From Pyramidobacter sp. YE332 (GTDB lineage Bacteria > Synergistota > Synergistia > Synergistales > Dethiosulfovibrionaceae): DNA of 64,000 nucleotides. A program made the position numbers and the translations under genes. The notes under the pieces were generated by a model that did no database searches, was not told the origin of the DNA, and was given only the letters and a program-made list of their open reading frames with translations. How positions within the stretch are numbered: position 1 is the stretch's first letter; each line of letters begins with the position of its first letter. The stretch lies in contig NZ_CP133038.1 of the NCBI RefSeq assembly GCF_033060595.1, positions 1,426,001 to 1,490,000 on the forward strand, read 5' to 3'. Of this stretch, positions 1 to 64,000 are shown in pieces.

Positions 1-619
1 TCAAAGCCTCGACGATCTCGGGGCGCATGGAAAGATTGTCCAGTTCGAACGTGTCGATCTGGGGTTCGTGAGACACGATGTCTTTGCCGTCGTCGTCTTT
101 CACGACCAGGCTGTAGGCGGCGCGGACTTTATCGCCATGCTGAGCGGGCCGATCGACGGGCCGATAGGTGGCCAATCTCTTTTTCATGTTTTCGAGCGCT
201 TCGTCGACCATGCTTTCGCTGACGGCGAACACCGGCAGATCAACGGTGATATCCGAGAGCTCGGGAAGAGTCACCTCGGGCTCGACCTCGTACTTCACGG
301 TAAAAGTGACGTCCTCGCCCTCCTTGATGTCGAGATCGTCGACGACAGGTGAAGCGATCGGCTCAAGATCGTACTCGGCGCAGACTTCGTCAAGAACTTT
401 GGGAAGCATGTCTTCGAGCGCCTGACTCATGATCGAGTCTTTGCCAAGGCGCATTTCCAGCACCGCTTTGGGAGCCTTCCCTTTACGGAAGCCGGGGATG
501 TTGACCCGTTTGGCGATCTCGGCATAGGTCTTCTTCAGCTGAGCCGCATAACCGGCCTGATCCACGGTTACCTTGATGGTTACGATATTTTTTTCTTGTG
601 ACAGCAGTTCCGATTTCAC
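1..619 (-). CDS. tig: Trigger factor, N-terminal part (cut by window edge)
   Basis: This is the ribosome-bound chaperone and peptidyl-prolyl isomerase that receives nascent chains at the exit tunnel. About 206 codons of the amino end are present and the gene runs off the left edge. The ribosome-binding domain is visible, including a GFRKGKAP stretch near residue 40, which is the family's L23-docking signature, followed by the start of the PPIase domain. The start is a GTG at 617-619 placed after a good Shine-Dalgarno (AAAGGAG). An ATG-initiated frame over 483-737 is out of frame with the homology and was discarded. It is transcribed away from the TetR gene, so the 243 bp between them hold two divergent promoters. 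Confidence 0.93.
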   Translation of the reverse strand, partial: MKSELLSQEKNIVTIKVTVDQAGYAAQLKKTYAEIAKRVNIPGFRKGKAPKAVLEMRLGKDSIMSQALEDMLPKVLDEVCAEYDLEPIASPVVDDLDIKEGEDVTFTVKYEVEPEVTLPELSDITVDLPVFAVSESMVDEALENMKKRLATYRPVDRPAQHGDKVRAAYSLVVKDDDGKDIVSHEPQIDTFELDNLSMRPEIVEAL

Positions 620-795
620 AAGAAGCACTCCTTTCAAAACCTGGACTCAATGGTGATAAAAAAACGACTCGGATAAGTATATCACAGGAAAGCCAAAGAA
701 TCTTCATTTTTCGCGCCCAAAGTTTATCGAAACGCAAAAATATCCTTTACGACGAAAAAATTATTTTCCCGTCTCTTTTCCTCGCGCTTCCTATA

Positions 796-842
796 TTGAC
801 ATGGCAGCCGCCATATCGTACCATAATAGTGAATTTAAATTC
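796..842 (+). promoter_or_regulatory. Promoter and candidate TetR operator
   Basis: A consensus -35 TTGACA lies at 796-801. A possible -10 is TACCAT at 819-824 with a 17-bp spacer, or CATAAT a few bases later. A perfect 12-bp palindrome, GAATTTAAATTC, lies at 831-842, just upstream of the TetR Shine-Dalgarno. TetR repressors commonly bind palindromes in their own leader, so this is the likely operator. That is inference from position and symmetry. Confidence 0.45.
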
Positions 843-862
843 AATTTATGAGGTGACCCGCC

Positions 863-1456
863 GTGCCCCAAGTCTTGAAAGAAGAGATCCGCGATCGCAT
901 TTTTCGCGCCGGGATCGGCGTTTTCTACGAAAAGGATTACAGAAGCGCCAAAATGCAGGATATAGCGGACAAAGCGCAGATCCCCGTCGGGCTCATCTAC
1001 AGCTATTTCAAGAGCAAGAAAGAGCTGTTCGAGAAGATCGCGACGTCTATCCCCATAGACGTCGACCGGATCGCGCAGGCGGAAGAAGCCGAGACGGGGC
1101 TTCCGTCTGAAAAATACAAAAAAGCGGCGGAAAGCTATTTTTTGAACATCCTCGAACATCACAAGGTGTTCGTCATCCTCATGGATAAAAGCTGCGGCAC
1201 CCAATTCGCGAACGCCAAAGAAGAATTGATCCGCTCCATAGAAGCGCATATAAAAAGGGCCCTGTCGAAAAACGCGGGCACTCCATATCATGACATGCTG
1301 GTCCATATTTTGGCCAACAATTTCACAGAAAGTTTGCTGGAGGTCGCTAGACACTACAGAAGCAGGGCGTTTGCCCGGGAAATGCTCGCCCTCGTGACAA
1401 AATGCTATTACGAGGGGGTGAACTCACTGCACGTTCCTTCAGCCCTTCAAGATTGA
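863..1456 (+). CDS. TetR/AcrR-family transcriptional regulator
   Basis: A 197-residue one-domain-plus-ligand-pocket repressor. Residues about 10-55 form the TetR helix-turn-helix, with the typical run MQDIADKAQIPVGLIYSYFK and then SKKELF. The rest is the variable helical effector domain. The start is GTG at 863 after GAGGTGA with a 6-nt gap. It stands 100 bp upstream of two ABC transporter genes in the same direction, so it probably controls them. The ligand cannot be told from sequence. Confidence 0.88.
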   Translation: MPQVLKEEIRDRIFRAGIGVFYEKDYRSAKMQDIADKAQIPVGLIYSYFKSKKELFEKIATSIPIDVDRIAQAEEAETGLPSEKYKKAAESYFLNILEHHKVFVILMDKSCGTQFANAKEELIRSIEAHIKRALSKNAGTPYHDMLVHILANNFTESLLEVARHYRSRAFAREMLALVTKCYYEGVNSLHVPSALQD

Positions 1457-1558
1457 CGTCAACTCCGATTTCTGCATCGAAGGCTCCGTTCCGATGCAGA
1501 AAATATTTTCTCGCAAATACCGAATAGAAATTCAAAATTCAAGAAGGAGATCCACGTT

Positions 1559-3289
1559 ATGCCGTCTTCCCAAGAACTTATCCGTCACGTCGCATCGAAA
1601 AACAGGCTCTCGAATATCATGATCTGCCTAAAGGCCGCATTGGATATCATCCCGCAGGTTCTGGTCATACACATGATTGGAATCGCCTATTCCCATAGCC
1701 TCTCTCGAAATCTCATACTGAAAGACTCCGGCTGCATTCTCTTATGCTTCGCTCTGAAAGCGGTCTGCGCCTATGGAGCCGTATGGAAGGCTCACGAGGC
1801 TGCCTACAACTCTCTAACGGAACTTCGCCTTCGAATCATCGCCCATTTGAAAAAGCTTCCGCTGGGATTTTTTCAGGAACGCAGAGCGGGCGAGCTGGCG
1901 AACATCGTACAGCACGACGTGGAACAGGCGGAGGTTTATCTGGCGCACGGACTGCCCGAGATCATGGCCGCCGCGCTTCTGCCCGTCGTCATCTTCGTCG
2001 TTATGCTCGCGCTCGAATGGCGCCTGGCGCTGCTCATGATCGCGGGACTGCCTCTGATGTGGCTTACCCGAAAGATATCCGCCCCGCTGTGGAAGAAGAA
2101 CTTCAAAATCTTCACCGACAGCATGAGGCGGATGCAGGGGAACCTCATGGAATACGTCTCAAATATTTCCGTCGTCAAGGCTTTCGGGAAAGAGGAAAGA
2201 AAAACCGAAGAGACGCTTCGCTCCGCAAAAGATTACGTGTATTGGGTCAAGAGATCCATGGCGGGCGTTTCCGTCCCGATGGGGCTGATCGATCTCTTCA
2301 TGGAATCCGGCGTCGTCCTGGTCATGATATTCGGCTCGTGGCTTCTTTCCATCGACAGATTGTCCGTATCGAGATTCGTGCTGGCCGTCATTTTAGGCGC
2401 GGCGTTCACCTCGTCCATAGCCAAGACGGCGACGTTTCAGCATTACAGGATCGTATTCAATCAGGCGATGTCGTGCGTCGGCTCCATCCTGAACGTCCCC
2501 GCGCCTCAAAGCCGCGCGGCAGATGCCGCGGCGGCAAACGGCGACATCGAAATCCGCCGTTTGAGTTTCGCTTACAAGGGCAAGCGGGACACTCTCAAAG
2601 ACATCGATCTCACATTCAGGAAAGGCAGCCGCAACGCGCTGGTAGGCGCTTCGGGCTGCGGGAAAAGCACGCTCGCCCACCTTCTCATGGGGTTCTGGCG
2701 GCCGGGTACGGGAACAATCAGCATCGCGGGACGGGATATTCAAGAACTCTCCGAAAAACAGCTGAATTCGCTGTTTTCCATCGTCCAGCAGGAAGTTTTT
2801 CTGTTCAACTTGAGCCTGAAAGAAAATATCCTCATCGGCAACCCGAACGCCTCTGATGAAGAGATCGTTTCCGCCGCTCGAAAAGCGCGGCTCCACGACT
2901 TCATCATGTCACTCCCCCGTGGCTACGACACGGCCGTCGGAGAAGCGGGCGTGAAATTTTCAGGCGGGGAAAAACAGCGCCTCTCCATCGCACGGGGCAT
3001 CTTGAAAAACGCGCCGATCATCGTTCTGGACGAGGCGACGGCCGCGGTAGACGCGGAAAACGAGGCCTGCATCCAAGCGGCGATCGCCGACTTGAGCCGG
3101 GAAAAGACGATCATCACGATCGCCCATCATCTGAACGCGATACGGAACGCGGACCAGATCGCCGTCATGGACGACGGCGCTTTGATCGACAGCGGCACGC
3201 ATGCCGAACTCATGGAACGCTGCGCGTTGTACCGCGAAATGGTATGCGCCCAGAACAAGGTCGACAACTGGAATATCAGGGAGGCATAG
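1559..3289 (+). CDS. ABC transporter, fused permease/ATPase (first half of a pair)
   Basis: A 576-residue half-transporter. The N-terminal ~300 residues form a type IV (exporter-fold) six-helix membrane domain. The C-terminal part is a nucleotide-binding domain with Walker A GASGCGKS, signature FSGGEKQRLS, Walker B IIVLDEA and an H-loop in IAHH. The ATG at 1559 follows AAGGAGA. The next gene begins 3 bp after its stop, so the two are translationally coupled and should form a heterodimer. Paired half-transporters of this kind include drug exporters and YbtPQ/IrtAB siderophore importers. A TetR neighbour fits either role, and the substrate is unknown. Confidence 0.88.
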   Translation: MPSSQELIRHVASKNRLSNIMICLKAALDIIPQVLVIHMIGIAYSHSLSRNLILKDSGCILLCFALKAVCAYGAVWKAHEAAYNSLTELRLRIIAHLKKLPLGFFQERRAGELANIVQHDVEQAEVYLAHGLPEIMAAALLPVVIFVVMLALEWRLALLMIAGLPLMWLTRKISAPLWKKNFKIFTDSMRRMQGNLMEYVSNISVVKAFGKEERKTEETLRSAKDYVYWVKRSMAGVSVPMGLIDLFMESGVVLVMIFGSWLLSIDRLSVSRFVLAVILGAAFTSSIAKTATFQHYRIVFNQAMSCVGSILNVPAPQSRAADAAAANGDIEIRRLSFAYKGKRDTLKDIDLTFRKGSRNALVGASGCGKSTLAHLLMGFWRPGTGTISIAGRDIQELSEKQLNSLFSIVQQEVFLFNLSLKENILIGNPNASDEEIVSAARKARLHDFIMSLPRGYDTAVGEAGVKFSGGEKQRLSIARGILKNAPIIVLDEATAAVDAENEACIQAAIADLSREKTIITIAHHLNAIRNADQIAVMDDGALIDSGTHAELMERCALYREMVCAQNKVDNWNIREA

Positions 3290-3291
3290 GC

Positions 3292-5028
3292 ATGGTGCGG
3301 GAAATATGGAACACTCTCACGCCAAGAGGCAGGCGTTCGCTGTTGATAAGCGTCCTCAGTTTCACCGCGTATGCGCTTTCCGGCGCGGCCATGATGCTGC
3401 TGGCGCTGAAAATCATGGGGGATATCTCCAGCCGGACCGTGAATTTACCAAAATATTGGCGGCTGCTGGCCCTCTGTCTTGTGCTGAAATGCGGCAGCAA
3501 CATACTGGCGGACGTACAGAAGCATTTCGCCGGTTTCGATATCGTCTACGAGATCAGATCGAAAATCATCCGCCGCCTGAAAACTTTTTCTCTCGGCTTC
3601 TACACGAACGAAAGGCTCGGCGAGATCAGCACCATCATCCACAAAGATGTCGACAGCATGGAGATGGTCGTCGGGCATATGTGGCCGAGGATGTGCGCCG
3701 ATTTTATCGTGTCGCTGGCGCTGCTCCTTTTCCTGTCCTGTCTGAACGCGAAAATGAGTCTGCTGATGCTGTCGCTCCTCCCGCCCGCGCTTCTGTGGCT
3801 CGCCGCGGGTTTGAAAAAAGCCGGACGACAGGAGGCGGAAACGGGGAACAGCCTTGCGGATATGGTCAGCCTGTTTGTGGAATACGTAAAAGGGATCCCG
3901 CTGCTGAAGGCATTTCCCGAAAGCAGGCAATTTGACGAAAAGCTTGCGTCCGCGGCGCGGTCCTTCGGGGAGCACAGCAAGCAGACGGCACAAAACAAAG
4001 CGGTCGTTTTGTCCCTGTACGGTTTTCTCATCGACGCCGCTTTCTGGGTCATGACCACGGCAGGAATGTTCCTCGTCATGGACAAGACCTTGCCGATGAG
4101 TCATTATCTGACGTTCGTCATTCTCAGCCGAGAGTTTTACAAGCCCTTTACGGCGATAGAAAGTCACTGGATGAATTATCTCAAGGTAACGGACAGCTTC
4201 AAAAGAATAAAAAAGATCACAGAAGCTCCGACCGTCGTAGAACCGGCCGTTCCCAGGAAGCCGAAAGATTTCTCCATAACGTTCGACAAGGCCCGCTTCG
4301 CCTACGAAAAAAACGGCTTCATCCTGAAAGACATTTCGTTTCACACGCCGGAGCGCTCGCTGACCGCGCTCGTCGGCGAATCCGGCTCCGGCAAGACCAC
4401 GATCGCCAACCTGCTGCTCCGCTTTTGGGACGTCCAAGGCGGGAGCGTCCGCATCGGGGACACGGACGTTCGGGACATGGATTACGACGAACTCCTCGAT
4501 TCGATAAGCATCGTCATGCAGAACGTGCAGCTGTTCGCGGACACGATCGAGAACAATATACGCCTGGGAAAAGCGGATGCGACGAGCGGCGAGATCGTGG
4601 CCGCGGCAAAAAAAGCACGGATCCATGATTTCATCCGCTCGCTGCCGAAAGGTTATCAAACTCCGATCGGCGAAAACGGCGTCGGACTTTCGGGCGGACA
4701 AAAACAGAGGATCTCTATCGCGCGGGCCTTTTTGAAAGACTCGCCAGTTTTGCTCCTCGACGAGATCACGAGCAGCGTCGATCCCGTCAACGAGGTCCTG
4801 ATTCAGGAAGCCATATCGGAACTTGCAAAAAACAGGACCGTGCTGGTCGTCGCCCACCATCTGCGCACGATACGCTCCGCCGATCAGATACTCGTGTTCA
4901 GGAACGGCGCGATCGTACAGGCGGGAAAGCACGAAACCCTGCTCGCCCAAAAGGACGGCTGCTACCGCCGGTTATGGGAACGAGGCGAACGAAAATCCCC
5001 TCCCGCGGCGGGAGAAACAGCGTCGTGA
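3292..5028 (+). CDS. ABC transporter, fused permease/ATPase (second half of a pair)
   Basis: A 578-residue partner of the preceding half-transporter, with the same architecture. The membrane domain covers residues 1 to about 310, and the ATPase domain has Walker A GESGSGKT, signature LSGGQKQRIS and Walker B VLLLDEI. The Walker B catalytic glutamate is present, as in the first subunit, so neither site looks obviously degenerate. I chose the ATG at 3292 because AGGGAGG (3278-3284) sits 7 nt upstream. An upstream in-frame ATG at 3244 lies inside the previous gene and has no ribosome-binding site. Likely a heterodimeric exporter or metallophore transporter. Confidence 0.88.
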   Translation: MVREIWNTLTPRGRRSLLISVLSFTAYALSGAAMMLLALKIMGDISSRTVNLPKYWRLLALCLVLKCGSNILADVQKHFAGFDIVYEIRSKIIRRLKTFSLGFYTNERLGEISTIIHKDVDSMEMVVGHMWPRMCADFIVSLALLLFLSCLNAKMSLLMLSLLPPALLWLAAGLKKAGRQEAETGNSLADMVSLFVEYVKGIPLLKAFPESRQFDEKLASAARSFGEHSKQTAQNKAVVLSLYGFLIDAAFWVMTTAGMFLVMDKTLPMSHYLTFVILSREFYKPFTAIESHWMNYLKVTDSFKRIKKITEAPTVVEPAVPRKPKDFSITFDKARFAYEKNGFILKDISFHTPERSLTALVGESGSGKTTIANLLLRFWDVQGGSVRIGDTDVRDMDYDELLDSISIVMQNVQLFADTIENNIRLGKADATSGEIVAAAKKARIHDFIRSLPKGYQTPIGENGVGLSGGQKQRISIARAFLKDSPVLLLDEITSSVDPVNEVLIQEAISELAKNRTVLVVAHHLRTIRSADQILVFRNGAIVQAGKHETLLAQKDGCYRRLWERGERKSPPAAGETAS

Positions 5029-5100
5029 CGGACTTTTCACGAAACTTTTCGGTTTTTCCGGCGTACTCCGCCGAAGGCCTCCGCGGCGGCAGATCGCAAA

Positions 5101-5139
5101 AGAGCCCTTTCCCAGGCTTGATGCCTGGGAAAGGGCTCT
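5101..5139 (-). terminator. Rho-independent terminator of rpoD
   Basis: A perfect 17-bp stem (5101-5117 with 5123-5139) with a 5-nt loop. On the minus strand the stem is followed by TTTTGCG, so it ends rpoD transcription. The plus side has no T run, but the hairpin lies between convergent genes and may also stop the ABC operon. Confidence 0.8.
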
Positions 5140-5168
5140 GTCTCATGACAAACTCTTGAAATAAAGAA

Positions 5169-7100
5169 TCATTCGAGAAAATCGCGGAGTTTTTTACTGC
5201 GGCTGGGGTGGCGCAGTTTCCTCAGCGCCTTGGCTTCGATCTGGCGGATGCGCTCGCGGGTGACGCCGAAACGGCGTCCCACTTCTTCGAGCGTATAGGA
5301 ACGTCCGTCCTCCAGCCCGAAGCGGTAACGCAGCACTTCGCGCTCGCGGTCGGAGAGCGCGTCGAGCATCTCTTCGATCTGTTCGTGAAGCAGGTTGCCG
5401 GCGGCGGCATCCTCGGGGCTGGGCATGTTGCGGTCTTCGATAAAATCGCCGAGCTGACTGTCCTCTTCTTCGCCGATGGGAGTTTCCAGCGAGACGGGGA
5501 GCTGAGCGATGCGGCGGATCTCTTCGACGCGCCCGCTCTCGATCTCCATTTCGTGCGCGATCTCCTCGTCGCTGGGTTCGCGCCCAAGTTTCTGCACGAG
5601 CTGGCGGGAAATGCGCACCATCTTGTTGATGGTCTCCACCATGTGCACGGGGATGCGGATTGTGCGCGCCTGGTCGGCGATGGCGCGGGTGATCGCCTGG
5701 CGGATCCACCACGTGGCGTAGGTGCTGAACTTGAAACCCTTGCGGTAATCGAACTTCTCCACGGCGCGGATCAGACCGAGATTGCCTTCCTGGATCAAAT
5801 CGAGGAACAGCATGCCGCGGCCGATGTATTTTTTGGCGATGCTGACGACCAGACGAAGATTGGCGTCGATGATCTGCTGTTTCGCCTCCGCGTCGCCGGC
5901 TTCGACCCTGATCGCCAGCTCGCGTTCCTTCTCTCCGCTCAAGAGGGGGACCTTGCCGATCTCGCGCAGATACATGCGCACGGGGTCGGACAGAGGCACG
6001 TCTTCCATGCGTCCGAGCTCTTCCCCGTAACCGGGGGCTTCGTCGCCGCCGGACGAGGCAAAATCGGACGCACTGTCGTCGTCGCCCGAAACGTCGGGAC
6101 TTTCTCCTTCATCGGAAATCTTTGCCCTGCTTTTCGAAGGCCGCTTCGACTTGGCTGAATTACTATCTTTTGACGTGACTTGAGTGGAATCATCCAGTAC
6201 CTGAATGCCAAGTTCCGTCAAATTAATGAAAACATTGTCCAGGATCTCGGAACTCCAATAATCTGCGGGAATATATTTCTCGATATCCTTGTGAGTCACG
6301 TAGCCATTCCTGCGCCCCTGCACGATGAGCCCGCGGATATGGCTCATCATGGAACGCAGATAGTCCGGATCGCTTTCCGAGATTTCGCCGGGAGAAGATT
6401 CCTCCGAATCGTCTCCTCCCCGTTCTCCCTCAAGGGGCAGATTTTCGTCGAGCTCATCGTCGGTTCCCACCTCGGCGAGATCCTCCGCGTCGGGGCCGCT
6501 GAAATTGTCGAGGTCTTCGTCTGCGGGAACCTCGTCAAACGGATCGTCGGGTTCTTTGGGAAGCGCGTCCAGCGTGGCGGTCAACTTGATACGCTCCGGG
6601 GCGCTCTTTCTTTTGATACCCTTTTTCTTCGCGTCGTCTTTCGTGAGAGGTTGCTCCTCCGGCTTCTCTGCGGCGGGAGTTTTCGGATCGCTTCCCTTCG
6701 CCGTCACCTTTTTCTTTTTCTTGACGGCTTTTTCAGACGTCTCGACGGTCTTTTTCGGGGTTTTCTTCGTTGCGCCCTTCCCTTCAGACGAAACGCCCGC
6801 CTGGATGTCAACCTCTTTCTTTACGGTTTTCTTCTTTGCAGGAACCGGCGCGTTTGCCGCGGGAGCCTTCTTTTTCTCATGAACCTTGGATTCTTCGCTG
6901 TTCACGTGTTTTTCAACCGCCTTATTTCCCGATTCAAAGCCGGATGCGTTTTTTTTCTTGTCGGAAGATGACGCCTTTTTCGCCTTCGGACTCTTCGGAG
7001 CGGAAGGAGATTGTCTGGTTAACTGGACCTGCTCCGGTACGCTCCCGGCGGAATCTCTCACTTTGGGTTCAAGAGTCTTGTTCTTTTTGTGAACAGCCAT
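5169..7100 (-). CDS. rpoD: RNA polymerase primary sigma factor RpoD (sigma-70)
   Basis: A 643-residue housekeeping sigma factor. The C-terminal ~310 residues hold region 1.2 ([14 protein letters not shown]), region 2 (core binding and -10 recognition, ending ATWWIRQAI), region 3, and region 4 with the helix-turn-helix [20 protein letters not shown]. The N-terminal ~180 residues are a low-complexity lysine/alanine/proline-rich extension followed by an acidic stretch. The ATG at 7100 follows a strong AAGGAGGAT, while an upstream in-frame start at 7172 has no such site. Usually rpoD follows dnaG, but here the upstream gene is an unrecognised protein. A strong terminator follows. Confidence 0.95.
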
Positions 7101-7193
7101 CGAACATCCTCCTTCACTTCTTCGTCCACGACGAAAAGGCCGATAGATCTTCTCACGAACAACCAGCTTCAAATTCCCACGGGTTTCACAATA

Positions 7194-7874
7194 TCACGTT
7201 TCCTCGCTGCCGTCACCGATGGTCAGCTCATAAAAAGCCGGCAACGGGATAGACGGGGACGGTCCGATCACTGAACGGGTCTCGTCGAGCTGAAAGTTCT
7301 CCAGCTTATTCACGACGAGCATGTCCTTTGGAATGTCAGTCTCATACGGTAAAGGGGCGCGCAGAAAACCGAAGCGTTCCGCATAAAAAGGGACCAGAGC
7401 GCTGCTTTTCTTCCATTTCTGCATGTCCGCACGCATTTCCGCGAGTCCTTCCAGCTCGTTAAAAACCGGAAGCGCCGCCATATAGGCGATGACTTTATAA
7501 CGTATGAGAGCAATCTGCCCATTCCAAAAAGTGCATTCCGTCACGCCGGCTTTCAGATCCCGGCGCTGAGCAAGAAAATGCCCCGCAAAGCGCTCCATCT
7601 CACGGCTATAGCCGAATACAAGGGTAAACGGAGACATATCCGAAGCCATCCTTCTTTCGAGGACGGCTTCATCCCAGATCATGCTGCCGGCGATGCCGCA
7701 TTCGCTGCCGCAGAGATACAACAGCTCGCTCTCCAAAGAGAGCGCCTGAAAAGACAGATCACGCAGCAGTTCGCTATGGAGCCCCGCCATGGAGATGGCG
7801 CCGTGCTCGCGCCGGGAAAAACTCCAGCATCCCACTTCTACGTCAAGTTCGCTGTTCCAATAAGGCAGGCACAC
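7194..7874 (-). CDS. Hypothetical protein upstream of rpoD
   Basis: I do not recognise this 226-residue protein. It has no signal peptide and no membrane span. It is rich in aromatic residues and includes GYSREMERFAGHFL and FWNGQIALIRYKVIAYMAALP. The start is set at GTG 7874 because AAGGAG lies 8 nt upstream and a promoter-like pair (TTGAGG, 17 bp, TAATAT on the minus strand) overlaps the longer reading frame that begins at 7931. It is co-oriented with rpoD with a 93-bp gap and may be co-transcribed with it. Its function is unknown. Confidence 0.6.
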   Translation of the reverse strand: MCLPYWNSELDVEVGCWSFSRREHGAISMAGLHSELLRDLSFQALSLESELLYLCGSECGIAGSMIWDEAVLERRMASDMSPFTLVFGYSREMERFAGHFLAQRRDLKAGVTECTFWNGQIALIRYKVIAYMAALPVFNELEGLAEMRADMQKWKKSSALVPFYAERFGFLRAPLPYETDIPKDMLVVNKLENFQLDETRSVIGPSPSIPLPAFYELTIGDGSEET

Positions 7875-7902
7875 GGCACAGTCTCCTTCTCGAAAAATCC
7901 GT

Positions 7903-7931
7903 ATATTATTATCCCATAAAGAACGCCTCAA
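7903..7931 (-). promoter_or_regulatory. Promoter upstream of the rpoD-linked hypothetical gene
   Basis: On the minus strand, TTGAGG (7926-7931) and TAATAT (7903-7908) are separated by 17 bp, close to the sigma-70 consensus. Transcription would start about 20 nt before the proposed GTG start at 7874, which supports that start. Confidence 0.5.
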
Positions 7932-7992
7932 GTGGGAGAAATATTTTTAAGTTCTCTGTTTCGGTCTTTTTCCGGAAGACGTCCGATGATGC

Positions 7993-8138
7993 TACAATAG
8001 CGCCGTGCTTCGTATTGTTTCTCGGAAAGAAGACCGCCGCTCTTTTTCCCGCGCCGGGGAGGTGCCGAAAAAAGCGAGAGACAGGGTCCGTCAAGGACTC
8101 GTCTCGACGCGACGTGCGTCCTTGGGCCTCGAAGCACG
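7993..8138 (+). ncRNA. Candidate structured RNA of unknown class
   Basis: The 250 bp between two divergent genes hold no convincing reading frame but much structure. A -10-like TACAAT lies at 7993-7998. Ten bases later CGTGCTTCG (8004-8012) is a perfect complement of CGAAGCACG (8130-8138), closing a 135-nt domain. Inside it GTTTCTCG pairs with CGAGAGAC, CTTTTT with AAAAAG, and AAGGAC with GTCCTT around a smaller hairpin. I tested it by eye against SRP RNA (no conserved GGAAGGAAGCAGCC loop) and 6S RNA (branched, not a single rod) and it fits neither. The -35 is weak and no clear terminator follows. Confidence 0.4.
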
Positions 8139-8198
8139 TACGGATTAGACTTTTAATCGATCACGGATCTTAGAAAAATCGTCGAGCGGGGTGAAGTC

Positions 8199-8828
8199 AT
8201 GCTAAGCGATGTTTTTGGCAGTTTGGTCAGCTGGCTGGTGGATACGATCGGCTCGCTGGGATATACGGGAATCGTCGCACTGATGTTCCTGGAATCGTCC
8301 TTTTTCCCTTTCCCCAGCGAAGTCGTTATGCCTCCGGCCGGCTTTTTGGCCCACGGAGGACACATGTCGCTGCTGGGGGTGCTTCTTGCGGGGATTGCGG
8401 GCAGTCTGTTGGGAGCGCTGTTTAATTACTGGCTGTCGCTGCGTTTTGGGCGCCCCTTTTTCATCAAGTACGGCAAACACTTCGGGATCACGTCGGAAGT
8501 TCTTGACAAAGCCGACTCGTTCTTCGAGCGTCACGGCCATATCAGCACGTTCGTCGGCCGTCTGATCCCGGTGATCCGTCAGTATATCTCGCTGCCGGCC
8601 GGGATCGCCCGCATGAACCTGACGCGCTTCTGTTTCTACACGACGCTTGGCGCCGGCATCTGGGTCGTCATCCTGACGCTGCTGGGTTACTGGCTTGGCG
8701 CCAATCAATCGCTGATCCGGCGGCATCTTTCGGAGGTCAGTTTCGCTCTCTGCGCTGTTTGCACAGCTGTCGTAGCAGTGTACGTCTGGCGCCAGAAAAC
8801 AAATCAAAAATCAAAAAAGAGTCGATAG
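8199..8828 (+). CDS. DedA-family membrane protein
   Basis: A 209-residue integral membrane protein of the DedA/SNARE-associated (VTT) family. Members act in the inner membrane, and some flip undecaprenyl phosphate or phospholipids. The family signature is clear: [17 protein letters not shown] near residues 30-46, [15 protein letters not shown], then [21 protein letters not shown] with conserved arginines, and PAGIARM. At least four hydrophobic helices are visible. The C-terminus is lysine-rich and cytoplasmic. The ATG at 8199 follows GGGGTGA. It is transcribed alone and ends at a strong hairpin. Confidence 0.9.
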
Positions 8829-8890
8829 CGCGTTTTGTTCCACGGCGGATTCTCCTTGGGGAGAACTCGCTTTTTTTGCGTAATAGCATA

Positions 8891-8926
8891 AAGGCCGACA
8901 GATCAGATCTGCCGGCCTTCTTTTTT
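8891..8926 (+). terminator. Terminator between the DedA gene and the cold-shock gene
   Basis: The arms AAGGCCG...CGGCCTT enclose a second paired segment (CAGAT/ATCTG) and are followed by CTTTTTT on the plus strand. It ends the DedA transcript. On the minus strand the tail is TTTATG, so it may work weakly for the convergent cold-shock gene. Confidence 0.85.
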
Positions 8927-8959
8927 AATCTAAAAAGGGTTCAATCACTAACGGTCGTC

Positions 8960-9157
8960 CTACAGACGGACGACGTTAGCAGCCTGAGGGCCCTTTTCAC
9001 CATCGACGACGTCGAACTCGACTTCTTCGTTCTCCTCAAGGGACTTGTAGCCGTCCATCTTGATAGCGCTAAAATGGACAAAAACGTCCTTGCCCTCTTC
9101 GGTGGTGATGAAACCGAAGCCCTTGGTGCTGTTGAACCATTTCACTTTGCCCTTCAA
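8960..9157 (-). CDS. Cold-shock protein, CspA family
   Basis: A 65-residue single cold-shock domain that binds single-stranded nucleic acid and melts RNA structure. It has both RNP motifs (KGFGFI and VFVHFSAI) and the usual family length. The start is an unusual TTG at 9157, giving a protein beginning MKGKVKWFN as in relatives, with GGAGG 8 nt upstream. The ATG overlapping the Shine-Dalgarno is out of frame, and the in-frame TTG at 9172 overlaps it. A strong promoter 75 nt upstream leaves a leader of the sort that often regulates csp mRNAs. Confidence 0.93.
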
Positions 9158-9237
9158 AGTACATGCCTCCAAAAAAAACGTGATGAAAAATCCCGACCAG
9201 TTCGGGAGCGCCCGGAAGATTCTCCGAGTACGGGGAA

Positions 9238-9266
9238 AATATACAACGATTCTTCTGAAATGTCAA
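9238..9266 (-). promoter_or_regulatory. Strong sigma-70 promoter of the cold-shock gene
   Basis: On the minus strand a perfect -35 TTGACA (9261-9266) is followed after exactly 17 bp by TATATT (9238-9243). This predicts transcription starting near 9231 and a leader of about 70 nt before the TTG start codon. Confidence 0.75.
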
Positions 9267-9383
9267 ACTTGAAATTAGCGCGCGCACGTTTTTTCAAGGA
9301 TTTTTATACATTGCGTTTCCCTTCCTCGGCAGAGAAAGCGCACGTGCATTTTCAAAAGCAGTCTTTGCACCGCGCGACGAAAG

Positions 9384-10724
9384 TCAGAGGACGTTATAAT
9401 GCCGCAGTCTCCTGGACACCTCGTCGCGGCCCAGCAGTTCGATCACTTCGAAGATGCCGGGGCTGACTTTGTAGCCGGTCAGCATGTAGCGCAGCGGCAT
9501 GGCGATGTCTTTCAGCTTGGCTCCGTTGGCGTCGCACCACTCGCGCGCGAAGGCCAGCATCTGATCGGGCGTGACCAGCTCGGGACGAGACAGAAAATCG
9601 GTATTGAACTTTTTCAGCAGGACGCGGCGTTCGTCCGTCAGGTCGCTGCCGTCGTACCGGGCCGCCACGGGCGCAAAGGTCACGAGATAGTCGGAGAACT
9701 CCGCCAGTTCCTTGATCGTCTTGCCGCGGCCGGCCATGATCTCGAAGCATTTGCCGAGATAATCCAGATCGAGTTTGCCGCAGTCCACGCCCATTTCTTC
9801 CCAGAAAGGACGGACCAGTTCGAATTTTTCCCTGACGGGCATTTCCGTGATGTGTTCCTGATTGATGAAATTCAGCTTGTCGAAATCGAAGACCGAGGAC
9901 TTGCGGTTGATGTTGCGAAGTTCGTATTCCTTGATGGCCAGGTCGCGGCCGAACACTTCCACGTTCCCCTTCGGAGCCCAGCCCAGCAGCGCCAGAAAGT
10001 TGAAGATCGAATCGGGCAGGTAGCCCATGTCGCGGTATTCGTAAACGCTGGTGGCGCCGTGGCGTTTGGAGAGCTTTTTCTTGTCCTTGCCGAGGATCAT
10101 GGGCAGATGGGCAAACTTGGGCATCTCCCAGCCCAGCGCCTTGTAGATCAGGACCTGCTTGGGCGTGTTGGAGATGTGGTCTTCGCCGCGGATGACGTGA
10201 GAGATCTTCATCAGATGATCGTCGACGACGACGGCGTAATTATAGGTAGGGAAACCGTCGCTTTTGATCAGCACGATGTCCTTCATCACGCCGGTACGGC
10301 CGTCGATCAGCGCGTCGCTCTTGTAGTCCACGTGGCCGTAGACTTCGTCGTCGAAGCCGATGTCCAGCCCAAGCGGCACTTTGTAGATGACCGCGCTGCC
10401 GTCCTTGTAGGCTTTGCCTTCGTCGAGAAGCCGTCGGGCGTATTTATTGTAGAGGTCGAGGCGTTCGGTCTGACGGTACGGTCCGTAATCGCCGCCGACG
10501 TCGGGCCCTTCGTCCCAGTCGAGATTCAGCCATTTCATCCCGGCCATGATCGTCTCTTCGTATTCCGCGGTCGAACGGACGCGGTCGGTGTCCTCGATGC
10601 GAAGGATAAACTTTCCGCCGGTATGACGGGCCCACAACCAGTTGAAAAGCGCCGTGTGAGCGCCGCCGATATGTAGCGCGCCGGTGGGGCTGGGCGCGAA
10701 ACGTACTCTCACTTCATCCGCCAT
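9384..10724 (-). CDS. gltX: Glutamate--tRNA ligase
   Basis: A 446-residue class I aminoacyl-tRNA synthetase that charges tRNA-Glu in the cytoplasm. The HIGH signature is in APSPTGALHIGGAHTA near the N-terminus, and the KMSKS-type loop is KKLSKRHGA near residue 220. The C-terminal half is the helical anticodon-binding domain. The ATG at 10724 follows GAGGAGG. It is somewhat shorter than the usual ~470 residues but has every core element. It is divergent from polA. Whether it is discriminating or non-discriminating cannot be told here. Confidence 0.95.
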   Translation of the reverse strand: MADEVRVRFAPSPTGALHIGGAHTALFNWLWARHTGGKFILRIEDTDRVRSTAEYEETIMAGMKWLNLDWDEGPDVGGDYGPYRQTERLDLYNKYARRLLDEGKAYKDGSAVIYKVPLGLDIGFDDEVYGHVDYKSDALIDGRTGVMKDIVLIKSDGFPTYNYAVVVDDHLMKISHVIRGEDHISNTPKQVLIYKALGWEMPKFAHLPMILGKDKKKLSKRHGATSVYEYRDMGYLPDSIFNFLALLGWAPKGNVEVFGRDLAIKEYELRNINRKSSVFDFDKLNFINQEHITEMPVREKFELVRPFWEEMGVDCGKLDLDYLGKCFEIMAGRGKTIKELAEFSDYLVTFAPVAARYDGSDLTDERRVLLKKFNTDFLSRPELVTPDQMLAFAREWCDANGAKLKDIAMPLRYMLTGYKVSPGIFEVIELLGRDEVSRRLRHYNVL

Positions 10725-10841
10725 TTATAAAAGTTCCTCCTCACATAATTGGTTCATCGCGTGTACAATAGACAAACGGATGCGGAAGAAAATCCGCAGA
10801 GATTCAGAGAGCATTATAACCCGTCCTGGAGGTTTATGGAA

Positions 10842-12038
10842 ATGCCTGGAAAAAAGATTTTGCTTATCGACGGACACGGCATCGCCTTTCGCGCCTTTTA
10901 CGCGATCCCCGAGCTGAACGCCCCCGACGGCACGCCCACCAACGCGCTGGTCGGCTTCTTCAACATGTTCGCCAAAGTCAGACACGACCGGCGTCCCGAC
11001 GAGATCTACGCGGCGTTCGACATGAAGGAACCGACGTTCCGCCACCAGCTCTATCCCGAATACAAAGCCACGCGCCGGCCGACGCCCGAGGAGTTCAAAA
11101 TTCAGGTTCCGCTGCTCCACGAAATGCTTCCGCTTCTGGGCGTCCACATCATGGAGCGTCCTTCGGTCGAGGCCGACGACCTGATCGGTTCGGCCGCCGT
11201 GCAGTTCGCGTCTCGCGGCGACGAGGTGCTGATTCTCACCTCGGACAAGGACATCATGCAGGTGCTGCGTCCGGGCGTGAAGATCCTCCGCCCCGGCAAG
11301 GGCGTCTCGTCTTTCGAGGAATACGACGTTCCTCACTTTACCGAAAAATACGGTTTCCCTCCGGACACAATGGTCGATTATCTGGCGCTGATGGGCGACT
11401 CGATCGACAACATCCCAGGCGTGCCCGGCGTGGGCGAGAAGACCGCTTCGAAACTGCTTCAAAGTTACGGCTCCATCGAAGGCATTCTGGAACATGCCGG
11501 TGAACTCAAGCTGGCGCTGCAGAAAAAAATGAGCGAGCACGGCGCGCAGGCCGTCGCGAACCGCAAACTGACGCGGCTCAAATGCGACGAGGACCTGAGC
11601 GAATTCATCTCGAAAGAAGCGGCGGTCGATCTGGAAGCGTTCGGCGCTTTCTGCGCCCGACTGGGCATGAAAAAGGCGGCCGAATCCTTCGGCGCCGCAG
11701 CTGAAAAGAAAAAATCCCCCGCCGGGAATCCGCCGGCGGAGGCGGCGCGGCCGTCGCCCGTCAGTACCGGGGACGACTTCGGCGAGGCCGTCCCCCCCGC
11801 TGCCGCGATCCCGCTGGACACGATCCTGTGCGCGCCAAGGATCGCGCTCGATCTCGAAGAATCCGGCGCGCCCGTTCCATACACGATCAAAGAAGAAACG
11901 CTGCAGTCGCGCCGCGTCATCCTCGCCGCCCCGACGGCAGCTGGTGGCAGGGCACGCTGGCTGAACTGGCGCCGCGTTTGGACGAACTGTTGGACAACAG
12001 GGTCGTCTGTCTCGACGCCAAGGCGCTGTGTTACCTGA
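10842..12038 (+). CDS. polA: DNA polymerase I, 5' part: 5'-3' exonuclease (frameshifted gene)
   Basis: The first ~290 residues are a complete FEN-type 5'-3' exonuclease domain that removes RNA primers and flaps. Metal-binding acidic residues appear in LLIDGHG, VEADDLIGS, LTSDKDIMQ and GDSIDNIPGVPGVGEKTA. After it the frame enters the vestigial proofreading domain, then loses homology at about 11933 and stops at 12038. The missing remainder continues in the next frame (see the following entry). ATG 10842 is preferred because GGAGG lies 9 nt upstream; ATG 10836 is an alternative. A C run of four (11929-11932) marks the break: one extra C restores a single gene of about 864 codons. Confidence 0.9.
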   Translation: MPGKKILLIDGHGIAFRAFYAIPELNAPDGTPTNALVGFFNMFAKVRHDRRPDEIYAAFDMKEPTFRHQLYPEYKATRRPTPEEFKIQVPLLHEMLPLLGVHIMERPSVEADDLIGSAAVQFASRGDEVLILTSDKDIMQVLRPGVKILRPGKGVSSFEEYDVPHFTEKYGFPPDTMVDYLALMGDSIDNIPGVPGVGEKTASKLLQSYGSIEGILEHAGELKLALQKKMSEHGAQAVANRKLTRLKCDEDLSEFISKEAAVDLEAFGAFCARLGMKKAAESFGAAAEKKKSPAGNPPAEAARPSPVSTGDDFGEAVPPAAAIPLDTILCAPRIALDLEESGAPVPYTIKEETLQSRRVILAAPTAAGGRARWLNWRRVWTNCWTTGSSVSTPRRCVT

Positions 12039-13435
12039 TGGAGCGGCCGCGCCTCGGCGGGCTTTGGGACGTCAAGACCGCCTGGTACCTGCTCCATCCC
12101 GATCTGGAAAGCTACGACATCTCGAAGGAGATCGGCCTCGAACTTTCGCCCGGCCGGGCGCTGCGCCTGTTGGCCATCGCCCGCTCCATGGAAGAAAAAA
12201 TCGCCGCACAGGACATGACGCGGGTCATGAACGAGATCGACCTGCCTCTGATCCCCTCCTTGGTCGACATGGAGCGCCGCGGCATCCGCCTCGACCGCGA
12301 AAAAATGCTGGCGCTTTCGCGGGAGCTGGAACGTCAGCTGAACGCGATCACCGAAAAAGTCTACGAAGCGGCCGGATGCGAGATCAATCTCAACTCGCCC
12401 AAACAGATCGGGGAGCTTCTCTTTGAAAAACTGGGGCTTCCCGTCGTCAAGAAAACAAAGACCGGCTACTCCACCGACGTGTCGGTGCTTGAACAGCTGC
12501 GGGAGATCTGCGGCGCGCGCTGCGAAATCCCGGGGCAGCTCCTGGAATACCGCGAGCTTCAGAAAATGGCCTCCGGCTTCGTGCAGCCGCTGCTGAGCGC
12601 GGCCGGCGAGGACGGTCTGATCCACAGCACCTTCGAATCGCTGACGACCGGCACGGGGCGCCTCAGCAGCCGCGATCCCAACATGCAGAACCTGCCGGCT
12701 TACAGCGGCTGGGGACAGAGGATCCGCGAATGTCTGATCCCGTCGCGGCCGGGGCATTGCTTCGCCGCCGCCGATTATTCGCAGATCGAACTGCGCGTGC
12801 TGGCCCATCTCTCGGGAGATCCGCAGCTGATCGAGATCTTCAAGTCGGATCGGGATATCCACACCGAAACCGCCGCCATGATCTTCGGCCTCCCCGCCGA
12901 CGCCGTCACCAAGGAGCTGCGCCGCAGCGCCAAGACCGTCAGCTTCGGCCTGATCTACGGCATGAGCGTTTTCGGCCTCGCCTCCCGGCTGGGGACGGAC
13001 CGCAACACCGCGTTCCAGATCATGGACGCCTACTTTGCCGCTCTCCCGGGCGTACGGGAATACATGGAAACGAGCAAGAAAAAATCCCTCGAAGTCGGCT
13101 ACACGTCCACGCTTTTCGGCCGCCGCCGCCCGATGGACGAGATCGCCACCGGGAACCAGACGAAAGACCACCAAAAACGCGTCGCCATCAACGCCCCGAT
13201 CCAGGGGACGGCCGCCGACATCACCAAGATCGCCATGAACAAAGTCGCCGCGCATTTTGCCGGCCGCGACGTGGCCATGGTGCTCCAGGTCCACGACTCC
13301 ATCGTCTGTGAATGCCCGCAGGATCGGGCCGAACAGACCGCCATGGAGCTCGGCCAGGTCATGGAAAGCGCCGTTCAGCTCTCCGTTCCTTTGAAAACGG
13401 AACGGACCGTCGGCACATCTCTCGCCACGGTTTAA
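11828..13435 (+). CDS. polA: DNA polymerase I, 3' part: polymerase domain (frameshifted gene)
   Basis: This frame carries the rest of polA. Homology begins at about 11934 (DGSWWQGTL) and runs to a complete family-A polymerase domain: motif A DYSQIELRVLAHLSGD, the O-helix RRSAKTVSFGLIYG, and motif C QVHDSIVCE with the catalytic aspartate. The 3'-5' exonuclease region between the two enzymatic domains is short and lacks most catalytic residues, as in many bacterial Pol I enzymes. The residues before 11934 in this frame are out-of-frame translation, not protein. Only a one-base loss separates it from the 5' part, so a sequencing under-call is at least as likely as a real mutation. Confidence 0.9.
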   Translation: MRAKDRARSRRIRRARSIHDQRRNAAVAPRHPRRPDGSWWQGTLAELAPRLDELLDNRVVCLDAKALCYLMERPRLGGLWDVKTAWYLLHPDLESYDISKEIGLELSPGRALRLLAIARSMEEKIAAQDMTRVMNEIDLPLIPSLVDMERRGIRLDREKMLALSRELERQLNAITEKVYEAAGCEINLNSPKQIGELLFEKLGLPVVKKTKTGYSTDVSVLEQLREICGARCEIPGQLLEYRELQKMASGFVQPLLSAAGEDGLIHSTFESLTTGTGRLSSRDPNMQNLPAYSGWGQRIRECLIPSRPGHCFAAADYSQIELRVLAHLSGDPQLIEIFKSDRDIHTETAAMIFGLPADAVTKELRRSAKTVSFGLIYGMSVFGLASRLGTDRNTAFQIMDAYFAALPGVREYMETSKKKSLEVGYTSTLFGRRRPMDEIATGNQTKDHQKRVAINAPIQGTAADITKIAMNKVAAHFAGRDVAMVLQVHDSIVCECPQDRAEQTAMELGQVMESAVQLSVPLKTERTVGTSLATV

Positions 13436-13505
13436 TGTTTTATGGTACAATTCTTGGGCTGAAACAGAATTTTTCACGCTGCCAATTCGAAAGGAGTAAA
13501 GTCAC

Positions 13506-14612
13506 TTGCAGATACTTACTGCGCTTCGCACTCAGATCAAGTGGATCCTCGCCCTGTTTATCGTCATCTTCACCGCTTCCGTCGGATTCATGTACGGCAC
13601 GGGCAGTTCCTCCGACTCCGACAATCAGCGCACCGGCGATTTCGTGGTCGCCAAAGTCAACGGCGAAGAACTGCACATCAGCCAGCTGCAGGAACACCTG
13701 CGCTCGTTCGTCGAGCGCAACGGCATCCGCGACCTGTCCGACAAACAAATGCCGCTTATCTACAAAGCCGTGTTCGACGAAATGGTGTCCAACCGCGCCG
13801 TCATCGACGAAGTCGCCCGCCTGAAAATCAGCGCCCCCGCCGACGACGTCGACAAGCAGCTGAAAGAGGTCGAGAATCAGTACGTGACCAAAGAAGCCTT
13901 CATGCAGACGCTGAAGAACCAGGGCAGCAGCCTCGAACAGGTCAAAGCCGAGATCGCCCGCCAGCTGGCCATCAACAAGATGCTGGAAGACGTTTCCGGC
14001 GGCGTGGTCGTTTCCGACGACGAGATCAAAGCCCTGTACGACGCGCTGCGCGGCAACTTCACGTTGCCGGCCGGCATCGAAGCCGACTTTGTCCAGCTGA
14101 AGAGCAAGGAGGCCGCCGACAAATTCGCCGAAGAAGTGAAGGCGGACAAGGACTGGGACAAGGCCCTTACGATCGTTTCGGCCGACATTGTCCAGGCGAC
14201 CTCGAGCGACGTTCACGAGCGCATCGCCGCGACGGAGATGGTCGGCAAGCTCGAGCCTCTTTCCGCGCTGAACGACGGCGAAACCTCCGCCCCTATCGAG
14301 ATCACCAGTCAGGATTATTTCGTCGTGCACCGCATCAGGGCCGTCTCGGAAGACGTGCGTCCTCTCTCCGAAGTGTCCGACAGCATCAAGACGATGCTCC
14401 TTCAGAGCAAAAAAATGGAGGCCCAGCGCAACTACATCAAGGGGCTGACCGATAAGATGAACGTGGAGATCGTCGCCCCCGAACTCTTCACCGTCAAGAG
14501 CGACGACGTTCCGCCTGCCGACGCCCTTCCCGATGAAAAGCTGGACGGACTGAAACCGGCTTTCACCGAGGATGCGGCAAACAAAGCCGCTGATCCGGCC
14601 GCCGTGAAGTAA
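13506..14612 (+). CDS. SurA/PpiD-like periplasmic chaperone
   Basis: A 368-residue exported protein. An N-terminal hydrophobic segment (residues about 12-30) works as a signal anchor, followed by a SurA N-terminal-type helical domain (VVAKVNGEELHISQLQEHL) typical of outer-membrane protein chaperones. I see no clear parvulin active site, so it may be chaperone-only. The C-terminal tail is acidic and proline/alanine-rich. The start is TTG at 13506 with AAGGAG 9 nt upstream. It follows polA by 70 bp and ends at a strong terminator. It fits a diderm envelope. Confidence 0.75.
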   Translation: MQILTALRTQIKWILALFIVIFTASVGFMYGTGSSSDSDNQRTGDFVVAKVNGEELHISQLQEHLRSFVERNGIRDLSDKQMPLIYKAVFDEMVSNRAVIDEVARLKISAPADDVDKQLKEVENQYVTKEAFMQTLKNQGSSLEQVKAEIARQLAINKMLEDVSGGVVVSDDEIKALYDALRGNFTLPAGIEADFVQLKSKEAADKFAEEVKADKDWDKALTIVSADIVQATSSDVHERIAATEMVGKLEPLSALNDGETSAPIEITSQDYFVVHRIRAVSEDVRPLSEVSDSIKTMLLQSKKMEAQRNYIKGLTDKMNVEIVAPELFTVKSDDVPPADALPDEKLDGLKPAFTEDAANKAADPAAVK

Positions 14613-14630
14613 CCGGCATTCAAAGTATGC

Positions 14631-14673
14631 AAAAGGCCGATAGGAGAGATTCTTCCTCTCCTATCGGCCTTTT
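14631..14673 (+). terminator. Rho-independent terminator after the SurA-like gene
   Basis: A perfect 18-bp stem (AAAAGGCCGATAGGAGAG and its complement) has a 7-nt loop, and its 3' arm ends in TTTT. The stem starts with AAAA, so it can act in both directions. Confidence 0.85.
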
Positions 14674-14740
14674 GATGCCGCGGAATCCAGACGGCGCCGG
14701 ACTCGCAAAAAATCTACACGGCCCGCGCCGCTTTTATCTC

Positions 14741-14891
14741 ATACTATTTCTTGATAAAAAGCACTAATATAGTTTGCAGGGCGCTGCGAGGGAGTTCAGT
14801 CGCTCAGAAGGAGCTCGACTGCTGCGCAGCTCGCCTTATGAATCTTCCTCTCAGCGCCTCTGCGTTCGGTATTTTAATTGAGAAATAGTAT
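14741..14891 (+). mobile_element. MITE-like element, copy A (151 bp)
   Basis: This non-coding block has terminal inverted repeats ATACTATTTCT and AGAAATAGTAT and GC-rich, partly self-complementary interior segments. It is identical over its whole 151 bp to the copy at 26340-26490 that interrupts a transposase gene, which shows that it moves. The bases before it are TCTC at both sites. No reading frame of note is present. It looks like a non-autonomous miniature transposon, and no partner transposase with these ends is in this window. Confidence 0.75.
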
Positions 14892-14892
14892 C

Positions 14893-15052
14893 ATACTATT
14901 TCTCAATTAAAATGCCGAATGCAGAGGCGCTGCGGAGGAGATTCACAAAGCGAGCTGCGCAGACCGCGCAGCGGTCGAGGGAGTCCTGAGCGACTGAACT
15001 CCTCCGCAGCGCCCGGGAAACTATGTTAATACTTTCTATCAAGAATTAGTAT
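14893..15052 (-). mobile_element. MITE-like element, copy B (160 bp, inverted, diverged)
   Basis: The reverse complement of this block aligns with copy A along its full length, at roughly 80 percent by eye. Shared features include the ends, the CGCTGCG-GGAGTTCAGTCGCTCAG segment and the terminal TTTTAATTGAGAAATAGTAT. One base separates it from copy A, so the pair forms a large inverted repeat of about 310 bp between two terminators and the ankyrin gene. Confidence 0.7.
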
Positions 15053-15077
15053 CATGTCCGTCACAGTCAATTTACGC

Positions 15078-15728
15078 CTATCCTGCCGGCACCGTATTCA
15101 CGACCACGGCCTTGCGCTTCTGCGAAGAGCCGTACGCGATCCGGTCCGTCTCTCCCAGAGAAATATTCGACGTGTTCAGGCGATCCATGGAATGTTCGAT
15201 CAGCGTAGTGCCGCACAGCTGATAACATCTTTTCGACCAGAGATCCACATACTCGATCGTTCCCTCATACGAGCGGCCGTTCTCGGCAGGCTCCAGTTTC
15301 ATGTGTTTGATCAGGAGCTGAAGCATCTCCTTGCCGCGCACGTGGTAACGCGCCAGCCGCAGCGGCGTCCAGCCTTTGGCGTTCGTCGCCATCGGATCCG
15401 CTCCGTGCTCGAGCAGCGCCTGCACGACGCGAAGATCCTTCGTCCAGACCGCGGCGTGGAGGATCGTATCACCGTATTCGCCCGTCGTCCGCACGTTGAC
15501 GTCAGCCCCGGCATCGAGAAAATATTGAACCACTGCCAGCGAGTTATTCTGCGCCGCCAGGTACAACGGCGTAATCCCGTCGCGAAACGGCTGTGTGACG
15601 TCGATTTGCTCCGCAGCGACTCTTCCCTTGATCTCTTCGACCGTCCCTTTGACGCACAGCGTCCAGAAGTCTTTCCCAGGCTCCGGCTGCACCTCTGCCG
15701 CCGCAACGCTTTTTTCATCGTCCGCCAT
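15078..15728 (-). CDS. Ankyrin-repeat protein
   Basis: A 216-residue protein with about three ankyrin repeats in the middle, for example DGITPLYLAAQNNSLAVVQY, GDTILHAAVWTKDLRVVQAL and GWTPLRLARYHVRGKEMLQL. Ankyrin repeats mediate protein-protein binding and the target is unknown. No signal peptide or transmembrane span is seen. The C-terminal ~70 residues are unlike ankyrin. The ATG at 15728 sits 5 nt after GTGAGG; starts 7 codons upstream (GTG/ATG) are possible. It is a stand-alone gene flanked by the MITE pair and the integrated element. Confidence 0.85.
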   Translation of the reverse strand: MADDEKSVAAAEVQPEPGKDFWTLCVKGTVEEIKGRVAAEQIDVTQPFRDGITPLYLAAQNNSLAVVQYFLDAGADVNVRTTGEYGDTILHAAVWTKDLRVVQALLEHGADPMATNAKGWTPLRLARYHVRGKEMLQLLIKHMKLEPAENGRSYEGTIEYVDLWSKRCYQLCGTTLIEHSMDRLNTSNISLGETDRIAYGSSQKRKAVVVNTVPAG

Positions 15729-15818
15729 TCGTTCCTCACCCTTCATCACAATTCACCGTTCCGTTATATCACAAAGTCGAGAGATTGCGCCAGATGCGGC
15801 CGTTTTTGATGGAATCAG

Positions 15819-15880
15819 TCGATTTTCAGCACGCGGTACTCGCCGCAGTCTTCAACTGTGCTGCACGATGATCCCCCCTG
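15819..15880 (-). other. Possible C-terminal remnant of a lost gene
   Basis: Between the ankyrin gene and the tRNA remnant, the minus strand reads CSTVEDCGEYRVLKID and then stop, with no start or upstream continuation. It looks like a natural protein C-terminus but is too short to identify. The rest of 15750-15913 shows nothing recognisable. Confidence 0.2.
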
Positions 15881-15913
15881 AAGCTTATTGATTCCCCCTG
15901 ACGCCAGTATAAC

Positions 15914-15939
15914 AAAAAGCCCCGCGAAGGGGGCTTTTT
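15914..15939 (-). terminator. Terminator beyond the truncated tRNA-Ser 3' end
   Basis: AAAAAGCCCC and GGGGGCTTTTT form a stem with a GCGAA loop, and T runs on either strand. It lies 19 bp beyond the tRNA-Ser 3' fragment and was probably the original terminator of that tRNA before the element inserted. Confidence 0.7.
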
Positions 15940-15956
15940 ATGATTTTCACAAAAAT

Positions 15957-16027
15957 CATGGCGGAGGGAAGAGGATTTGAACCCCCGAGGGGCGTGAACC
16001 CCTGGCTGATTTCGAGTCAGCTGCCTT
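15957..16027 (+). repeat. Attachment site, left copy (attL side; 3' fragment of tRNA-Ser)
   Basis: 71 bp identical to 25961-26031. It contains the last ~69 nt of tRNA-Ser(CGA) on the minus strand, including the anticodon arm, variable arm, T arm and encoded CCA. The 5' part of the tRNA is absent here and unrelated sequence follows at 16028. This is the classic scar of site-specific integration into the 3' end of a tRNA gene. Confidence 0.92.
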
Positions 16028-16093
16028 GCCCGCAAAATGCCCACACCCTACGACGCCAGCGATTATAACACCTCATGCCCCGCTGGACAAGAG

Positions 16094-16121
16094 CGGCTTC
16101 CGCCAGCAGCAGCTGATTCAT
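16094..16121 (+). repeat. Subterminal direct repeat, left (candidate integrase arm site)
   Basis: CGGCTTCC followed by CAGCAGCAGCTGATTCAT recurs in the same orientation at 25866-25891 with a 2-nt indel and one substitution. Each copy lies within 100 bp of an element end. Matching repeats just inside both ends are typical of arm-type sites for tyrosine integrases or their directionality factors. This function is inferred. Confidence 0.45.
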
Positions 16122-16185
16122 CGACTCGAAATTTTCAGATATTTCAGCGTTGTAAACAGAATGATTCCACAAGGAGAATGGAGAA

Positions 16186-17142
16186 ATGACATCCGCACGA
16201 ACGCTTTTCCTGATGAGCAACGGGCCCGTAACGTCGATCGATGAAGCCGCGCAAAGCTTTCTGACCTGCAAAACCGCCGCCAGAGCTGCGCCCAAGACGT
16301 GCAAGGAATACGCAAAGACGATCCGGCAATTCTTCGCCGCCTTCCCGCAAGCGTGGAGCAGCCCGCTGAAGATGCGCACCGCCTTCCTTTCGTGGCTCAG
16401 CCAGGAGGTCGCTCCCGCCACCTACAACCTGCGGCTGATCTACGTCCGCGCTTTCTGGCGCTGGTGTGTCGAAGAGGGGATACAGCAGCCGGAACCCGAT
16501 CCGTTCAGGGGCCTGAAGCGCCGCAGTGCGCCGGGACGGTTCCGCGACATCGACGCCGCGAAGGTGAAAGAGCTGCTGGCGCTTCCAGACCGTTCCACAT
16601 GGGCGGGGCTTCGGGACTACGCCCTGATCCTCTTCACGCTCGACACGGCCACGCGCCCCGGCGAAGCGCTCCAGCTGCTTCCGGCCGACTTCAACTTCTC
16701 TTCTCTCGCGGTCGTCATTCCGGCGCACGCCGCCAAGACCCGCGAAGAGAGGATCATCCCCCTCTCGCCGACCACGGCCGCCGCGCTGAGGCACGTCATG
16801 CAGCGCCGGCCGCGCGAATGGGACGCGGAAATGTATGTTTTCGCCAGCGTCACGGGGCGGCGTCTCGCCGTGGAACGCTGGAACGACCGTCTGAAAGGTT
16901 ATCGCTTGAAAGACGGCACCACGTTCAGGCCCTACGACCTGAGGCACGCCGCCTGCACGCTCCACCTCAGGGCCGGGATGAGCGGAGAAGTCCTTCAGCG
17001 CCTCATGGGCCATCATGGCCCGGAGATGACGCAGCGCTACATCCACCTGACCGCCGACGACCTCAGAAAAGAGCAGGCGCTCACTTCGCCCGCCGAACTG
17101 TTGGTTCCCGCGAGGAAAAGAGCGCCCAGAAAGATCGGATAA
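16186..17142 (+). CDS. int: Tyrosine-recombinase integrase of the element
   Basis: A 318-residue site-specific recombinase that would integrate and excise the element. The N-terminal SAM-like core-binding domain covers residues about 15-105, and the catalytic domain 115-300. Catalytic residues are visible: the first Arg in ATRPGEAL, the Lys region after VIPAHAAKTRE, the Arg in YDLRHAAC (Tyr in place of the first His of the HxxR box), His in GHHGPEM and the nucleophile Tyr in RYIHL. The ATG at 16186 follows AAGGAG at a 9-nt gap. It lies 160 bp from the left attachment site and points into the element. It is probably active. Confidence 0.92.
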   Translation: MTSARTLFLMSNGPVTSIDEAAQSFLTCKTAARAAPKTCKEYAKTIRQFFAAFPQAWSSPLKMRTAFLSWLSQEVAPATYNLRLIYVRAFWRWCVEEGIQQPEPDPFRGLKRRSAPGRFRDIDAAKVKELLALPDRSTWAGLRDYALILFTLDTATRPGEALQLLPADFNFSSLAVVIPAHAAKTREERIIPLSPTTAAALRHVMQRRPREWDAEMYVFASVTGRRLAVERWNDRLKGYRLKDGTTFRPYDLRHAACTLHLRAGMSGEVLQRLMGHHGPEMTQRYIHLTADDLRKEQALTSPAELLVPARKRAPRKIG

Positions 17143-17189
17143 ACTACTCAGCCCTTCACAGCCGCCCGCTGTGGGGGCTTCTTTATTTC

Positions 17190-17250
17190 ACAGGTATGAT
17201 TATATCACCTCGCTCAAGTTACGGGCCTTGCAGCGCGTTTATGAAGGCCG
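17190..17250 (+). repeat. Diverged direct repeat, copy 1
   Basis: ACAGGTATGATTATATCACC followed by AAGTT, GGGCCTT and ATGAAGGCC recurs in diverged form at 17651-17712, flanking the small gene at 17316-17630. Both copies contain an AGGT...ACCT inverted repeat and a GGCC...GGCC hairpin. Their role is unknown. Confidence 0.4.
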
Positions 17251-17315
17251 TTCATCTTCACTGCACCTGAAATTCCCGCTTGAGAGCCTGTTGCAAGAGC
17301 TGCGCATCGGGATCA

Positions 17316-17630
17316 TCACGCCGAAATCCGCCTGACCTCTTCCACAAACTTGTACCCGTGAAACTTCAGGGCCGCCAGCCTGGCCTCCGTGCCGTTGTTC
17401 GCGTAGACCTCGCAGACTTTGGCCAGCTTGCCGCCCTCTTTCGCGTAACAGGCCCACTTGCCGCGGCACAGTTCAGCCGTCAGCCCCTTGCGGTAAAAGC
17501 CGCTCCTTACGGCCGCCTCGAGCGCGCCGTCCCTGTCGACCGCCTCGATGATGTCGGTACGAGGGCCGCCGTATTCACCTGTGGCATAGCCGGCGCTTGC
17601 AGATTGACCTTTGATCTTGAAATATGCCAT
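17316..17630 (-). CDS. Hypothetical protein of the integrated element
   Basis: 104 residues with a good Shine-Dalgarno (TGGAGG) 6-7 nt before ATG 17630. I do not recognise a family. It is basic, contains tyrosine/glycine-rich segments (GYATGEYGG, GKWACYAKEGGKLAK), and ends FHGYKFVEEVRRISA. There is no membrane span. It sits alone between the integrase and the hairpin-rich region, convergent with int, and is flanked by the diverged direct repeats. It may be a small accessory or excision protein, but there is no direct support for that. Confidence 0.6.
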   Translation of the reverse strand: MAYFKIKGQSASAGYATGEYGGPRTDIIEAVDRDGALEAAVRSGFYRKGLTAELCRGKWACYAKEGGKLAKVCEVYANNGTEARLAALKFHGYKFVEEVRRISA

Positions 17631-17650
17631 TTTTAGCCTCCATTTTACAT

Positions 17651-17712
17651 TACAGGTATGATTCTATTACCTGACCTAAGTTTGGGGCCTTCTGACGCGA
17701 ACATGAAGGCCC
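17651..17712 (+). repeat. Diverged direct repeat, copy 2
   Basis: This is the partner of 17190-17250. It lies immediately upstream of the start of the minus-strand gene at 17630, so it may hold that gene's promoter or operator. On the minus strand it includes TAGAAT, a plausible -10. Confidence 0.4.
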
Positions 17713-18269
17713 CTTTCGACCTTGTTCTACCAGATTTCTTCCGACAAGGAACAACTTCCCCGGGGGGGAACGAAACGTTCCCCCCTTCAACAAGTGCAAT
17801 TTTGCGCCCATCTAAGCGCCCTAAGTTGAACTTACCCCGTCCGCTATCCCTGCGTCGCGTTTCCTGCCCAGGGGCCTCCACACTATGGACATCCTTTTAC
17901 AAGGAAGTTCTAAAACGGAACACCCCTATACTGTGAAACGCCGTACCCTTCACGCTCTGCGCGCACGGGAACGTTGATGATGAAAAGTGGCGTGTTTAGT
18001 AAACACCCCTGACGTTAAGGGGATCTTGACCAAAGACGGGGAATGAGCGGAACAGTATTCCGGTCATGGATGCGCCAACTTCAGAATTACTGAAGTCAGG
18101 TGGTTTCACCCCTAGACGGCGATGAAAGGGGTACAAGTATTGTTTGTACCCTAAGAATTACTGAGGGAACCGTCCCCTCAAGAAAAGGGTGTAGCTAATA
18201 CCGATACCCCTTCATGCCCTGCGCCCGCTCTCATGCCTCCTGATTCTCGGCCTGTGCCGGTTTTACCAT
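17713..18269. other. Non-coding stretch with a cluster of short hairpins
   Basis: No reading frame here looks like protein. From about 17990 a series of separate inverted repeats follows: 17992-18006 (GTGTTTAGTAAACAC), 18006-18022 (CCCCT/AGGGG), 18048-18062 (CGGAA/TTCCG), 18078-18096 (ACTTCAG/CTGAAGT), 18129-18151 (GGGTACAA/TTTGTACCC), 18162-18180 (TGAGGG/CCCCTCA) and 18187-18209 (GGGT/ACCC). The loop motif AGAATTACTGA occurs twice. Such an array could be a leader RNA, a packaging or recombination region, or a binding site cluster. Its function is unknown. Confidence 0.45.
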
Positions 18270-18581
18270 TCACAAGACGCTTTCTTCCGTCGAGGGCTTC
18301 ACGTCAAGTTCGCCGTTGAGGTACGCCCTTGCCAGTCGCGAATACAAAAGCTTCAGCGCCGCTTCATCTATCTCTTTATCTTCTGGCGTCTTGTCATATC
18401 GTAATCTCCTTGCGTACCTGTCAGTGTCAGTCGGGATATTTTCTTCACCTAATTCCAACGGCGGGCGGCGAGGATGCCGATACACCACATCAATGGCCAA
18501 AGTGCAATAAGAATTATCGGGAAATGTCATTTTCACGCCTAGTTCTGAACACTCTTCCAATTTCACGCCATGAATCATCAT
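18270..18581 (-). CDS. Hypothetical protein of the integrated element
   Basis: 103 residues. The start is ATG 18581 or the adjacent ATG 18578, with AAAGGAG upstream. No family is recognised. The sequence has a short beta-rich start (VKMTFPDNSYCTLAIDVVY) and a charged helical end. It is divergent from the Cro/C1-type regulator gene at 18899 across a 317-bp regulatory interval. That places it where an early or lysis-lysogeny-type gene usually lies. Confidence 0.6.
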   Translation of the reverse strand: MMIHGVKLEECSELGVKMTFPDNSYCTLAIDVVYRHPRRPPLELGEENIPTDTDRYARRLRYDKTPEDKEIDEAALKLLYSRLARAYLNGELDVKPSTEESVL

Positions 18582-18798
18582 GAGAACATTCTCCTTTCAC
18601 ACTCTCCCCGAAGAGAAAGCCGCCGTGTTACAGTACAAGCGGCCTTCTTCTCAGGCCCTCGCCCTTGCTACTGTCCTAACAGTTCCAAGGGTCTTTTTGA
18701 TGCGCCGTCCCGAATCGACGTGCTTCAATCCATCACCTCTCTTGTGTGTTATCGTCTTTCCCACTCAATTATCCGCTTTAGCAGTCGTTATGTCTTAT

Positions 18799-18842
18799 TT
18801 CACGAACAATATTATCATAGAATGTTCGTGAATGCAAGCCTT
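18799..18842. promoter_or_regulatory. Candidate operator in the divergent regulator interval
   Basis: Ten-base arms TTCACGAACA (18799-18808) and TGTTCGTGAA (18833-18842) are perfect inverted complements around a 24-bp A/T-rich centre. The site lies upstream of the Cro/C1-type gene and between divergent transcripts, so the regulator at 18899 is the likely ligand. The rest of the 317-bp interval shows no gene. Confidence 0.55.
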
Positions 18843-18846
18843 ATTA

Positions 18847-18874
18847 TTGCGAAAATGGACATTTATGATAAAAT
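18847..18874 (+). promoter_or_regulatory. Promoter of the regulator-Fic operon
   Basis: TTGCGA (18847-18852) and TAAAAT (18869-18874) are separated by 16 bp, about 25 bp before the ATG at 18899. The site sits next to the 10-bp inverted repeat, so repression by the downstream regulator is plausible. Confidence 0.5.
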
Positions 18875-18898
18875 AACGGATAGAAAGGATGTGAAACA

Positions 18899-19162
18899 AT
18901 GCCATTCAACTATAAACCGTTGTTCAAACTACTCATTGACAGAGGCATGAAGCGTGAAGACTTAAGGAAAACTGTCAATGCCTCTCGTACTACCTTCTCT
19001 AAAATGAGTAAGGGCGAATACGTGGCTCTCGAAGTGCTCGACCGCATCTGCTCCGCCCTGCGCGCGCCGATCCAGAACGTGATCGAGCACGAGCCTGCGG
19101 CCAGCGCTGAAGCCGACGAACCGGAAGCTGACCGCGAAGGGAAGGAGCAGGCTCATGATTAG
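18899..19162 (+). CDS. Cro/C1-type helix-turn-helix regulator
   Basis: An 87-residue DNA-binding protein. Residues about 5-65 form a Cro/C1-type (HTH_26-like) domain: YKPLFKLLIDRGMKREDLRK, then the recognition helix region SRTTFSKMSKGEYVALEVLDRIC. The tail is acidic and probably disordered. The ATG at 18899 follows AAAGGATG. The gene overlaps the Fic gene by 8 bp, so the two are co-translated. A regulator paired with Fic suggests autoregulation of the pair through the upstream inverted repeat. It could also be the element's maintenance repressor. Confidence 0.85.
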   Translation: MPFNYKPLFKLLIDRGMKREDLRKTVNASRTTFSKMSKGEYVALEVLDRICSALRAPIQNVIEHEPAASAEADEPEADREGKEQAHD

Positions 19163-19880
19163 CTATTCCCGCCTCGCGGAGCTGAAAGCCAGGCTCGACG
19201 CCTGCCGGCCATTGACGCCCGGAGAGCTGGAACGCCTTCGGGAACAGTTCACGATCGAGTACACCTACAACTCCAACGCCATCGAGGGCAACACGCTCAC
19301 GCTCAGGGAAACGGCGCTTGTGCTGGAAGGGATCACCATCGGCGAGAAGCCGCTGAAAGACCACCTGGAAGCCATCGGCCACCGCGACGCCTTCGCCTGC
19401 GTCGAGCGGCTCGTCTCGGAAAAAGAACCGCTGACGGAGTGGCGCATCCGGGAAATCCATTCCCTCGTACTCATGGACAGGCCGGAAGACAAGGGCCGGT
19501 ATCGGAAAGTGCCCGTCGTCATCGCTGGGGCTTTCCACACGCCGACGGAGCCGCTGCTGATCCATGAGGAAATGGCCGCCCTGCTGAGAGACTTCGCCGC
19601 CACGGACAAGAACGCGGTCGAGGCGGCGGCATTGTTCCATCTCCGCTTCGAGGGCATCCATCCCTTCATCGACGGCAACGGGCGCACGGGGCGGCTGCTG
19701 CTGAACTTCATGCTCATGCAGGCGGGCTTTCCGCCCGTCAACGTGAAATACAGCGATCGCCGCCGCTATTACGCCGCCTTTGATTCCTACTACAGAGACG
19801 GCGATTCCGCGCCGATGACCGGTCTGGTTAAGGAGTGCCTCGAGGCCCGTTTGCTGGAGTATTTGAAGGTACTGGATTGA
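19155..19880 (+). CDS. Fic-family AMP transferase with built-in inhibitory helix
   Basis: A 241-residue Fic-domain enzyme that would transfer AMP from ATP to hydroxyl groups of target proteins. The catalytic motif is intact: HPFIDGNGRTGR at about residues 172-183, with the essential His. The N-terminal inhibitory helix motif ([S/T]xxxE[G/N]) is present as SNAIEGN near residue 38, so this is a class II self-inhibited Fic and needs no separate antitoxin. The flap and beta-hairpin region (KVPVVIAGAFHTPTEP) is also clear. It overlaps the regulator gene by 8 bp. A role in stress control or in hampering competing phages is inference. Confidence 0.92.
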   Translation: MISYSRLAELKARLDACRPLTPGELERLREQFTIEYTYNSNAIEGNTLTLRETALVLEGITIGEKPLKDHLEAIGHRDAFACVERLVSEKEPLTEWRIREIHSLVLMDRPEDKGRYRKVPVVIAGAFHTPTEPLLIHEEMAALLRDFAATDKNAVEAAALFHLRFEGIHPFIDGNGRTGRLLLNFMLMQAGFPPVNVKYSDRRRYYAAFDSYYRDGDSAPMTGLVKECLEARLLEYLKVLD

Positions 19881-19907
19881 CCGCGAAGGGAAAAAGCAGA
19901 CAGTTTC

Positions 19908-19936
19908 TTGACGCGTAATTCATCTTGCACTACAAT
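19908..19936 (+). promoter_or_regulatory. Promoter of the RelB/DinJ-like gene
   Basis: TTGACG (19908-19913), a 17-bp spacer and TACAAT (19931-19936) lie 20 bp before the start codon. This is a near-consensus sigma-70 promoter giving a very short leader. Confidence 0.7.
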
Positions 19937-19955
19937 ATTTTCAGAGGTGATGAAG

Positions 19956-20219
19956 ATGAACGCGGAGAATACAACCGTCGTCAACGTCCGCATGCCGCAG
20001 CAGATCAAGCACGACGCTCAGCAGATCCTTTCCGAACTTGGCCTCAGCACCAGCGACGCCGTGCGGCTGTTCTTTCGTCAGATCGTCGATGAAGGCGGTC
20101 TTCCCTTCCAGCCGCGCCTCAGCGCCGAAACGCTTCAGGCCATGGCCGACGCGGAAGCCGGAAGACTCGAAGAAGTGACGCTCGACCAGATGAAGGCCGA
20201 ACTTGATGCGATCCATTAA
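19956..20219 (+). CDS. RelB/DinJ-family antitoxin, no partner toxin seen
   Basis: 87 residues. The N-terminal half is a ribbon-helix-helix DNA-binding fold typical of DinJ/RelB (VVNVRMPQQIKHDAQQIL, then LGLSTSDAVRLFFRQIV). The C-terminal half is the toxin-binding tail. ATG 19956 has AGAGG 8 nt upstream; ATG 19950 is too close to it. In type II systems a YafQ/RelE toxin normally follows directly, but here a terminator comes 75 bp later and no toxin frame is present. It may be an orphan regulator, an anti-addiction antitoxin, or a relic. Confidence 0.85.
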   Translation: MNAENTTVVNVRMPQQIKHDAQQILSELGLSTSDAVRLFFRQIVDEGGLPFQPRLSAETLQAMADAEAGRLEEVTLDQMKAELDAIH

Positions 20220-20294
20220 ATGAACCGTTTTCCAAAAAAACAAAAAGTCCATTCAGTTGAATATCGTGAATTTTCTGAACTAATTTGTCAGGAC

Positions 20295-20323
20295 AAGCCG
20301 CCTCTCGATCTGAGAAGCGGCTT
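20295..20323 (+). terminator. Terminator after the RelB-like gene
   Basis: The arms AAGCCGC...GCGGCTT carry an internal CTC/GAG pairing, followed by CGTTGTTTT. It also faces the convergent minus-strand block, where the stem is followed by GTCC and so is less terminator-like. Confidence 0.6.
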
Positions 20324-20349
20324 CGTTGTTTTCCGTTGGCGGCCCTTGC

Positions 20350-20577
20350 CTACAACATATTGCTGCGCTTCAGTTCGTAGATCGTGCGGATCGTTTTCTC
20401 CTCGACCATATCGCTGATGAGCTTGGCGGTCTTGCGGGTCTCTTCCTCGTCGCCGGAGCCCCCTTCGGTCGTCACGGAAATGTTGTTGTTCACGACGACG
20501 TCGCCCTTCGTTCCCTGCGCGATAACGCCTAAATCGCCGCCCGGAGTATTCCTCCTACCTCTTGAATGCGCTCCCAC
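20350..20577 (-). CDS. Small protein resembling the C-terminus of a phage tape-measure protein
   Basis: 75 residues. It has a glycine/asparagine turn (VVVNNNISVTTEGGSG), an acidic helical stretch and the end RTIYELKRSNML. That layout is what the extreme C-termini of many tail tape-measure proteins look like. No good start exists: the first candidate GTG at 20577 lies 49 bp inside the upstream gene. The simplest reading is a remnant left by a deletion that fused the early region to the far end of a tail gene. It could still be expressed by re-initiation. The identification rests on general resemblance only. Confidence 0.4.
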   Translation of the reverse strand: MGAHSRGRRNTPGGDLGVIAQGTKGDVVVNNNISVTTEGGSGDEEETRKTAKLISDMVEEKTIRTIYELKRSNML

Positions 20578-20852
20578 GCCGCCAGCATCGCGCCGTGGAC
20601 TATGGCCATGTCGTCGTCGGTCGGGGCGCGGTTGACCCTCCGGATGAACTCCCGCCCTTGCAACGGACCGGGGGAAGGAACCTGATCGTCAGGCTCCAGA
20701 ACGGCGATCTTGTCAGCTGGGGAACGCGCCTGGTACAGCGTGGCCCTCGATCCGTCCGCGAAGGTGAGCTCGGCCATGGCCATGCGGTCAAAGCTCAAGC
20801 TCAGCCCGTTCTCTTCCATCAACCGCTGAAAATCTGTTCTCTCACTCTGCAT
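20529..20852 (-). CDS. Hypothetical protein next to the terminase small subunit
   Basis: 107 residues starting at ATG 20852, which overlaps the end of the terminase gene by 11 bp; a GTG four codons upstream is the alternative. It begins MQSERTDFQRLMEENG and holds a short beta segment (MAMAELTFADGSRATLYQA) followed by helices. No family is recognised. The tight overlap shows co-translation with the terminase small subunit. It may be a phage head-packaging accessory, but nothing in the sequence proves this. Confidence 0.55.
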   Translation of the reverse strand: MQSERTDFQRLMEENGLSLSFDRMAMAELTFADGSRATLYQARSPADKIAVLEPDDQVPSPGPLQGREFIRRVNRAPTDDDMAIVHGAMLAAWERIQEVGGILRAAI

Positions 20853-21279
20853 TGCTATCAGCACTCCCGTCTCTTACACCCTTGAGGAAGACGATGAACG
20901 GATCGTCCTCGCTCCCGATCTTGCTTGTGCCGCTCGTATCGCGATACAGCTTGTCCCGCTTCTCGATCCTCCACGCCGCGGCCTTCCAGTCGCGTTCTCC
21001 GGCCAGACCGATCACCTCCATGTCGTTCCGCGTCACCTCCGCGAAAGCGATGTTCACCTCCTTCACGAAGTCGTGGAACTTGCCGCGTTTTTCCTCTTTG
21101 CCGCGCCTCAGCCAGTTGTAAAAGGTCTGCCGCGTAATCCCTGCGACTGCCGCGGCGGTTTCTATGTACACGCCGCAGCGGATCGCGTCGATGATCTTGT
21201 CCTTCACCTCTTCCGTCAGCTTTTGCGGCATACCTGCTTTAGGACGCGCCAGCTTAACGCCCTTCGGCTTGCTTCCCAT
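20842..21279 (-). CDS. Phage terminase small subunit-like protein
   Basis: 145 residues. An N-terminal helix-turn-helix (AAAVAGITRQTFYNWLRRGK, residues about 45-64) is followed by the helical segment FVKEVNIAFAEVTRNDMEVI and the family's DWKAAAWRIEKRD motif. Together these mark DNA-recognising terminase small subunits, which select the genome for packaging. ATG 21279 has a TTAGGAGG site upstream. No large terminase subunit follows, which is what satellites do when they redirect a helper phage's packaging motor. In a deletion prophage it would be a leftover. The assignment is by motif. Confidence 0.72.
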   Translation of the reverse strand: MGSKPKGVKLARPKAGMPQKLTEEVKDKIIDAIRCGVYIETAAAVAGITRQTFYNWLRRGKEEKRGKFHDFVKEVNIAFAEVTRNDMEVIGLAGERDWKAAAWRIEKRDKLYRDTSGTSKIGSEDDPFIVFLKGVRDGSADSNAE

Positions 21280-21316
21280 GGTTAAAACCTCCTAAGTACG
21301 TAAACTTTCATTCATT

Positions 21317-21655
21317 TTATCCACACTTCCGCACAGCGAGCCTTCCGCGAGGGAAAGAACACTCAGGCGGCACTTCCCGGATCAGCCGCATGGCATCCGC
21401 TCGATCGTTCGCCACACCCCGCAGCACCTCCGTTTCGCGGCCTCTCTCGTCTCTGTATACGACGGCAAACTCGGAAAGGCCCGTTTCTACGGCCTGCCAG
21501 CTTCTTACGTTAAAGACGCCGGGATCATGATCGAAGGCCCAGCGGTACGATACAAGCCCCCTCTCCGCCGCGGCTTTGTCCAGTGCGTCAAGGCGGTCTT
21601 GTGCCGCGCCGTGCCAGATGACCGTCTCTCTATCTCTCACTGCGAAATAGCTCAC
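21317..21655 (-). CDS. Hypothetical protein made of two tandem homologous halves
   Basis: 112 residues. Two related segments are visible: VSYFAVRDRETVIWHGAA-DRLDAL near the start, and FAVVYRDERGRETEVLRGVA-DRADAM about 55 residues later, so an internal duplication built the protein. GTG 21655 is 8 nt after GGAGG. An ATG at 21676 is also possible but has a weak site and would lengthen the overlap with the nuclease gene. The family is unknown. Confidence 0.55.
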   Translation of the reverse strand: MSYFAVRDRETVIWHGAAQDRLDALDKAAAERGLVSYRWAFDHDPGVFNVRSWQAVETGLSEFAVVYRDERGRETEVLRGVANDRADAMRLIREVPPECSFPRGRLAVRKCG

Positions 21656-22019
21656 CCTGAACGCCTCCGTTCTCATTCTCTACGCCCTTGCGGCGCTGTA
21701 TCGTCCTGACGACCATATCCACCAGTTCAGGCTTCTTCATCTGCGCCCAGTCGGCGTAGAAGCAGAGCCACGAGCGGGAAGCGTAGCCGTTCTGCTTGTC
21801 GTACTCGCTCTGCATGGCGGAGGGCCGGCAATGCCGCCCGCGCGTCCAGTTTCCGCCCTGGATCTCCAAAGCGACGCGCACGCGGGGCCATGCGACGTCA
21901 CTTCTCCAGAGCCGGTCAGGCCGGGCGAAGTGGTACTCAAAGAAGTACTCCTCGCCCGTCCGGCGGCTAATCTCTTCCGCAACGATCAGCTTGAGGGCGT
22001 CGCGCTGCTGATCAGTCAT
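21630..22019 (-). CDS. PD-(D/E)XK-type endonuclease-like protein
   Basis: 129 residues. The core RSDVAWPRVRVALEIQGG followed by NWTRGRHCRPSAMQSEYDK has the Asp...Glu-x-Gln pattern of a restriction-type nuclease fold. It is common in phage proteins of the DUF559/VSR-like kind. ATG 22019 has GGAGGG 8 nt upstream; an in-frame start at 22076 lacks one. It lies between the primase-helicase and the terminase small subunit, where phages often keep Holliday-junction or packaging nucleases. Its substrate is not known. Confidence 0.6.
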   Translation of the reverse strand: MTDQQRDALKLIVAEEISRRTGEEYFFEYHFARPDRLWRSDVAWPRVRVALEIQGGNWTRGRHCRPSAMQSEYDKQNGYASRSWLCFYADWAQMKKPELVDMVVRTIQRRKGVENENGGVQGELFRSER

Positions 22020-22208
22020 CCGTCTCACCCTCCAGCCATAAGTCAGGCGGTGAAATCGCCACACGATCCCTGCCAAAGTCCGCCCGCTCTCCGAACTGAT
22101 TCAGCAACGCCTGGCGAACAACTTCGGGCGAGCATCCCGCCCTTTCCGCAAGGGAAGAAATGGGGGCGGAGAATTTTTGCAGGATAAATCCCGTTTTTTC
22201 GTACTCGC

Positions 22209-24446
22209 TTAAACAACCAGGGGGGCTGTTACGCTTGTTACGCTGTTACGCTTTTCGCCTAAACCATTGGTATCACTGCTTCGGATAGGCGTAACAACAG
22301 GCGTAACAGAAGCGTAACAGCCTCGTTCTTGCCCAACCGTAACACCCGTAACAGGCGTAACGGGCGTAACAGGCGTAACAGGCGTAACAGAAAAGAGAGA
22401 GAGATTATTATCTTCTTCTTTTATAGGGGGAACTTCTTTTTCTTCGCGGCACAGGGCTGCTTCTTCTGCGAGGTAATAACTGCCGTCGCTGAACCGCTGG
22501 AGCTGGCCCGCGTCTTTGAGGCGCTTAACATACATCCGGACATTTTGCGGAGAAATTCCCGCCGCTTCCGCGATCTGCTTGGGCGACATCGGCGCGCCGG
22601 TTTCTTCCAGAGCGTCGAAGATGGCCCTCGCTGTGCCGGTTTCCTTCTCGCGGCGCTCTTTGTAGATCTCTTCCGGCGTGGAGAGACGCCAGCCCGCGGG
22701 CTTCGTCCAACGGATGGGAATATCGTCGGTACAGTTCATGTCTCGTCCCGTCCGCTCGATCACTGCCGTTTCGCGCTGTCCCTCACGCTTCAGGGCGAGG
22801 ATCGCATCCGCCGCGCTCGGTAGCCCCATGGAACCGGACAGCCCTTCCAGCATCTCACCGCTTGCCGCACCGCCTTTTTTCAGGTGGTGGACGAGAAGGA
22901 TCGGCGTATCCGTCATATCGGCCAGTGCTTTCAATGGGCCGACGGCCTTATAGTCGGCTTCGTAGGCGTTCAGGCCTTTGTCCGTGCCCGCTGGCTTCAC
23001 CTTGTTCCAGACGTCGATAACTACGAGCGAAGGGCTATTTTCAACGACCCATTCCAGCAGTAGCTCAAGCCCTCCGGCGTCGAGGCGTGGGAAGGTCGTT
23101 GTGAAGCTCATGACAGAGGGAACGCCACCCATAGGGTAGAGCAGCTGGAGCCGCTCTTTTAAACGTGCCTGAGTGTCTTCCAGAGCCGCATAGAGTACGG
23201 CCCCCTGCGTCGTCTTCATGCCAAGGAAGGGCTTTCCAGCCGCGACCGCCGCCCCCATTTGCAGAACGAGCCAGCTCTTGCCCTTCTTGGCAATCGAGGC
23301 AAGCACGGTCAGCCCCGAAGGAACAAGCCCCTCGACCGCCCACTTCTTGGCTTCGAATCTTGTGGCCATGAGCGCAGACGCGCTAATAAACTTTGGCTTG
23401 TTCCGCGTCGCTTCCGAAGCCTGCATCTTGCGCAGCATCCGCGACAGCTTCAGACGCTTCTCAAACTCCGTGCGGGCGGCCTCGAAGCCCTTGGCGAGAA
23501 CAACGTCGTTCCAGTCGATGTTGCTCTCCCCTTGGGGAATGGCTTTCAGGGCGTCGGGAATCGCGGGGCGCAGGGTATCATTTTCGTGCCCCCGTCCGCG
23601 CTTTTTCGCTTCGCCCAGCCGCACGGCATTGTAGGCGTCTTCTCCGGTTTCGCCCGCGTCGGTGGCGATGACGATCTCCCTGCCCGGGAACCGCGAAGAA
23701 AAAGCCGCCGCCACGACGGACACATTCCCCGCCCCGAAGCAGCAGATCGCGCGCGCAGAATCGCCGACAAAGCGTTTCACCGTTGCCGCAGTGGCCATGC
23801 CCTCGCAGAAGACGAGTGGCGCGTCTTTCCCGGAACACGTTCCGGCTTCCCAGTAGCCGCCCTCTTTAATGCCAAGATCGCGCTTGCCCCACTTGCCATC
23901 AGCCTTGAAGCAGTCGATCAGTTCCACGCCGACGAGCTGATCCGTCTTCGCGTCCTTCACGGGGACGATCAGCTGCCCGCGGCGGGGGATTTTCTGGTAC
24001 GGCTTCGGCAAAGCGGGGCCGCTAAAGGGAAGCACTCGCAACGCAAGGCCTGTTACATCGATCCGCTTGGCTTTCAGGTATTCATGGCTCTGCACGTCTT
24101 TCTCCGTCGCCATCTCCCACACGGCACGGGCCGCCTCGATCTTTTCCCTCTCCGCTGCTGCGGCTTTGGCGTCCCGCTCTTTCCTCGAGGAAGAAGAAGT
24201 CCCGCCGCCCGCGTATTCCGGCGCTGGAACGCCCAGACGGCCGGCAAGGTCAGTCAGCGTGCCGCTCTCGTCGGTACCAAGATCGTGCCAGCAGCCTTTT
24301 TCAAAGTTGACCGTAAAGGAGGGGCTGCGGTCTTCCCGCAGCGGCGAGCTCATGACCACCTCGTCTCCGCCTCTCCTTAGCTTCTCGACTCGAGACTCGA
24401 CGTGCTTCTCGAACCACGCGGCGTTCATGTCTCGCTGGCTAAGCAT
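22209..24446 (-). CDS. Primase-helicase replication protein of the element
   Basis: A 745-residue multidomain protein. Residues about 25-75 resemble the start of a CHC2-like primase without the zinc cysteines (SPLREDRSPSFTVNF). Residues about 205-270 form a TOPRIM fold (LVFCEGMATA, later IVIATDAGETG). Residues about 370-560 form a RepA/DnaB-type ATPase with Walker A-like ASIAKKGKSWL, Walker B SLVVIDVW and a VHHLKK motif. A winged helix follows near 610-670. The C-terminal ~60 residues are VTP repeats encoded by an array of CGTAAC units. It would prime and unwind the element's own DNA. It corresponds functionally to the pri-rep genes of satellites and P4-like elements. ATG 24446 was chosen over GTG 24449. 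Confidence 0.85.
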   Translation of the reverse strand: MLSQRDMNAAWFEKHVESRVEKLRRGGDEVVMSSPLREDRSPSFTVNFEKGCWHDLGTDESGTLTDLAGRLGVPAPEYAGGGTSSSSRKERDAKAAAAEREKIEAARAVWEMATEKDVQSHEYLKAKRIDVTGLALRVLPFSGPALPKPYQKIPRRGQLIVPVKDAKTDQLVGVELIDCFKADGKWGKRDLGIKEGGYWEAGTCSGKDAPLVFCEGMATAATVKRFVGDSARAICCFGAGNVSVVAAAFSSRFPGREIVIATDAGETGEDAYNAVRLGEAKKRGRGHENDTLRPAIPDALKAIPQGESNIDWNDVVLAKGFEAARTEFEKRLKLSRMLRKMQASEATRNKPKFISASALMATRFEAKKWAVEGLVPSGLTVLASIAKKGKSWLVLQMGAAVAAGKPFLGMKTTQGAVLYAALEDTQARLKERLQLLYPMGGVPSVMSFTTTFPRLDAGGLELLLEWVVENSPSLVVIDVWNKVKPAGTDKGLNAYEADYKAVGPLKALADMTDTPILLVHHLKKGGAASGEMLEGLSGSMGLPSAADAILALKREGQRETAVIERTGRDMNCTDDIPIRWTKPAGWRLSTPEEIYKERREKETGTARAIFDALEETGAPMSPKQIAEAAGISPQNVRMYVKRLKDAGQLQRFSDGSYYLAEEAALCREEKEVPPIKEEDNNLSLFSVTPVTPVTPVTPVTGVTVGQERGCYASVTPVVTPIRSSDTNGLGEKRNSVTSVTAPLVV
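22228..22388. repeat. Iteron-like array at the 3' end of the primase-helicase gene
   Basis: Twelve copies of CGTAAC (usually GCGTAACA) fall in 161 bp. Three are inverted (22228, 22237, 22245). Nine are direct (22290, 22302, 22313, then six at exactly 9-bp intervals from 22338 to 22383). An A/T-rich stretch follows at 22390-22440. The array encodes the VTP repeats in the protein tail. Short repeats in two orientations beside an A/T-rich zone at the end of a rep gene are how plasmid and satellite origins look, so this is a candidate origin. Confidence 0.6.
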
Positions 24447-24873
24447 CACTCGCCGCCCCCTTCCCCGCGCCGATCAAAATGTATTTCCCTTCAATGGCCA
24501 GTACTGGCCAGCCGTCGGCGCGCAGATATCCCATGATACGCGCCAGCTCATCAGGCGATACGCCCGGAACGGCCTCTACGGCATCCCCGCGAAGGAGAGA
24601 TTGAAGCACGGCCCGCTTTCTCTTAATGTCTTCCGGCGTCTGCTCCAAAGAGTAGCGCGCCAGCCCGGATACGCCACCGACGTCAACCATCTCTGTTCTT
24701 ATGGGGAAGCCAAAGTCGTTCCGCAGCTCGCTGATACGGGCCGCCAGCCGCCGCACTCCGTAAAGCGCCTGCGCTTCGTCCTGCGTCAGCGTCCTGCCGC
24801 TTTTCAGGTGGCGCAGCACAAGCGCCCGCTGCGTTCTCGCCGCTGCTTTATTGATACTTTCCTGCGCGCTCAT
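24439..24873 (-). CDS. Helix-turn-helix protein upstream of the primase-helicase
   Basis: 144 residues. The N-terminal region LRHLKSGRTLTQDEAQALYG followed by VRRLAARISELRNDFGFPI is a winged-helix-type domain widely found in small phage proteins of replication modules. It overlaps the next gene (primase-helicase) by 8 bp and the previous one by 4 bp, so the three are co-translated. It may be a replication accessory or origin-binding factor, by position only. Confidence 0.65.
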   Translation of the reverse strand: MSAQESINKAAARTQRALVLRHLKSGRTLTQDEAQALYGVRRLAARISELRNDFGFPIRTEMVDVGGVSGLARYSLEQTPEDIKRKRAVLQSLLRGDAVEAVPGVSPDELARIMGYLRADGWPVLAIEGKYILIGAGKGAASDA

Positions 24874-25361
24874 GCCGCCACCTCCTGCCGGGAAAAGGGT
24901 ACAAAAAATCCAGCCACCGCCAGCGCGTCACTCCGCGCGGCAATGCCCGGTTCCTCGATACTTTTATTCTGTTGAGAGTCTACGACAACATTGACACGTG
25001 CCTCGTGGCCAGTGCCTACATGATGCGAGTCAGATTGTCCGTCTCCGTCCCCGTCGTCTGAACCGCCGCCGTCGTCGCCGCCGGAGTCTGCACCCTGCTC
25101 GACATGGGCACGTACAGCCTCTCTGCGCACACGCACGCGAACCGGCGTAAAGCGCCGCAGCTGTGCGCGCGCAGCCTTCACAGCAGACCGCAGGAACGGC
25201 ATCGGATCGGCCGCGGCGTCAAGGCCCGCCACGTCTTTGAACACGGGGGCGCTCCGCGAGGGAAGGACTAAGACGCGGCTCACGCGAGCGCTCACGGCCT
25301 TCCTGAACTCCACATTATTTTGGAGTTGCGCTTTCAACTTTTTTACGCTATAATTGTTCAT
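24870..25361 (-). CDS. Hypothetical protein, first gene of the replication block
   Basis: 163 residues from ATG 25361, which follows AAGGAAGG. A longer frame from 25394 would start before the ribosome-binding site. The N-terminus is basic (MNNYSVKKLKAQLQNN), the centre is arginine-rich, and a stretch of Asp/Gly repeats (GADSGGDDGGGSDDGDGDG) acts as a flexible linker. No family is recognised. Co-translated with the HTH gene below it. Confidence 0.55.
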   Translation of the reverse strand: MNNYSVKKLKAQLQNNVEFRKAVSARVSRVLVLPSRSAPVFKDVAGLDAAADPMPFLRSAVKAARAQLRRFTPVRVRVRREAVRAHVEQGADSGGDDGGGSDDGDGDGQSDSHHVGTGHEARVNVVVDSQQNKSIEEPGIAARSDALAVAGFFVPFSRQEVAA

Positions 25362-25384
25362 ATAAAAAACAACCTTCCTTCTAT

Positions 25385-25420
25385 CGACCGCCATCAGGCC
25401 CGTGCCTGAGCGGTCTTTTT
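25385..25420 (+). terminator. Hairpin with T run between regulator and replication block
   Basis: GACCGC...GCGGTC enclosing CAGGC/GCCTG is followed by eight T residues on the plus strand. No plus-strand gene is seen upstream, so it may stop antisense transcription or be part of the minus-strand leader. Confidence 0.4.
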
Positions 25421-25425
25421 TTTGC

Positions 25426-25644
25426 TCACGCCAGCATACGCGGCGCGCCCCGGTCGTCGGCGATCATGTCGCGCGGTACGCCGATGCATGCAGATACGCC
25501 TAACAGCTCATCACTGGTCAAGTAGCGACTCCTATCCCCCCTCTCAAAATTCCTGTACCGTGCCGCGTCAATGCCCGCCTGCTCTGAGACCGCCTTCACT
25601 GAAATGTCGCGCCGCATACGTTCGAACCTTGCCACTGTCAACAT
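25426..25644 (-). CDS. Small Cro/C1-type regulator at the right end of the element
   Basis: 72 residues, all one helix-turn-helix domain: FERMRRDISVKAVSEQAGID, then AARYRNFERGDRSRYLTSDEL. ATG 25644 follows AGAGGTGA. It is the first gene of the minus-strand replication-packaging block and has its own promoter. It is therefore the natural candidate for the early control switch, opposed to the regulator at 18899. Confidence 0.8.
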   Translation of the reverse strand: MLTVARFERMRRDISVKAVSEQAGIDAARYRNFERGDRSRYLTSDELLGVSACIGVPRDMIADDRGAPRMLA

Positions 25645-25669
25645 TTTTCACTCACCTCTCTTTCGTACT

Positions 25670-25698
25670 TTTATACCATATATAGAGCAATTGCGCAA
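25670..25698 (-). promoter_or_regulatory. Promoter of the minus-strand replication block
   Basis: On the minus strand, TTGCGC (25693-25698), a 17-bp spacer and TATAAA (25670-25675) precede the regulator gene. The -35 lies in the palindrome TTGCGCAA, which could be an operator. The promoter before the 18899 regulator also uses TTGCGA. Confidence 0.6.
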
Positions 25699-25865
25699 GA
25701 GTTTTCCACTAAATAAGGCACTCCATAAACCTCCCTTTCTGTGGTAACATGAGTAATCATACGGATCAAGGAGGTGAGTAATGGATAGTCGGGAAAATAT
25801 AATCTTTATTAAATGTAGAGACTCAAGGCGCAACACAGGAATGTTTACAACTTGAAATGCACGTT

Positions 25866-25891
25866 CGGCTTCCCAGCAGCAACTGATTCAT
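25866..25891 (+). repeat. Subterminal direct repeat, right (candidate integrase arm site)
   Basis: This is the partner of 16094-16121, in the same orientation, 70 bp from the right attachment site. Confidence 0.45.
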
Positions 25892-25892
25892 A

Positions 25893-25950
25893 CAAAAAAG
25901 CGCCGGAACGCAGTCCATGAACAACATACATGGAAACGCTCCGACGCTTT
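25893..25950 (-). terminator. Terminator of tRNA-Ser(CGA) supplied by the element
   Basis: On the minus strand, AAAGCGTCGGAGCG pairs with CGTTCCGGCGCTTT, with an inner CCATG/CATGG stem and a following TTTT. It lies just beyond the intact tRNA-Ser gene, so the element brought its own terminator. Confidence 0.7.
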
Positions 25951-25960
25951 GAAATCACTG

Positions 25961-26031
25961 CATGGCGGAGGGAAGAGGATTTGAACCCCCGAGGGGCGTG
26001 AACCCCTGGCTGATTTCGAGTCAGCTGCCTT
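25961..26031 (+). repeat. Attachment site, right copy (within intact tRNA-Ser)
   Basis: 71 bp identical to 15957-16027. Because the intact tRNA is at this end, its last ~69 nt were supplied by the element. Confidence 0.92.
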
Positions 26032-26052
26032 CGACCACTCGGCCATCCCTCC
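25963..26052 (-). tRNA. tRNA-Ser(CGA)
   Basis: 90 nt with CCA encoded. The acceptor GGAGGGA pairs with TCCCTCC, the discriminator is G, a long class II variable arm is present, and the anticodon loop CTCGAAA gives anticodon CGA (reads UCG). It is the integration target of the 10-kb element. Confidence 0.95.
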
Positions 26053-26091
26053 GCAGACGAAGGGTATTATAGCACAACCCGAAGAGCTTGC

Positions 26092-26130
26092 CTAGTTGTT
26101 TCTGCCGTCGGGGAGCCGACCGAATTTGCG
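26092..26130 (-). pseudogene. tadA: Detached 3' end of tadA
   Basis: The minus strand reads RKFGRLPDGRNN then TAG. The first 15 bp duplicate the present end of tadA at 27970-27984. The original TadA C-terminus was therefore about seven residues longer and was cut off when the IS30-family element inserted. Confidence 0.8.
26116..26130 (+). repeat. Target-site duplication of the IS30-family element, left
   Basis: CCGACCGAATTTGCG, repeated at 27970-27984. The bases on either side of the two copies differ, so the duplication is 15 bp. Confidence 0.75.
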
Positions 26131-26270
26131 TGAAATTCTTCAAGGTAAATGCAACGCAACATCCGGTACCCCGTTGCATTAAATCTGAATTAAAAGAAGC
26201 TTGCATTTAGTCTGAATTGATGAAAGACCTTTCTTACGAGACAACAGATCTCGGAAAGGAGTTCATCATC

Positions 26271-27715
26271 ATGAACAAACATTTGACTCTGGCTGAAAGA
26301 AAAGCCATTGAAAGCGCCCTCAACCGGCGAGAATCTCTCATACTATTTCTTGATAAAAAGCACTAATATAGTTTGCAGGGCGCTGCGAGGGAGTTCAGTC
26401 GCTCAGAAGGAGCTCGACTGCTGCGCAGCTCGCCTTATGAATCTTCCTCTCAGCGCCTCTGCGTTCGGTATTTTAATTGAGAAATAGTATCAGAAGTATT
26501 GCCTCAACAGTTCTGAAGTCGCCGAGTACGATCTCCAGAGAGATCAGAAAACATGCAGAGACTGTCTTCAAAGGCTGTTATGGCCGGACAGCAAACTGCT
26601 GCCTTCACCGGTATGACTGCTCCGTTACTTCCCTTTGTAACACCTCTCCGAAATGCCGTTCACTGTGTTTCCGGTGCTCAAGATGTAATACGATGTGTCC
26701 TGACTTTAAGGAGGAGGTCTGCCCGCAGCTTTCGGTTCCTCCGTATGTCTGTAACGGCTGCCCCAACCGTCACCGCTGCACTTTAAAAAAACGGATCTAT
26801 TCTGCTAAATCTGCAAATGACTCTTACGAGAAAACTTTGCATGAGGCTCGTGAAGGCTTCAATATCTCCGATGCCGAGCTTGCAGATATTGATTCTTTTT
26901 TCTCTCCTCTCATCAAACAGGGGCAGTCTCTCTATCATATTATCCGTAATAATCGAGATACTGTTCCCTGTTCTGAAAGTACCGCCAGACGGCTCCTGCT
27001 TTCGGGTATTTTAGAGGCACGGAAAATAGACTTGCCCCGAGCTGTCCGTTTTAAGAAGAGAAAGGGAAAAAGAAATAACATGAAGGTGGATAAAAAATGT
27101 CGTGAAGGCCGTACCTACAATGATTTTCTCTCTTTTTCGGAGAAACATCCGGACATGCTTATTACCGAAATCGACAGTGTCGTTGGCACCGCAGGAGGAA
27201 AAGTTCTTCTGACTGTCATCTTAAGAAACTGCAACTTTATGCTGGCTTTTTTGAGAGATAAAAATACTGCTCAATCTGTTGAGCAGATTTTTACAATGCT
27301 CTTCACTCTTCTGGGCAGGAAACGCTATAAGTCCATGTTTCAGGTCCTTCTTGCTGACAACGGTACAGAGTTTTCCAATCCGACGGCTATCGAAAAAGGT
27401 CCGGACGGAGAAAGAAAATCATATATGTTCTATTGCAATCCACAAGCACCGCAGGAAAAAACGAAGGTTGAAAATAATCATACTCTCATTCGAAGGATCC
27501 TTCCCAAGGGAACAACTTTCGACAATTTATCCCAAACTGATATCAACCTGATGATGTCTCATATAAACTCATACGGGAGGAAAAAATTTAACGGAAAATC
27601 TCCTGCAGAGATCTTTATCAACCTGTATGGCGAGGACGTATTGCATTTACTCGGACTCGAACTTATTCCGCCACAGGATATCTGTTTAAAGCGGACTCTT
27701 CTCGCCGGTAAATAA
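26271..27715 (+). pseudogene. IS30-family transposase interrupted by a MITE
   Basis: A DDE transposase of the zinc-ribbon IS30 type. The N-terminal 23 codons (26271-26339, MNKHLTLAERKAIESALNRR) are separated from the rest by the 151-bp MITE plus one duplicated base. Joining 26339 to 26492 restores ESLRSIASTVLKSPSTISRE, the family's HTH. The remainder, open from 26477, has a Cys-rich zinc-binding insert, then the catalytic Asp in TEIDSVVG, Asp in LLADNGTEFS and Glu in KTKVENNHTL. All catalytic residues are intact, so only the MITE disables it, unless a TTG inside the MITE (26477) starts a truncated form. Confidence 0.85.
26340..26490 (+). mobile_element. MITE-like element, copy C, inside the IS30 transposase
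   Basis: Identical to copy A at 14741-14891. The left flank is TCTC and the right flank is C, so only one or two bases appear duplicated. Removing 26340-26491 restores an intact transposase frame exactly, which defines the element ends. Confidence 0.85.
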
Positions 27716-27966
27716 CGGCTCCTTTTTAATTTCTTGATTGCATTAACTCTGAACTGAAAATTTTGCTTTCAGTTGAGGATCACTTTTGTATGCACTTTTT
27801 TCGGACAATTTCCTCGTAACAGCTTTTCATCCCCTTGAATTTGTTCCGTTAGCGCAATCTTGATCGTTATTATGTGTTCGTAATGACTGCTTGCTGCTTT
27901 TGTCCTGTCAAAGTAAATGCAACCCCGTCGCATTTACTTTGACGAGGTTGCATTTACTCTGAAAAT

Positions 27967-28446
27967 TTACCGACCGAATTTGCGGTTTTTCTCACGGCAG
28001 GCCTGAAAGAAATCCTGAAGGAGCGCGCGGCATTCCTGTTCCATTACGCCGGGGACGACCTGCAGACGATGAAAAAGGCGCGTGTCGCGCGTTAAATCGT
28101 AGAGGGTGCCGCAGGCGCCGGCTTTCGGATCGGTACAGCCATAGACGAGACGCGAAACGCGCGCCTGAACGAGCGCCCCGGCGCACATGGGACAGGGTTC
28201 GAGCGTCACGTAGAGGGAACAGCCGCTCAGGTTCCAAGCGCCCAGATTTTGTGCGGCGTTTCGCAGAGCGACTATCTCGGCATGCGCGGTGGGGTCATGT
28301 TCAACCCGGCGCCGATTGCGCCCCCTGCCGACGATCTCTCCGCAAGGATCCACCACGAGCGCGCCCACGGGGATGTCGCCTTCGCGCGCCGCCTGAAGCC
28401 CCAGTTCGAGGGCAAGGTTCATGTATTCCTGATCGCGTGTGAGCAT
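27967..28446 (-). CDS. tadA: tRNA-specific adenosine deaminase TadA, C-terminus altered by IS
   Basis: 159 residues. It converts A34 to inosine in the anticodon of tRNA-Arg(ACG), an essential step for reading CGN codons. The zinc site is complete: HAE in DPTAHAEIVAL and the PCPMCAGAL motif. ATG 28446 follows GGAGA. Longer frames run through a tRNA gene and were rejected. The last codon (Arg) is followed by a TAA supplied by the IS end, so about seven native residues are lost. Two tRNA-Arg(ACG) genes, its substrate, lie directly upstream. Confidence 0.93.
   Translation of the reverse strand: MLTRDQEYMNLALELGLQAAREGDIPVGALVVDPCGEIVGRGRNRRRVEHDPTAHAEIVALRNAAQNLGAWNLSGCSLYVTLEPCPMCAGALVQARVSRLVYGCTDPKAGACGTLYDLTRDTRLFHRLQVVPGVMEQECRALLQDFFQACREKNRKFGR
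27970..27984 (+). repeat. Target-site duplication of the IS30-family element, right
   Basis: The second copy of CCGACCGAATTTGCG. It forms the last five codons of the present tadA gene. Confidence 0.75.
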
Positions 28447-28516
28447 GAGAGGTCTCCGTTCGCACAATGCAAAACAGGGGAGCTCCTCACGAAGCTCCCC
28501 TGGCTCTTCTCCAAGA

Positions 28517-28593
28517 TGGCGCGCCATGCAGGATTCGAACCCACGACCTCCTGGTCCGTAGCCAGACGCTCTATCCAGCTGAGCTAATGGCGC
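28517..28593 (-). tRNA. tRNA-Arg(ACG), copy 1
   Basis: 77 nt with encoded CCA. The acceptor GCGCCAT pairs with ATGGCGC, and the anticodon loop CTACGGA gives ACG, whose A34 is the TadA substrate. Confidence 0.96.
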
Positions 28594-28633
28594 GCAAAAA
28601 AACACCGCACGACTGAGGGCCTAAACAAAAAAC

Positions 28634-28710
28634 TGGCGCGCCATGCAGGATTCGAACCCACGACCTTCTGGTCCGTAGCCAGACGCTCTATCCAGCTGGG
28701 CTAATGGCGC
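28634..28710 (-). tRNA. tRNA-Arg(ACG), copy 2
   Basis: 77 nt, nearly identical to copy 1. It differs in the D arm (GCCC for GCTC) and below the anticodon stem (CCAGAAGG for CCAGGAGG). Same ACG anticodon and encoded CCA. Confidence 0.96.
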
Positions 28711-28728
28711 GCATCGTTATTTTTAAGA

Positions 28729-28818
28729 TGGCGGAGAGAGAGGGATTTGAACCCTCGAACCCGAAACCGGGTTACACACTTAGCAGGCGTGCGCCTTCGG
28801 CCACTCGGCCATCTCTCC
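28729..28818 (-). tRNA. tRNA-Ser(GCT)
   Basis: 90 nt class II tRNA with encoded CCA. The acceptor GGAGAGA pairs with TCTCTCC, the loop CTGCTAA gives anticodon GCT (reads AGC/AGU), and the variable arm is long. Confidence 0.95.
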
Positions 28819-28925
28819 GGCCTCAATCGAACAGGTCACATTCTAACGCGGCGGACCACTCCTGTCAAGCGGAAAATCGCCTCCTGTCGGAAAATGCCGA
28901 ACTGAAGAAATCCTTTTCCTCCCGC

Positions 28926-29981
28926 TCAATCCGACCCGGTGCAAGCCGCTATGGATGGCTCCGTTTTCCGTTTTCTGCGGCAGGAGCGATTTTTGGCGGC
29001 GCCCTCTTTTTTCGCTTCATGGGCCTCCAGCCCTTCGAACCTGACGTCCGCCCGCCGATACAAGCGGCACCCCTGCGCGCGCAGGATCTTCCACAGCTGC
29101 TTCAGCACCGGCAGCGAAACGCTGTCGGCAACGCGCAGATTCGGCAAATACGCTTGCCAAAGGCACTCGCGATGGCGGTCCATAAACTTGTCGGCCGCCT
29201 CGGGAACGCTGCCTGCGAAACGCACTTCGACGCAGATTTGCTTCCTTGCGTGCCACAGGTGGATTACCGCGGCTTTTTCGTCGCCCGCCTCGAAAACCGG
29301 AAGGCTGTTGTAATCGATAACGTTACCGGACGTCTTTTTCGCCGTCCCCTTTGCGCTCTTCCGGATCGGCTTCTTGGGATCGTTCTTATGGGCGAAATCG
29401 TGCAGCACCTGTATCCTTTCGGCGTCGGGCAACCTCTGCGCCGCGTCGTGAAGGATCTGGTACAGCCGGGCGGTCGTGCGGCAGTCGGCCTCGGCCCGAT
29501 GAAAAGTCTGCGCGTCGATCACAAAATGCTCCGCCAGCGCTTTCAAGTTGTAATGTCCGGTCCCCAGCGCCGGAAAGAGCGCTTGAGCCCAGTAGAAAGT
29601 ATCTACGTACACGTTTTCAAGCCGGGCGTGATAAAGCTCCTGACAAAAGTGATCGATAATGGGAAGATCGTTTTCCGCCACCGCATGCCCGACAATCACG
29701 CTATCGCCGATGAAATCGCGGAGCGAGCCGATCACCTCACGGGGAAGCGGCGCACGGCGCACCATGTCGGTGGTAATGCCGGTCAGATCGGAGACGTAAC
29801 GAGACACCCGCGCCACCCGCGGGCGCACAAGGGAGCTGTACGCGTCAAGGCACTGCCCGTCAGGAGCGAAGCGGACCGCGGAAATTTCGATCGGACAAAA
29901 CCGGACGTAGCCTTGAGATTCGACGTCGAGCACCACGTAGCCCTTCTCCGCCGGAAGAAAAATATCCGCCTCTCTGTTCAT
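28926..29981 (-). CDS. DEDDh-type 3'-5' exonuclease (DnaQ-like)
   Basis: 351 residues. The N-terminal ~180 residues are an RNase T/DnaQ exonuclease fold with the DEDDh residues: D and E in VVLDVESQG, D in GHAVAENDLPIIDHF, and H/D in FHRAEADCRTTARL. The remaining ~170 residues do not resemble polymerase or helicase domains and end in a basic tail (RKRKTEPS). ATG 29981 sits after GGGGGAG. It may serve in DNA repair or RNA processing, or be a non-polymerase-bound epsilon homologue. Confidence 0.82.
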   Translation of the reverse strand: MNREADIFLPAEKGYVVLDVESQGYVRFCPIEISAVRFAPDGQCLDAYSSLVRPRVARVSRYVSDLTGITTDMVRRAPLPREVIGSLRDFIGDSVIVGHAVAENDLPIIDHFCQELYHARLENVYVDTFYWAQALFPALGTGHYNLKALAEHFVIDAQTFHRAEADCRTTARLYQILHDAAQRLPDAERIQVLHDFAHKNDPKKPIRKSAKGTAKKTSGNVIDYNSLPVFEAGDEKAAVIHLWHARKQICVEVRFAGSVPEAADKFMDRHRECLWQAYLPNLRVADSVSLPVLKQLWKILRAQGCRLYRRADVRFEGLEAHEAKKEGAAKNRSCRRKRKTEPSIAACTGSD

Positions 29982-30011
29982 TTCCGCTCCCCCTCCCCCG
30001 TTCACAATTTA

Positions 30012-30465
30012 TTATTCTATAACCGAAACGCCGTTCTGTGAACCGCTGTATGCGAGATTGCAGCAAAATTCAGAGCGATCTTATACCGGGCCTTGTAAAA
30101 AAACGTTATAGTACCCCGACCGCGAGAGGCAGAATGAACGCCGCCGCCACCCACCGTACGGTCCATCGCAGGAGAACGCTCCTTTCAACGCAGAGGGCGC
30201 TATCCACAAAGGATGCTCGTCGAATGTATCTGCAAAAAAAATAGATCGAGCCTTCGCTATCGCAAAGAGCGAGCCGTTCGCCTGCCGATTCCGCTCTTGA
30301 ATGCCCGCATATGATAAAGAAGCAAACAAGAAAATAGCAGAAGGCCTCGCTATTCCGCGACGTTCGGAGGCCGGAAGTAGAGAGACGTTCATATTTCTGT
30401 GCTATATTGAAAAAGCTAACGGGCAACGCCCGATTGAACAAAATCGAGGCTCGAGGAGGAATAGG
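30012..30465. other. Intergenic stretch without a recognisable gene
   Basis: Several open frames cross this 454-bp stretch on both strands, but none has a good start, a Shine-Dalgarno or a familiar motif. I see no RNA gene. It lies between the exonuclease gene and a block of decayed genes. Confidence 0.4.
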
Positions 30466-30860
30466 ATGATTTTAGAAACAGAAAGACTGGTACTTCGTCC
30501 TATGGTGTCAAGGTTTATAGGATCATACTGGGCGGTCGGAAGGTCGGCGGCATGGTGATCACGGTGGACGGAAAACGCGGCGGTCTGGACCTGCTGTTCG
30601 TTTCGCCGCACCTCCACAGCGGGGGCATCGGTTATGCCGCGTGGTGCGCGGTAGAGCGGCGGCACCCGCAAGTGGCCCTCTGGGAGACCGTCACGCCCTC
30701 TTTCGAGAGACGAAATATCCATTTCTACGTCAACCAGTGCGGCTTCCATATCGTGGAGTTTTACAACAGCCATCATCCCGATCCCAACACCCCGGATTCG
30801 GAGGAAGAGACGGACGGGCAGTTTCCGGACGGGAGGTTTCGTTTTGAGAAGAGGATGTAA
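30466..30860 (+). pseudogene. GNAT acetyltransferase, internally deleted and out of frame
   Basis: A strong GAGGAGG precedes ATG 30466, which begins MILETERLVLRPM, a standard GNAT N-terminus. After about 13 codons homology switches frame. From 30510 the next frame reads KVYRIILGGRKVGGMVITV and continues through a GNAT core and acetyl-CoA region to ETVTPSFERRNIHFYVNQCG and FHIVEFYN. The middle of the domain is missing. The front may come from one gene and the back from another. The product would be non-functional. Confidence 0.7.
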
Positions 30861-30895
30861 AAAGACACATCGGTATCATTATGGGAGGAGCAGTC

Positions 30896-31543
30896 ATGAA
30901 AATAGAGATCGGAAAAAATTTTCCCCAGTATTTCAAGCCCTCGTATCCAGAGGAATTCGAACTGTTTTCACACTTTGAAACGACCGCGGGGATACCAACG
31001 GTTTTGTTTGCCATCACCACATGGAAGGGAAATGGAAAGCCGAATGTCTGCTTTCATTCGTGGAGCTGCTTTCACGGAGATAAGACCGCTTTTTTCGCCG
31101 TGATGGGGAATGTGTACCAGCACACGCATACCTATGCAAACATCCAAAGGGATCAATGCTTTTGCATCGATTTTCTGCCGATAAGCTCCTATGACAGATT
31201 GATAGATACCATTAACCACAATGACTTGGAAACGGATGAATTTGCCGTAGGAGATTTCACGCTTTCCCATGCGAAAACGATCCGCGCGCCGGTCATTCAA
31301 GAGGCATTCATAAATATGGAATGTACTTTGAAAGAAACGCGGAATTTAAGCGGTGCGGGGATCACCTCAATGATTGTCGGTCAGGTACAGCATATCTCCG
31401 TGGAAGAGGAATATGCGCAGGGCTATGAGCGACGATACGGCAGAGAGGGGTTTATGATGCTGATACCGGCGCCGCAAGATCTTATTACCGGGGCCGCCGG
31501 TCGATCCGCGATCGCCACTGTAAATATCGAGAAATGCGACTGA
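30896..31543 (+). CDS. Flavin reductase-like FMN-binding protein
   Basis: 215 residues with the split-barrel flavin-binding fold of the flavin reductase/FlaRed family: TTAGIPTVLFAITTWKGNGK, CFHSWSCFHGDKTAFFAVMG and NIQRDQCFCIDFLP. Such proteins reduce or bind FMN and often serve a partner oxygenase or detoxify oxygen in anaerobes. ATG 30896 follows GGGAGGAG. An ATG at 30881 lies before that site. Its neighbours on both sides are pseudogenes, so it is probably a single-gene unit of recently acquired or eroding DNA. Confidence 0.75.
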   Translation: MKIEIGKNFPQYFKPSYPEEFELFSHFETTAGIPTVLFAITTWKGNGKPNVCFHSWSCFHGDKTAFFAVMGNVYQHTHTYANIQRDQCFCIDFLPISSYDRLIDTINHNDLETDEFAVGDFTLSHAKTIRAPVIQEAFINMECTLKETRNLSGAGITSMIVGQVQHISVEEEYAQGYERRYGREGFMMLIPAPQDLITGAAGRSAIATVNIEKCD

Positions 31544-31594
31544 CAGCACAGGAGCAGTCACCAGACAAGCCGGACCTCCAGGAGGTGCGTAGCT

Positions 31595-31817
31595 GTGAGG
31601 GATACGATCGCATACTGCGGGTTGGACTGCGAAAAGTGCAACGCATATCTTGCAGCACTCAATGACAATCAGGCGTTGCGTAAAAAAACGGCAAAAATCA
31701 TGGGCCGAGTTGAATAATGCTCCCATTTTGCCTGAACATATCAACTGTCAAGGCTGCCGCGTTAAAGGGGTTAAAACACTACACAACTTTGTCGGCAGGG
31801 TGGACTTACCGGAGTGA
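31595..31817 (+). pseudogene. DUF3795-type cysteine-rich protein, frameshifted
   Basis: GTG 31595 follows AGGAGG and reads RDTIAYCGLDCEKCNAYLAA, the N-terminus of small zinc-binding DUF3795 proteins. A poly-A slip near 31693 shifts the frame. The next frame reads KSWAELNNAPILPEHINCQG, then CRVKGVKT, and soon loses the family's later cysteines and stops. It is both frameshifted and degraded at the 3' end. Confidence 0.6.
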
Positions 31818-31921
31818 TGCTCCAACTCTCCGGCGTAGTGCGCAAGTGCCAGATGAGGGCGGCAAAAATTTTACGCTTCTATTACTCCTTTACCTCATAT
31901 AACCTAATATTCCCGATTTGA

Positions 31922-32092
31922 CGCAGAGACCAGCAGAAGGAATACAAAGACGCCAAAGACCATGTTGGAATTGAACGGTATTTTGGACTCTGCAAGCAGA
32001 AGAGATTTGTGCTGGGAGTGTTCCGCAACCAACTGACTTGCCGAGACGATACTGAGCTTTCTTGTCCTGTCTGTTACCACGATGAACGTTGA
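31922..32092 (+). pseudogene. C-terminal remnant of a transposase
   Basis: The frame read from 31922 gives RRDQQKEYKDAKDHVGIERY, then FGLCKQKRFVLGVFRNQLT, and stops at 32092. The HVGIERYFGL segment looks like the region around the last catalytic Glu of a DDE transposase. No start or upstream catalytic region is present. The rest of 31818-32298 has no gene. The family is uncertain. Confidence 0.4.
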
Positions 32093-32298
32093 CACATTGA
32101 TAAAAGTTTTTCTCTTGAGAAGCTCCAGCCGCAGATTTTTGCTCTTATTTTCGACTTGGCGCCAAGGCGCAGGCTCATTCAGAGAACCTTCTGTACCTCT
32201 GACCGTTTGAGGGGCTTTTTATTGAGCTAATATCATACAAATTCCAGCTTAACAAATCATGTTATAATAAAGTATTTCAAATGAAAGGGGATAAGCGC

Positions 32299-33156
32299 GT
32301 GGAAAACGTCATCGCCGAACGTATCAAAAAAGCGAAGCTGACCAGAGCGCAAGTAAAGATCGCCGAATATATCATCGCCAATCCGGAACTCGCCGGCCGC
32401 AGCTCGTCGCTGGAAGTGGCTCGCGCTGCCGGCGTCAGCGACGTATCGGTGACACGTTTTGCGCGCGCGATTGGATACCCAGGCTTTACCGAACTGAAAA
32501 ACGACATCTACGATCGCATGGTCGAGCGCGCTACCCAGGGCGTCAGCCGCCTGTCGTTGGACGAACGTCTTGAGGCGAATCGGGCTAAATTCGGCAGCGA
32601 TGTCTCTCGTGAGGAATTTCTGAAAATACAGACGTATAACCTCGAGAGAACAATCATGCAGAATTCCGAGGAACTGTATGACAAGTTTGCGAACGTGATC
32701 CTGAATGCGGATATATGTTTCGTTGCCGGTTTCCGCGGCTGCTATGGCACCGTGCATCATTTCTCGTGGATTTTAAGCATCCTTACCGGCCGTATCTGCC
32801 GAATCATCGACGAGAGCGTCGGCGGCATCGACCAGATGCAGCGGACGACCGAGCGCGACTGTGCCGTGTTCTTTTCGGCCAGCCGCTATTACAAAAGCGA
32901 TCTGCGTCTGGCCCGCCTGGCAAAAAGTCACGGCGCAGCTGTCTGTCTGATCACTGACAGTATCCTTTCGCCGCTGGCCTCGTGCGCCGACGTCGTGCTG
33001 ACAGCCGAGGTTCGGCAGGCAAGCTTTTTCAACTCAACCACGGCGATGAACGCCGTTGCCGAATATCTGCTCATGCTGCTTACGCCCTGCTGTCTCGACC
33101 GCTACCGGGCGCACGTACGCGAGCGCGACGAGTATACCAAGGATCTGCTGATATGA
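32299..33156 (+). CDS. MurR/RpiR-family transcriptional regulator
   Basis: 285 residues. An N-terminal HTH_6 domain (VIAERIKKAKLTRAQVKIAE, then SSLEVARAAGVSDVSVTRFARAIGYPGF) is followed by a SIS sugar-isomerase fold from about residue 115. RpiR proteins usually sense phosphorylated sugars or related acids. GTG 32299 has AAGGGG 8 nt upstream; the in-frame ATG at 32281 has no site. It faces a three-gene cassette (dehydrogenase, aldolase, carrier) across a terminator and probably controls it. Confidence 0.88.
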   Translation: MENVIAERIKKAKLTRAQVKIAEYIIANPELAGRSSSLEVARAAGVSDVSVTRFARAIGYPGFTELKNDIYDRMVERATQGVSRLSLDERLEANRAKFGSDVSREEFLKIQTYNLERTIMQNSEELYDKFANVILNADICFVAGFRGCYGTVHHFSWILSILTGRICRIIDESVGGIDQMQRTTERDCAVFFSASRYYKSDLRLARLAKSHGAAVCLITDSILSPLASCADVVLTAEVRQASFFNSTTAMNAVAEYLLMLLTPCCLDRYRAHVRERDEYTKDLLI

Positions 33157-33168
33157 CACAGAAACGCA

Positions 33169-33210
33169 AAAAGCGGAAGAAACTCTTTCGGGAGTCTCTT
33201 CCGCTTTTTT
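33169..33210 (+). terminator. Bidirectional terminator between regulator and dehydrogenase
   Basis: AAAAGCGGAAGA pairs with TCTTCCGCTTTT, followed by TTCTG on the plus strand, and on the minus strand by TTTTTGCG. It serves both convergent genes. Confidence 0.85.
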
Positions 33211-33222
33211 CTGCACAGTAGG

Positions 33223-34194
33223 TTAGGCTTTCAGGTACTGTTTATTGACGAGACAGCGCGGGACGACCTCCTCACCGCGTTCAAGACGCTCAATGTTGTC
33301 GAAGATGCAGGCGGCCATGTTGACGATATTATCCTCGGTGTTGCCGCCGACATGCGGCGTGAGCAGGATGTGAGGTTCCGAGAAGATCGGGTGATCCGAC
33401 GGCAGCGGCTCGCCCTCCACGGTGTCGAGGGCCGCACCCCAAATGCGGCGTTCACGGACGGCGGCAAGCAGTGCATCCGTATCGACGATGCCGCCACGAG
33501 CAGTGTTGACGAGCAGGGCGTTGGGCCTCATCATAGCGATGGCCTTCGCGTCGATCATGTTGCGGGTGCTATCAAGCAATGGCATGTGCAGGCTGATGAT
33601 GTCGGAGGTCGCGAGAAGCTCTTTAAACGGCAGGAACGTGACGTTCAATTCGCGCTCGACTTCCTCGGGAAGACGGAAGACGTCGTAATAAACCACCTCT
33701 GCTCCGAAGCCCTGGAGGATTTTCGTCAGCTTGCGGCCAATAGCTCCCATGCCGACGATGCCGACGCGGCGGCCGTTGATCATCCACGAGTCGGCGATCA
33801 GGTAGCTGCCAAGCAGTTTTTCATGTTTGGCGTCGTCAATGTGCTGCAAAAAGTGACGGAATGCTGCGAGAATGAGTAGCGTCGCCATCTCGGCGACGGG
33901 CTGCGCGTTCATGCCTGCCGTGATCGCCACGCGGATACCGCGTTCGCCGGCTGCCTTGACATCAACGTCGTTATAGCCGACGCCCCAGCGGTGCAGCATG
34001 CGGGCATTTTTCAGGCCAGCGATATGCTCCGCGTCCATGGCGGGGCCACGCAAAACGATATAGGCTGCATCGTTGTGCTTTTCGAGGTCCTCGTAGGTAG
34101 AACCAAACGCCAGTTCATATCTGCCCGCGCTTTTTTCCTTAAAGTATTCGACACCCTTGGGCGCGAACGCGCCAAACATCAGGATCTTGTTCAT
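33223..34194 (-). CDS. D-isomer-specific 2-hydroxyacid dehydrogenase
   Basis: 323 residues, cytoplasmic NAD(P)-dependent oxidoreductase. The Rossmann motif GIVGMGAIGRKL is near residue 145. The catalytic Arg is in NTARGGIVD, Glu in DTVEGEPLP and His in LLTPHVGG. It resembles 3-phosphoglycerate dehydrogenase in the catalytic core but lacks a regulatory ACT domain. It is the last gene of a minus-strand set with an aldolase-type lyase and an ESS-family carrier, so a role in breaking down an imported hydroxy or oxo acid is likely. The substrate is not predictable. Confidence 0.88.
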   Translation of the reverse strand: MNKILMFGAFAPKGVEYFKEKSAGRYELAFGSTYEDLEKHNDAAYIVLRGPAMDAEHIAGLKNARMLHRWGVGYNDVDVKAAGERGIRVAITAGMNAQPVAEMATLLILAAFRHFLQHIDDAKHEKLLGSYLIADSWMINGRRVGIVGMGAIGRKLTKILQGFGAEVVYYDVFRLPEEVERELNVTFLPFKELLATSDIISLHMPLLDSTRNMIDAKAIAMMRPNALLVNTARGGIVDTDALLAAVRERRIWGAALDTVEGEPLPSDHPIFSEPHILLTPHVGGNTEDNIVNMAACIFDNIERLERGEEVVPRCLVNKQYLKA

Positions 34195-34216
34195 AAGAAA
34201 AGCAGTCCTTTCTTTA

Positions 34217-35203
34217 TTAAAGCCTTCCGGCGACCTGCTCCATCAGCTCGCGCGAGGGCTTTTTCATGTCGAGCCTCGAGGTCTCAATAATCAGCTTGTA
34301 CAGGTCCACGCCCTTTTCGGCGGCAACTTCTTTGAACAGGGGGATGTAGTGCGAGTGGCAGCCGGAGTAACCGAGTACGACGTCCAGCGGCATGGCCGGC
34401 GCGCGGTAACCGTAAGGCTTCATCGCGGGGGCGAGTTCGTTGTCGATAAAACGGAACAGCCCGTACATATCGATGCCCGTCTTGTAACCGGCACGGTCGA
34501 GCGCAGCGACGGCCGTCTCGGTAGCAATGTTGCCGGCGCTGCGGGCCATGCCCATAAGGCCGCAGTCGATGATCTGCGCACCGTTTTCGGCAGCCGCGAC
34601 GGCGTTGGCAACGGCGCAGCCAAGGTTGGCGTGCCCGTGGAAACCAACGGGGATCTTCACGGCTTGCGAAACAGCCTTCGTGTAAGCCGCCGCCTGAGCG
34701 GGCAACATCATGCCAGCGGAATCCATGATGATGAGCACATCAACGCCAGCCTTTTCGAGCAGCTGCGCCTCGGTAGCCAGCGCCTCAGGCGTAAGCACGT
34801 AGGCCTTCATCATCGCGAAGAACGCCTTCATGCCCGCGGCTTTGACCATTCTCACGGCGTTCACGGCCTTTTCGCCGTCGCCAGCGTTGATGCCGACGCG
34901 CAGAAACTTCAATCCGGCCTTCGCCGCTTTGGCGACGAGCCCTTCAGTCGCGTTTGTCGCGCCGAGGAACATGCCGACTTCGGTCTTGTCCACGAACGGC
35001 TTTGCCAGTTCGAGATACTCGTCGTCCGTGCAGGGCGCTTTGACGCCCTTGTCGTACGCTCCCATGCCGGCGCAGTTGCCCATCTCGACGATCATCACGC
35101 CGTTTTCGGTCAGGCCTTTCAGCATGAGCGTGGTCAGTTCGGCAGAGAAACCGGCGCCCACGACGTTGCCGCCGTCGCGCAATGTGCAGTCCATAATTTT
35201 CAT
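34217..35203 (-). CDS. HMGL-like (DRE-TIM) aldolase/lyase
   Basis: 328 residues with a DRE-TIM barrel. The DCTLRDGG signature is at the very N-terminus and the metal-binding HGHANLG motif near residue 195. It groups by motifs with 4-hydroxy-2-oxovalerate aldolases and HMG-CoA lyases, which cleave or form C-C bonds next to a keto or thioester group using a divalent metal. The usual aldehyde-dehydrogenase partner of the MhpE type is not next to it. The neighbours are a 2-hydroxyacid dehydrogenase and a carrier, which suggests a small catabolic pathway. Confidence 0.82.
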   Translation of the reverse strand: MKIMDCTLRDGGNVVGAGFSAELTTLMLKGLTENGVMIVEMGNCAGMGAYDKGVKAPCTDDEYLELAKPFVDKTEVGMFLGATNATEGLVAKAAKAGLKFLRVGINAGDGEKAVNAVRMVKAAGMKAFFAMMKAYVLTPEALATEAQLLEKAGVDVLIIMDSAGMMLPAQAAAYTKAVSQAVKIPVGFHGHANLGCAVANAVAAAENGAQIIDCGLMGMARSAGNIATETAVAALDRAGYKTGIDMYGLFRFIDNELAPAMKPYGYRAPAMPLDVVLGYSGCHSHYIPLFKEVAAEKGVDLYKLIIETSRLDMKKPSRELMEQVAGRL

Positions 35204-35294
35204 GTGTTAAGATCTTCCTTTCTTGATCTTGATCCGAAAGATTTTTATAAAGCAGGCTCGCGAAGAAAACCGCTGTTCCATGTCCGGCAAAACG

Positions 35295-36608
35295 TCAGTT
35301 TTTCTTGATGAACTTCTCGCCGATGACGAGCAGAATCACGGTCAGGATGCCGCCGATGGCGACGGGATACCAGATCGACTGAACGGTGAGAATCGGCACG
35401 ATCGCCACGAGCGTCGAAGTGACGGGCGTGAAGCAGCTCATCGCGACGCCGAAGCCTTCCCACGCCGGCGAGTTGCGCGTGTCGGGGTCGGTGCAGCGAG
35501 CTAAAGCCAGACCGCTGGGGGCCGAGCCGGTGCCCTGACCAAAGAAGAGCAGCCCCGTCTCAAGCCAGTTGTCCTTGAACCAGCGCTTGGTCAGGAAGAC
35601 GCAGATAAAAATCATCAATACAATGATCGCGAGCATATGAATCAAAATGGGAACAAGGAACGACGCGACCATTTTCAGGTTAAGCGTGGCAGTCGCCGCG
35701 CAGATGCAGATTTCCAAAGCGACGCCCGAAATGTTGCCGATCGCCTTTTTGTCAGCGTAACCGTCGATACGCAGCTTGCACATCAGAGTCCAGATGATGA
35801 GCGCGCCGACGATGCCATAAAGGAACACGGGGATGTTCTTCGCGCCGGGGACGTAGGTTTTCAGTGTCGTAAAGAGCACCGTGCCCAGCCAAATGCTGAC
35901 AAGTACCAGCGCCAGCTGAAGCGCCAGGCCGTTGAGCGCGTCGCTCGCCACCGTGGCGCTGCCAAGCGATTTCTGCTTTTCAACAGGAATGGGACCGCTA
36001 ACGACATCAATCTTGCCCGTTGCGCCTTTTTCAAGGCTTGTCGCGTAGCCCTTACGCACGCCCCAGTTGACGATCGTCATGCCGACGACCATAGCGACGA
36101 TCAGACCGAGTGTGGCCATGATGATGCCAAGGTCGAGCATTCCCCGCTGAGCTTCGCCAAGCGACTCAAACAGCTTTCCGGCAGAAGCCGCAGCGCCGTG
36201 GCCGCCCCAGTAGGTATATGCGGCCATCAGGCCCCATCCCTTGGGCATCATCGGCCAGAAAACGCTCAGGGCCATGCCGACGAGTGTGCCGACGAACATC
36301 TGCGAAAAGTATGTCAGACCGTCGACGACAACGGAACCGACGAACTGCTTGATGCGGCTTTTTTCAATCTTTGTGCCGAAGATAATACACGTCAGCACGA
36401 CGGTGATCATTGGCGTGGGCATTCCCGAGAACCCCTTCGGGATCTCCATCCAGCCGAGCACCTGCGGCCCAACAATGAGCGCTACCACGCCGCCGATCAG
36501 ACCGGCGGGAAGGAACAGCTTCTGCAAAGGTTTCACCAGCTCGCGCAGCGCTAGACCAACCAGTAAAAACAGAGCCAATACCGATAAATCATTAATAACG
36601 GCACTCAT
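35295..36608 (-). CDS. GltS-like sodium:glutamate symporter family carrier (ESS)
   Basis: 437 residues, about 10-12 hydrophobic helices in two inverted halves. Family features are LFLPAGLIGGVVALIVGPQV near the start, the glycine-rich re-entrant loop YWGGHGAAASAGKLFE, and the second-half equivalent FFGQGTGSAPSGLALAR. GltS uses sodium to import glutamate, but this divergent member may take a related acid that feeds the aldolase and dehydrogenase downstream. ATG 36608 follows GGGAGG. A long inverted repeat lies just upstream. Confidence 0.85.
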   Translation of the reverse strand: MSAVINDLSVLALFLLVGLALRELVKPLQKLFLPAGLIGGVVALIVGPQVLGWMEIPKGFSGMPTPMITVVLTCIIFGTKIEKSRIKQFVGSVVVDGLTYFSQMFVGTLVGMALSVFWPMMPKGWGLMAAYTYWGGHGAAASAGKLFESLGEAQRGMLDLGIIMATLGLIVAMVVGMTIVNWGVRKGYATSLEKGATGKIDVVSGPIPVEKQKSLGSATVASDALNGLALQLALVLVSIWLGTVLFTTLKTYVPGAKNIPVFLYGIVGALIIWTLMCKLRIDGYADKKAIGNISGVALEICICAATATLNLKMVASFLVPILIHMLAIIVLMIFICVFLTKRWFKDNWLETGLLFFGQGTGSAPSGLALARCTDPDTRNSPAWEGFGVAMSCFTPVTSTLVAIVPILTVQSIWYPVAIGGILTVILLVIGEKFIKKN

Positions 36609-36638
36609 AAGATTTCCTCCCTTACAGATTTGTTGTTA

Positions 36639-36667
36639 TTACGACATATATTATATTAATGTCGTAA
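36639..36667. promoter_or_regulatory. Candidate operator upstream of the GltS-like carrier
   Basis: TTACGACAT (36639-36647) and ATGTCGTAA (36659-36667) are perfect inverted complements around an 11-bp A/T-only centre, with further partial pairing (GTTGTTA/CAAC) outside. It lies 31 bp before the carrier start and would overlap the promoter. The RpiR regulator at 32299 is the likeliest ligand. Confidence 0.6.
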
Positions 36668-36772
36668 CAACTTCAATAATGATAATCGAATGAAATAACT
36701 CCGTCAAGGAAGTTTTTTAATGTATACATTATACTTTAATGATGCTCCAGCGCTCATTTTGCGGATAAAGTA

Positions 36773-36817
36773 AACAGCGTCTGCTGCGCAATGAAGATAC
36801 GCACGGCAGACGCTGTT
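36773..36817 (-). terminator. Hairpin after the CoA transferase gene
   Basis: AACAGCGTCTGC and GCAGACGCTGTT form a perfect 12-bp stem with a 21-nt loop. The minus-strand tail is TTACTTTATCC, a weak T run. The plus strand has CTGCTTTTTT. Confidence 0.6.
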
Positions 36818-36837
36818 CTGCTTTTTTGAAAAAACTT

Positions 36838-38175
36838 TTATCGTTTCGCGCTCGCTCGCCAGATGTTCTGCTTCCGCGCGGCGGCGATGAGTTCGTCGCG
36901 GAAGTCGGGATGGGCGATCGAGATCAGACGCTCGGCACGTTCCCACGCGGAAGCTCCGGCCAGGTTGACGGCGCCGTATTCGGTGACGATGAAGTAAGCC
37001 TGGCTTCTGGGGTCGGTGACGATGTCGCCGCAGAAGTGCGGCACGATACGCGACCTGCGCTCGCCGGTTTGGGTCATGAACGACGAGGTCATGCAGATGA
37101 AGGCCGCTCCCCCGCTCGACATTGCGGCTCCCGTAAGGTAGTCGAGCTGTCCGCCGGTGCCGCTGATGTGGCGCAGGCCGGCGGACTCGGCGCCTACCTG
37201 GCCGTAGAGGTCGGCTGAGATACAGCTGTTGATGGAGATCATCCGGTCGTTGCGGGCGATCACGGCAGGATCGTTGATGAACTCAAGCGGCTCGACGACG
37301 ACGCCGGGATTGCGGTCGACCCAGTCATACAGCCTCTGCGTGCCGAGGATGATGCCAGCCACGCCTTTGCCGCGCTGAAAACTTTTGCGGCGATTGGTCA
37401 GCTTGCCGGCTTCGTACAGGTCGAGGTAGGCGTCGCCGCACAGTTCGGTGTGCATACCGAGGTCTTTCAGGCCGGACTTTGCGATGAGCGAGCCGACGGC
37501 GTTCGGCATGCCGCCGATGCCAAGCTGAAGCGTGGCGCCGTCTTGGATATATTTCGCGATGTGAGCGGCAATTCTTTCGTCTTCGACCGTTGGAACGGGA
37601 GCGGGCAGTTGCGGCAAAGGGCCGTGCGGCCCTTCGACAACAAAGTCGGCCTCGCTGATGTGGACGCTCTCGCCGAAGCCGCCGTAGACGACGGGCAACG
37701 ACTCGTTCACTTCGAGGATGACGACGTCGGCCTTTTCAAGGATGGGACGTCCCACGCCGGCGGCGCACGAGAGGTTGAAATATCCGTGCTTGTCCATCGG
37801 CGCAACGCTCATCATGGCGACGTTGACGGTCAAAAACTCACGGTAGTACCAGGCGAGGTTGCGGAAGACCATGGGGATGTAGCTGCACAGTCCGCGGTCG
37901 CACAACCTGCGCTCGTAACCGGAGCAGTGCCAGCTGTTGTAGGTGAAGTGTTCGCGCGCAGGGTCGCTTTCGGCGGTGCGCAGCGGCCCGAAGATGAGGT
38001 TGCCGCGGATCTTCACATCCGTCAGTTCCTCGCGACGAGCGGCAAGGGCGGCGTCGCACAGCGCGGGGAAGCCGACGTTGGTGGTGTAGTCCACCCAGTC
38101 GCCGCTTTTGACGATCGACACGGCCTGCTGCGGCGTACGCAGTTTTGCCCGGTACTCGTCGAAAACGTTCATCAT
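36838..38175 (-). CDS. Acetyl-CoA hydrolase/transferase-family CoA transferase
   Basis: 445 residues, of the 4-hydroxybutyrate/acetate CoA-transferase type. It moves CoA between an acyl-CoA and a carboxylate. Seen are [11 protein letters not shown], the catalytic-Glu region [11 protein letters not shown] and the two-lobed length. The start is ATG 38175, overlapping the stop of iorB by 4 bp; ATG 38172 is the alternative. Co-transcription with iorA and iorB implies that the arylacetyl-CoA or branched acyl-CoA made by the oxidoreductase is turned over by this enzyme, ending in substrate-level phosphorylation elsewhere. Confidence 0.88.
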
Positions 38176-38765
38176 GCTTTCGCGGCGGCGAGGTTCAGCC
38201 CGGCTTCGAGACAACGCAGGTTATCCTCGAAGAATTTCGGTTTGACGCAGCCTCGAAGCGCCTGCGTCCAGTCGGCTCCGTCCACGCCGATGGCGGAAAT
38301 CAGCGCGCCCAGCAACACGACGTTCATGCCGCGGGGCATGCCGAGGTCGGAGGCAATCTTCACGGCGTCGATGGCGAGGGTGTCGGCACGCTTTTTCAGC
38401 TCGTCGACGATGCCGTCGGGATACTCGCACTCGCCGCTGAGGACGGGCAACGGGGGCATCCGATACGTGTTGACGATGACTTTGCCGCCGGGCTTGAGGA
38501 ACGGCAGGCAGCGCATCGCCTCCATCGTCTCGAAGGAAACGAGCACGTCGGCTTCGCCCTGGCCGATGAGGGGCGACCAAACCTTTTGACCGTAGCGCAC
38601 CTGCGTGGTGACGGAACCGCCGCGCTGGCTCATGCCGTGGACTTCGCTCATCTTCACGTCGTAGCCGGCGTCGATGAGGCCGGTGGTGAGCACTTTGCTG
38701 GCGAGGATGGTCCCCTGTCCGCCGACGCCGACGAGGATAACGCTTTGGGTATCGGGCCTTTTCAT
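38172..38765 (-). CDS. iorB: Indolepyruvate ferredoxin oxidoreductase, beta subunit
   Basis: 197 residues with the gamma-type domain of 2-oxoacid:ferredoxin oxidoreductases: [19 protein letters not shown] at the N-terminus and [19 protein letters not shown]. Together with IorA it decarboxylates aryl pyruvates from Trp, Phe and Tyr to acyl-CoA and reduces ferredoxin. ATG 38765 overlaps the iorA stop by 4 bp, and the gene overlaps the CoA transferase start at its end. Confidence 0.94.
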
Positions 38766-40555
38766 GCTTTTTTCGCTCCTTTCACGATGGCCTGCTGGGG
38801 GCAGACCTGCGCGCAGACGGTGCAGCCGACGCACTGCATGGGATCGATGGCGGCCTTTCTCTCGCACGTGTCGAACGAGAGCGCGGGGCAGCCGGTGGAC
38901 AAGCATTTCTTGCAGCCGATGCACTTTTTTCGGTCGATCGTGCACTGCGCCGGCGTCATGCGGAACTCGCGACGATCCTCGGCGGACAGGCGCTTGAGCA
39001 CGCACGGCCAGCGCGTGATGAGCACGACGGGGCCTTCGCGCACTTCCGTATAGGCCCAGTCGAGGGCCTTCTTCATCTCGTCGAGGTGGAGCGGGTTGAC
39101 GGTGCGCACGCGCTCGAGCCCGAGGGCGCGGACGATCGTCCCGACGTCCATGATGGTGGCCGGCTCGCCCTTGAGCGTGTAGCCGGTGCCGGGATTCTCC
39201 TGATGCCCGGTCATGCCGGTGATGCGGTTGTCGAGGACGCAGCAGATCAGGTGCGAGTCGTTGTAGATGACTTCCTCCAGCGCGTTGATGCCAGTGTGGA
39301 AGAACGTGGAATCGCCCATGCAGGCAACGACGGTCTTGTCCTGGCCGCTGAGGGCGAACGCCTTGCTGAGTCCGTGGCCGACGGAGAACGCGGAACCCAT
39401 GCAGTTGGCCAGGTCCTTGGCGTTGAGCGGCTCGTTGCCGCTGAGGGCGTAACAACCGATGTCGCCGACGATGACGGTGTCCTTGCGCTTGGCCGCCTCG
39501 TAAAAAAAGCCGCGGTGCGGACAGCCGGCGCAGAGCGCGGGCGGACGGGGAACGACGAGCTTGGGATCGCCCTGTACGCCGCGCGCTTCTTCGCCGAGCA
39601 GCGCCTTGCGGATAATGTTGGGGTTCAGTTCGTCGATGGCGGGGATCTTCTCCTTGCCGATGCAGTCGATACCGGCCGCCTTGATCTGGTTTTCCATGTA
39701 CGGGTCGAGCTCCTCGATCACGTACATCGTCTCGACGCGGGCGCGAAACTCGCGGATCAGGTCGATGGGCAGCGGGTTGGTGAGTCCCAGCTTGAGGTAC
39801 GATACGGCGTCGCCGAACACCTCTTTGGCGTACTGATACGAGACGCCGCTGGTGACGATGCCGACTTTCCTGCTGCCGCTGTACTCGGCGCGGTTGTACT
39901 TGCAGTCGTTGGACAGCGCCAGCAGCCTGCGGTCACGCTCGGGCATCTTCAGGCGGTTGCGTTTGGCCGCGATCGGCACGTCGTCGAACTTGGCGCGGTT
40001 CTTGACATAGGGGATGGCGGCGAAGGGATACCGTTCCCCCGGCTCGACCAACGACTTTGAGTGGCACACGCGCGTGGTCATGCGGAACATCACCGGCGTG
40101 TCGAACCGCTCGCTCAGGTCGAAGGCGTCGCGGAACATGTCCTTGGCCTCCTGCGAGTCGGACGGCTCCAGCATGGGAATCTTGATGAACGGTGCGTAAT
40201 TGCGGTTGTCCTGCTCGTTCTGCGAACTGTGCATGCCCGGATCGTCGGCGGTGACGAAGACCATGCCGCCCGAGACACCCATGTAGGCGAACGTGAAGAT
40301 CGGGTCGGCCGCCACGTTCAGTCCCACGTGCTTCATCGCCGCCATCGAACGCACGCCTCCCATCGACGCGCCGATGGCCGCTTCCATGGCCACCTTTTCG
40401 TTGGGCGCCCACTCCGCGACGATTTCCTTGTACGTTCCCACGTTCTCCAGGATCTCCGTGCTCGGAGTGCCCGGATACGCCGAAGCGAACGCCACGCCGG
40501 CTTCCCATGCCCCGCGCGCGACGGCCTCGTTGCCCGACATCAGCTGCTTTGTCAC
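38762..40555 (-). CDS. iorA: Indolepyruvate ferredoxin oxidoreductase, alpha subunit
   Basis: 597 residues. The pyrimidine-binding domain comes first (GAWEAGVAFASAYPGTPSTE). The TPP-binding region near 400-450 includes GDIGCYALSG and MGDSTFFHTG. Two 4Fe-4S clusters are bound at the C-terminus by CIGCKKCLSTGCP and CVGCTVCAQVCP. The start is GTG 40555 after a G-rich ribosome site with a 6-nt gap. The enzyme is oxygen-sensitive and typical of peptide-fermenting anaerobes. Divergent from a LysR gene. Confidence 0.95.
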   Translation of the reverse strand: MTKQLMSGNEAVARGAWEAGVAFASAYPGTPSTEILENVGTYKEIVAEWAPNEKVAMEAAIGASMGGVRSMAAMKHVGLNVAADPIFTFAYMGVSGGMVFVTADDPGMHSSQNEQDNRNYAPFIKIPMLEPSDSQEAKDMFRDAFDLSERFDTPVMFRMTTRVCHSKSLVEPGERYPFAAIPYVKNRAKFDDVPIAAKRNRLKMPERDRRLLALSNDCKYNRAEYSGSRKVGIVTSGVSYQYAKEVFGDAVSYLKLGLTNPLPIDLIREFRARVETMYVIEELDPYMENQIKAAGIDCIGKEKIPAIDELNPNIIRKALLGEEARGVQGDPKLVVPRPPALCAGCPHRGFFYEAAKRKDTVIVGDIGCYALSGNEPLNAKDLANCMGSAFSVGHGLSKAFALSGQDKTVVACMGDSTFFHTGINALEEVIYNDSHLICCVLDNRITGMTGHQENPGTGYTLKGEPATIMDVGTIVRALGLERVRTVNPLHLDEMKKALDWAYTEVREGPVVLITRWPCVLKRLSAEDRREFRMTPAQCTIDRKKCIGCKKCLSTGCPALSFDTCERKAAIDPMQCVGCTVCAQVCPQQAIVKGAKKA

Positions 40556-40598
40556 TTGAATCCCCCCGTTTGTTTTTTGCGAATATATTATTTTTGAT

Positions 40599-40675
40599 GT
40601 TATTTGTATTTTATAAAAAAGCTTGAAAAAATGGAAATACTTTTCTATAATGGCGCTATAAGAAAAACAAATAAC
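40599..40675. promoter_or_regulatory. Divergent ior/LysR control region with perfect 9-bp dyad
   Basis: GTTATTTGT (40599-40607) and ACAAATAAC (40667-40675) are exact inverted complements 59 bp apart, framing the A/T-rich interval between iorA and the LysR gene. Within it, TTGAAA (40623-40628), 17 bp and TATAAT (40646-40651) form a strong plus-strand promoter for the LysR gene. The paired half-sites suggest DNA looping or dimer-of-dimers binding by the LysR protein. Confidence 0.65.
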
Positions 40676-40694
40676 CACGGCACAAAGGGGGATC

Positions 40695-41582
40695 GTGGTG
40701 ACGATCACGCAGATCCTGTACGCGCTGGCGGTGGAACAGCACTTGAACTTCTCGGCGGCATCGCGGGCACTGTTCGTGTCACAGCCGGCGCTGTCGCTTC
40801 AGATCAAGGCGCTGGAATCGGAGCTGGGCTGCAGGCTGTTCGAGCGCACCACACGTGGCGTAACGCTGACGGCGAGCGGGCGCGCCTTCTGCGAGGCTGC
40901 CCGGCCGCTCGCCGTCGCATGGGCGGACTTCAAATCGCACATCAGCGGGACGACGGTGGCGCGCGTCCTGCGCATCGGCCTTGGGGCGCGCGTGTATTCC
41001 AACCGACTGTTCAGAAAGATTGTCGCGTTTCTCGACAACCACCCCGAGATCGAAGTGTCGTTCGTTACCGAAGCAGGCCGCGACTTTTTGAGCGACCTGC
41101 GCGAGGGAGCCCTCGACCTGGCGCTCGACCGTTTACCGCCGCCGTCGCTGCTCGACGGTGCGGAACAGTTCGCAAGCTGGACGCTGATCGAGGAGCCGCA
41201 GTGCATTTTGCTCCCCCGAAGCGATCCTCGCGCGCAAAAAAATGAATTCCGCTTTTCCGAACTGGAGGATTGCGCCATCATCACCAGTCTGGAAAACACG
41301 ATAGAAGACCGCACGCTGCACTATCTGTGCAGGAAGCACGGCTTCACGCTCAACCGCCTCTACCGCTCCGACAGCATGAAGACGAACATGGACCTGCTGA
41401 GGAGCGGCAAGGGCGTAATCATTGGCCCAAAATCGTTCGCCAGCTATTTCGGCGTGGCGGCTGTGCCTCTGTCGCCGTCGACGACCGCGTCGCTGGATTT
41501 TATCTGCCTGAAGAAAAACGCCGACCGGCCGGAAGTTTCGACGCTGCGAAGATATCTGCAGAAGCTGTGCGCGGTCCGATGA
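40695..41582 (+). CDS. LysR-family transcriptional regulator
   Basis: 295 residues. The N-terminal winged helix is typical: ALAVEQHLNFSAASRALFVS, then QPALSLQIKALESELGCRLF and ERTTRGVTLTASG. A two-lobed periplasmic-binding-type effector domain follows. GTG 40695 lies after AAAGGGGG. It is divergent from iorA across a strong dyad, so it probably activates or represses the ior-CoA transferase operon in response to an aryl acid or aryl pyruvate. Confidence 0.92.
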   Translation: MVTITQILYALAVEQHLNFSAASRALFVSQPALSLQIKALESELGCRLFERTTRGVTLTASGRAFCEAARPLAVAWADFKSHISGTTVARVLRIGLGARVYSNRLFRKIVAFLDNHPEIEVSFVTEAGRDFLSDLREGALDLALDRLPPPSLLDGAEQFASWTLIEEPQCILLPRSDPRAQKNEFRFSELEDCAIITSLENTIEDRTLHYLCRKHGFTLNRLYRSDSMKTNMDLLRSGKGVIIGPKSFASYFGVAAVPLSPSTTASLDFICLKKNADRPEVSTLRRYLQKLCAVR

Positions 41583-41816
41583 GCCCGGGAACGTTTCCGA
41601 CGCCGGTTCTCGCGGAACATCGGGGCCGGGAAACAAAAAGACGGTGCGGCGCTGCGCGGTTCCCCTGCCGTCGTCACCCCCCAACGCACGAATTGAAGCG
41701 GGCAGGACGAGAAATATCCTGCCTCCCGCGCATGAGAAACAAGACCGCAGAGCTTTGGCGAGATTCAATCGTTCTCCGCTGATACCGGCACTGACAAGTA
41801 TTTCTCCAGACAACAA
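41583..41816. other. Intergenic stretch without a recognisable gene
   Basis: After the LysR stop, about 230 bp show open frames but no Shine-Dalgarno, motif or RNA structure that I can defend. Confidence 0.4.
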
Positions 41817-41858
41817 AAAAATCGCGAAGCCCTCATTTTACAGGCTTCGCGATTTATT
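41817..41858 (-). terminator. Terminator of tRNA-Sec
   Basis: AAATCGCGAAGCC and GGCTTCGCGATTT form a 13-bp stem, followed on the minus strand by TTTTG after the stem's own T run. It lies 24 bp beyond the tRNA-Sec 3' end and may also stop LysR transcription. Confidence 0.8.
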
Positions 41859-41881
41859 TTGATTCATTGATTTTCTCGTTA

Positions 41882-41980
41882 TGGCGGAGGCGTGTGCGAA
41901 TCGAACACACCAAGGACGATCAGAATCGCCCCTCACGCGGGTTTGAGGCCCGGGGCAGCCACCGGACTGCATCCGCCTCC
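41882..41980 (-). tRNA. selC: tRNA-Sec(TCA), selenocysteine tRNA
   Basis: 99 nt, longer than any canonical tRNA. It has an extended acceptor (GGAGGCGG), a very long variable arm, anticodon TCA in the loop CCTCAAA, and encoded CCA after discriminator G. It decodes recoded UGA codons with SelB. No selA, selB or selD lies in this window, and I found no selenoprotein gene here. Confidence 0.93.
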
Positions 41981-42020
41981 GCAACGTGGAGTATTTTACT
42001 CTATTCTCCCTCTTTAGGCA

Positions 42021-42038
42021 AGCCGCTTTTTTACAGAA
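42021..42038 (+). repeat. Target-site duplication of the IS1202-type element, left
   Basis: AGCCGCTTTTTTACAGAA is repeated exactly at 43624-43641. An 18-bp duplication suits the IS1202 group, which makes unusually long duplications. Confidence 0.75.
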
Positions 42039-42122
42039 TGTCGTTGTTCAGTGATAAAGTCACCCATAACTGTTCCAAGAAAATGTCACTCTGAGATAAT
42101 ACCGTTCATGAAACAGGAGCGA

Positions 42123-43508
42123 ATGACATTGTCACAAAAGGAACTGGATCGTATCAGGATTATCGGAGCGCTTGTCGACGGACGCATGACGAACAGGGAG
42201 GCGGCGGAGAAGCTGGGGCTCTGTCAACGGCAAATCATCAGGATCAAAAAGAGGTTCGTCGTTCAAGGGGCGGCGGGGCTTGTTCACGGCAACCGCGGCA
42301 GAACGTCTCGGCGCAGGATCGGAGATGAGGTTCGGGAGTCGGTGCTGAAGGCGTATGAGGAGGTCTATTACGATTTCAACTTCTCTCACTTTGCGGAATG
42401 CCTGAACGAACGGGAGGGGATCGGGATCAGTCGTTCGAGTGTCGTCCGCATTCTGAAGGACGAGGGGATCAGGAGCAAGAAGAGTGTGCGGCGGCGGCCG
42501 AAGCTTCACCGTTCCCGACCGCGGAAGGTGGCCGCGGGGATGTTGTGGCAGACTGACGCCACGTCGTTTGAATGGTTTGGCAGGGGGAACGGGCGTGCGA
42601 CGCTGCACGCTTATATTGACGATGCGACGGGGATCGTGACTGGCGCCTGTTTCACTGAGAACGAATGTATGGCGGGCTATGTCGCCGCGCTGGGGATGGG
42701 GATCGAGGGGTATGGGCTGCCGATGGCGATTTACAGCGACCGGCATACGATTTTCCGCTCTCCAAAGGCACGGGCGCAGGATGATGAGGATCGGATCGAA
42801 GGGAATGAAAAAAATGAAGGGAATGGAAGGAATGAAGGGAATGGAAGGGAATGAAGAAAATGAAGGGAATGAGGCGGGGAAGGAGGAGCCGTTAAGTTGT
42901 TTCGGACGGGGGCTGAAGGATCTTGGGATCGGGCAGATCTTTGCCTTGACGCCGGAGGCGAAGGGGCGTGTCGAACGTCTTTGGAACACGATGCAGGACA
43001 GGCTGCCGGGGAGCTGAGGCTGCTTGGCGTCTCGGATATCACGGCGGCCAACGAGGTTTTGCCCAAGCTCATCGCCAGGCACAATCGGAAGTTTGCCGTC
43101 ACGCCGGCTGAGGGAGAGGACGTTTATGTGAAGCCGGAAGGAAAAGTCGATTTGGATTTTCTCTTTGCGCGTCGCGAATCTCGCAGGACGGATCACGGCG
43201 GCATGATCTCCTACGGAGGTCGTCGGTACGTTCCGGCGGCGGACGATTGCCTCGGGATGGCCAAAACGACGGTTGAGGTGCGTGAAACGTCGACCGGGCG
43301 GATCTGGGGTGTTTCCAAGGGCAGACGGATCGAGATGAAGGAGGTTGAAAGTCAAAAACGAGTCAACTCCGATGAGGCATCGGCAAAGAAACGGAAAAGC
43401 GGGCTTGTGAAAGCGCACAAGCCCGCTCCGGACCACCCTTGGCGGCATGGCGTCGTCAAAAGGCAGGGATATCATAGCACATGTCGGGATAAACGTACGT
43501 TCGCGTAG
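42123..43508 (+). pseudogene. IS1202-group transposase with two frameshifts
   Basis: The first frame (from ATG 42123, MTLSQKELDRIRII) has two HTH segments and the first catalytic Asp in MLWQTDATSFEWFG, and reaches YSDRHTIFRSPK with the second Asp. It then enters a G/A-rich simple repeat (42795-42880) that reads EGNEKNEGNGRNEGNG and ends. A second frame continues through CFGRGLKDLGI and TPEAKGRVERLW, which holds the catalytic Glu, and stops at 43015. A third frame carries AAGELRLLGVSDITAANEVL to the C-terminus. At least two indels are needed, so it is a pseudogene. Confidence 0.8.
42795..42880 (+). repeat. G/A-rich simple repeat inside the transposase pseudogene
   Basis: An imperfect repeat of GAAGGGAATG and GGAAGGAATG units, about eight in all, sits where related transposases have a variable linker. 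It is the probable cause of the first frameshift by slippage. Confidence 0.7.
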
Positions 43509-43623
43509 ACGTTGTTATGGCGGCACGATGGGGAGTTCTTTCGAGGTGTCTTGCTGTGATGGGAGTGTGAGGGGGTGACTTTTTCAATGAGCAGTTATGG
43601 TGACATTTTTATTGGCTATTGAC

Positions 43624-43641
43624 AGCCGCTTTTTTACAGAA
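43624..43641 (+). repeat. Target-site duplication of the IS1202-type element, right
   Basis: The second copy of the 18-bp repeat at 42021-42038. Confidence 0.75.
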
Positions 43642-43684
43642 CTCCGGACGTTTTTGCGCGGCGGATTTCAAACGGCCCGGCGGC

Positions 43685-44071
43685 TTACATGCCGCGCAGG
43701 CGTTTCAGTTCCTCGTAGGCGCCCTGGATCTGTTCGAATTTCTGCGCCGCCAGGCGCGTGAATTCGGGGTCGTTCAAACCGGCGAACTTGTCGGGATGAT
43801 ATTTGGAGATGAGTTCCCGATAACGCGCGCGGATCTCGTCGTCGCCGGCGCTGCGCGGCAGGCCGAAAACTTCGTAAGGCGAACGCGGAGCGCCGCCCGG
43901 CGCGGCGGGATCCGCAAAGCCGCGCCCGCTTTCCCCGCCGCGCGGCCAGTCGCGCCGCGGACCGCCGCCGCTTCCCATGCGGCGGAACAGGTCGGCGAAA
44001 AAAGAACGCATCAAAGCCAGAAAGAGCAGCGGCACGATGAGGCGCTGAACGATCTTAAACAGGAATCCCAT
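43685..44071 (-). CDS. Membrane-anchored J-domain protein
   Basis: 128 residues. A hydrophobic N-terminal segment (residues about 5-25) anchors it, a Gly/Arg/Pro-rich linker follows, and the C-terminal ~65 residues are a J domain with the HPD motif in YRELISKYHPDKFAGL. It would stimulate a DnaK-type Hsp70 at the membrane. The tail location of the J domain resembles DjlA-type cochaperones. It lies 14 bp downstream of the phosphorylase gene in the same operon. Confidence 0.85.
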   Translation of the reverse strand: MGFLFKIVQRLIVPLLFLALMRSFFADLFRRMGSGGGPRRDWPRGGESGRGFADPAAPGGAPRSPYEVFGLPRSAGDDEIRARYRELISKYHPDKFAGLNDPEFTRLAAQKFEQIQGAYEELKRLRGM

Positions 44072-44085
44072 TTTGCCCTTTCGGC

Positions 44086-44925
44086 TTAATCCGCCCTGCC
44101 CAGCAGCTCGAAGAATTTGCCCACAAGCGTCGAAATGCGCGCGGCGGCGCGCCCCATCTCGGAGAGCACCTCTTCTTCCGACAGCCTGACGGGACGCATG
44201 CCCGCCGCCAGGTTGGCGACGCAGGAGACGCCGCAGACTTCCATGCCCATGTGGTTGGCGACGATCACCTCATGCACGGTGGACATGCCGACGAGGTCGG
44301 CGCCCATGGCGCGGGCCATGCGGATCTCGGCCGGCGTCTCGTACGAAGGGCCGGCCAGGCCGATGTAGACGCCGCGGCGCGTCAGCAGCCCCAGCGATTT
44401 GGCGGACTCTTCCAGCAGGGCGACGAGGCGGCGGCTGTAAGGCTCGCTCATGTCGGGGAAACGCGCTCCCCACTCGGGATCGTTGGCGCCTCTCAGCGGA
44501 TTCATGCCGGTCAGGTTGATATGGTCGGTGATCAGGGCGATGTCGCCGTTGGCGTACTCGTAATTGATGCCGCCGGACGCGTTGGTCACGAGCAGCGTTT
44601 TGACGCCCCACTGGCCGAAGACGCGGATCGGGAAGGTCGTCTCCTGCGGCGTGTAGCCTTCGTAGCAGTGCAGGCGTCCCTGCATGACCACCACCGGCAC
44701 GCCCGACAGGACCCCGCAGACGAGGCGCCCGGCGTGCCCCGGCGCGGTCGATGTCTTCCAGTGCGGGATCTCCGCGTAGGGAATGACGACGGGGTCTTTC
44801 ACGGCTTCGGCCAGCATGCCCAGCCCGGAGCCGAGGATTAGCGCCGCCCGGGGGACGCGGCCCGCTTTCGCTTTGATCGCTTCCAGCGCTTCCGTCACCT
44901 GGCGGGCGTATTCTTTCATGTCCAT
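44086..44925 (-). CDS. Purine nucleoside phosphorylase
   Basis: 279 residues, of the trimeric PNP family that phosphorolyses (deoxy)inosine and guanosine for purine salvage. Motifs: LILGSGLGMLAE (phosphate site), MQGRLHCYEGY, and TNASGGINYEYANGD, and the base-site MSTVHEVIVANHMG. ATG 44925 has AAAGGAAG upstream. A much longer open frame through 45606 is an out-of-frame overlap with the recombinase gene. It is co-oriented with the xerD-like gene 32 bp upstream. A methylthioadenosine phosphorylase activity is possible but less likely. Confidence 0.92.
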   Translation of the reverse strand: MDMKEYARQVTEALEAIKAKAGRVPRAALILGSGLGMLAEAVKDPVVIPYAEIPHWKTSTAPGHAGRLVCGVLSGVPVVVMQGRLHCYEGYTPQETTFPIRVFGQWGVKTLLVTNASGGINYEYANGDIALITDHINLTGMNPLRGANDPEWGARFPDMSEPYSRRLVALLEESAKSLGLLTRRGVYIGLAGPSYETPAEIRMARAMGADLVGMSTVHEVIVANHMGMEVCGVSCVANLAAGMRPVRLSEEEVLSEMGRAAARISTLVGKFFELLGRAD

Positions 44926-44957
44926 AGGGATTCTTCCTTTCTTGCGCTCGGCGTCCG

Positions 44958-45851
44958 TCAGGCCCGAGGATGGGCGCGGTCGTACACGTCGCGCAGTTCG
45001 AGATCGAAATGCAGATATTTCTCCGTCGTGGCGATGGAGCTGTGCCCCAAAAACTCCTGCAGGGTCCTCAGGTCCATGCCGCGGCGCAGCAGATGCGTGG
45101 CGATGGAATGGCGCAGCACGTGAGGAAAGAGGCGCTCCTCGGGAACGGAGGCCATCTTGCCGCGCTTCTGCACGATCCGCCACAGGTCGACCCGGCTCAG
45201 CGGCTCCCGACGCGAAGAGAGGAACAGCATCTTCTCCGTCTCGTCGCCGTCGAGAAACTCCTGCCGCTTCTGCAGATAGACCTGAAACTGTCTTTTCAGA
45301 TCTTCGGCAAAGGGGACCTGCCGTTCTTTGCTCCCCTTGCCGAGGACGATCAGATTCTTGTCGTCGAGATTCAGCGAGCCGACTTTCAGCCCGCACAGCT
45401 CGCTGGCGCGGATGCCGCAGTTGGCCAGCGTTTCCAGAGCGGTGCGGTCGCGGCAGTCGTAATAACTGGGACCGTCGCAGGCGTTGAGGATGCGCTGGAT
45501 CTCCCCCTCGGTGAGGATCTTGGGGAGCTTCTTCGACTTCGCCGGCAGCACCGGGATCCACGTACCCATCGGCAGGTCGCCGTTGAGGACGCGAAACTTC
45601 ACCCAACTCCTCAGGCCGGCCACGATCAGCTGGATCGAGGAGCTGGCGCGTCCCTGGCTCTTCAGCGCACGGATAAAGCTGGAGAGAGCTTCCTGAGCGA
45701 CGTCGAGCGGGTCCAGCCCCGCCTCTTCGCAGTAGGCGCGCCAGAGCTCCAGACCGCGGCGATACGTTTCCGCCGTGTTTTTGCTCTGCCCGCGCTCCAG
45801 CAAGATATAATCCTCAAAAGCGGCGCGCGACGTTTCGAAGGATACGGGCAT
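44958..45851 (-). CDS. xerD: Chromosome-type tyrosine recombinase XerC/XerD
   Basis: 297 residues. The N-terminal SAM-like domain covers residues about 1-95 (FEDYILLERGQSKNTAETYR). The catalytic domain holds Arg in NCGIRASEL, Lys in LGKGSKERQV, the H-x-x-R box HVLRHSIATHL, then GHSSIATTEKY with the nucleophilic Tyr. Xer proteins resolve chromosome dimers at dif. ATG 45851 follows GGAGG. It sits in a housekeeping run, unlike the element's own integrase at 16186. XerC versus XerD cannot be settled from sequence alone. Confidence 0.88.
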   Translation of the reverse strand: MPVSFETSRAAFEDYILLERGQSKNTAETYRRGLELWRAYCEEAGLDPLDVAQEALSSFIRALKSQGRASSSIQLIVAGLRSWVKFRVLNGDLPMGTWIPVLPAKSKKLPKILTEGEIQRILNACDGPSYYDCRDRTALETLANCGIRASELCGLKVGSLNLDDKNLIVLGKGSKERQVPFAEDLKRQFQVYLQKRQEFLDGDETEKMLFLSSRREPLSRVDLWRIVQKRGKMASVPEERLFPHVLRHSIATHLLRRGMDLRTLQEFLGHSSIATTEKYLHFDLELRDVYDRAHPRA

Positions 45852-45922
45852 ACTCGTTCGCCTCCAGATAAAAATAAGGAACGGCTTGCGCCGTTCCCTA
45901 TCATACCATTTTTTATGGGAAA

Positions 45923-46450
45923 TTACCTGGCGCGGGCAAAGTACCAGGCCAACGCCATCAGCGTCTTCGCGTCCTGCGGTTCGCTCGAATCGAGCAGCGC
46001 GCGCGCCTGTTCGTCGTCGAAGCGCAGCAGCGCAATGTCCTCGTCGTCGTCCGGACGGAGAGGATCCCAGGCAAGTTCTTCGGCCAGAAAGACGAACAGC
46101 TTTTCGTCGGAAAAGCCCGGCGACGAGTAAATCGCCGGCATCGGCGTCCATTTGGCGGCCCGGTAGCCGGTCTCCTCGCGCAGCTCCCGCTGCGCCGACT
46201 GCAGCGGCTCCTCGCCGCGCTCCATCACCCCGGCCGGGATTTCGATGATCTCCGCGTTCAAGGGATAGCGGAACTGGCGCACGAGCAGAAAGCGCCCTTC
46301 GCCGTCGCGCGCCAGGACGGCCACGTCGCTGCGGTGCTCGACCACTTCGCGCGTGGCGCGGCGGCCGTTTCGCGACACTTCCACCTGATCGACGCGCAGG
46401 TTGAGGATCTTGCCCTCGTAAAGGCGTTTGGAAGAAAGACAGCGTTCCAT
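45923..46450 (-). CDS. NUDIX hydrolase, ADP-ribose pyrophosphatase type
   Basis: 175 residues. The Nudix box is complete: GVMERGEEPLQSAQ followed by RELREETGYRA, matching G-x5-E-x7-REUxEExGU. The upstream RQFRYPLNAEIIEIPAG and the downstream proline region SSPGFSDEKL are what ADP-ribose pyrophosphatases carry. ATG 46450 has GGGAGG 8 nt upstream; an in-frame start six codons earlier lies before it. It removes ADP-ribose or related nucleoside diphosphates. Confidence 0.9.
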   Translation of the reverse strand: MERCLSSKRLYEGKILNLRVDQVEVSRNGRRATREVVEHRSDVAVLARDGEGRFLLVRQFRYPLNAEIIEIPAGVMERGEEPLQSAQRELREETGYRAAKWTPMPAIYSSPGFSDEKLFVFLAEELAWDPLRPDDDEDIALLRFDDEQARALLDSSEPQDAKTLMALAWYFARAR

Positions 46451-46486
46451 AGGATGACCTCCCGTCAAAAAATCTCCGCTGATCGG

Positions 46487-47419
46487 TCAGGCGTCGAGCG
46501 TTTCGTCTTTTTCGAGGCGCAGCCCCTTGCCCCAGTCGCCCGCCGCCATCGGCCTTTTTCCTTCCGGCTGGACCGTCAGCAGTTCCAGGGCGCCCTGCGG
46601 CGTGCCCAGGAACAGCCGGCCGCCCGCGGCGAAAATTTTTCCCGATCCGGCGTCAGGATGCGGCGCCACACGGGTCTCGAGAATCTTCACGCGCCGGCCG
46701 CGGAACGTCACGTACGCGCCCGGCGCCGGGCACAGGCCCCGCACCAGGTCATGGAGTTTTTGCGCGCCGAGCGCGAGATCGAGCCGCGCTTCGCTTTTGT
46801 CGATCTTGGCGGCGACCGTCGCCAGCGCCTCGTCCTGGGGCGTCAGCGCGGCCGTCCCGTTCAGCAGCGAGGCGACGTTCTCCGTAAAGAGGCGGGCCCC
46901 CGCCACGGCCATGCGTTCCAGCAGCCCGCCAGCGTTCTCCTCGGGACCGATCGGGCAGCGCCCCTGCAGCCACACCGGGCCGGCGTCCATCTTCTCCACC
47001 AGGCGGAACAGGGACACCCCCGTCTCCGTCTCGCCGCTCATCAGCGCCCGCTGCACGGGAGCCGCGCCGCGATAGCGCGGCAGCAGCGAAGGATGGATGT
47101 TGATGCAGCCGCAGCGCGGCCCGTGCAGCCACGGCTCGCCGACCTTCTGGCCGAAGTCGATCACCAGGATCAGCTCCGGCTTCTCGCTTTCGTAAAGCCG
47201 GATCAGATCTGCGTCGCGATTCACCGCGGCCGCATGGCGAAGCGGCAGTCCCAGCTTCAGCGCCGCTTCCTCCACGGGCGTGACTCGCGCCTTCAACCCG
47301 CGGCCGGCAACGCTCGGCGGGGCCGTCACGACGAGCTGCGGCCTGCACTCCGGGGCGATTTCCTCCAGGCAGCGGGCCGCAAAGCCGCCCGTCCCGAAAA
47401 ACCAGATCTTCGCCGTCAT
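46487..47419 (-). CDS. fmt: Methionyl-tRNA formyltransferase
   Basis: 310 residues. It formylates the initiator Met-tRNA with 10-formyl-THF. The hydrolase-like N-terminal domain has the catalytic Asn/His region INIHPSLLPRYRGAAPVQRA and the DAGPVW motif. The C-terminal OB-like domain follows from about residue 205. ATG 47419 overlaps the def stop by 4 bp (ATGA), so def and fmt are coupled, as in most bacteria. Confidence 0.95.
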   Translation of the reverse strand: MTAKIWFFGTGGFAARCLEEIAPECRPQLVVTAPPSVAGRGLKARVTPVEEAALKLGLPLRHAAAVNRDADLIRLYESEKPELILVIDFGQKVGEPWLHGPRCGCINIHPSLLPRYRGAAPVQRALMSGETETGVSLFRLVEKMDAGPVWLQGRCPIGPEENAGGLLERMAVAGARLFTENVASLLNGTAALTPQDEALATVAAKIDKSEARLDLALGAQKLHDLVRGLCPAPGAYVTFRGRRVKILETRVAPHPDAGSGKIFAAGGRLFLGTPQGALELLTVQPEGKRPMAAGDWGKGLRLEKDETLDA

Positions 47420-47895
47420 TTCCGCTTCATCAGCCGCTTGCGGATCAGTTCCCGCTTCATCGGCGAGAAATGGTCGATCAGCAGCTTGCCTTCCAGATGC
47501 TCGATCTCGTGCTGGAACGCGCGGGCGACAAAACCTTTCGCCTCGTGTCGGCGCCTGGCGCCCGTTTCGTCCTGACACTCCACCACGACGCGCTCGGCGC
47601 GCTCGACCTCGCCGAAAATGCCGGGGAAGCTCAGGCAGCCCTCCTCGCCCCGCTGCGTCCCCGTCGCCTCCACGATGACGGGATTGACCAGCACGTAGCG
47701 TTCGCCTTCAAAGCAGACCACAGCCACTTTTTTGGACACGCCGACCTGCGGCGCGGCGATGCCGACGCCGTCGTCGTCTTTCATGACGATCGTCATCTCG
47801 TCCACAAAGACCTTCAGCGCCTCGTCGAAAACGGTCACGGGCCGAGTCGCCCGTCTCAAAACAGGATCGGGAAATTCTACGATTTTCAGCTGCAT
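47416..47895 (-). CDS. def: Peptide deformylase
   Basis: 159 residues. It removes the formyl group from new proteins. All three metal and active-site motifs are present: GVGIAAPQVG, EEGCLSFPG and QHEIEHLEG. ATG 47895 gives the standard MQLKIVEFPDPVLR start. GGGAGG lies 13 nt upstream, rather far, and a GTG seven codons upstream is the alternative. First gene of the def-fmt-nudix-xerD-PNP-dnaJ series. Confidence 0.95.
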   Translation of the reverse strand: MQLKIVEFPDPVLRRATRPVTVFDEALKVFVDEMTIVMKDDDGVGIAAPQVGVSKKVAVVCFEGERYVLVNPVIVEATGTQRGEEGCLSFPGIFGEVERAERVVVECQDETGARRRHEAKGFVARAFQHEIEHLEGKLLIDHFSPMKRELIRKRLMKRK

Positions 47896-48010
47896 CGGAT
47901 CACATGTTCCTCCCACAATATTTTGTTTCTATTCTAGCCGTTTTGCGCTTTTTCTGCACCTGTTTTCGCCGCCCGAAATATTCGCGACGCTTTTTCACGA
48001 AGCAGTCATA

Positions 48011-48042
48011 AAAAAGAGCCATCTCTCGCGAGACGGCTCTTT
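48011..48042 (-). terminator. Terminator of the rpsA operon
   Basis: AAAGAGCC...GGCTCTTT with a CGCGAGA loop region; on the minus strand the stem runs into TTTTTTATG. It ends the long operon that finishes with rpsA. Confidence 0.85.
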
Positions 48043-48054
48043 CTGTACGGTGCG

Positions 48055-49603
<1,549 letters not shown>

Positions 49604-49611
<8 letters not shown>

Positions 49612-50485
49612 TCCTGACATCCCCCTGACGTCCTGCGATGTTATGAATCGCGTTATGTAGTTGTTCGATAAGCCAGTCAGGCGTACTCGCCCCGGCCGCA
49701 ATACCAATAACCCGTTTCTCCAGCACCCACCTCCTGTCAAGCTGACCGGCGTGCTCGATCCACACTGCGTCGCAGTTCGAATCGCGCGCGATACGACATA
49801 ACTTGCCGGTATTGGCGCTGTCATATCCGCCGATAACGATCATGCCGTCGACCTGAGACGCCAACCGTCTCACGGCCTGCTGGCGTTCGATCGTGGCACG
49901 GCAGATGGTGTTGTAGATCCTGAGCTCGTCGGCCACGCCGAGGGCCGCCTTGGCCGCTTCGGCGAGGAGACTTTCTTCCTGTGTCGTTTGAGATACCAAT
50001 CCCAATTTATGGATTTTAGCAGACGATTTGAATATTGTCGAGGAAAAAAGTGACGGAATCGTCGAAATCACCGTCGAAGGTCCGCGGACATATCCCCGCA
50101 TGCCGATGATCTCGGGGTGTTTCTCGTTTCCGAGGATCAGAACGTGATAGCCGGCCTCGGACAATTCCCGCGCGTGGTTCTGCGCCGCGCGCACGAAGGG
50201 GCACGTGCCGTCGATGACGCTGACGTTCTTCTGCCTCAAATTTTCCAGAATGTCGGGAGCGATCCCGTGCGCGCGGACGAACGCCGTCGCGCCGGCGGGG
50301 ATCTCCGCATCCGACTGGACGACGCGCAGTCCCATCTTTTGCAGACGCTCGACCTCCTGCGGACTGTGGATCGGGCTGCCGATCGCATAGACCGGCGTCG
50401 CCTGCGCCAACGCTTTTTCCACGCATTCGATCGCCCGCTTGACGCCGAAGCACCATCCTGTCGGCACCGCGACGAGCACTTTCAT
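49604..50485 (-). CDS. ispH: 4-hydroxy-3-methylbut-2-enyl diphosphate reductase
   Basis: 293 residues. The last enzyme of the MEP isoprenoid pathway, an iron-sulfur reductase making IPP and DMAPP. The three cluster cysteines are visible: GWCFGV (residue 12), DGTCPFV (near 95) and NTICRAT (near 193). The HGI loop (VRAHGIAPDI) and HPEIIGM are also present. It overlaps miaA by 4 bp upstream and rpsA by 8 bp downstream. Confidence 0.95.
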
Positions 50486-51429
50486 CGCAAGGCCTCGTCA
50501 AGGTGTTTTCTGGCCTGGTCGAGCAGCCATTGTCCGTTTTCCGCCGGCGTCTTCTGCGACAGGTCGCACCAGACGGCCGGCGCGAATTTTTTGAACCAGG
50601 TCATCTGCCTTTTGGCGAACTGCCGCGTGGCGATCACATCGCCCCGGATCGCTTCTTCCAAAGTCATCCGCCCCTGATGGAACAGGACCAGTTCCCTATA
50701 GCCGAAGCCCTGCATCGACGGGAGATCGGGGGAATAGCCGTGGTCGAGCAGCCACTTCACTTCCTCGGGGTAGCCCGAAGAGAACTGTTGGCGCACGCGC
50801 CGTTCGATGCCGCCGACGAGGAGATCGCGCGGCTTGAACAGGCCCAGATAGAGCACGTCGTAAGGCGATTCGGCCGGGCGCTCGCGGGCGTACCAGTCGG
50901 AAGCCGGACGGCCGGACGTGAGAAAGATCTCCAGCGCCCGGGAGACGCGGAATTTATCGTTGGGATGGAGTCTGACGGCGCTTTCGGGGTCGCAATTCCT
51001 CAGCCGCTCGTACAGTTCGTCCGCTTCGAGAGCAAAAAGTTCGGCGCGCAGTTTTTCGTCCGTGGGCACGTCGATGGACAGCAGCCGGCTGAAGAGCGCC
51101 TGATAATAGAACGGCGTGCCGCCGACGAAAAGCGGCGCCCGCCCCCGCGCCATGATCCGCCTGACGCAGTCCGCCGCCTGAGCGGTAAAATCGGACGCCG
51201 TGTAGACCTGATCGGGATCGGCTACGTCGATGAGATGGTGCGGAATCTCCCGGCGCACTTCGCGGGAGATCTTGTCCGTGCCCACATCCATGTAGCGATA
51301 GACCTGGCGGGAGTCCACCGAGATCACCTCGGCGTTCAGCGCGCGGGCGAGACCGAGGCTCATGGCCGTCTTGCCGACGGCCGTCGGGCCGATCACCGCG
51401 ACGATGGGCGTTTTTTTCGCGCCGCTCAC
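50482..51429 (-). CDS. miaA: tRNA dimethylallyltransferase
   Basis: 315 residues. It adds a dimethylallyl group to A37 of tRNAs reading UNN codons. P-loop GPTAVGKTAMS, then DSRQVYRYMDVGTDK, VGGTPFYYQALF and RQFAKRQMTWFKK are all family motifs. The start is GTG 51429, inside the end of mutL and 9 nt after GGGAGG. The product of its neighbour IspH (DMAPP) is its substrate. Confidence 0.95.
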   Translation of the reverse strand: MSGAKKTPIVAVIGPTAVGKTAMSLGLARALNAEVISVDSRQVYRYMDVGTDKISREVRREIPHHLIDVADPDQVYTASDFTAQAADCVRRIMARGRAPLFVGGTPFYYQALFSRLLSIDVPTDEKLRAELFALEADELYERLRNCDPESAVRLHPNDKFRVSRALEIFLTSGRPASDWYARERPAESPYDVLYLGLFKPRDLLVGGIERRVRQQFSSGYPEEVKWLLDHGYSPDLPSMQGFGYRELVLFHQGRMTLEEAIRGDVIATRQFAKRQMTWFKKFAPAVWCDLSQKTPAENGQWLLDQARKHLDEALR

Positions 51430-53255
51430 AATCCCAACCTCCCAAAGTGTTTGTCCAGCGCGCTCCCCGTCAGCCGCAGTACGGTCGGCCGTCCGTGGGG
51501 ACAAGCGTTGGGCTGGTCGCAACGCTCCAGTTCGGCCAGCAGTTGATAGGCTTCCGCCGCTTCCAGCCGCGTCGTCAGCTTGACCGAAGCCTTGCAGGCT
51601 TTCGTCGCGAAGACGTTGACCAGCGAGTCAGAGTGCTCCTGCCGTTCCTCGATCGCGTTCAGCGCGCTGCGCAGCAGATCGACGGGCGAAACGCCCGCAA
51701 CTTTGGCGTGCATGGGCAGCTGCGACAGAGAGCCGTCCTCGTCGATCGCGAAGTTCAGCTCGGCCAGCTTTTCGCGGTTCGCCATCGCGTCGTCCTTCAG
51801 CGTCGGCGGCAGCGGAATGGGCATGATCAGTTTTTCCTGCCCGCGCGGATCGGCGCAGGCCTTCAAGATCCGTTCGTAATTGACGCGCTCGTGGGCGGCG
51901 TGAGGATCGACGATCAGCAGCCCGTCCGGCGTGGAAAAGACCAGATAGCCCTGAGGCAGCTGGGCGAGATAAAGTTTCCCGTCCGGCGCGGCGCTTTCCG
52001 CAGCAGACATGTCGCCAGACGGCGGAACCGAAACGGTCTGACGATAGGAAGCGAAAGGCAGACGTTCGCCGCTCGCCTCCTGCGAACCTCGCGCCGCGAA
52101 CGCGTTCGGCGACGCGGCGCGGAACACCGGTTCTTCCAGGCGCGAAAACGGATGCGGCTCGCGTTCGGGCAGGCGGCGCCACGCCGTGGAACCGCCCGGC
52201 GCCGTCGGCCCGCCGACGGAAAAAGATTCTGCCAGCGCGTCGAACGGAGGCGAAGAAAACGGCATGCGATCGCCGCGCCCACGGATCGGCGCGTCGGAAA
52301 ATCCCTTGGCAAGACGCTCCGCCGCTTTGCGGATCAGATCGTACACCTCTCCGGAACGGCGGAACAGGATCTCCGACTTCGCCGGATGGACGTTGACGTC
52401 CACGTCTTCCGCCGGCAGCGAAAGCATGACCAGCCAGTTGCCGCGCGTCGCCCAGTGGAAACCCTGGATCGCCGAACGGATCACCGCGTCGCTGACGCGG
52501 CGGCCGTTCACGAACGAGATCAGCTGGAAGCGGCTCTGCGGCCCCAGATCCTGCCACCACAGCCGCACGGCGGACGCCGCGGCTTCGAAAGCGGAAGCGC
52601 GGATCTCGGGTTCGTCGCCCCACATCTGCGCCAGCAATTTCTCGACGCTGCCGCCGCCCGAACTCTTGAAGACGCTCTTGCCGTCGTGGACCAACGAGAA
52701 CGCGACGGCGGGATAGGCGAACGCGTAGTCCTGGACCAGGCGCGAAATGCGGCGGAACTCCGCCGCGGCCGTCTTGAGGAACTTGCGCCGCGCCGGCAGA
52801 TTATAGAAAAGATCCTTGACGACCACCGTCGTGCCAGGACGCAGCGGCACCGCCGTGACGCGGGGCACGCCGTTTTCATAGTGCAGCGAAGCGCCTTCGG
52901 TCAGTTCGGGGCAACGGCTGTAGATTTCGAAGTGACTGACGGCGCAGACGCTGCTCAGCGCTTCGCCGCGATACCCCAGCGTGGAAATCGCCTCGAGGTC
53001 CGCCTCGCTGCTGATCTTGCTGGTGGCGTGTTTTTCCACCGCCAGGGGCAGTTCTTCCGGGACGATGCCGCCGCCGTTGTCCTTCACGGAGATCAGCACC
53101 TTGCCGCCCTGCCCCAGTTCCACGTCGATGGCCGTCGCGCCGGCGTCGAGGCTGTTTTCGATCAGTTCCTTGACGACGGAAAGCGGCCGCTCGATCACCT
53201 CGCCGGCGGCGATCTTGCGCGAAAGCCCGTCGGGCAGTCGATGAATTCCCATCAT
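51426..53255 (-). CDS. mutL: DNA mismatch repair protein MutL
   Basis: 609 residues. The GHKL ATPase domain has ELIENSLDAGATAI, VKDNGGGI and LGYRGEALSSV. The C-terminal domain holds the endonuclease motif DPHAAHERVNYE and the zinc motif CPHGRPT, so this is a nicking-type MutL as expected outside MutH-containing bacteria. ATG 53255 (or 53252) overlaps the end of the restored mutS frame, so translation of mutL is tied to mutS. Confidence 0.95.
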   Translation of the reverse strand: MMGIHRLPDGLSRKIAAGEVIERPLSVVKELIENSLDAGATAIDVELGQGGKVLISVKDNGGGIVPEELPLAVEKHATSKISSEADLEAISTLGYRGEALSSVCAVSHFEIYSRCPELTEGASLHYENGVPRVTAVPLRPGTTVVVKDLFYNLPARRKFLKTAAAEFRRISRLVQDYAFAYPAVAFSLVHDGKSVFKSSGGGSVEKLLAQMWGDEPEIRASAFEAAASAVRLWWQDLGPQSRFQLISFVNGRRVSDAVIRSAIQGFHWATRGNWLVMLSLPAEDVDVNVHPAKSEILFRRSGEVYDLIRKAAERLAKGFSDAPIRGRGDRMPFSSPPFDALAESFSVGGPTAPGGSTAWRRLPEREPHPFSRLEEPVFRAASPNAFAARGSQEASGERLPFASYRQTVSVPPSGDMSAAESAAPDGKLYLAQLPQGYLVFSTPDGLLIVDPHAAHERVNYERILKACADPRGQEKLIMPIPLPPTLKDDAMANREKLAELNFAIDEDGSLSQLPMHAKVAGVSPVDLLRSALNAIEERQEHSDSLVNVFATKACKASVKLTTRLEAAEAYQLLAELERCDQPNACPHGRPTVLRLTGSALDKHFGRLGL

Positions 53256-53430
53256 TCACACCTCAGCTTTCTGGCCCGCGAGACCAGCCGGTAAATCTGG
53301 TCGAGCGCGTCCCGCGGCGTCATCTGATCGGGTTCGAGCGAAGCCACCTCTTCGATGAAAGCGTCACCGGAAAGATCGAACATGCTCACCTGCGCCGACG
53401 GCGCAAAACGGTTCGGATCGCCGCGCCCCC
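53252..53430 (-). pseudogene. mutS: Displaced C-terminal tail of MutS
   Basis: In the frame next to the annotated mutS end, the minus strand reads GDPNRFAPSAQVSMFDLSGD, then IEEVASLEPDQMTPRDALDQ, IYRLVSRARKLRCE and stop. This is a textbook MutS C-terminus. The motif QVSMF resembles a beta-clamp binding peptide. Adding one G to the six-base run at 53424-53429 joins it to the main gene and makes its stop overlap the mutL start. Confidence 0.85.
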
Positions 53431-55833
53431 CGGCGGTTCGGATTCCAAGCGCTCGAGGATCTCATGAGCGCGTTTGAGCACCACCCGCGGCAGCCCGGCG
53501 ATGCGGGCGACCTCGATACCGTAGGATCGGTCGGCCGGCCCCGGCTGTATTTTGTGCAGAAAACGCACGCCCTCGTCGGTCTCCTCCACGCCCATACTCA
53601 GGTTGAAAAGCCCCGGCATGGTCTTTTCGAGATCCGTCAGTTCGTGATAATGCGTGGCGAAAAGCACGAACGGCTGGACGCCGCAAAGGTTGTGCAGATA
53701 CTCGATCACGGACCAGGCGATGCTCATGCCGTCGTACGTCGAAGTGCCGCGCCCGATCTCGTCGAGGATGACCTCGCTGCGGGCCGTGACGTTGTGGAGG
53801 ATGTTCGCGGTCTCCATCATCTCGACCATGAACGTGCTGTTGCCGCGCGCCAGCTCGTCGCGCGCGCCGATGCGGGTGAACAGGCGGTCGGTCAGCGGCA
53901 GGCGGGCAGACGCCGCCGGCACGTAGCTGCCGGCCTGCGCCATGATCTGCAAAATCGCGGCCATGCGCAGATACGTCGATTTGCCCGCCATGTTGGGCCC
54001 GGTGACGATGGCCGTCCGCCGCGTCAGATCCATTTTCAGGTCGTTCGGGATGCAGGGCTGGCCGCGCAGCGCCCGTTCGACCATCGGATGGCGGCCTTCG
54101 CGGATCTCGAGGACCCGCTCTTCGACGACTTCGGGACGGCAGTAGCCGCGTTCCCGCGCCGTGCGCGCGAACGAGTTCAGCACGTCCAGCTGGGACAGTG
54201 CGCGGCCGAGCCGCTGAATGGCGTCGGTCCGTTCGAGACAGGCCGCGGTCAGCTCGTCGAAGATACGCTGCTCGATCTCCGCGATCTTGGAATCCGCCTG
54301 CAAGCGGCGTTCCTCGTATTCCTTCAGTTCGGGAGAAATGTAGCGCTCGGCGTTGACCAGCGTCTGCTTGCGCACGTACTCCGGCGGGATTTCCGCATTT
54401 TCCGCTTTGGCACGGGAAATCTCGATGTAAAATCCGTAAACTTTGTTGTACCCGACTTTCAATTTCGTCAGGCCGATACGTTTTTTTTCCCGCTCCGCAA
54501 AGTCGTCGAGCCACGCGTCGCCGCTGTCGCCGAGAGAACGCCATTGATCGAGTTCCTCGTCGCAGCCGGGCGCGGCGATGGCGCCAAAACTCAGGGCGCG
54601 CGGCAGTTCCGGCAGCAAGAATCTGTCAAGCCGGGCGCGCAGTCCCTCCAGTTCGCCGGGAGCCGGCAACGCGACCGAACGGCACATTTCGCCCAGCGCC
54701 GCGTTGATTTCCGGGTGTACGTCCAGCGTGTCGCGGATCGCGCCGAGATCGCGCGGATTGGCGCTTTTCATGTGCAGGCGCGCGATGGCGCGTTCCACGT
54801 CGCGGCATTTCCCCAGCAGCTCGGCCAGAGAACGCGAGACATCTTCGTGGTCGTACAGTTCCTGAACGGAATCCAGGCGTTCGTCGATCCTCTCGATCGA
54901 ACAGAGCGGACGGGCAAGCCAATCGTGAAGGAGTTTCTTCCCGAACGGCGTGGCGCACTCGTTCATGCACTCGAACAGCGACGCTTCGCCGCCCCAGAGG
55001 TCGAGATTGTTCTGCGTATGCCAGTCGAGGTGCATGAACCCCTCCGGCAGGATCTGGGAAATGCTTCTGATGTGGGCCGCCTTCGAGAAACTGGTCTCCT
55101 CCGCGTAGCTCACCAGCGCGCTGACGGCGCCGATGCGCGGGTCGCCGCGGCGCAGGCCGAAACCCTCGAGGGAATTGACGTTCCACAGCTGGCACAGCCG
55201 CGCCAGTCCGATCTCGGGATCGAAATCTTCCGCCGACATCTCGGAATACGACCAGCCCGGATGGGCTTCGACCTTTTCCCGATAGCCCCGTCCGCGCGGG
55301 ATCAAAATTTCGCGCGGCGCAAAGGACAGCAGCACCGACCAGGCTTCCTGCGGGGGAAACGTCCCCACCTGCACCGTCGAGGCGCTCGGCGTCAGAAAGC
55401 CGACGGTCCACTGGTCATGTCCCAGAAGCAACGAGGCCAGCGACGAGTTGACGGGGCCTTCCTCAGGGATGAAAGTCCCCGGCGTCAGGATCTTGACGAC
55501 CTCCCGTTCCACCAGCGTGCGTCCGTCGGGCGGCGTCATCTGTTCGCAGACGGCGATCTTGTAACCCTTTTCGATCAGGCGCGCGGCGTATTGATCCACC
55601 GCGTGGTGCGGCACGCCGGCCATCGGCATGTTCCTGTTCGAGTCGCGCGCGGTCAGGGCGATGTCGAGTTCGCGCGAGACGAGCTTGGCGTCGTCGAAGA
55701 AACACTCGAAGAAATCCCCCATGCGGAAAAAGAGCACGCAGTCGGGATATTTGTTTTTCCAATAAAAGTACTGTTCCAGCATCGGCGTCATCTTGGCGGG
55801 TATTTGCTGGACGGGCGCTTTGGGTTCCGTCAT
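53386..55833 (-). CDS. mutS: DNA mismatch repair protein MutS (frame broken near 3' end)
   Basis: 815 residues as read; about 860 if one base is restored. The mismatch-binding motif DFFECF (Phe-x-Glu) is near residue 40. The Walker A GPNMAGKST and the signature DEIGRGTSTYDG are intact, so mismatch recognition and ATPase are complete. The last residues (IRTVLRRRRR) are an out-of-frame tail after the C run at 53424-53429, and the true helix-turn-helix tail and clamp motif lie in the next frame. ATG 55833 directly follows the ruvX stop. Confidence 0.93.
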   Translation of the reverse strand: MTEPKAPVQQIPAKMTPMLEQYFYWKNKYPDCVLFFRMGDFFECFFDDAKLVSRELDIALTARDSNRNMPMAGVPHHAVDQYAARLIEKGYKIAVCEQMTPPDGRTLVEREVVKILTPGTFIPEEGPVNSSLASLLLGHDQWTVGFLTPSASTVQVGTFPPQEAWSVLLSFAPREILIPRGRGYREKVEAHPGWSYSEMSAEDFDPEIGLARLCQLWNVNSLEGFGLRRGDPRIGAVSALVSYAEETSFSKAAHIRSISQILPEGFMHLDWHTQNNLDLWGGEASLFECMNECATPFGKKLLHDWLARPLCSIERIDERLDSVQELYDHEDVSRSLAELLGKCRDVERAIARLHMKSANPRDLGAIRDTLDVHPEINAALGEMCRSVALPAPGELEGLRARLDRFLLPELPRALSFGAIAAPGCDEELDQWRSLGDSGDAWLDDFAEREKKRIGLTKLKVGYNKVYGFYIEISRAKAENAEIPPEYVRKQTLVNAERYISPELKEYEERRLQADSKIAEIEQRIFDELTAACLERTDAIQRLGRALSQLDVLNSFARTARERGYCRPEVVEERVLEIREGRHPMVERALRGQPCIPNDLKMDLTRRTAIVTGPNMAGKSTYLRMAAILQIMAQAGSYVPAASARLPLTDRLFTRIGARDELARGNSTFMVEMMETANILHNVTARSEVILDEIGRGTSTYDGMSIAWSVIEYLHNLCGVQPFVLFATHYHELTDLEKTMPGLFNLSMGVEETDEGVRFLHKIQPGPADRSYGIEVARIAGLPRVVLKRAHEILERLESEPPGGAAIRTVLRRRRR

Positions 55834-56256
55834 CTAAAATCGGTCAGCTCCTTTCGCATCCATATAGCTTTGCAGGATCACCGCGGCGGCGATCTTGTCG
55901 ACGGACTGTTTGCGCTTGCGGCGCGACACGTTGCCTTCGAGCAGGTAGCCCGTGGCGGTGCAGGTGCTGTAACGCTCGTCCCAATATTTCACGGCGATCA
56001 TGGGAAAGCGCCGCTGGATCGCCTTCACCACGTCCTGCACGCGCTGCGCCGAGGGGCCGATCGTCCCGTCTTCGCGGATCGGCAGCCCGACGAGCAGACA
56101 GCCTGTGTCGTAACGCTCGAAAGCGCGCTCCAGCTCGTCCATCCAAGGCCCCTCCGCTTTCCAGACAGCGATCCCCTGAGCGAACATGCCCAGGGGATCG
56201 CTGACTGCCACGCCGATCCTCACAGTTCCGACGTCGAGGCAGATAATTCGGGGCAT
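55834..56256 (-). CDS. ruvX: Holliday junction resolvase-like YqgF/RuvX
   Basis: 140 residues with the RNase H-like YqgF fold: ICLDVGTVRIGVAVSDPLG at the N-terminus, VGLPIREDGTIGPSAQRV, and VKYWDERYSTCTA with the catalytic Asp/Glu. It is implicated in 16S rRNA processing and junction resolution. ATG 56256 lies 2 bp beyond the alaS stop, with GGAG inside the end of alaS. The alaS-ruvX-mutS-mutL arrangement is compact. Confidence 0.93.
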   Translation of the reverse strand: MPRIICLDVGTVRIGVAVSDPLGMFAQGIAVWKAEGPWMDELERAFERYDTGCLLVGLPIREDGTIGPSAQRVQDVVKAIQRRFPMIAVKYWDERYSTCTATGYLLEGNVSRRKRKQSVDKIAAAVILQSYMDAKGADRF

Positions 56257-56258
56257 CG

Positions 56259-58907
56259 TCAAGCTCCGATGAATTTCGCAACGAGATCGACCGCGGCGGC
56301 GATCGCCGCGTCGATTTTGGCCGGCTCTTTGCCGCCGGCCTGCGCCATGTTCGGACGGCCGCCGCCGCTTCCGCCGACCAAAGCGGCCAATTCCTTGACG
56401 ATCTTGCCGGCGTGGAGTTTTTTCTTTTGCGCTTCCTCGCCGAGCATGCAGAGGATCTGCACTTTGTCCTCCGCCGCTTTGGAGAAGACCACGAATACGG
56501 CTTTGGGATCGCCGTCCTTGAACTTGTCGCCGGATTCGCGCAACAGCTCCATGTCCTGTCCGTCCACGCGACCGATATAAAGGTTGACGGCGCCGCCGGC
56601 AAGCGCCTTTTTCGCGATCAGTCCGTCGATGCTGCCGGCAAGTCTGGCGCGGGACATCCCGTCGATCTGGCGTTTGAGTTCCTTGATCTCCTCTTCCATG
56701 CCCCTGACCTTTTCGATCAGCAGCGGCCGTTTGACGGCCAGGCGCGCGGAAAGTTCGTCGGCGGTGCGGCTCAGTTCCTGAAGCAGGCGCACCGTGGTCA
56801 TGCCCGTCACCGCCGTGATGCGGCGGATGCCGGAGCCGATGCTCTCTTCGCTGACGATCTTCAGAGAACCGATCGTGCCCGAGGACGAAACGTGAGTGCC
56901 GCCGCACAGCTCGCTGGAGAAATCGCCGACGGAGACGACGCGCACGGTCTGGCCGTATTTCTCTTCGAACAGCGCCTTGGCGCCGCTGGCTTTGGCCGCT
57001 TCGAGATCCGTCACGACGGTGGTGACCGGCCGGTCGGTCAGGATCGTCGCGTTGGCGAGCGTCTCGATCTCCTCGAGCTGTTCGTGGCTCGGCGCTTCGT
57101 AATGGGTGTAGTCGAAGCGCAGGAAGCGGTCGGACACGAGCGAACCGTTCTGGCGCACGTGCCCGCCCAGCACCTTGCCGAGCACGGCGTGCAGGATGTG
57201 CGTGGCCGTATGGTTGCGGGCGACGGCAAGATGCCGGTCCGCGTCGACCTGCGCGAGGACGCTCTGACCGACGCGAAGCGTCCCTTTGGTGACGGCGACT
57301 GTCTGCATGTTCAGCTCGCCGAAGGGGTGCGTGCTGTCCTTCACGACCGCGAGAACGCCGTCGCCCTTGATCAGCCCCGTGTCGCCGATCTGGCCGCCGC
57401 GCTCGGCGTAAAACGGCGAACTTTCGAGGAGGACCATGCCCTCCTCGCCTTCGCCGAGAGCGTCGACTTTCCGTCCCTCCCTGACGAGCGCGCGGACCTT
57501 TGTATTGCATTCGCTCTTTTCGTAGCCGACGAAATCCGTGGCGCCGAATTCGTTGGCCAGAGCGTTGAACACGTTCCCCTTGATGACGTTGTTGGCGATC
57601 TGCTTGCTGGAGCTGCGGGCGCGCTCGCGCTGCTGCTCCATCTCCTTTTTGAACTCCTCTTCGTCGACCGACACGCCGCGCTCGGCGCAGATCTCGCGAG
57701 TCAATTCCAGAGGGAAACCGAACGTATCGTACAGCTGGAAGGCCGCCGCGCCGCTGAGAGTCTTTCCGGCGCTTTCGAGCGCCGCTTTGACTTCGGCGTC
57801 GAGCAGCTCGCTGCCCTGGCGGATCGTTTTGCCGAAGCCGTTCTCCTCGATCTCGACGATCTTCTCGATGGTGAGCCGGTTTTCCCCGAGTTCGGCGTAG
57901 GGATCGCCCATCAGTTCGATCACGGCGGGAATCACGTCGTTGATGAACGGCTTGTTGATGCCGATCAGGCGTCCGTAGCGGGCGGCGCGGCGGATCAGAC
58001 GGCGCAGCACGTAGCCCTGGCCGTCGTTGGCCGGCAGAATGCCGTCGGCGATCATGAAGCAGACGGCGCGGACATGGTCGGAGATGACCTTCAGCGCCAG
58101 ATCGCTCTGACCGTTCTCGCCGTACCTGACGCCGGCGATATCGCCGGCTTTTTTCATGAGCGGCGTGAAGAGATCCGTCTCGAAGTCGTTGCGCACGCCC
58201 TGGATCAGCGAGGCAAGGCGCTCGAGCCCCATGCCGGTGTCGATGTTCTTGCGGGGCAGCGGCTTGAAGCTGCCGTCGGCCTGCCGGTCGTACTGCGTGA
58301 AGACGTGGTTCCAGATCTCGAGAAAACGATCGCAGTCGCAGCCGGGATGGCAGTCGGGACCGCAGGAAAATTCTTCTCCCTGATCGTAGAGGATCTCGGA
58401 ATCGGGGCCGCACGGTCCCTGCGGCCCCATGAACCAGAAGTTCTCGTCTTCGCCGTTGAGGACGAGATGGGATTCGGGCATGCCGATCTCCTTGGTCCAG
58501 ATGTCGAAGGCCTCCTGATCGTCCTTGTAGATCGTCGCGTACATACGGCCGCCGTCGAGTCCAAGAACCTGCGTGAGGAACTCCCAGCCCCAGGTCAGCG
58601 ACTCGCGCTTGAAATAGCCGCCCCAGGAGAAATTGCCCAGCATTTCGAAAAACGTGTGATGCCGCGCGGTATGGCCGACGTTCTCGATGTCGTTGGTGCG
58701 CACGCACTTCTGCGAGGTCACGGCGCGGGCGTATTCCGGCTCCTCGAGGCCGAGATAATACTTCTTGAAAGGCACCATGCCGGCGATGGTGAACAGAAGC
58801 GAGGGATCGTCGGGCACGAGCGAAAAGCTCTTGTAATGGTGAGCCCCTTTCGATTCCCAGAAATTTACGAACAACTGACGGATTTCCTTACCGCTGCGAT
58901 ACTGCAC
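56259..58907 (-). CDS. alaS: Alanine--tRNA ligase
   Basis: 882 residues, the usual size. The class II catalytic core starts with SKGAHHYKSFSLVPDDPSLL. The editing domain has the zinc/active-site HxxxH NHTATHILH and the CGGTH motif. A C-terminal DHHA1 domain follows (GGSGGGRPNMAQAGG). GTG 58907 has GGAGGG 8 nt upstream; a frame extending to 59147 overlaps the next gene and lacks a site. Confidence 0.95.
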   Translation of the reverse strand: MQYRSGKEIRQLFVNFWESKGAHHYKSFSLVPDDPSLLFTIAGMVPFKKYYLGLEEPEYARAVTSQKCVRTNDIENVGHTARHHTFFEMLGNFSWGGYFKRESLTWGWEFLTQVLGLDGGRMYATIYKDDQEAFDIWTKEIGMPESHLVLNGEDENFWFMGPQGPCGPDSEILYDQGEEFSCGPDCHPGCDCDRFLEIWNHVFTQYDRQADGSFKPLPRKNIDTGMGLERLASLIQGVRNDFETDLFTPLMKKAGDIAGVRYGENGQSDLALKVISDHVRAVCFMIADGILPANDGQGYVLRRLIRRAARYGRLIGINKPFINDVIPAVIELMGDPYAELGENRLTIEKIVEIEENGFGKTIRQGSELLDAEVKAALESAGKTLSGAAAFQLYDTFGFPLELTREICAERGVSVDEEEFKKEMEQQRERARSSSKQIANNVIKGNVFNALANEFGATDFVGYEKSECNTKVRALVREGRKVDALGEGEEGMVLLESSPFYAERGGQIGDTGLIKGDGVLAVVKDSTHPFGELNMQTVAVTKGTLRVGQSVLAQVDADRHLAVARNHTATHILHAVLGKVLGGHVRQNGSLVSDRFLRFDYTHYEAPSHEQLEEIETLANATILTDRPVTTVVTDLEAAKASGAKALFEEKYGQTVRVVSVGDFSSELCGGTHVSSSGTIGSLKIVSEESIGSGIRRITAVTGMTTVRLLQELSRTADELSARLAVKRPLLIEKVRGMEEEIKELKRQIDGMSRARLAGSIDGLIAKKALAGGAVNLYIGRVDGQDMELLRESGDKFKDGDPKAVFVVFSKAAEDKVQILCMLGEEAQKKKLHAGKIVKELAALVGGSGGGRPNMAQAGGKEPAKIDAAIAAAVDLVAKFIGA

Positions 58908-58971
58908 GGATGTTCCCTCCTGCACATTTTTAAGAGAAATAATGACGGCGGCGCGAGCTGCCGGAGATTCT

Positions 58972-60258
58972 TCAAGATTTTGCAGCCAGCAGCCAGGCGC
59001 GCTGCGCCGAACTGGCCGCGCGGATTTCCCGCTCGGGACGGGGGACGAACGCCCGATCCCTGACGATCCAGCCGCCCCCGCAGAGAACGTGTTTGACGTC
59101 GCCGGAACCGCCGGCGTACACGACGTAGCTGGACATGTTTTCCTCATCGGCGCCGAGATAATGGAGCGCCGTCAGGTCGACGGCCGTCAGATCGGCCGCC
59201 CAGCCCTCGGCGAGCCGCCCCACTCTTTCGTAACCGAACGCCCGCGCCCCCTGATACGTCGCGCAGTCGATCAGCTGCCGCGAGGAAACGGCCAGCGGAT
59301 CGCGGCCGACGCCCTTGTGGATCAGCGAAGCGAGCCGCATCTCGTCCCACAGATCGAGACGGTTGTTGCTGGCGGCGCCGTCGGTCCCCAGCGCCACGTG
59401 AACGCCTTTCTCCAGCATGGCCGGAACCGGCGCCACGCCGCTGCCAAGCTTGAGATTGGACGCCGGACAATGCGCCACGGTGATGTTGTCGTGAGCGGCC
59501 AGATAGTCGAGCTCGTCTTCCCTGAACTGCACGCCGTGCGCAAGGACCAGGCGCGGTACGGCGGCGAGGCCGGTCTTTTCGAGATATTCGACGGGCGTCA
59601 TTTTCAGCGTGTCGGAGAGGTAGCCGCGCTCCCATTCCGCCTCGAGGAAATGCGTCTGCAAGGGCAGATTTTTTCTTTTCGCCTCGGCGGCGCATTCGCT
59701 GACGAACTCGAACGGCACGGTGTACGGCGCGTGCGGATCGATGCTGTTGATGATCCGCGGCCCCCGCATCTCCGCAAAATCGCGGTAAAGCGTCTGTTTG
59801 AAGCGGGCCGGATCGCGCACGACGCCGACGGAAACGGAACAGCGCATGCCCAGCTCGTTCACGGCGCGGGCGACCTGATCCATATGGTAGTACATGTCGG
59901 TAAAGCCGGTCACGCCGCACGTGGCCATCTCGCACATGGCCTGAACGGCGCCGGCGTAGACCACTTCGTCGGTCAAATGCTCTTCCAGCGGCCAGATCTT
60001 CTGTTCCAGCCACTCCATCAGCGGGCGCTCTTCGCCGAGCCCGCGCAGCAGCGTCATCGCCGCGTGGCAATGAGCGTTGAAAAAGCCCGGCAAAAGGAGC
60101 GTTTCGCCTTTGCCGTCTATCACTTCGCATTTTTCGCCGCTCAACGACCCCGGGGCGGCGATTTTTTTTATGCGTTCCCCCTCGACGAGCAGATCGGCGC
60201 GCACAGCGCGCTCCATCGTGCCGTCGAGAAGATAAACGTTGCGGAACAGGATCGCCAT
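58972..60258 (-). CDS. mtaD: Amidohydrolase: MTA/SAH deaminase (MtaD-like)
   Basis: 428 residues, TIM-barrel amidohydrolase. Metal ligands and substrate residues are seen in FFNAHCHAAMTLLRG, THFLEAEWERG, LAHGVQF and LGTDGAASNNRLD. Family members deaminate S-adenosylhomocysteine and methylthioadenosine to inosyl forms. Its 1-bp spacing from the adenosylhomocysteinase gene strongly supports a role in recycling methylation by-products. Other amidohydrolases such as chlorohydrolases share the fold, so the substrate is inferred from context. Confidence 0.82.
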   Translation of the reverse strand: MAILFRNVYLLDGTMERAVRADLLVEGERIKKIAAPGSLSGEKCEVIDGKGETLLLPGFFNAHCHAAMTLLRGLGEERPLMEWLEQKIWPLEEHLTDEVVYAGAVQAMCEMATCGVTGFTDMYYHMDQVARAVNELGMRCSVSVGVVRDPARFKQTLYRDFAEMRGPRIINSIDPHAPYTVPFEFVSECAAEAKRKNLPLQTHFLEAEWERGYLSDTLKMTPVEYLEKTGLAAVPRLVLAHGVQFREDELDYLAAHDNITVAHCPASNLKLGSGVAPVPAMLEKGVHVALGTDGAASNNRLDLWDEMRLASLIHKGVGRDPLAVSSRQLIDCATYQGARAFGYERVGRLAEGWAADLTAVDLTALHYLGADEENMSSYVVYAGGSGDVKHVLCGGGWIVRDRAFVPRPEREIRAASSAQRAWLLAAKS

Positions 60259-60259
60259 T

Positions 60260-61510
60260 TTAGTCTTCGCGCCAGTCGGCCATATAGGCGCGCTGTTCGT
60301 CGGTCATACGCTCGAGGGACAGTCCCATGGAAGCGAGCTTCGTCTCCATGACCGCCGCGTCGATCTCCGCCGGCACGTCCATCAGCCCGGCCTTGAGCGC
60401 GCGGCCGTGTTCGTTCACGTAGAGAGCGGATTCGAGCTGGAGCGCGAAGCTGAGATCCATGATCTCGATCGGATGTCCGTCGCCGCAGGCCAGATTGACC
60501 AGGCGTCCTTCGCCGAGCAGATTGAGACGGCGCCCGTCGGGCATCGTAAAAGTCTCTATGTTCGTCCGCGCCGATTCGCGCCTGACGGCCAGCGCCGCCA
60601 GCTCCTGCTTGTCGATCTCGACGTCGAAATGTCCGGCGTTGCCCATGATCGCGTTGTCCTTCATGAGCCGGAAATGTTCCGCCCTGATCACGTGCGTGTT
60701 GCCGGTGAACGTGAGGAAAATATCTCCCAGCGGCGCCGCCTGGGCCATGGTCATCAGCTCGTTGCCGTCCATGACCGCTTCGAACGCGCGGTGCGGATCC
60801 AGCTCGGTGACGACGACGCGGGCGCCGAGCGCGCGGGCGCGCATGGCCGCGCCGCGGCCGCACCAGCCGTAACCGGCGATGACCACGGTCTTGCCCGCCA
60901 CGAGGATGTTGGTCGTGCGCATGAAGCCGTCCCACACCGACTGCCCGGTGCCGTAGCGGTTGTCGAAAAGATATTTGCTGTGAGCGTCGTTCACGGAAAT
61001 CACCGGAAATGGCAGGATCCCCTGCCGTTCCATGGCCTTCAGGCGCTTGACGCCGGAGGTCGTTTCCTCGGAAGCGCCCTTGACGGCGGGGATCAAATCC
61101 TTCATGTCGGAAAGGACCGTCGCCACCAGATCGGCGCCGTCGTCGGCGATGACGGCGGGACCGAAAGCCAGCGTATCGCGCAGATAGCGGCGATACTCTT
61201 CGCCGCTCATGGCGTGGCGGCTGAACACGGAAACGCCCGAATCGACGAGAGCGGCGCAAATATCGTCCTGCGTGGAAAGCGGATTGCTGCCGGCCGCGCG
61301 GACTTCGGCGCCCAGCTCTTTGAACGTCCGCAGCAGGCAGGCGGTTTTCGCTTCCAGGTGAAGACAGGCTGAAAGTTTCACGCCTTTCAGCGGCTGCGAA
61401 GCGGCGTAACGCGATTTCAGGGCGTTGAGCACCGGCATGGAGCGCCACGCCCAGTCCATCTTGGCATGGCCGCCCGGAGCGAGAGAACGATCGGCGATTT
61501 TATAATCCAT
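60260..61510 (-). CDS. ahcY: Adenosylhomocysteinase
   Basis: 416 residues. It hydrolyses S-adenosylhomocysteine to homocysteine and adenosine (or the inosyl analogue). Features: SACLHLEAKTACLLRTFKEL, CAALVD...GVSVFSRHAMSGEEY, the NAD-binding GYGWCGRGAAMRARALGA, and GHFDVEID. ATG 61510 is 8 nt after AGGAG; ATG 61513 is adjacent. It stops 1 bp before mtaD starts. Short AhcY of this size is common in archaea and anaerobes. Confidence 0.93.
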   Translation of the reverse strand: MDYKIADRSLAPGGHAKMDWAWRSMPVLNALKSRYAASQPLKGVKLSACLHLEAKTACLLRTFKELGAEVRAAGSNPLSTQDDICAALVDSGVSVFSRHAMSGEEYRRYLRDTLAFGPAVIADDGADLVATVLSDMKDLIPAVKGASEETTSGVKRLKAMERQGILPFPVISVNDAHSKYLFDNRYGTGQSVWDGFMRTTNILVAGKTVVIAGYGWCGRGAAMRARALGARVVVTELDPHRAFEAVMDGNELMTMAQAAPLGDIFLTFTGNTHVIRAEHFRLMKDNAIMGNAGHFDVEIDKQELAALAVRRESARTNIETFTMPDGRRLNLLGEGRLVNLACGDGHPIEIMDLSFALQLESALYVNEHGRALKAGLMDVPAEIDAAVMETKLASMGLSLERMTDEQRAYMADWRED

Positions 61511-61523
61511 CATGAATTCTCCT

Positions 61524-62783
61524 TCACTGTATATGCGCATCTTTTCCGTTCACGCCGCGCGGCTCCACGGAATCCACGCGCCCTTTCACGTCGCCGTCGA
61601 GCGTCTGCACGACGATGGCGTCGCCGCACCGCACCTGGACGCTGGAGAGCAGCGGTCTGCCGCCGCTCATGACCAGGCTGTAGCCGCGACGCGCCAGAAG
61701 CGCGGGCGAGAGATTCCTCAGAGAACGCTCGTATCCGTCGAGCTGCCCTTGCCTCTGTCGAAGTTCGGCGCGCGCGTGGAACGTCGTTTTTTCGTCGAGA
61801 TCGTCAAGACGCTGCGCCGCGTTTTCCAGCAGACGCCCCAGAAAATTCCTCATGTTTTCCTCACGGCTGGCAAGCATCTGCCTTTCATTGCGCAGGCCGT
61901 GGTCTGCGTGCATATGAAGAAGACGCGCGCATTCCGCCAGGCCGCCCAACTCCCGCATACGATCGGGGAACACCGACGCGGCGGCGGCCGTCGGCGTCGG
62001 TTCGCGCCGGTCGGCGGCCAGATTGCACAGCGACCAGTCGACTTCGTGCCCCACGCCGCACACGACGGGGACGGGACAGCGGGCGACTTCCCGCACCAGC
62101 TCCTCGTCGTCGAACGGATTGAGATCCTCCTTGGCGCCGCCGCCGCGCACCAGAAGCACGACCTCTACCCCCGCCAGAGCCGAAACCCGTCTCATCGCCG
62201 CGGCGGCGCTTTCGGCCGCACGGACGCCCTGCACGAGACAAGGAACGACGATCAGCTCGGCGGCGGGGAAACGGGTGCGGAACTGCCGGATCACGTCCTG
62301 AACGGCAGCCCCCGTGTCGGAGGTGACGCAGGCCGCGCGCCGCGGATAACGCGGCAGGGAGCGTTTGCGCGCGGGAGCGAAAAGCCCTTCCTTTTCCAGT
62401 TTGAGACGGAGCTCCTCTTTGGCTCTCGCGGCCGCGCCCAATCCGAGCGGATATATTTTACGCGCATAGATCTGCACGGCGCCGCGCGCCTCATAAAGCC
62501 GCACGCTGCCCGAAACCACGACGCGATCGCCGACCGCCGGCCAGAGGAGCGTCCCCGCCGCGTCGCCGCGGAACATCACGCAGGGCATCGAAGCGTTCTG
62601 CCCTTTCAGGACGAAATAAACGTGCCCGGAGACGTGACGTTTGAAATCGGTCAGTTCGCCTTCGACAACGAGATGGGCGAGCGTCTCGTCGTAGTCGAGC
62701 AGATTTTTTACCCGCAGAGCGACCTCGTCTACGGTCAGAGGCGCGGCGTCTTTTTTGACGCGAACGGGACCGTAACGGATCAT
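61524..62783 (-). CDS. xseA: Exodeoxyribonuclease VII large subunit
   Basis: 419 residues. An N-terminal OB-fold (VEGELTDFKRHVSGHVYFVL) is followed by the catalytic domain with VTSDTGAAVQDVIRQFRTRF, LLVRGGGAKEDLNPF and CGVGHEVDWSLCNLAADRRE. The sequence then has a coiled-coil and the RRGYSLVMSGGRPL end. ATG 62783 overlaps the nusB stop by 4 bp. The small subunit xseB is not seen next to it, and the following gene is ahcY. Confidence 0.93.
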   Translation of the reverse strand: MIRYGPVRVKKDAAPLTVDEVALRVKNLLDYDETLAHLVVEGELTDFKRHVSGHVYFVLKGQNASMPCVMFRGDAAGTLLWPAVGDRVVVSGSVRLYEARGAVQIYARKIYPLGLGAAARAKEELRLKLEKEGLFAPARKRSLPRYPRRAACVTSDTGAAVQDVIRQFRTRFPAAELIVVPCLVQGVRAAESAAAAMRRVSALAGVEVVLLVRGGGAKEDLNPFDDEELVREVARCPVPVVCGVGHEVDWSLCNLAADRREPTPTAAAASVFPDRMRELGGLAECARLLHMHADHGLRNERQMLASREENMRNFLGRLLENAAQRLDDLDEKTTFHARAELRQRQGQLDGYERSLRNLSPALLARRGYSLVMSGGRPLLSSVQVRCGDAIVVQTLDGDVKGRVDSVEPRGVNGKDAHIQ

Positions 62784-63304
62784 AACAGAGAAAGGCCCTT
62801 GACGATACGAGACAGGACGCCGTTGACGAAACGAGGCGAATCGTCGCTGCCGTACTCTTTGGCCAGCAGCACGGCTTCGCTGAGCGCGACGCCGACCGGG
62901 ACTTTTTTCGCGATCACGGCCTCGTACAGCGCCAGGCGGATGATCGTGCGGTCCACCAGGCTCATGCGCTCGGTCTTCCATTCGGTCGAGTACGTTCCGA
63001 TCAAGGCGTCGATCTCAGCAAGGGCGCCGCGCACGGAACAGGCGCGCTCGCAGGATCGGCGATAGGCCGCCAAGGGAACCCGCGATACCCCGATTTCCTC
63101 GTCGGCGCCGGCTTCCCCGCTTTCAGCTTCAGCGCCGTTTTCCGCCGCGGCTTCCGGCTCGACGAAAAGCTCTTCCAGAAACGCTTCGATCTCACGCTGG
63201 TCAAGCTTCTTTCCGCCCAGAGAATCCAGCGCGCACAGAATTTGGAAAAGGCGCACCCGCGCCGCATGAAGCGATTCCTGTATGTTGTCTTTATTCGTCA
63301 CCAT
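62780..63304 (-). CDS. nusB: Transcription antitermination factor NusB
   Basis: 174 residues. The all-helical NusB fold ends with VDRTIIRLALYEAVIAKKVP, VGVALSEAVLLAKEYGSDDS and PRFVNGVLSRIV. An acidic, alanine-rich insertion (EPEAAAENGAEAESGEAGAD, near residues 50-70) makes it longer than usual. It binds boxA RNA with NusE for rRNA antitermination. ATG 63304 has GAGG 7 nt upstream and overlaps the preceding membrane-protein gene by 7 bp. Confidence 0.92.
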   Translation of the reverse strand: MVTNKDNIQESLHAARVRLFQILCALDSLGGKKLDQREIEAFLEELFVEPEAAAENGAEAESGEAGADEEIGVSRVPLAAYRRSCERACSVRGALAEIDALIGTYSTEWKTERMSLVDRTIIRLALYEAVIAKKVPVGVALSEAVLLAKEYGSDDSPRFVNGVLSRIVKGLSLL

Positions 63305-63756
63305 TGGGGACCTCTTTTCAAAAAGGGCAAAAGATTCTGCAGCTTGGCCCAGCCTCCGCCGGAAATAAGCCACGACGAAAGCAGCCACGTGCCGCATCCT
63401 AAACCGACGTAAACGGCAAAGCCTCCCCACGAAAGGGCAAAAAAGGCAAACACGCCGCAGGCGCAGTTGATCCAGAACGCAGGCTGCCCGCAGAGAGAAT
63501 GCTCCAGGTAGGGCGACTCGGCGAGAAAGCGGCTCTGTCTGATCCACTGCAATCTGGGCAGCTCCATCCCCATGGCGCGCAGGTCCTCGGTGATGGCCTT
63601 GGCGCGGCGCATATCGTCCTCGCGGCTCCAGAACTCGCGCTTGTCGTTGATCACGACAAGACACAAACGATCGTGCGCGCGCAGTCTGACCGCGCTGCAC
63701 TGGACTCCCTGGGGAAGATGGCGGGAAACGAGAGAGAGCACCGCCTGCGTATCCAC
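63298..63756 (-). CDS. Small membrane protein between asp23-like gene and nusB
   Basis: 152 residues as read from GTG 63756. The C-terminal third holds two hydrophobic helices (WINCACGVFAFFALSWGGFA and YVGLGCGTWLLSSWLI). The N-terminal ~80 residues are soluble. In many bacteria a small membrane protein (DUF2273 or AmaP type) lies between Asp23 and nusB, and this is its positional equivalent. The start is unclear. AAAGGAGG at 63807-63814 is followed by an out-of-frame ATG (63805), while an in-frame ACG at 63798 is 8 nt away and would add FGRTPYGFIK to the N-terminus. Confidence 0.6.
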   Translation of the reverse strand: MDTQAVLSLVSRHLPQGVQCSAVRLRAHDRLCLVVINDKREFWSREDDMRRAKAITEDLRAMGMELPRLQWIRQSRFLAESPYLEHSLCGQPAFWINCACGVFAFFALSWGGFAVYVGLGCGTWLLSSWLISGGGWAKLQNLLPFLKRGPQW

Positions 63757-63823
63757 TTTGATAAATCCATAGGGCGTACGCCCAAAATCCTGATACGTCG
63801 CGCATGCCTCCTTTCTCTACGAC

Positions 63824-63853
63824 AGCAGCCGGCCCGAAGACGAGCCGGCTGTT
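63824..63853 (-). terminator. Hairpin in the asp23-membrane gene gap
   Basis: AGCAGCCGGC pairs with GCCGGCTGTT around a 10-nt loop. It has no T run on either side, so it may be a processing or attenuating hairpin, not a true terminator. Confidence 0.35.
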
Positions 63854-63856
63854 ATG

Positions 63857-64000
63857 TTACTCTCCGGCAGTGGTCACCGCTGCCTTTGCTCCAGTTTCTC
63901 CCGTTCCTTGCTCTTCTTTTGGGGCCTGTTCGCCGAAATAAACTCCCTGGACAAAAATGTTCACGGCCTTGACTTCGTAGCCGGTCGAACTCTCCAGCTC
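63857..64000 (-). CDS. Asp23/Gls24-family protein, C-terminal end (cut by window edge)
   Basis: The last 47 residues are present. STGYEVKAVNIFVQGVYFGE is the conserved C-terminal strand of Asp23/Gls24 (DUF322) envelope-stress proteins, followed by a low-complexity EEQGTGETGAKAA tail. The family is usually linked to nusB, as here. The start lies beyond the right edge. Confidence 0.75.
   Translation of the reverse strand, partial: ELESSTGYEVKAVNIFVQGVYFGEQAPKEEQGTGETGAKAAVTTAGE

Follow-up and report, generated by a model that had tools for sequence, protein, structure and literature searches.

Replication of PICIs starts from origins immediately downstream of rep, in which an A/T-rich region is flanked by two iteron sets (PMC6092414). 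In PLEs, the initiator's DNA-binding domain is exchanged along with the origin (PMC8263062), and the lambda origin is located within gene O, where it encodes a portion of the initiator (PMC6022878). In Streptococcus phage Sfi21, the annotated origin is a 302-bp non-coding region that follows a primase gene.

We analyzed a 64-kb window (the whole stretch of 64,000 nucleotides) from Pyramidobacter sp. YE332, in which a primase-helicase gene, rep, ends in an array of short repeated words. Several traits are shared with PICI and SaPI origins: the candidate origin is found where its initiator's gene ends (3′), short iterons occur in two sets, their words are specific to the element, and Rep is a primase-helicase. 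The candidate origin differs in that the array lies inside rep, an 18-bp core is placed between the blocks, and Rep is of the AAA_25 rather than the D5 type. In PICIs the two iteron sets follow the Rep gene, whereas here they overlap its 3′ end, and the A/T-rich region is found not between the sets but as a 69% AT tract outside the left block. A D5 Rep from Synergistota with this array type matched PDB entries 7ola and 7om0 ("DNA primase"), which we take to be SaPI Rep structures. The Sfi21 origin is similar in carrying AGTAAC (GTAAC-type) words on both sides, an A/T-rich tract and a core-like TTGATATATAAGGGGTTTG, but it is non-coding, its core is two bases longer and degenerate, and its Rep is different. 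As in lambda, the array codes for part of its own initiator; lambda O, however, is an initiator without a helicase, and the lambda iterons are longer and located mid-gene. As in PLE, the DNA-binding domain and the origin appear to be exchanged jointly, whereas PLE uses a RepA_N initiator and intergenic, semi-palindromic repeats of ~30 bp. Rep also resembles the alpha protein of phage P4, a single chain that combines primase and helicase with an origin-binding domain, although the P4 ori and crr are located apart from the alpha gene. The kind of origin is known; what varies here is the AAA_25 Rep, the in-gene array and the conserved core.

The element, its rep gene and the repeat array

The window contains an integrated element of ~10 kb, flanked by a 71-bp direct repeat of tRNA-Ser sequence. 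The two copies are identical, one located beside the integrase gene (15957..16027, minus strand) and the other in tRNA-Ser(cga) (25961..26031, minus strand). The element encodes a tyrosine integrase (16186..17142, plus strand; PF00589, 3e-28; phrog_1) and a TerS-like terminase small subunit (20842..21279, minus strand; phrog_4102, 3e-27), and no structural phage gene was found among the element ORFs examined with Pfam and PHROGs. PICIs likewise combine an integrase with a specific attachment site, and some carry a terS homolog. The element is satellite-like and integrative. The only close relative that carries a name is a Pyramidobacter contig. By eye, we also noted a protein with a Fic-like motif, HPFIDGNGRTGRL, within the element (19155-19880, plus strand), followed by a small RelB-like protein (19908-20219).

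Rep is encoded on the minus strand (22209..24449) and matched DNA primase in PHROGs. Its domains comprise a Zn ribbon (a weak Pfam match), Toprim_3, AAA_25, a winged helix and a C-terminal tail of 60 residues with VTP repeats. These matches agree with the initial annotation, which had placed the array at the 3′ end of a primase-helicase gene. The winged-helix domain (approximately residues 606-661; 22467..22634, minus strand; HTH_20, 2.5e-8) is the predicted iteron reader. An AlphaFold model of residues 590-672, computed from the single sequence, had a mean pLDDT of 81, and a PDB search returned winged-helix domains. In this model, helix 45-57 of the fragment, corresponding to Rep residues 634-646 (22512..22550, minus strand), occupies the recognition-helix position of the winged-helix fold and is the predicted recognition helix. 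Compared with two close homologs, L003 and L004, the window rep is frameshifted by 1 nt within a run of C residues immediately after the last iteron. By the L004 reading, the shift removes ~66 C-terminal residues, the out-of-frame remnant of which spans 22010..22215 (minus strand) and is in frame in L004; the shift may be a sequencing error.

A phylum-wide search identified Rep homologs in 47 of 188 Synergistota genomes. No close protein relatives were found in viral contigs, protein searches of phage and plasmid records returned only distant helicase or primase matches, and no clear array was present downstream of rep in Caldicellulosiruptor plasmid pATHE01. One homolog (L005, genome G118) has an N-terminal third close to that of the window Rep and a remainder that is only distantly similar, suggesting that it is probably a recombinant. 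It ends shortly past the winged helix, and its contig stops before any array.

The initial annotation had described twelve CGTAAC units, nine direct and three inverted with six at 9-bp spacing, and all were recovered. The direct copies are located on the plus strand at 22290, 22302, 22313, 22338, 22347, 22356, 22365, 22374 and 22383, the last six being spaced by exactly 9 bp, and the inverted copies at 22228, 22237 and 22245. Read on the minus strand, nine GTTACG words form a left block (22290..22388), and three inverted words, with steps of 8 and 9 bp, form a right block (22228..22250). The description as plain direct and inverted repeats was nevertheless incomplete, in that the array is organized around an 18-bp core, AGTGATACCAATGGTTTA (22260..22277, minus strand), which lies between the blocks and is the conserved part among relatives. 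The A/T-rich stretch said to adjoin the array at the rep 3′ end corresponds to a tract beyond the left block (22389..22442, minus strand) that is a candidate for unwinding, with an AT content of 69% compared with 42% for the element and 54% between the blocks. Within the rep ORF, the array occupies approximately codons 688-741, among the final 60. CGTAAC occurs 30 times in the window against 16.1 expected, with 12 of the copies within 161 bp, and the 12-word array has a single occurrence in the 2.8-Mb genome.

Most of the words read as VT in a single frame. Keeping the protein fixed and redrawing codons from rep's own usage, we obtained at most 8 words in the rep tail compared with the 12 observed (0/20,000 shuffles reached 12), so the protein sequence alone does not account for the repeats. 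Identical codons could likewise arise by tandem slippage, and we therefore compared relatives.

Geometry, words and predicted reader helix in homologs

The L003 Rep is 86% identical to that of the window, and its array has the same word, GTTACG. L004 (85% identical) shows the same layout with the word GCAACG, and L008 (37% identical) uses TAAACG; in L006 and L009 the word is TGCAAC and the array is located further inside the gene. Measured from the core, the words are positioned at -30 and -18 on one side and +10, +18 and +27 on the other in the window and L003, at -29, -17 and +10, +18, +27 in L004, at -19 and +11, +19, +28 in L006, and at -29, -17 and +9, +18, +27 in L008. The inner words of the homologs are at most one base from the window's positions; L004, L006 and L007 carry degraded versions of the core. 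The first two inverted words are separated by an 8-bp step in the window, L003, L004 and L006, across three different words, and by 9 bp in L008. The 8-bp step in the right block places words outside one codon frame, and a repeat peptide therefore cannot impose the spacing.

The tail peptides vary along with the words (VTP, AT, VN and VA). The initial annotation had proposed that the DNA repeats force the VTP tail. The proposal holds insofar as homolog peptides change with the word, whereas the VTP peptide turned out to be no conserved feature. A homolog keeping the tail and losing the DNA repeats, which was to count against an origin, was not found; the opposite was seen, with the peptide altered and the array geometry kept. 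At synonymous sites, where conservation had been suggested as a check, the word codons are all identical between the window and L003, whereas the gene body has differences at 63 of its 317 fourfold sites. Both outcomes favor a function at the DNA level. Across the whole rep tail 3 of 39 fourfold sites differ, a modest conservation because the two genes are close.

A significant array at the rep 3′ end was detected in 19 of 27 homologs, nearly all with their own word, with 0/200 shuffles matching; upstream control windows contained at most 5 word copies. The other eight homologs had no array in this 3′-end scan, in which some 3′ ends were short; L006 and L009 are among these eight, and their arrays are located outside the scan window. 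In most relatives, as read in the more distant homologs, the array lies past the stop codon, so its coding role is dispensable. Within Synergistota, arrays of this type also follow replication genes of the VapE, D5 and Toprim-DnaB kinds.

L004 is the closest homolog with an altered word, and its Rep is ~93% identical to the window's through the helicase. Within residues 631-644, however, 10 of 14 residues differ, compared with 3 of 61 in the rest of 586-660 (Fisher 3e-7), and the region of the predicted recognition helix is thereby replaced. In the L003 Rep, which shares the window's word, the same segment has one difference. The window and L004 would form a natural specificity swap. In an independent set of D5-type Reps, L129 and L130 differ from L131 in the word at the same base, AGTGCCCT becoming AGTGCTCT in 9 of 9 words of the compared stretch, and their Reps are nearly identical, with differences mainly at the C-terminal end. 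In this second pair, a one-base word change is narrowed to very few residues. Because close relatives changed the word and not the geometry, word, spacing and reading helix are separable.

A predicted replication origin and competing readings

We consider it highly probable, from these comparisons, that the array is a PICI/SaPI-like iteron replication origin of the satellite-like element, bound by the winged helix of its own Rep and embedded in rep. The C-terminal winged helix would bind the GTTACG iterons of the two convergent blocks around the core, and the Toprim/AAA_25 primase-helicase part of Rep would then load. The adjacent A/T-rich tract would probably be melted, and copying would be expected to start after excision of the element. 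Twelve copies of a word specific to the cognate Rep and an adjacent A/T-rich region (22389-22442, the candidate unwinding region) are what iteron origins have, and iterons in the initiator coding sequence are what characterizes the lambda O type. The evidence at the sequence level comprises the array and its unique site, the constant geometry with changing words, the covariation of word and helix, and the non-coding arrays of relatives. The origin-like layout noted in the initial annotation is supported by the conserved geometry and the word/helix covariation, with origin activity as the predicted consequence. Its suggestion that one stretch may serve as both origin and coding sequence likewise fits an array that lies within rep and recurs with the same geometry and other words.

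With the putative origin placed in the last rep codons, the 9-bp-spaced iterons are translated as a VTP-repeat tail. This tail appears to be tolerated rather than selected, a by-product of the DNA signal, because relatives keep the spacing and swap the word together with the predicted reader part of Rep. The locus provides a clean comparative case of coding sequence explained by a DNA signal. The converse, that the protein tail is selected and the repeats reflect codon slippage in a VTP-repeat peptide, would account for most words reading as VT in one frame, and where GTTACG arrays occur in unrelated viral proteins, most encode VTG/VTP repeats of collagen-like type. We judge it very unlikely, given that homologs with AT, VN and VA peptides share the DNA geometry, that the frame-breaking step is retained with three different words, and that the array is non-coding in most of the more distant relatives read. 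No synonymous shuffle yielded the twelve words, and the window rep is itself frameshifted just past the array.

The array could instead be a Rep-bound control site, acting in autorepression, incompatibility or copy control, with the true origin elsewhere in the element. A protein bound at the rep 3′ end could affect downstream transcription, and the support for the array as an initiation site is comparative; moreover, Rep-binding iterons often serve both control and origin. We regard a pure control site as improbable, since an operator acting on a promoter should lie upstream of rep and the layout is also like the annotated Sfi21 origin. A two-block array with a core and a nearby A/T tract at the rep 3′ end further matches tested PICI origins (PMC6092414). 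We also considered an attP-type recombination site consisting of the core and integrase arm-type sites, as the core also occurs at attachment sites immediately 3′ of tRNA genes, in many cases with two copies of one variable short word behind it. This reading, which we rejected on element anatomy, seems the remotest: the element's own att is the 71-bp tRNA-Ser repeat, located 4-6 kb away, and the core is absent from this integration junction. Such arrays also follow rep rather than integrase genes, and their word covaries with the Rep helix.

The 18-bp core at other loci

Allowing at most one mismatch, the core pattern was found 93 times in Synergistota genomes compared with 16 times for the reversed pattern, among the matches listed. 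They included iteron arrays near rep, positions immediately 3′ of tRNA genes and, in one genome, a repeated unit. In viral contigs, an iteron array was present at the core in 29 of 130 distinct matches compared with 3 of 94 for the reversed control (Fisher 2e-5), again among the matches listed, both scans being samples. Genes beside these arrays, as assigned by Pfam, were D5, VapE, AAA_25, DUF3987 and O-like replication genes, and in a Streptococcus parauberis phage contig the core is located ~200 bp downstream of the primase gene. A further viral-contig scan, with four GTTACG at 9-bp spacing as the marker, was discarded: its matches were mostly collagen-like or unrelated proteins, so the 9-bp spacing alone is uninformative.

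As the core is also found beside tRNA attachment sites, its role is not replication-specific; we tentatively infer that a shared protein with a bending or architectural function probably binds it. More broadly, the 18-bp core AGTNATANCAANGGTTTA could be a landmark of phage and satellite iteron origins with unrelated Reps and of tRNA attachment sites, recognized by one widespread host or architectural protein, with only the words and the matching Rep helix private to each element. We find this plausible and lean slightly against it. If the core is general, the origins of many uncharacterized phages and satellites, and the word of each Rep, would be predictable from sequence. Reading the core as an IHF site was only a guess: 13 bases, TATCAAGGGTTTA, fit the IHF consensus WATCAANNNNTTR, but the arrays vary at the third base. 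A likeness to pC194-type rolling-circle origins was considered and dropped, no HUH Rep having been seen. The open-access literature searched contained no relevant paper with the exact core, and an earlier description is possible. Bacillus phage phi105, whose Rep is homologous to that of L302, has no core within 2 mismatches, and two viral contigs had no DNA matches in phage records.

Core sequences directly 3′ of tRNA genes (Gly, Val, Ala, Thr, Arg and Glu) were observed at L111, L119, L122, L126, L127 and L143, and further such loci include L145, L146, L164, L166 and L183, among others. A terminator-like hairpin comes after these cores, and in many cases a variable word is present twice, ~13 nt apart; the paired words are perhaps integrase arm-type sites. 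A multi-copy unit in genome G095 (L121, L148, L149, L150 and L151), AACGCATCAGGAAGGGCTAAAGCATTG ... GCGTTTGCCCTG, also contains a core-like sequence. At L137, two spacers between CRISPR-like repeats GTTTCAATCCACGCTCCCCGTGTGGGGAGCGAC (approximately positions 1164 and 1500, minus-strand reading) end in AGTGATACCAACGGTTTC, and a host CRISPR array thus appears to target the core region. One phage-like contig (G084:C11) carries two core arrays with ATGTTCC words ~25 kb apart (L200 and L141), one of which is located between structural genes and not beside rep.
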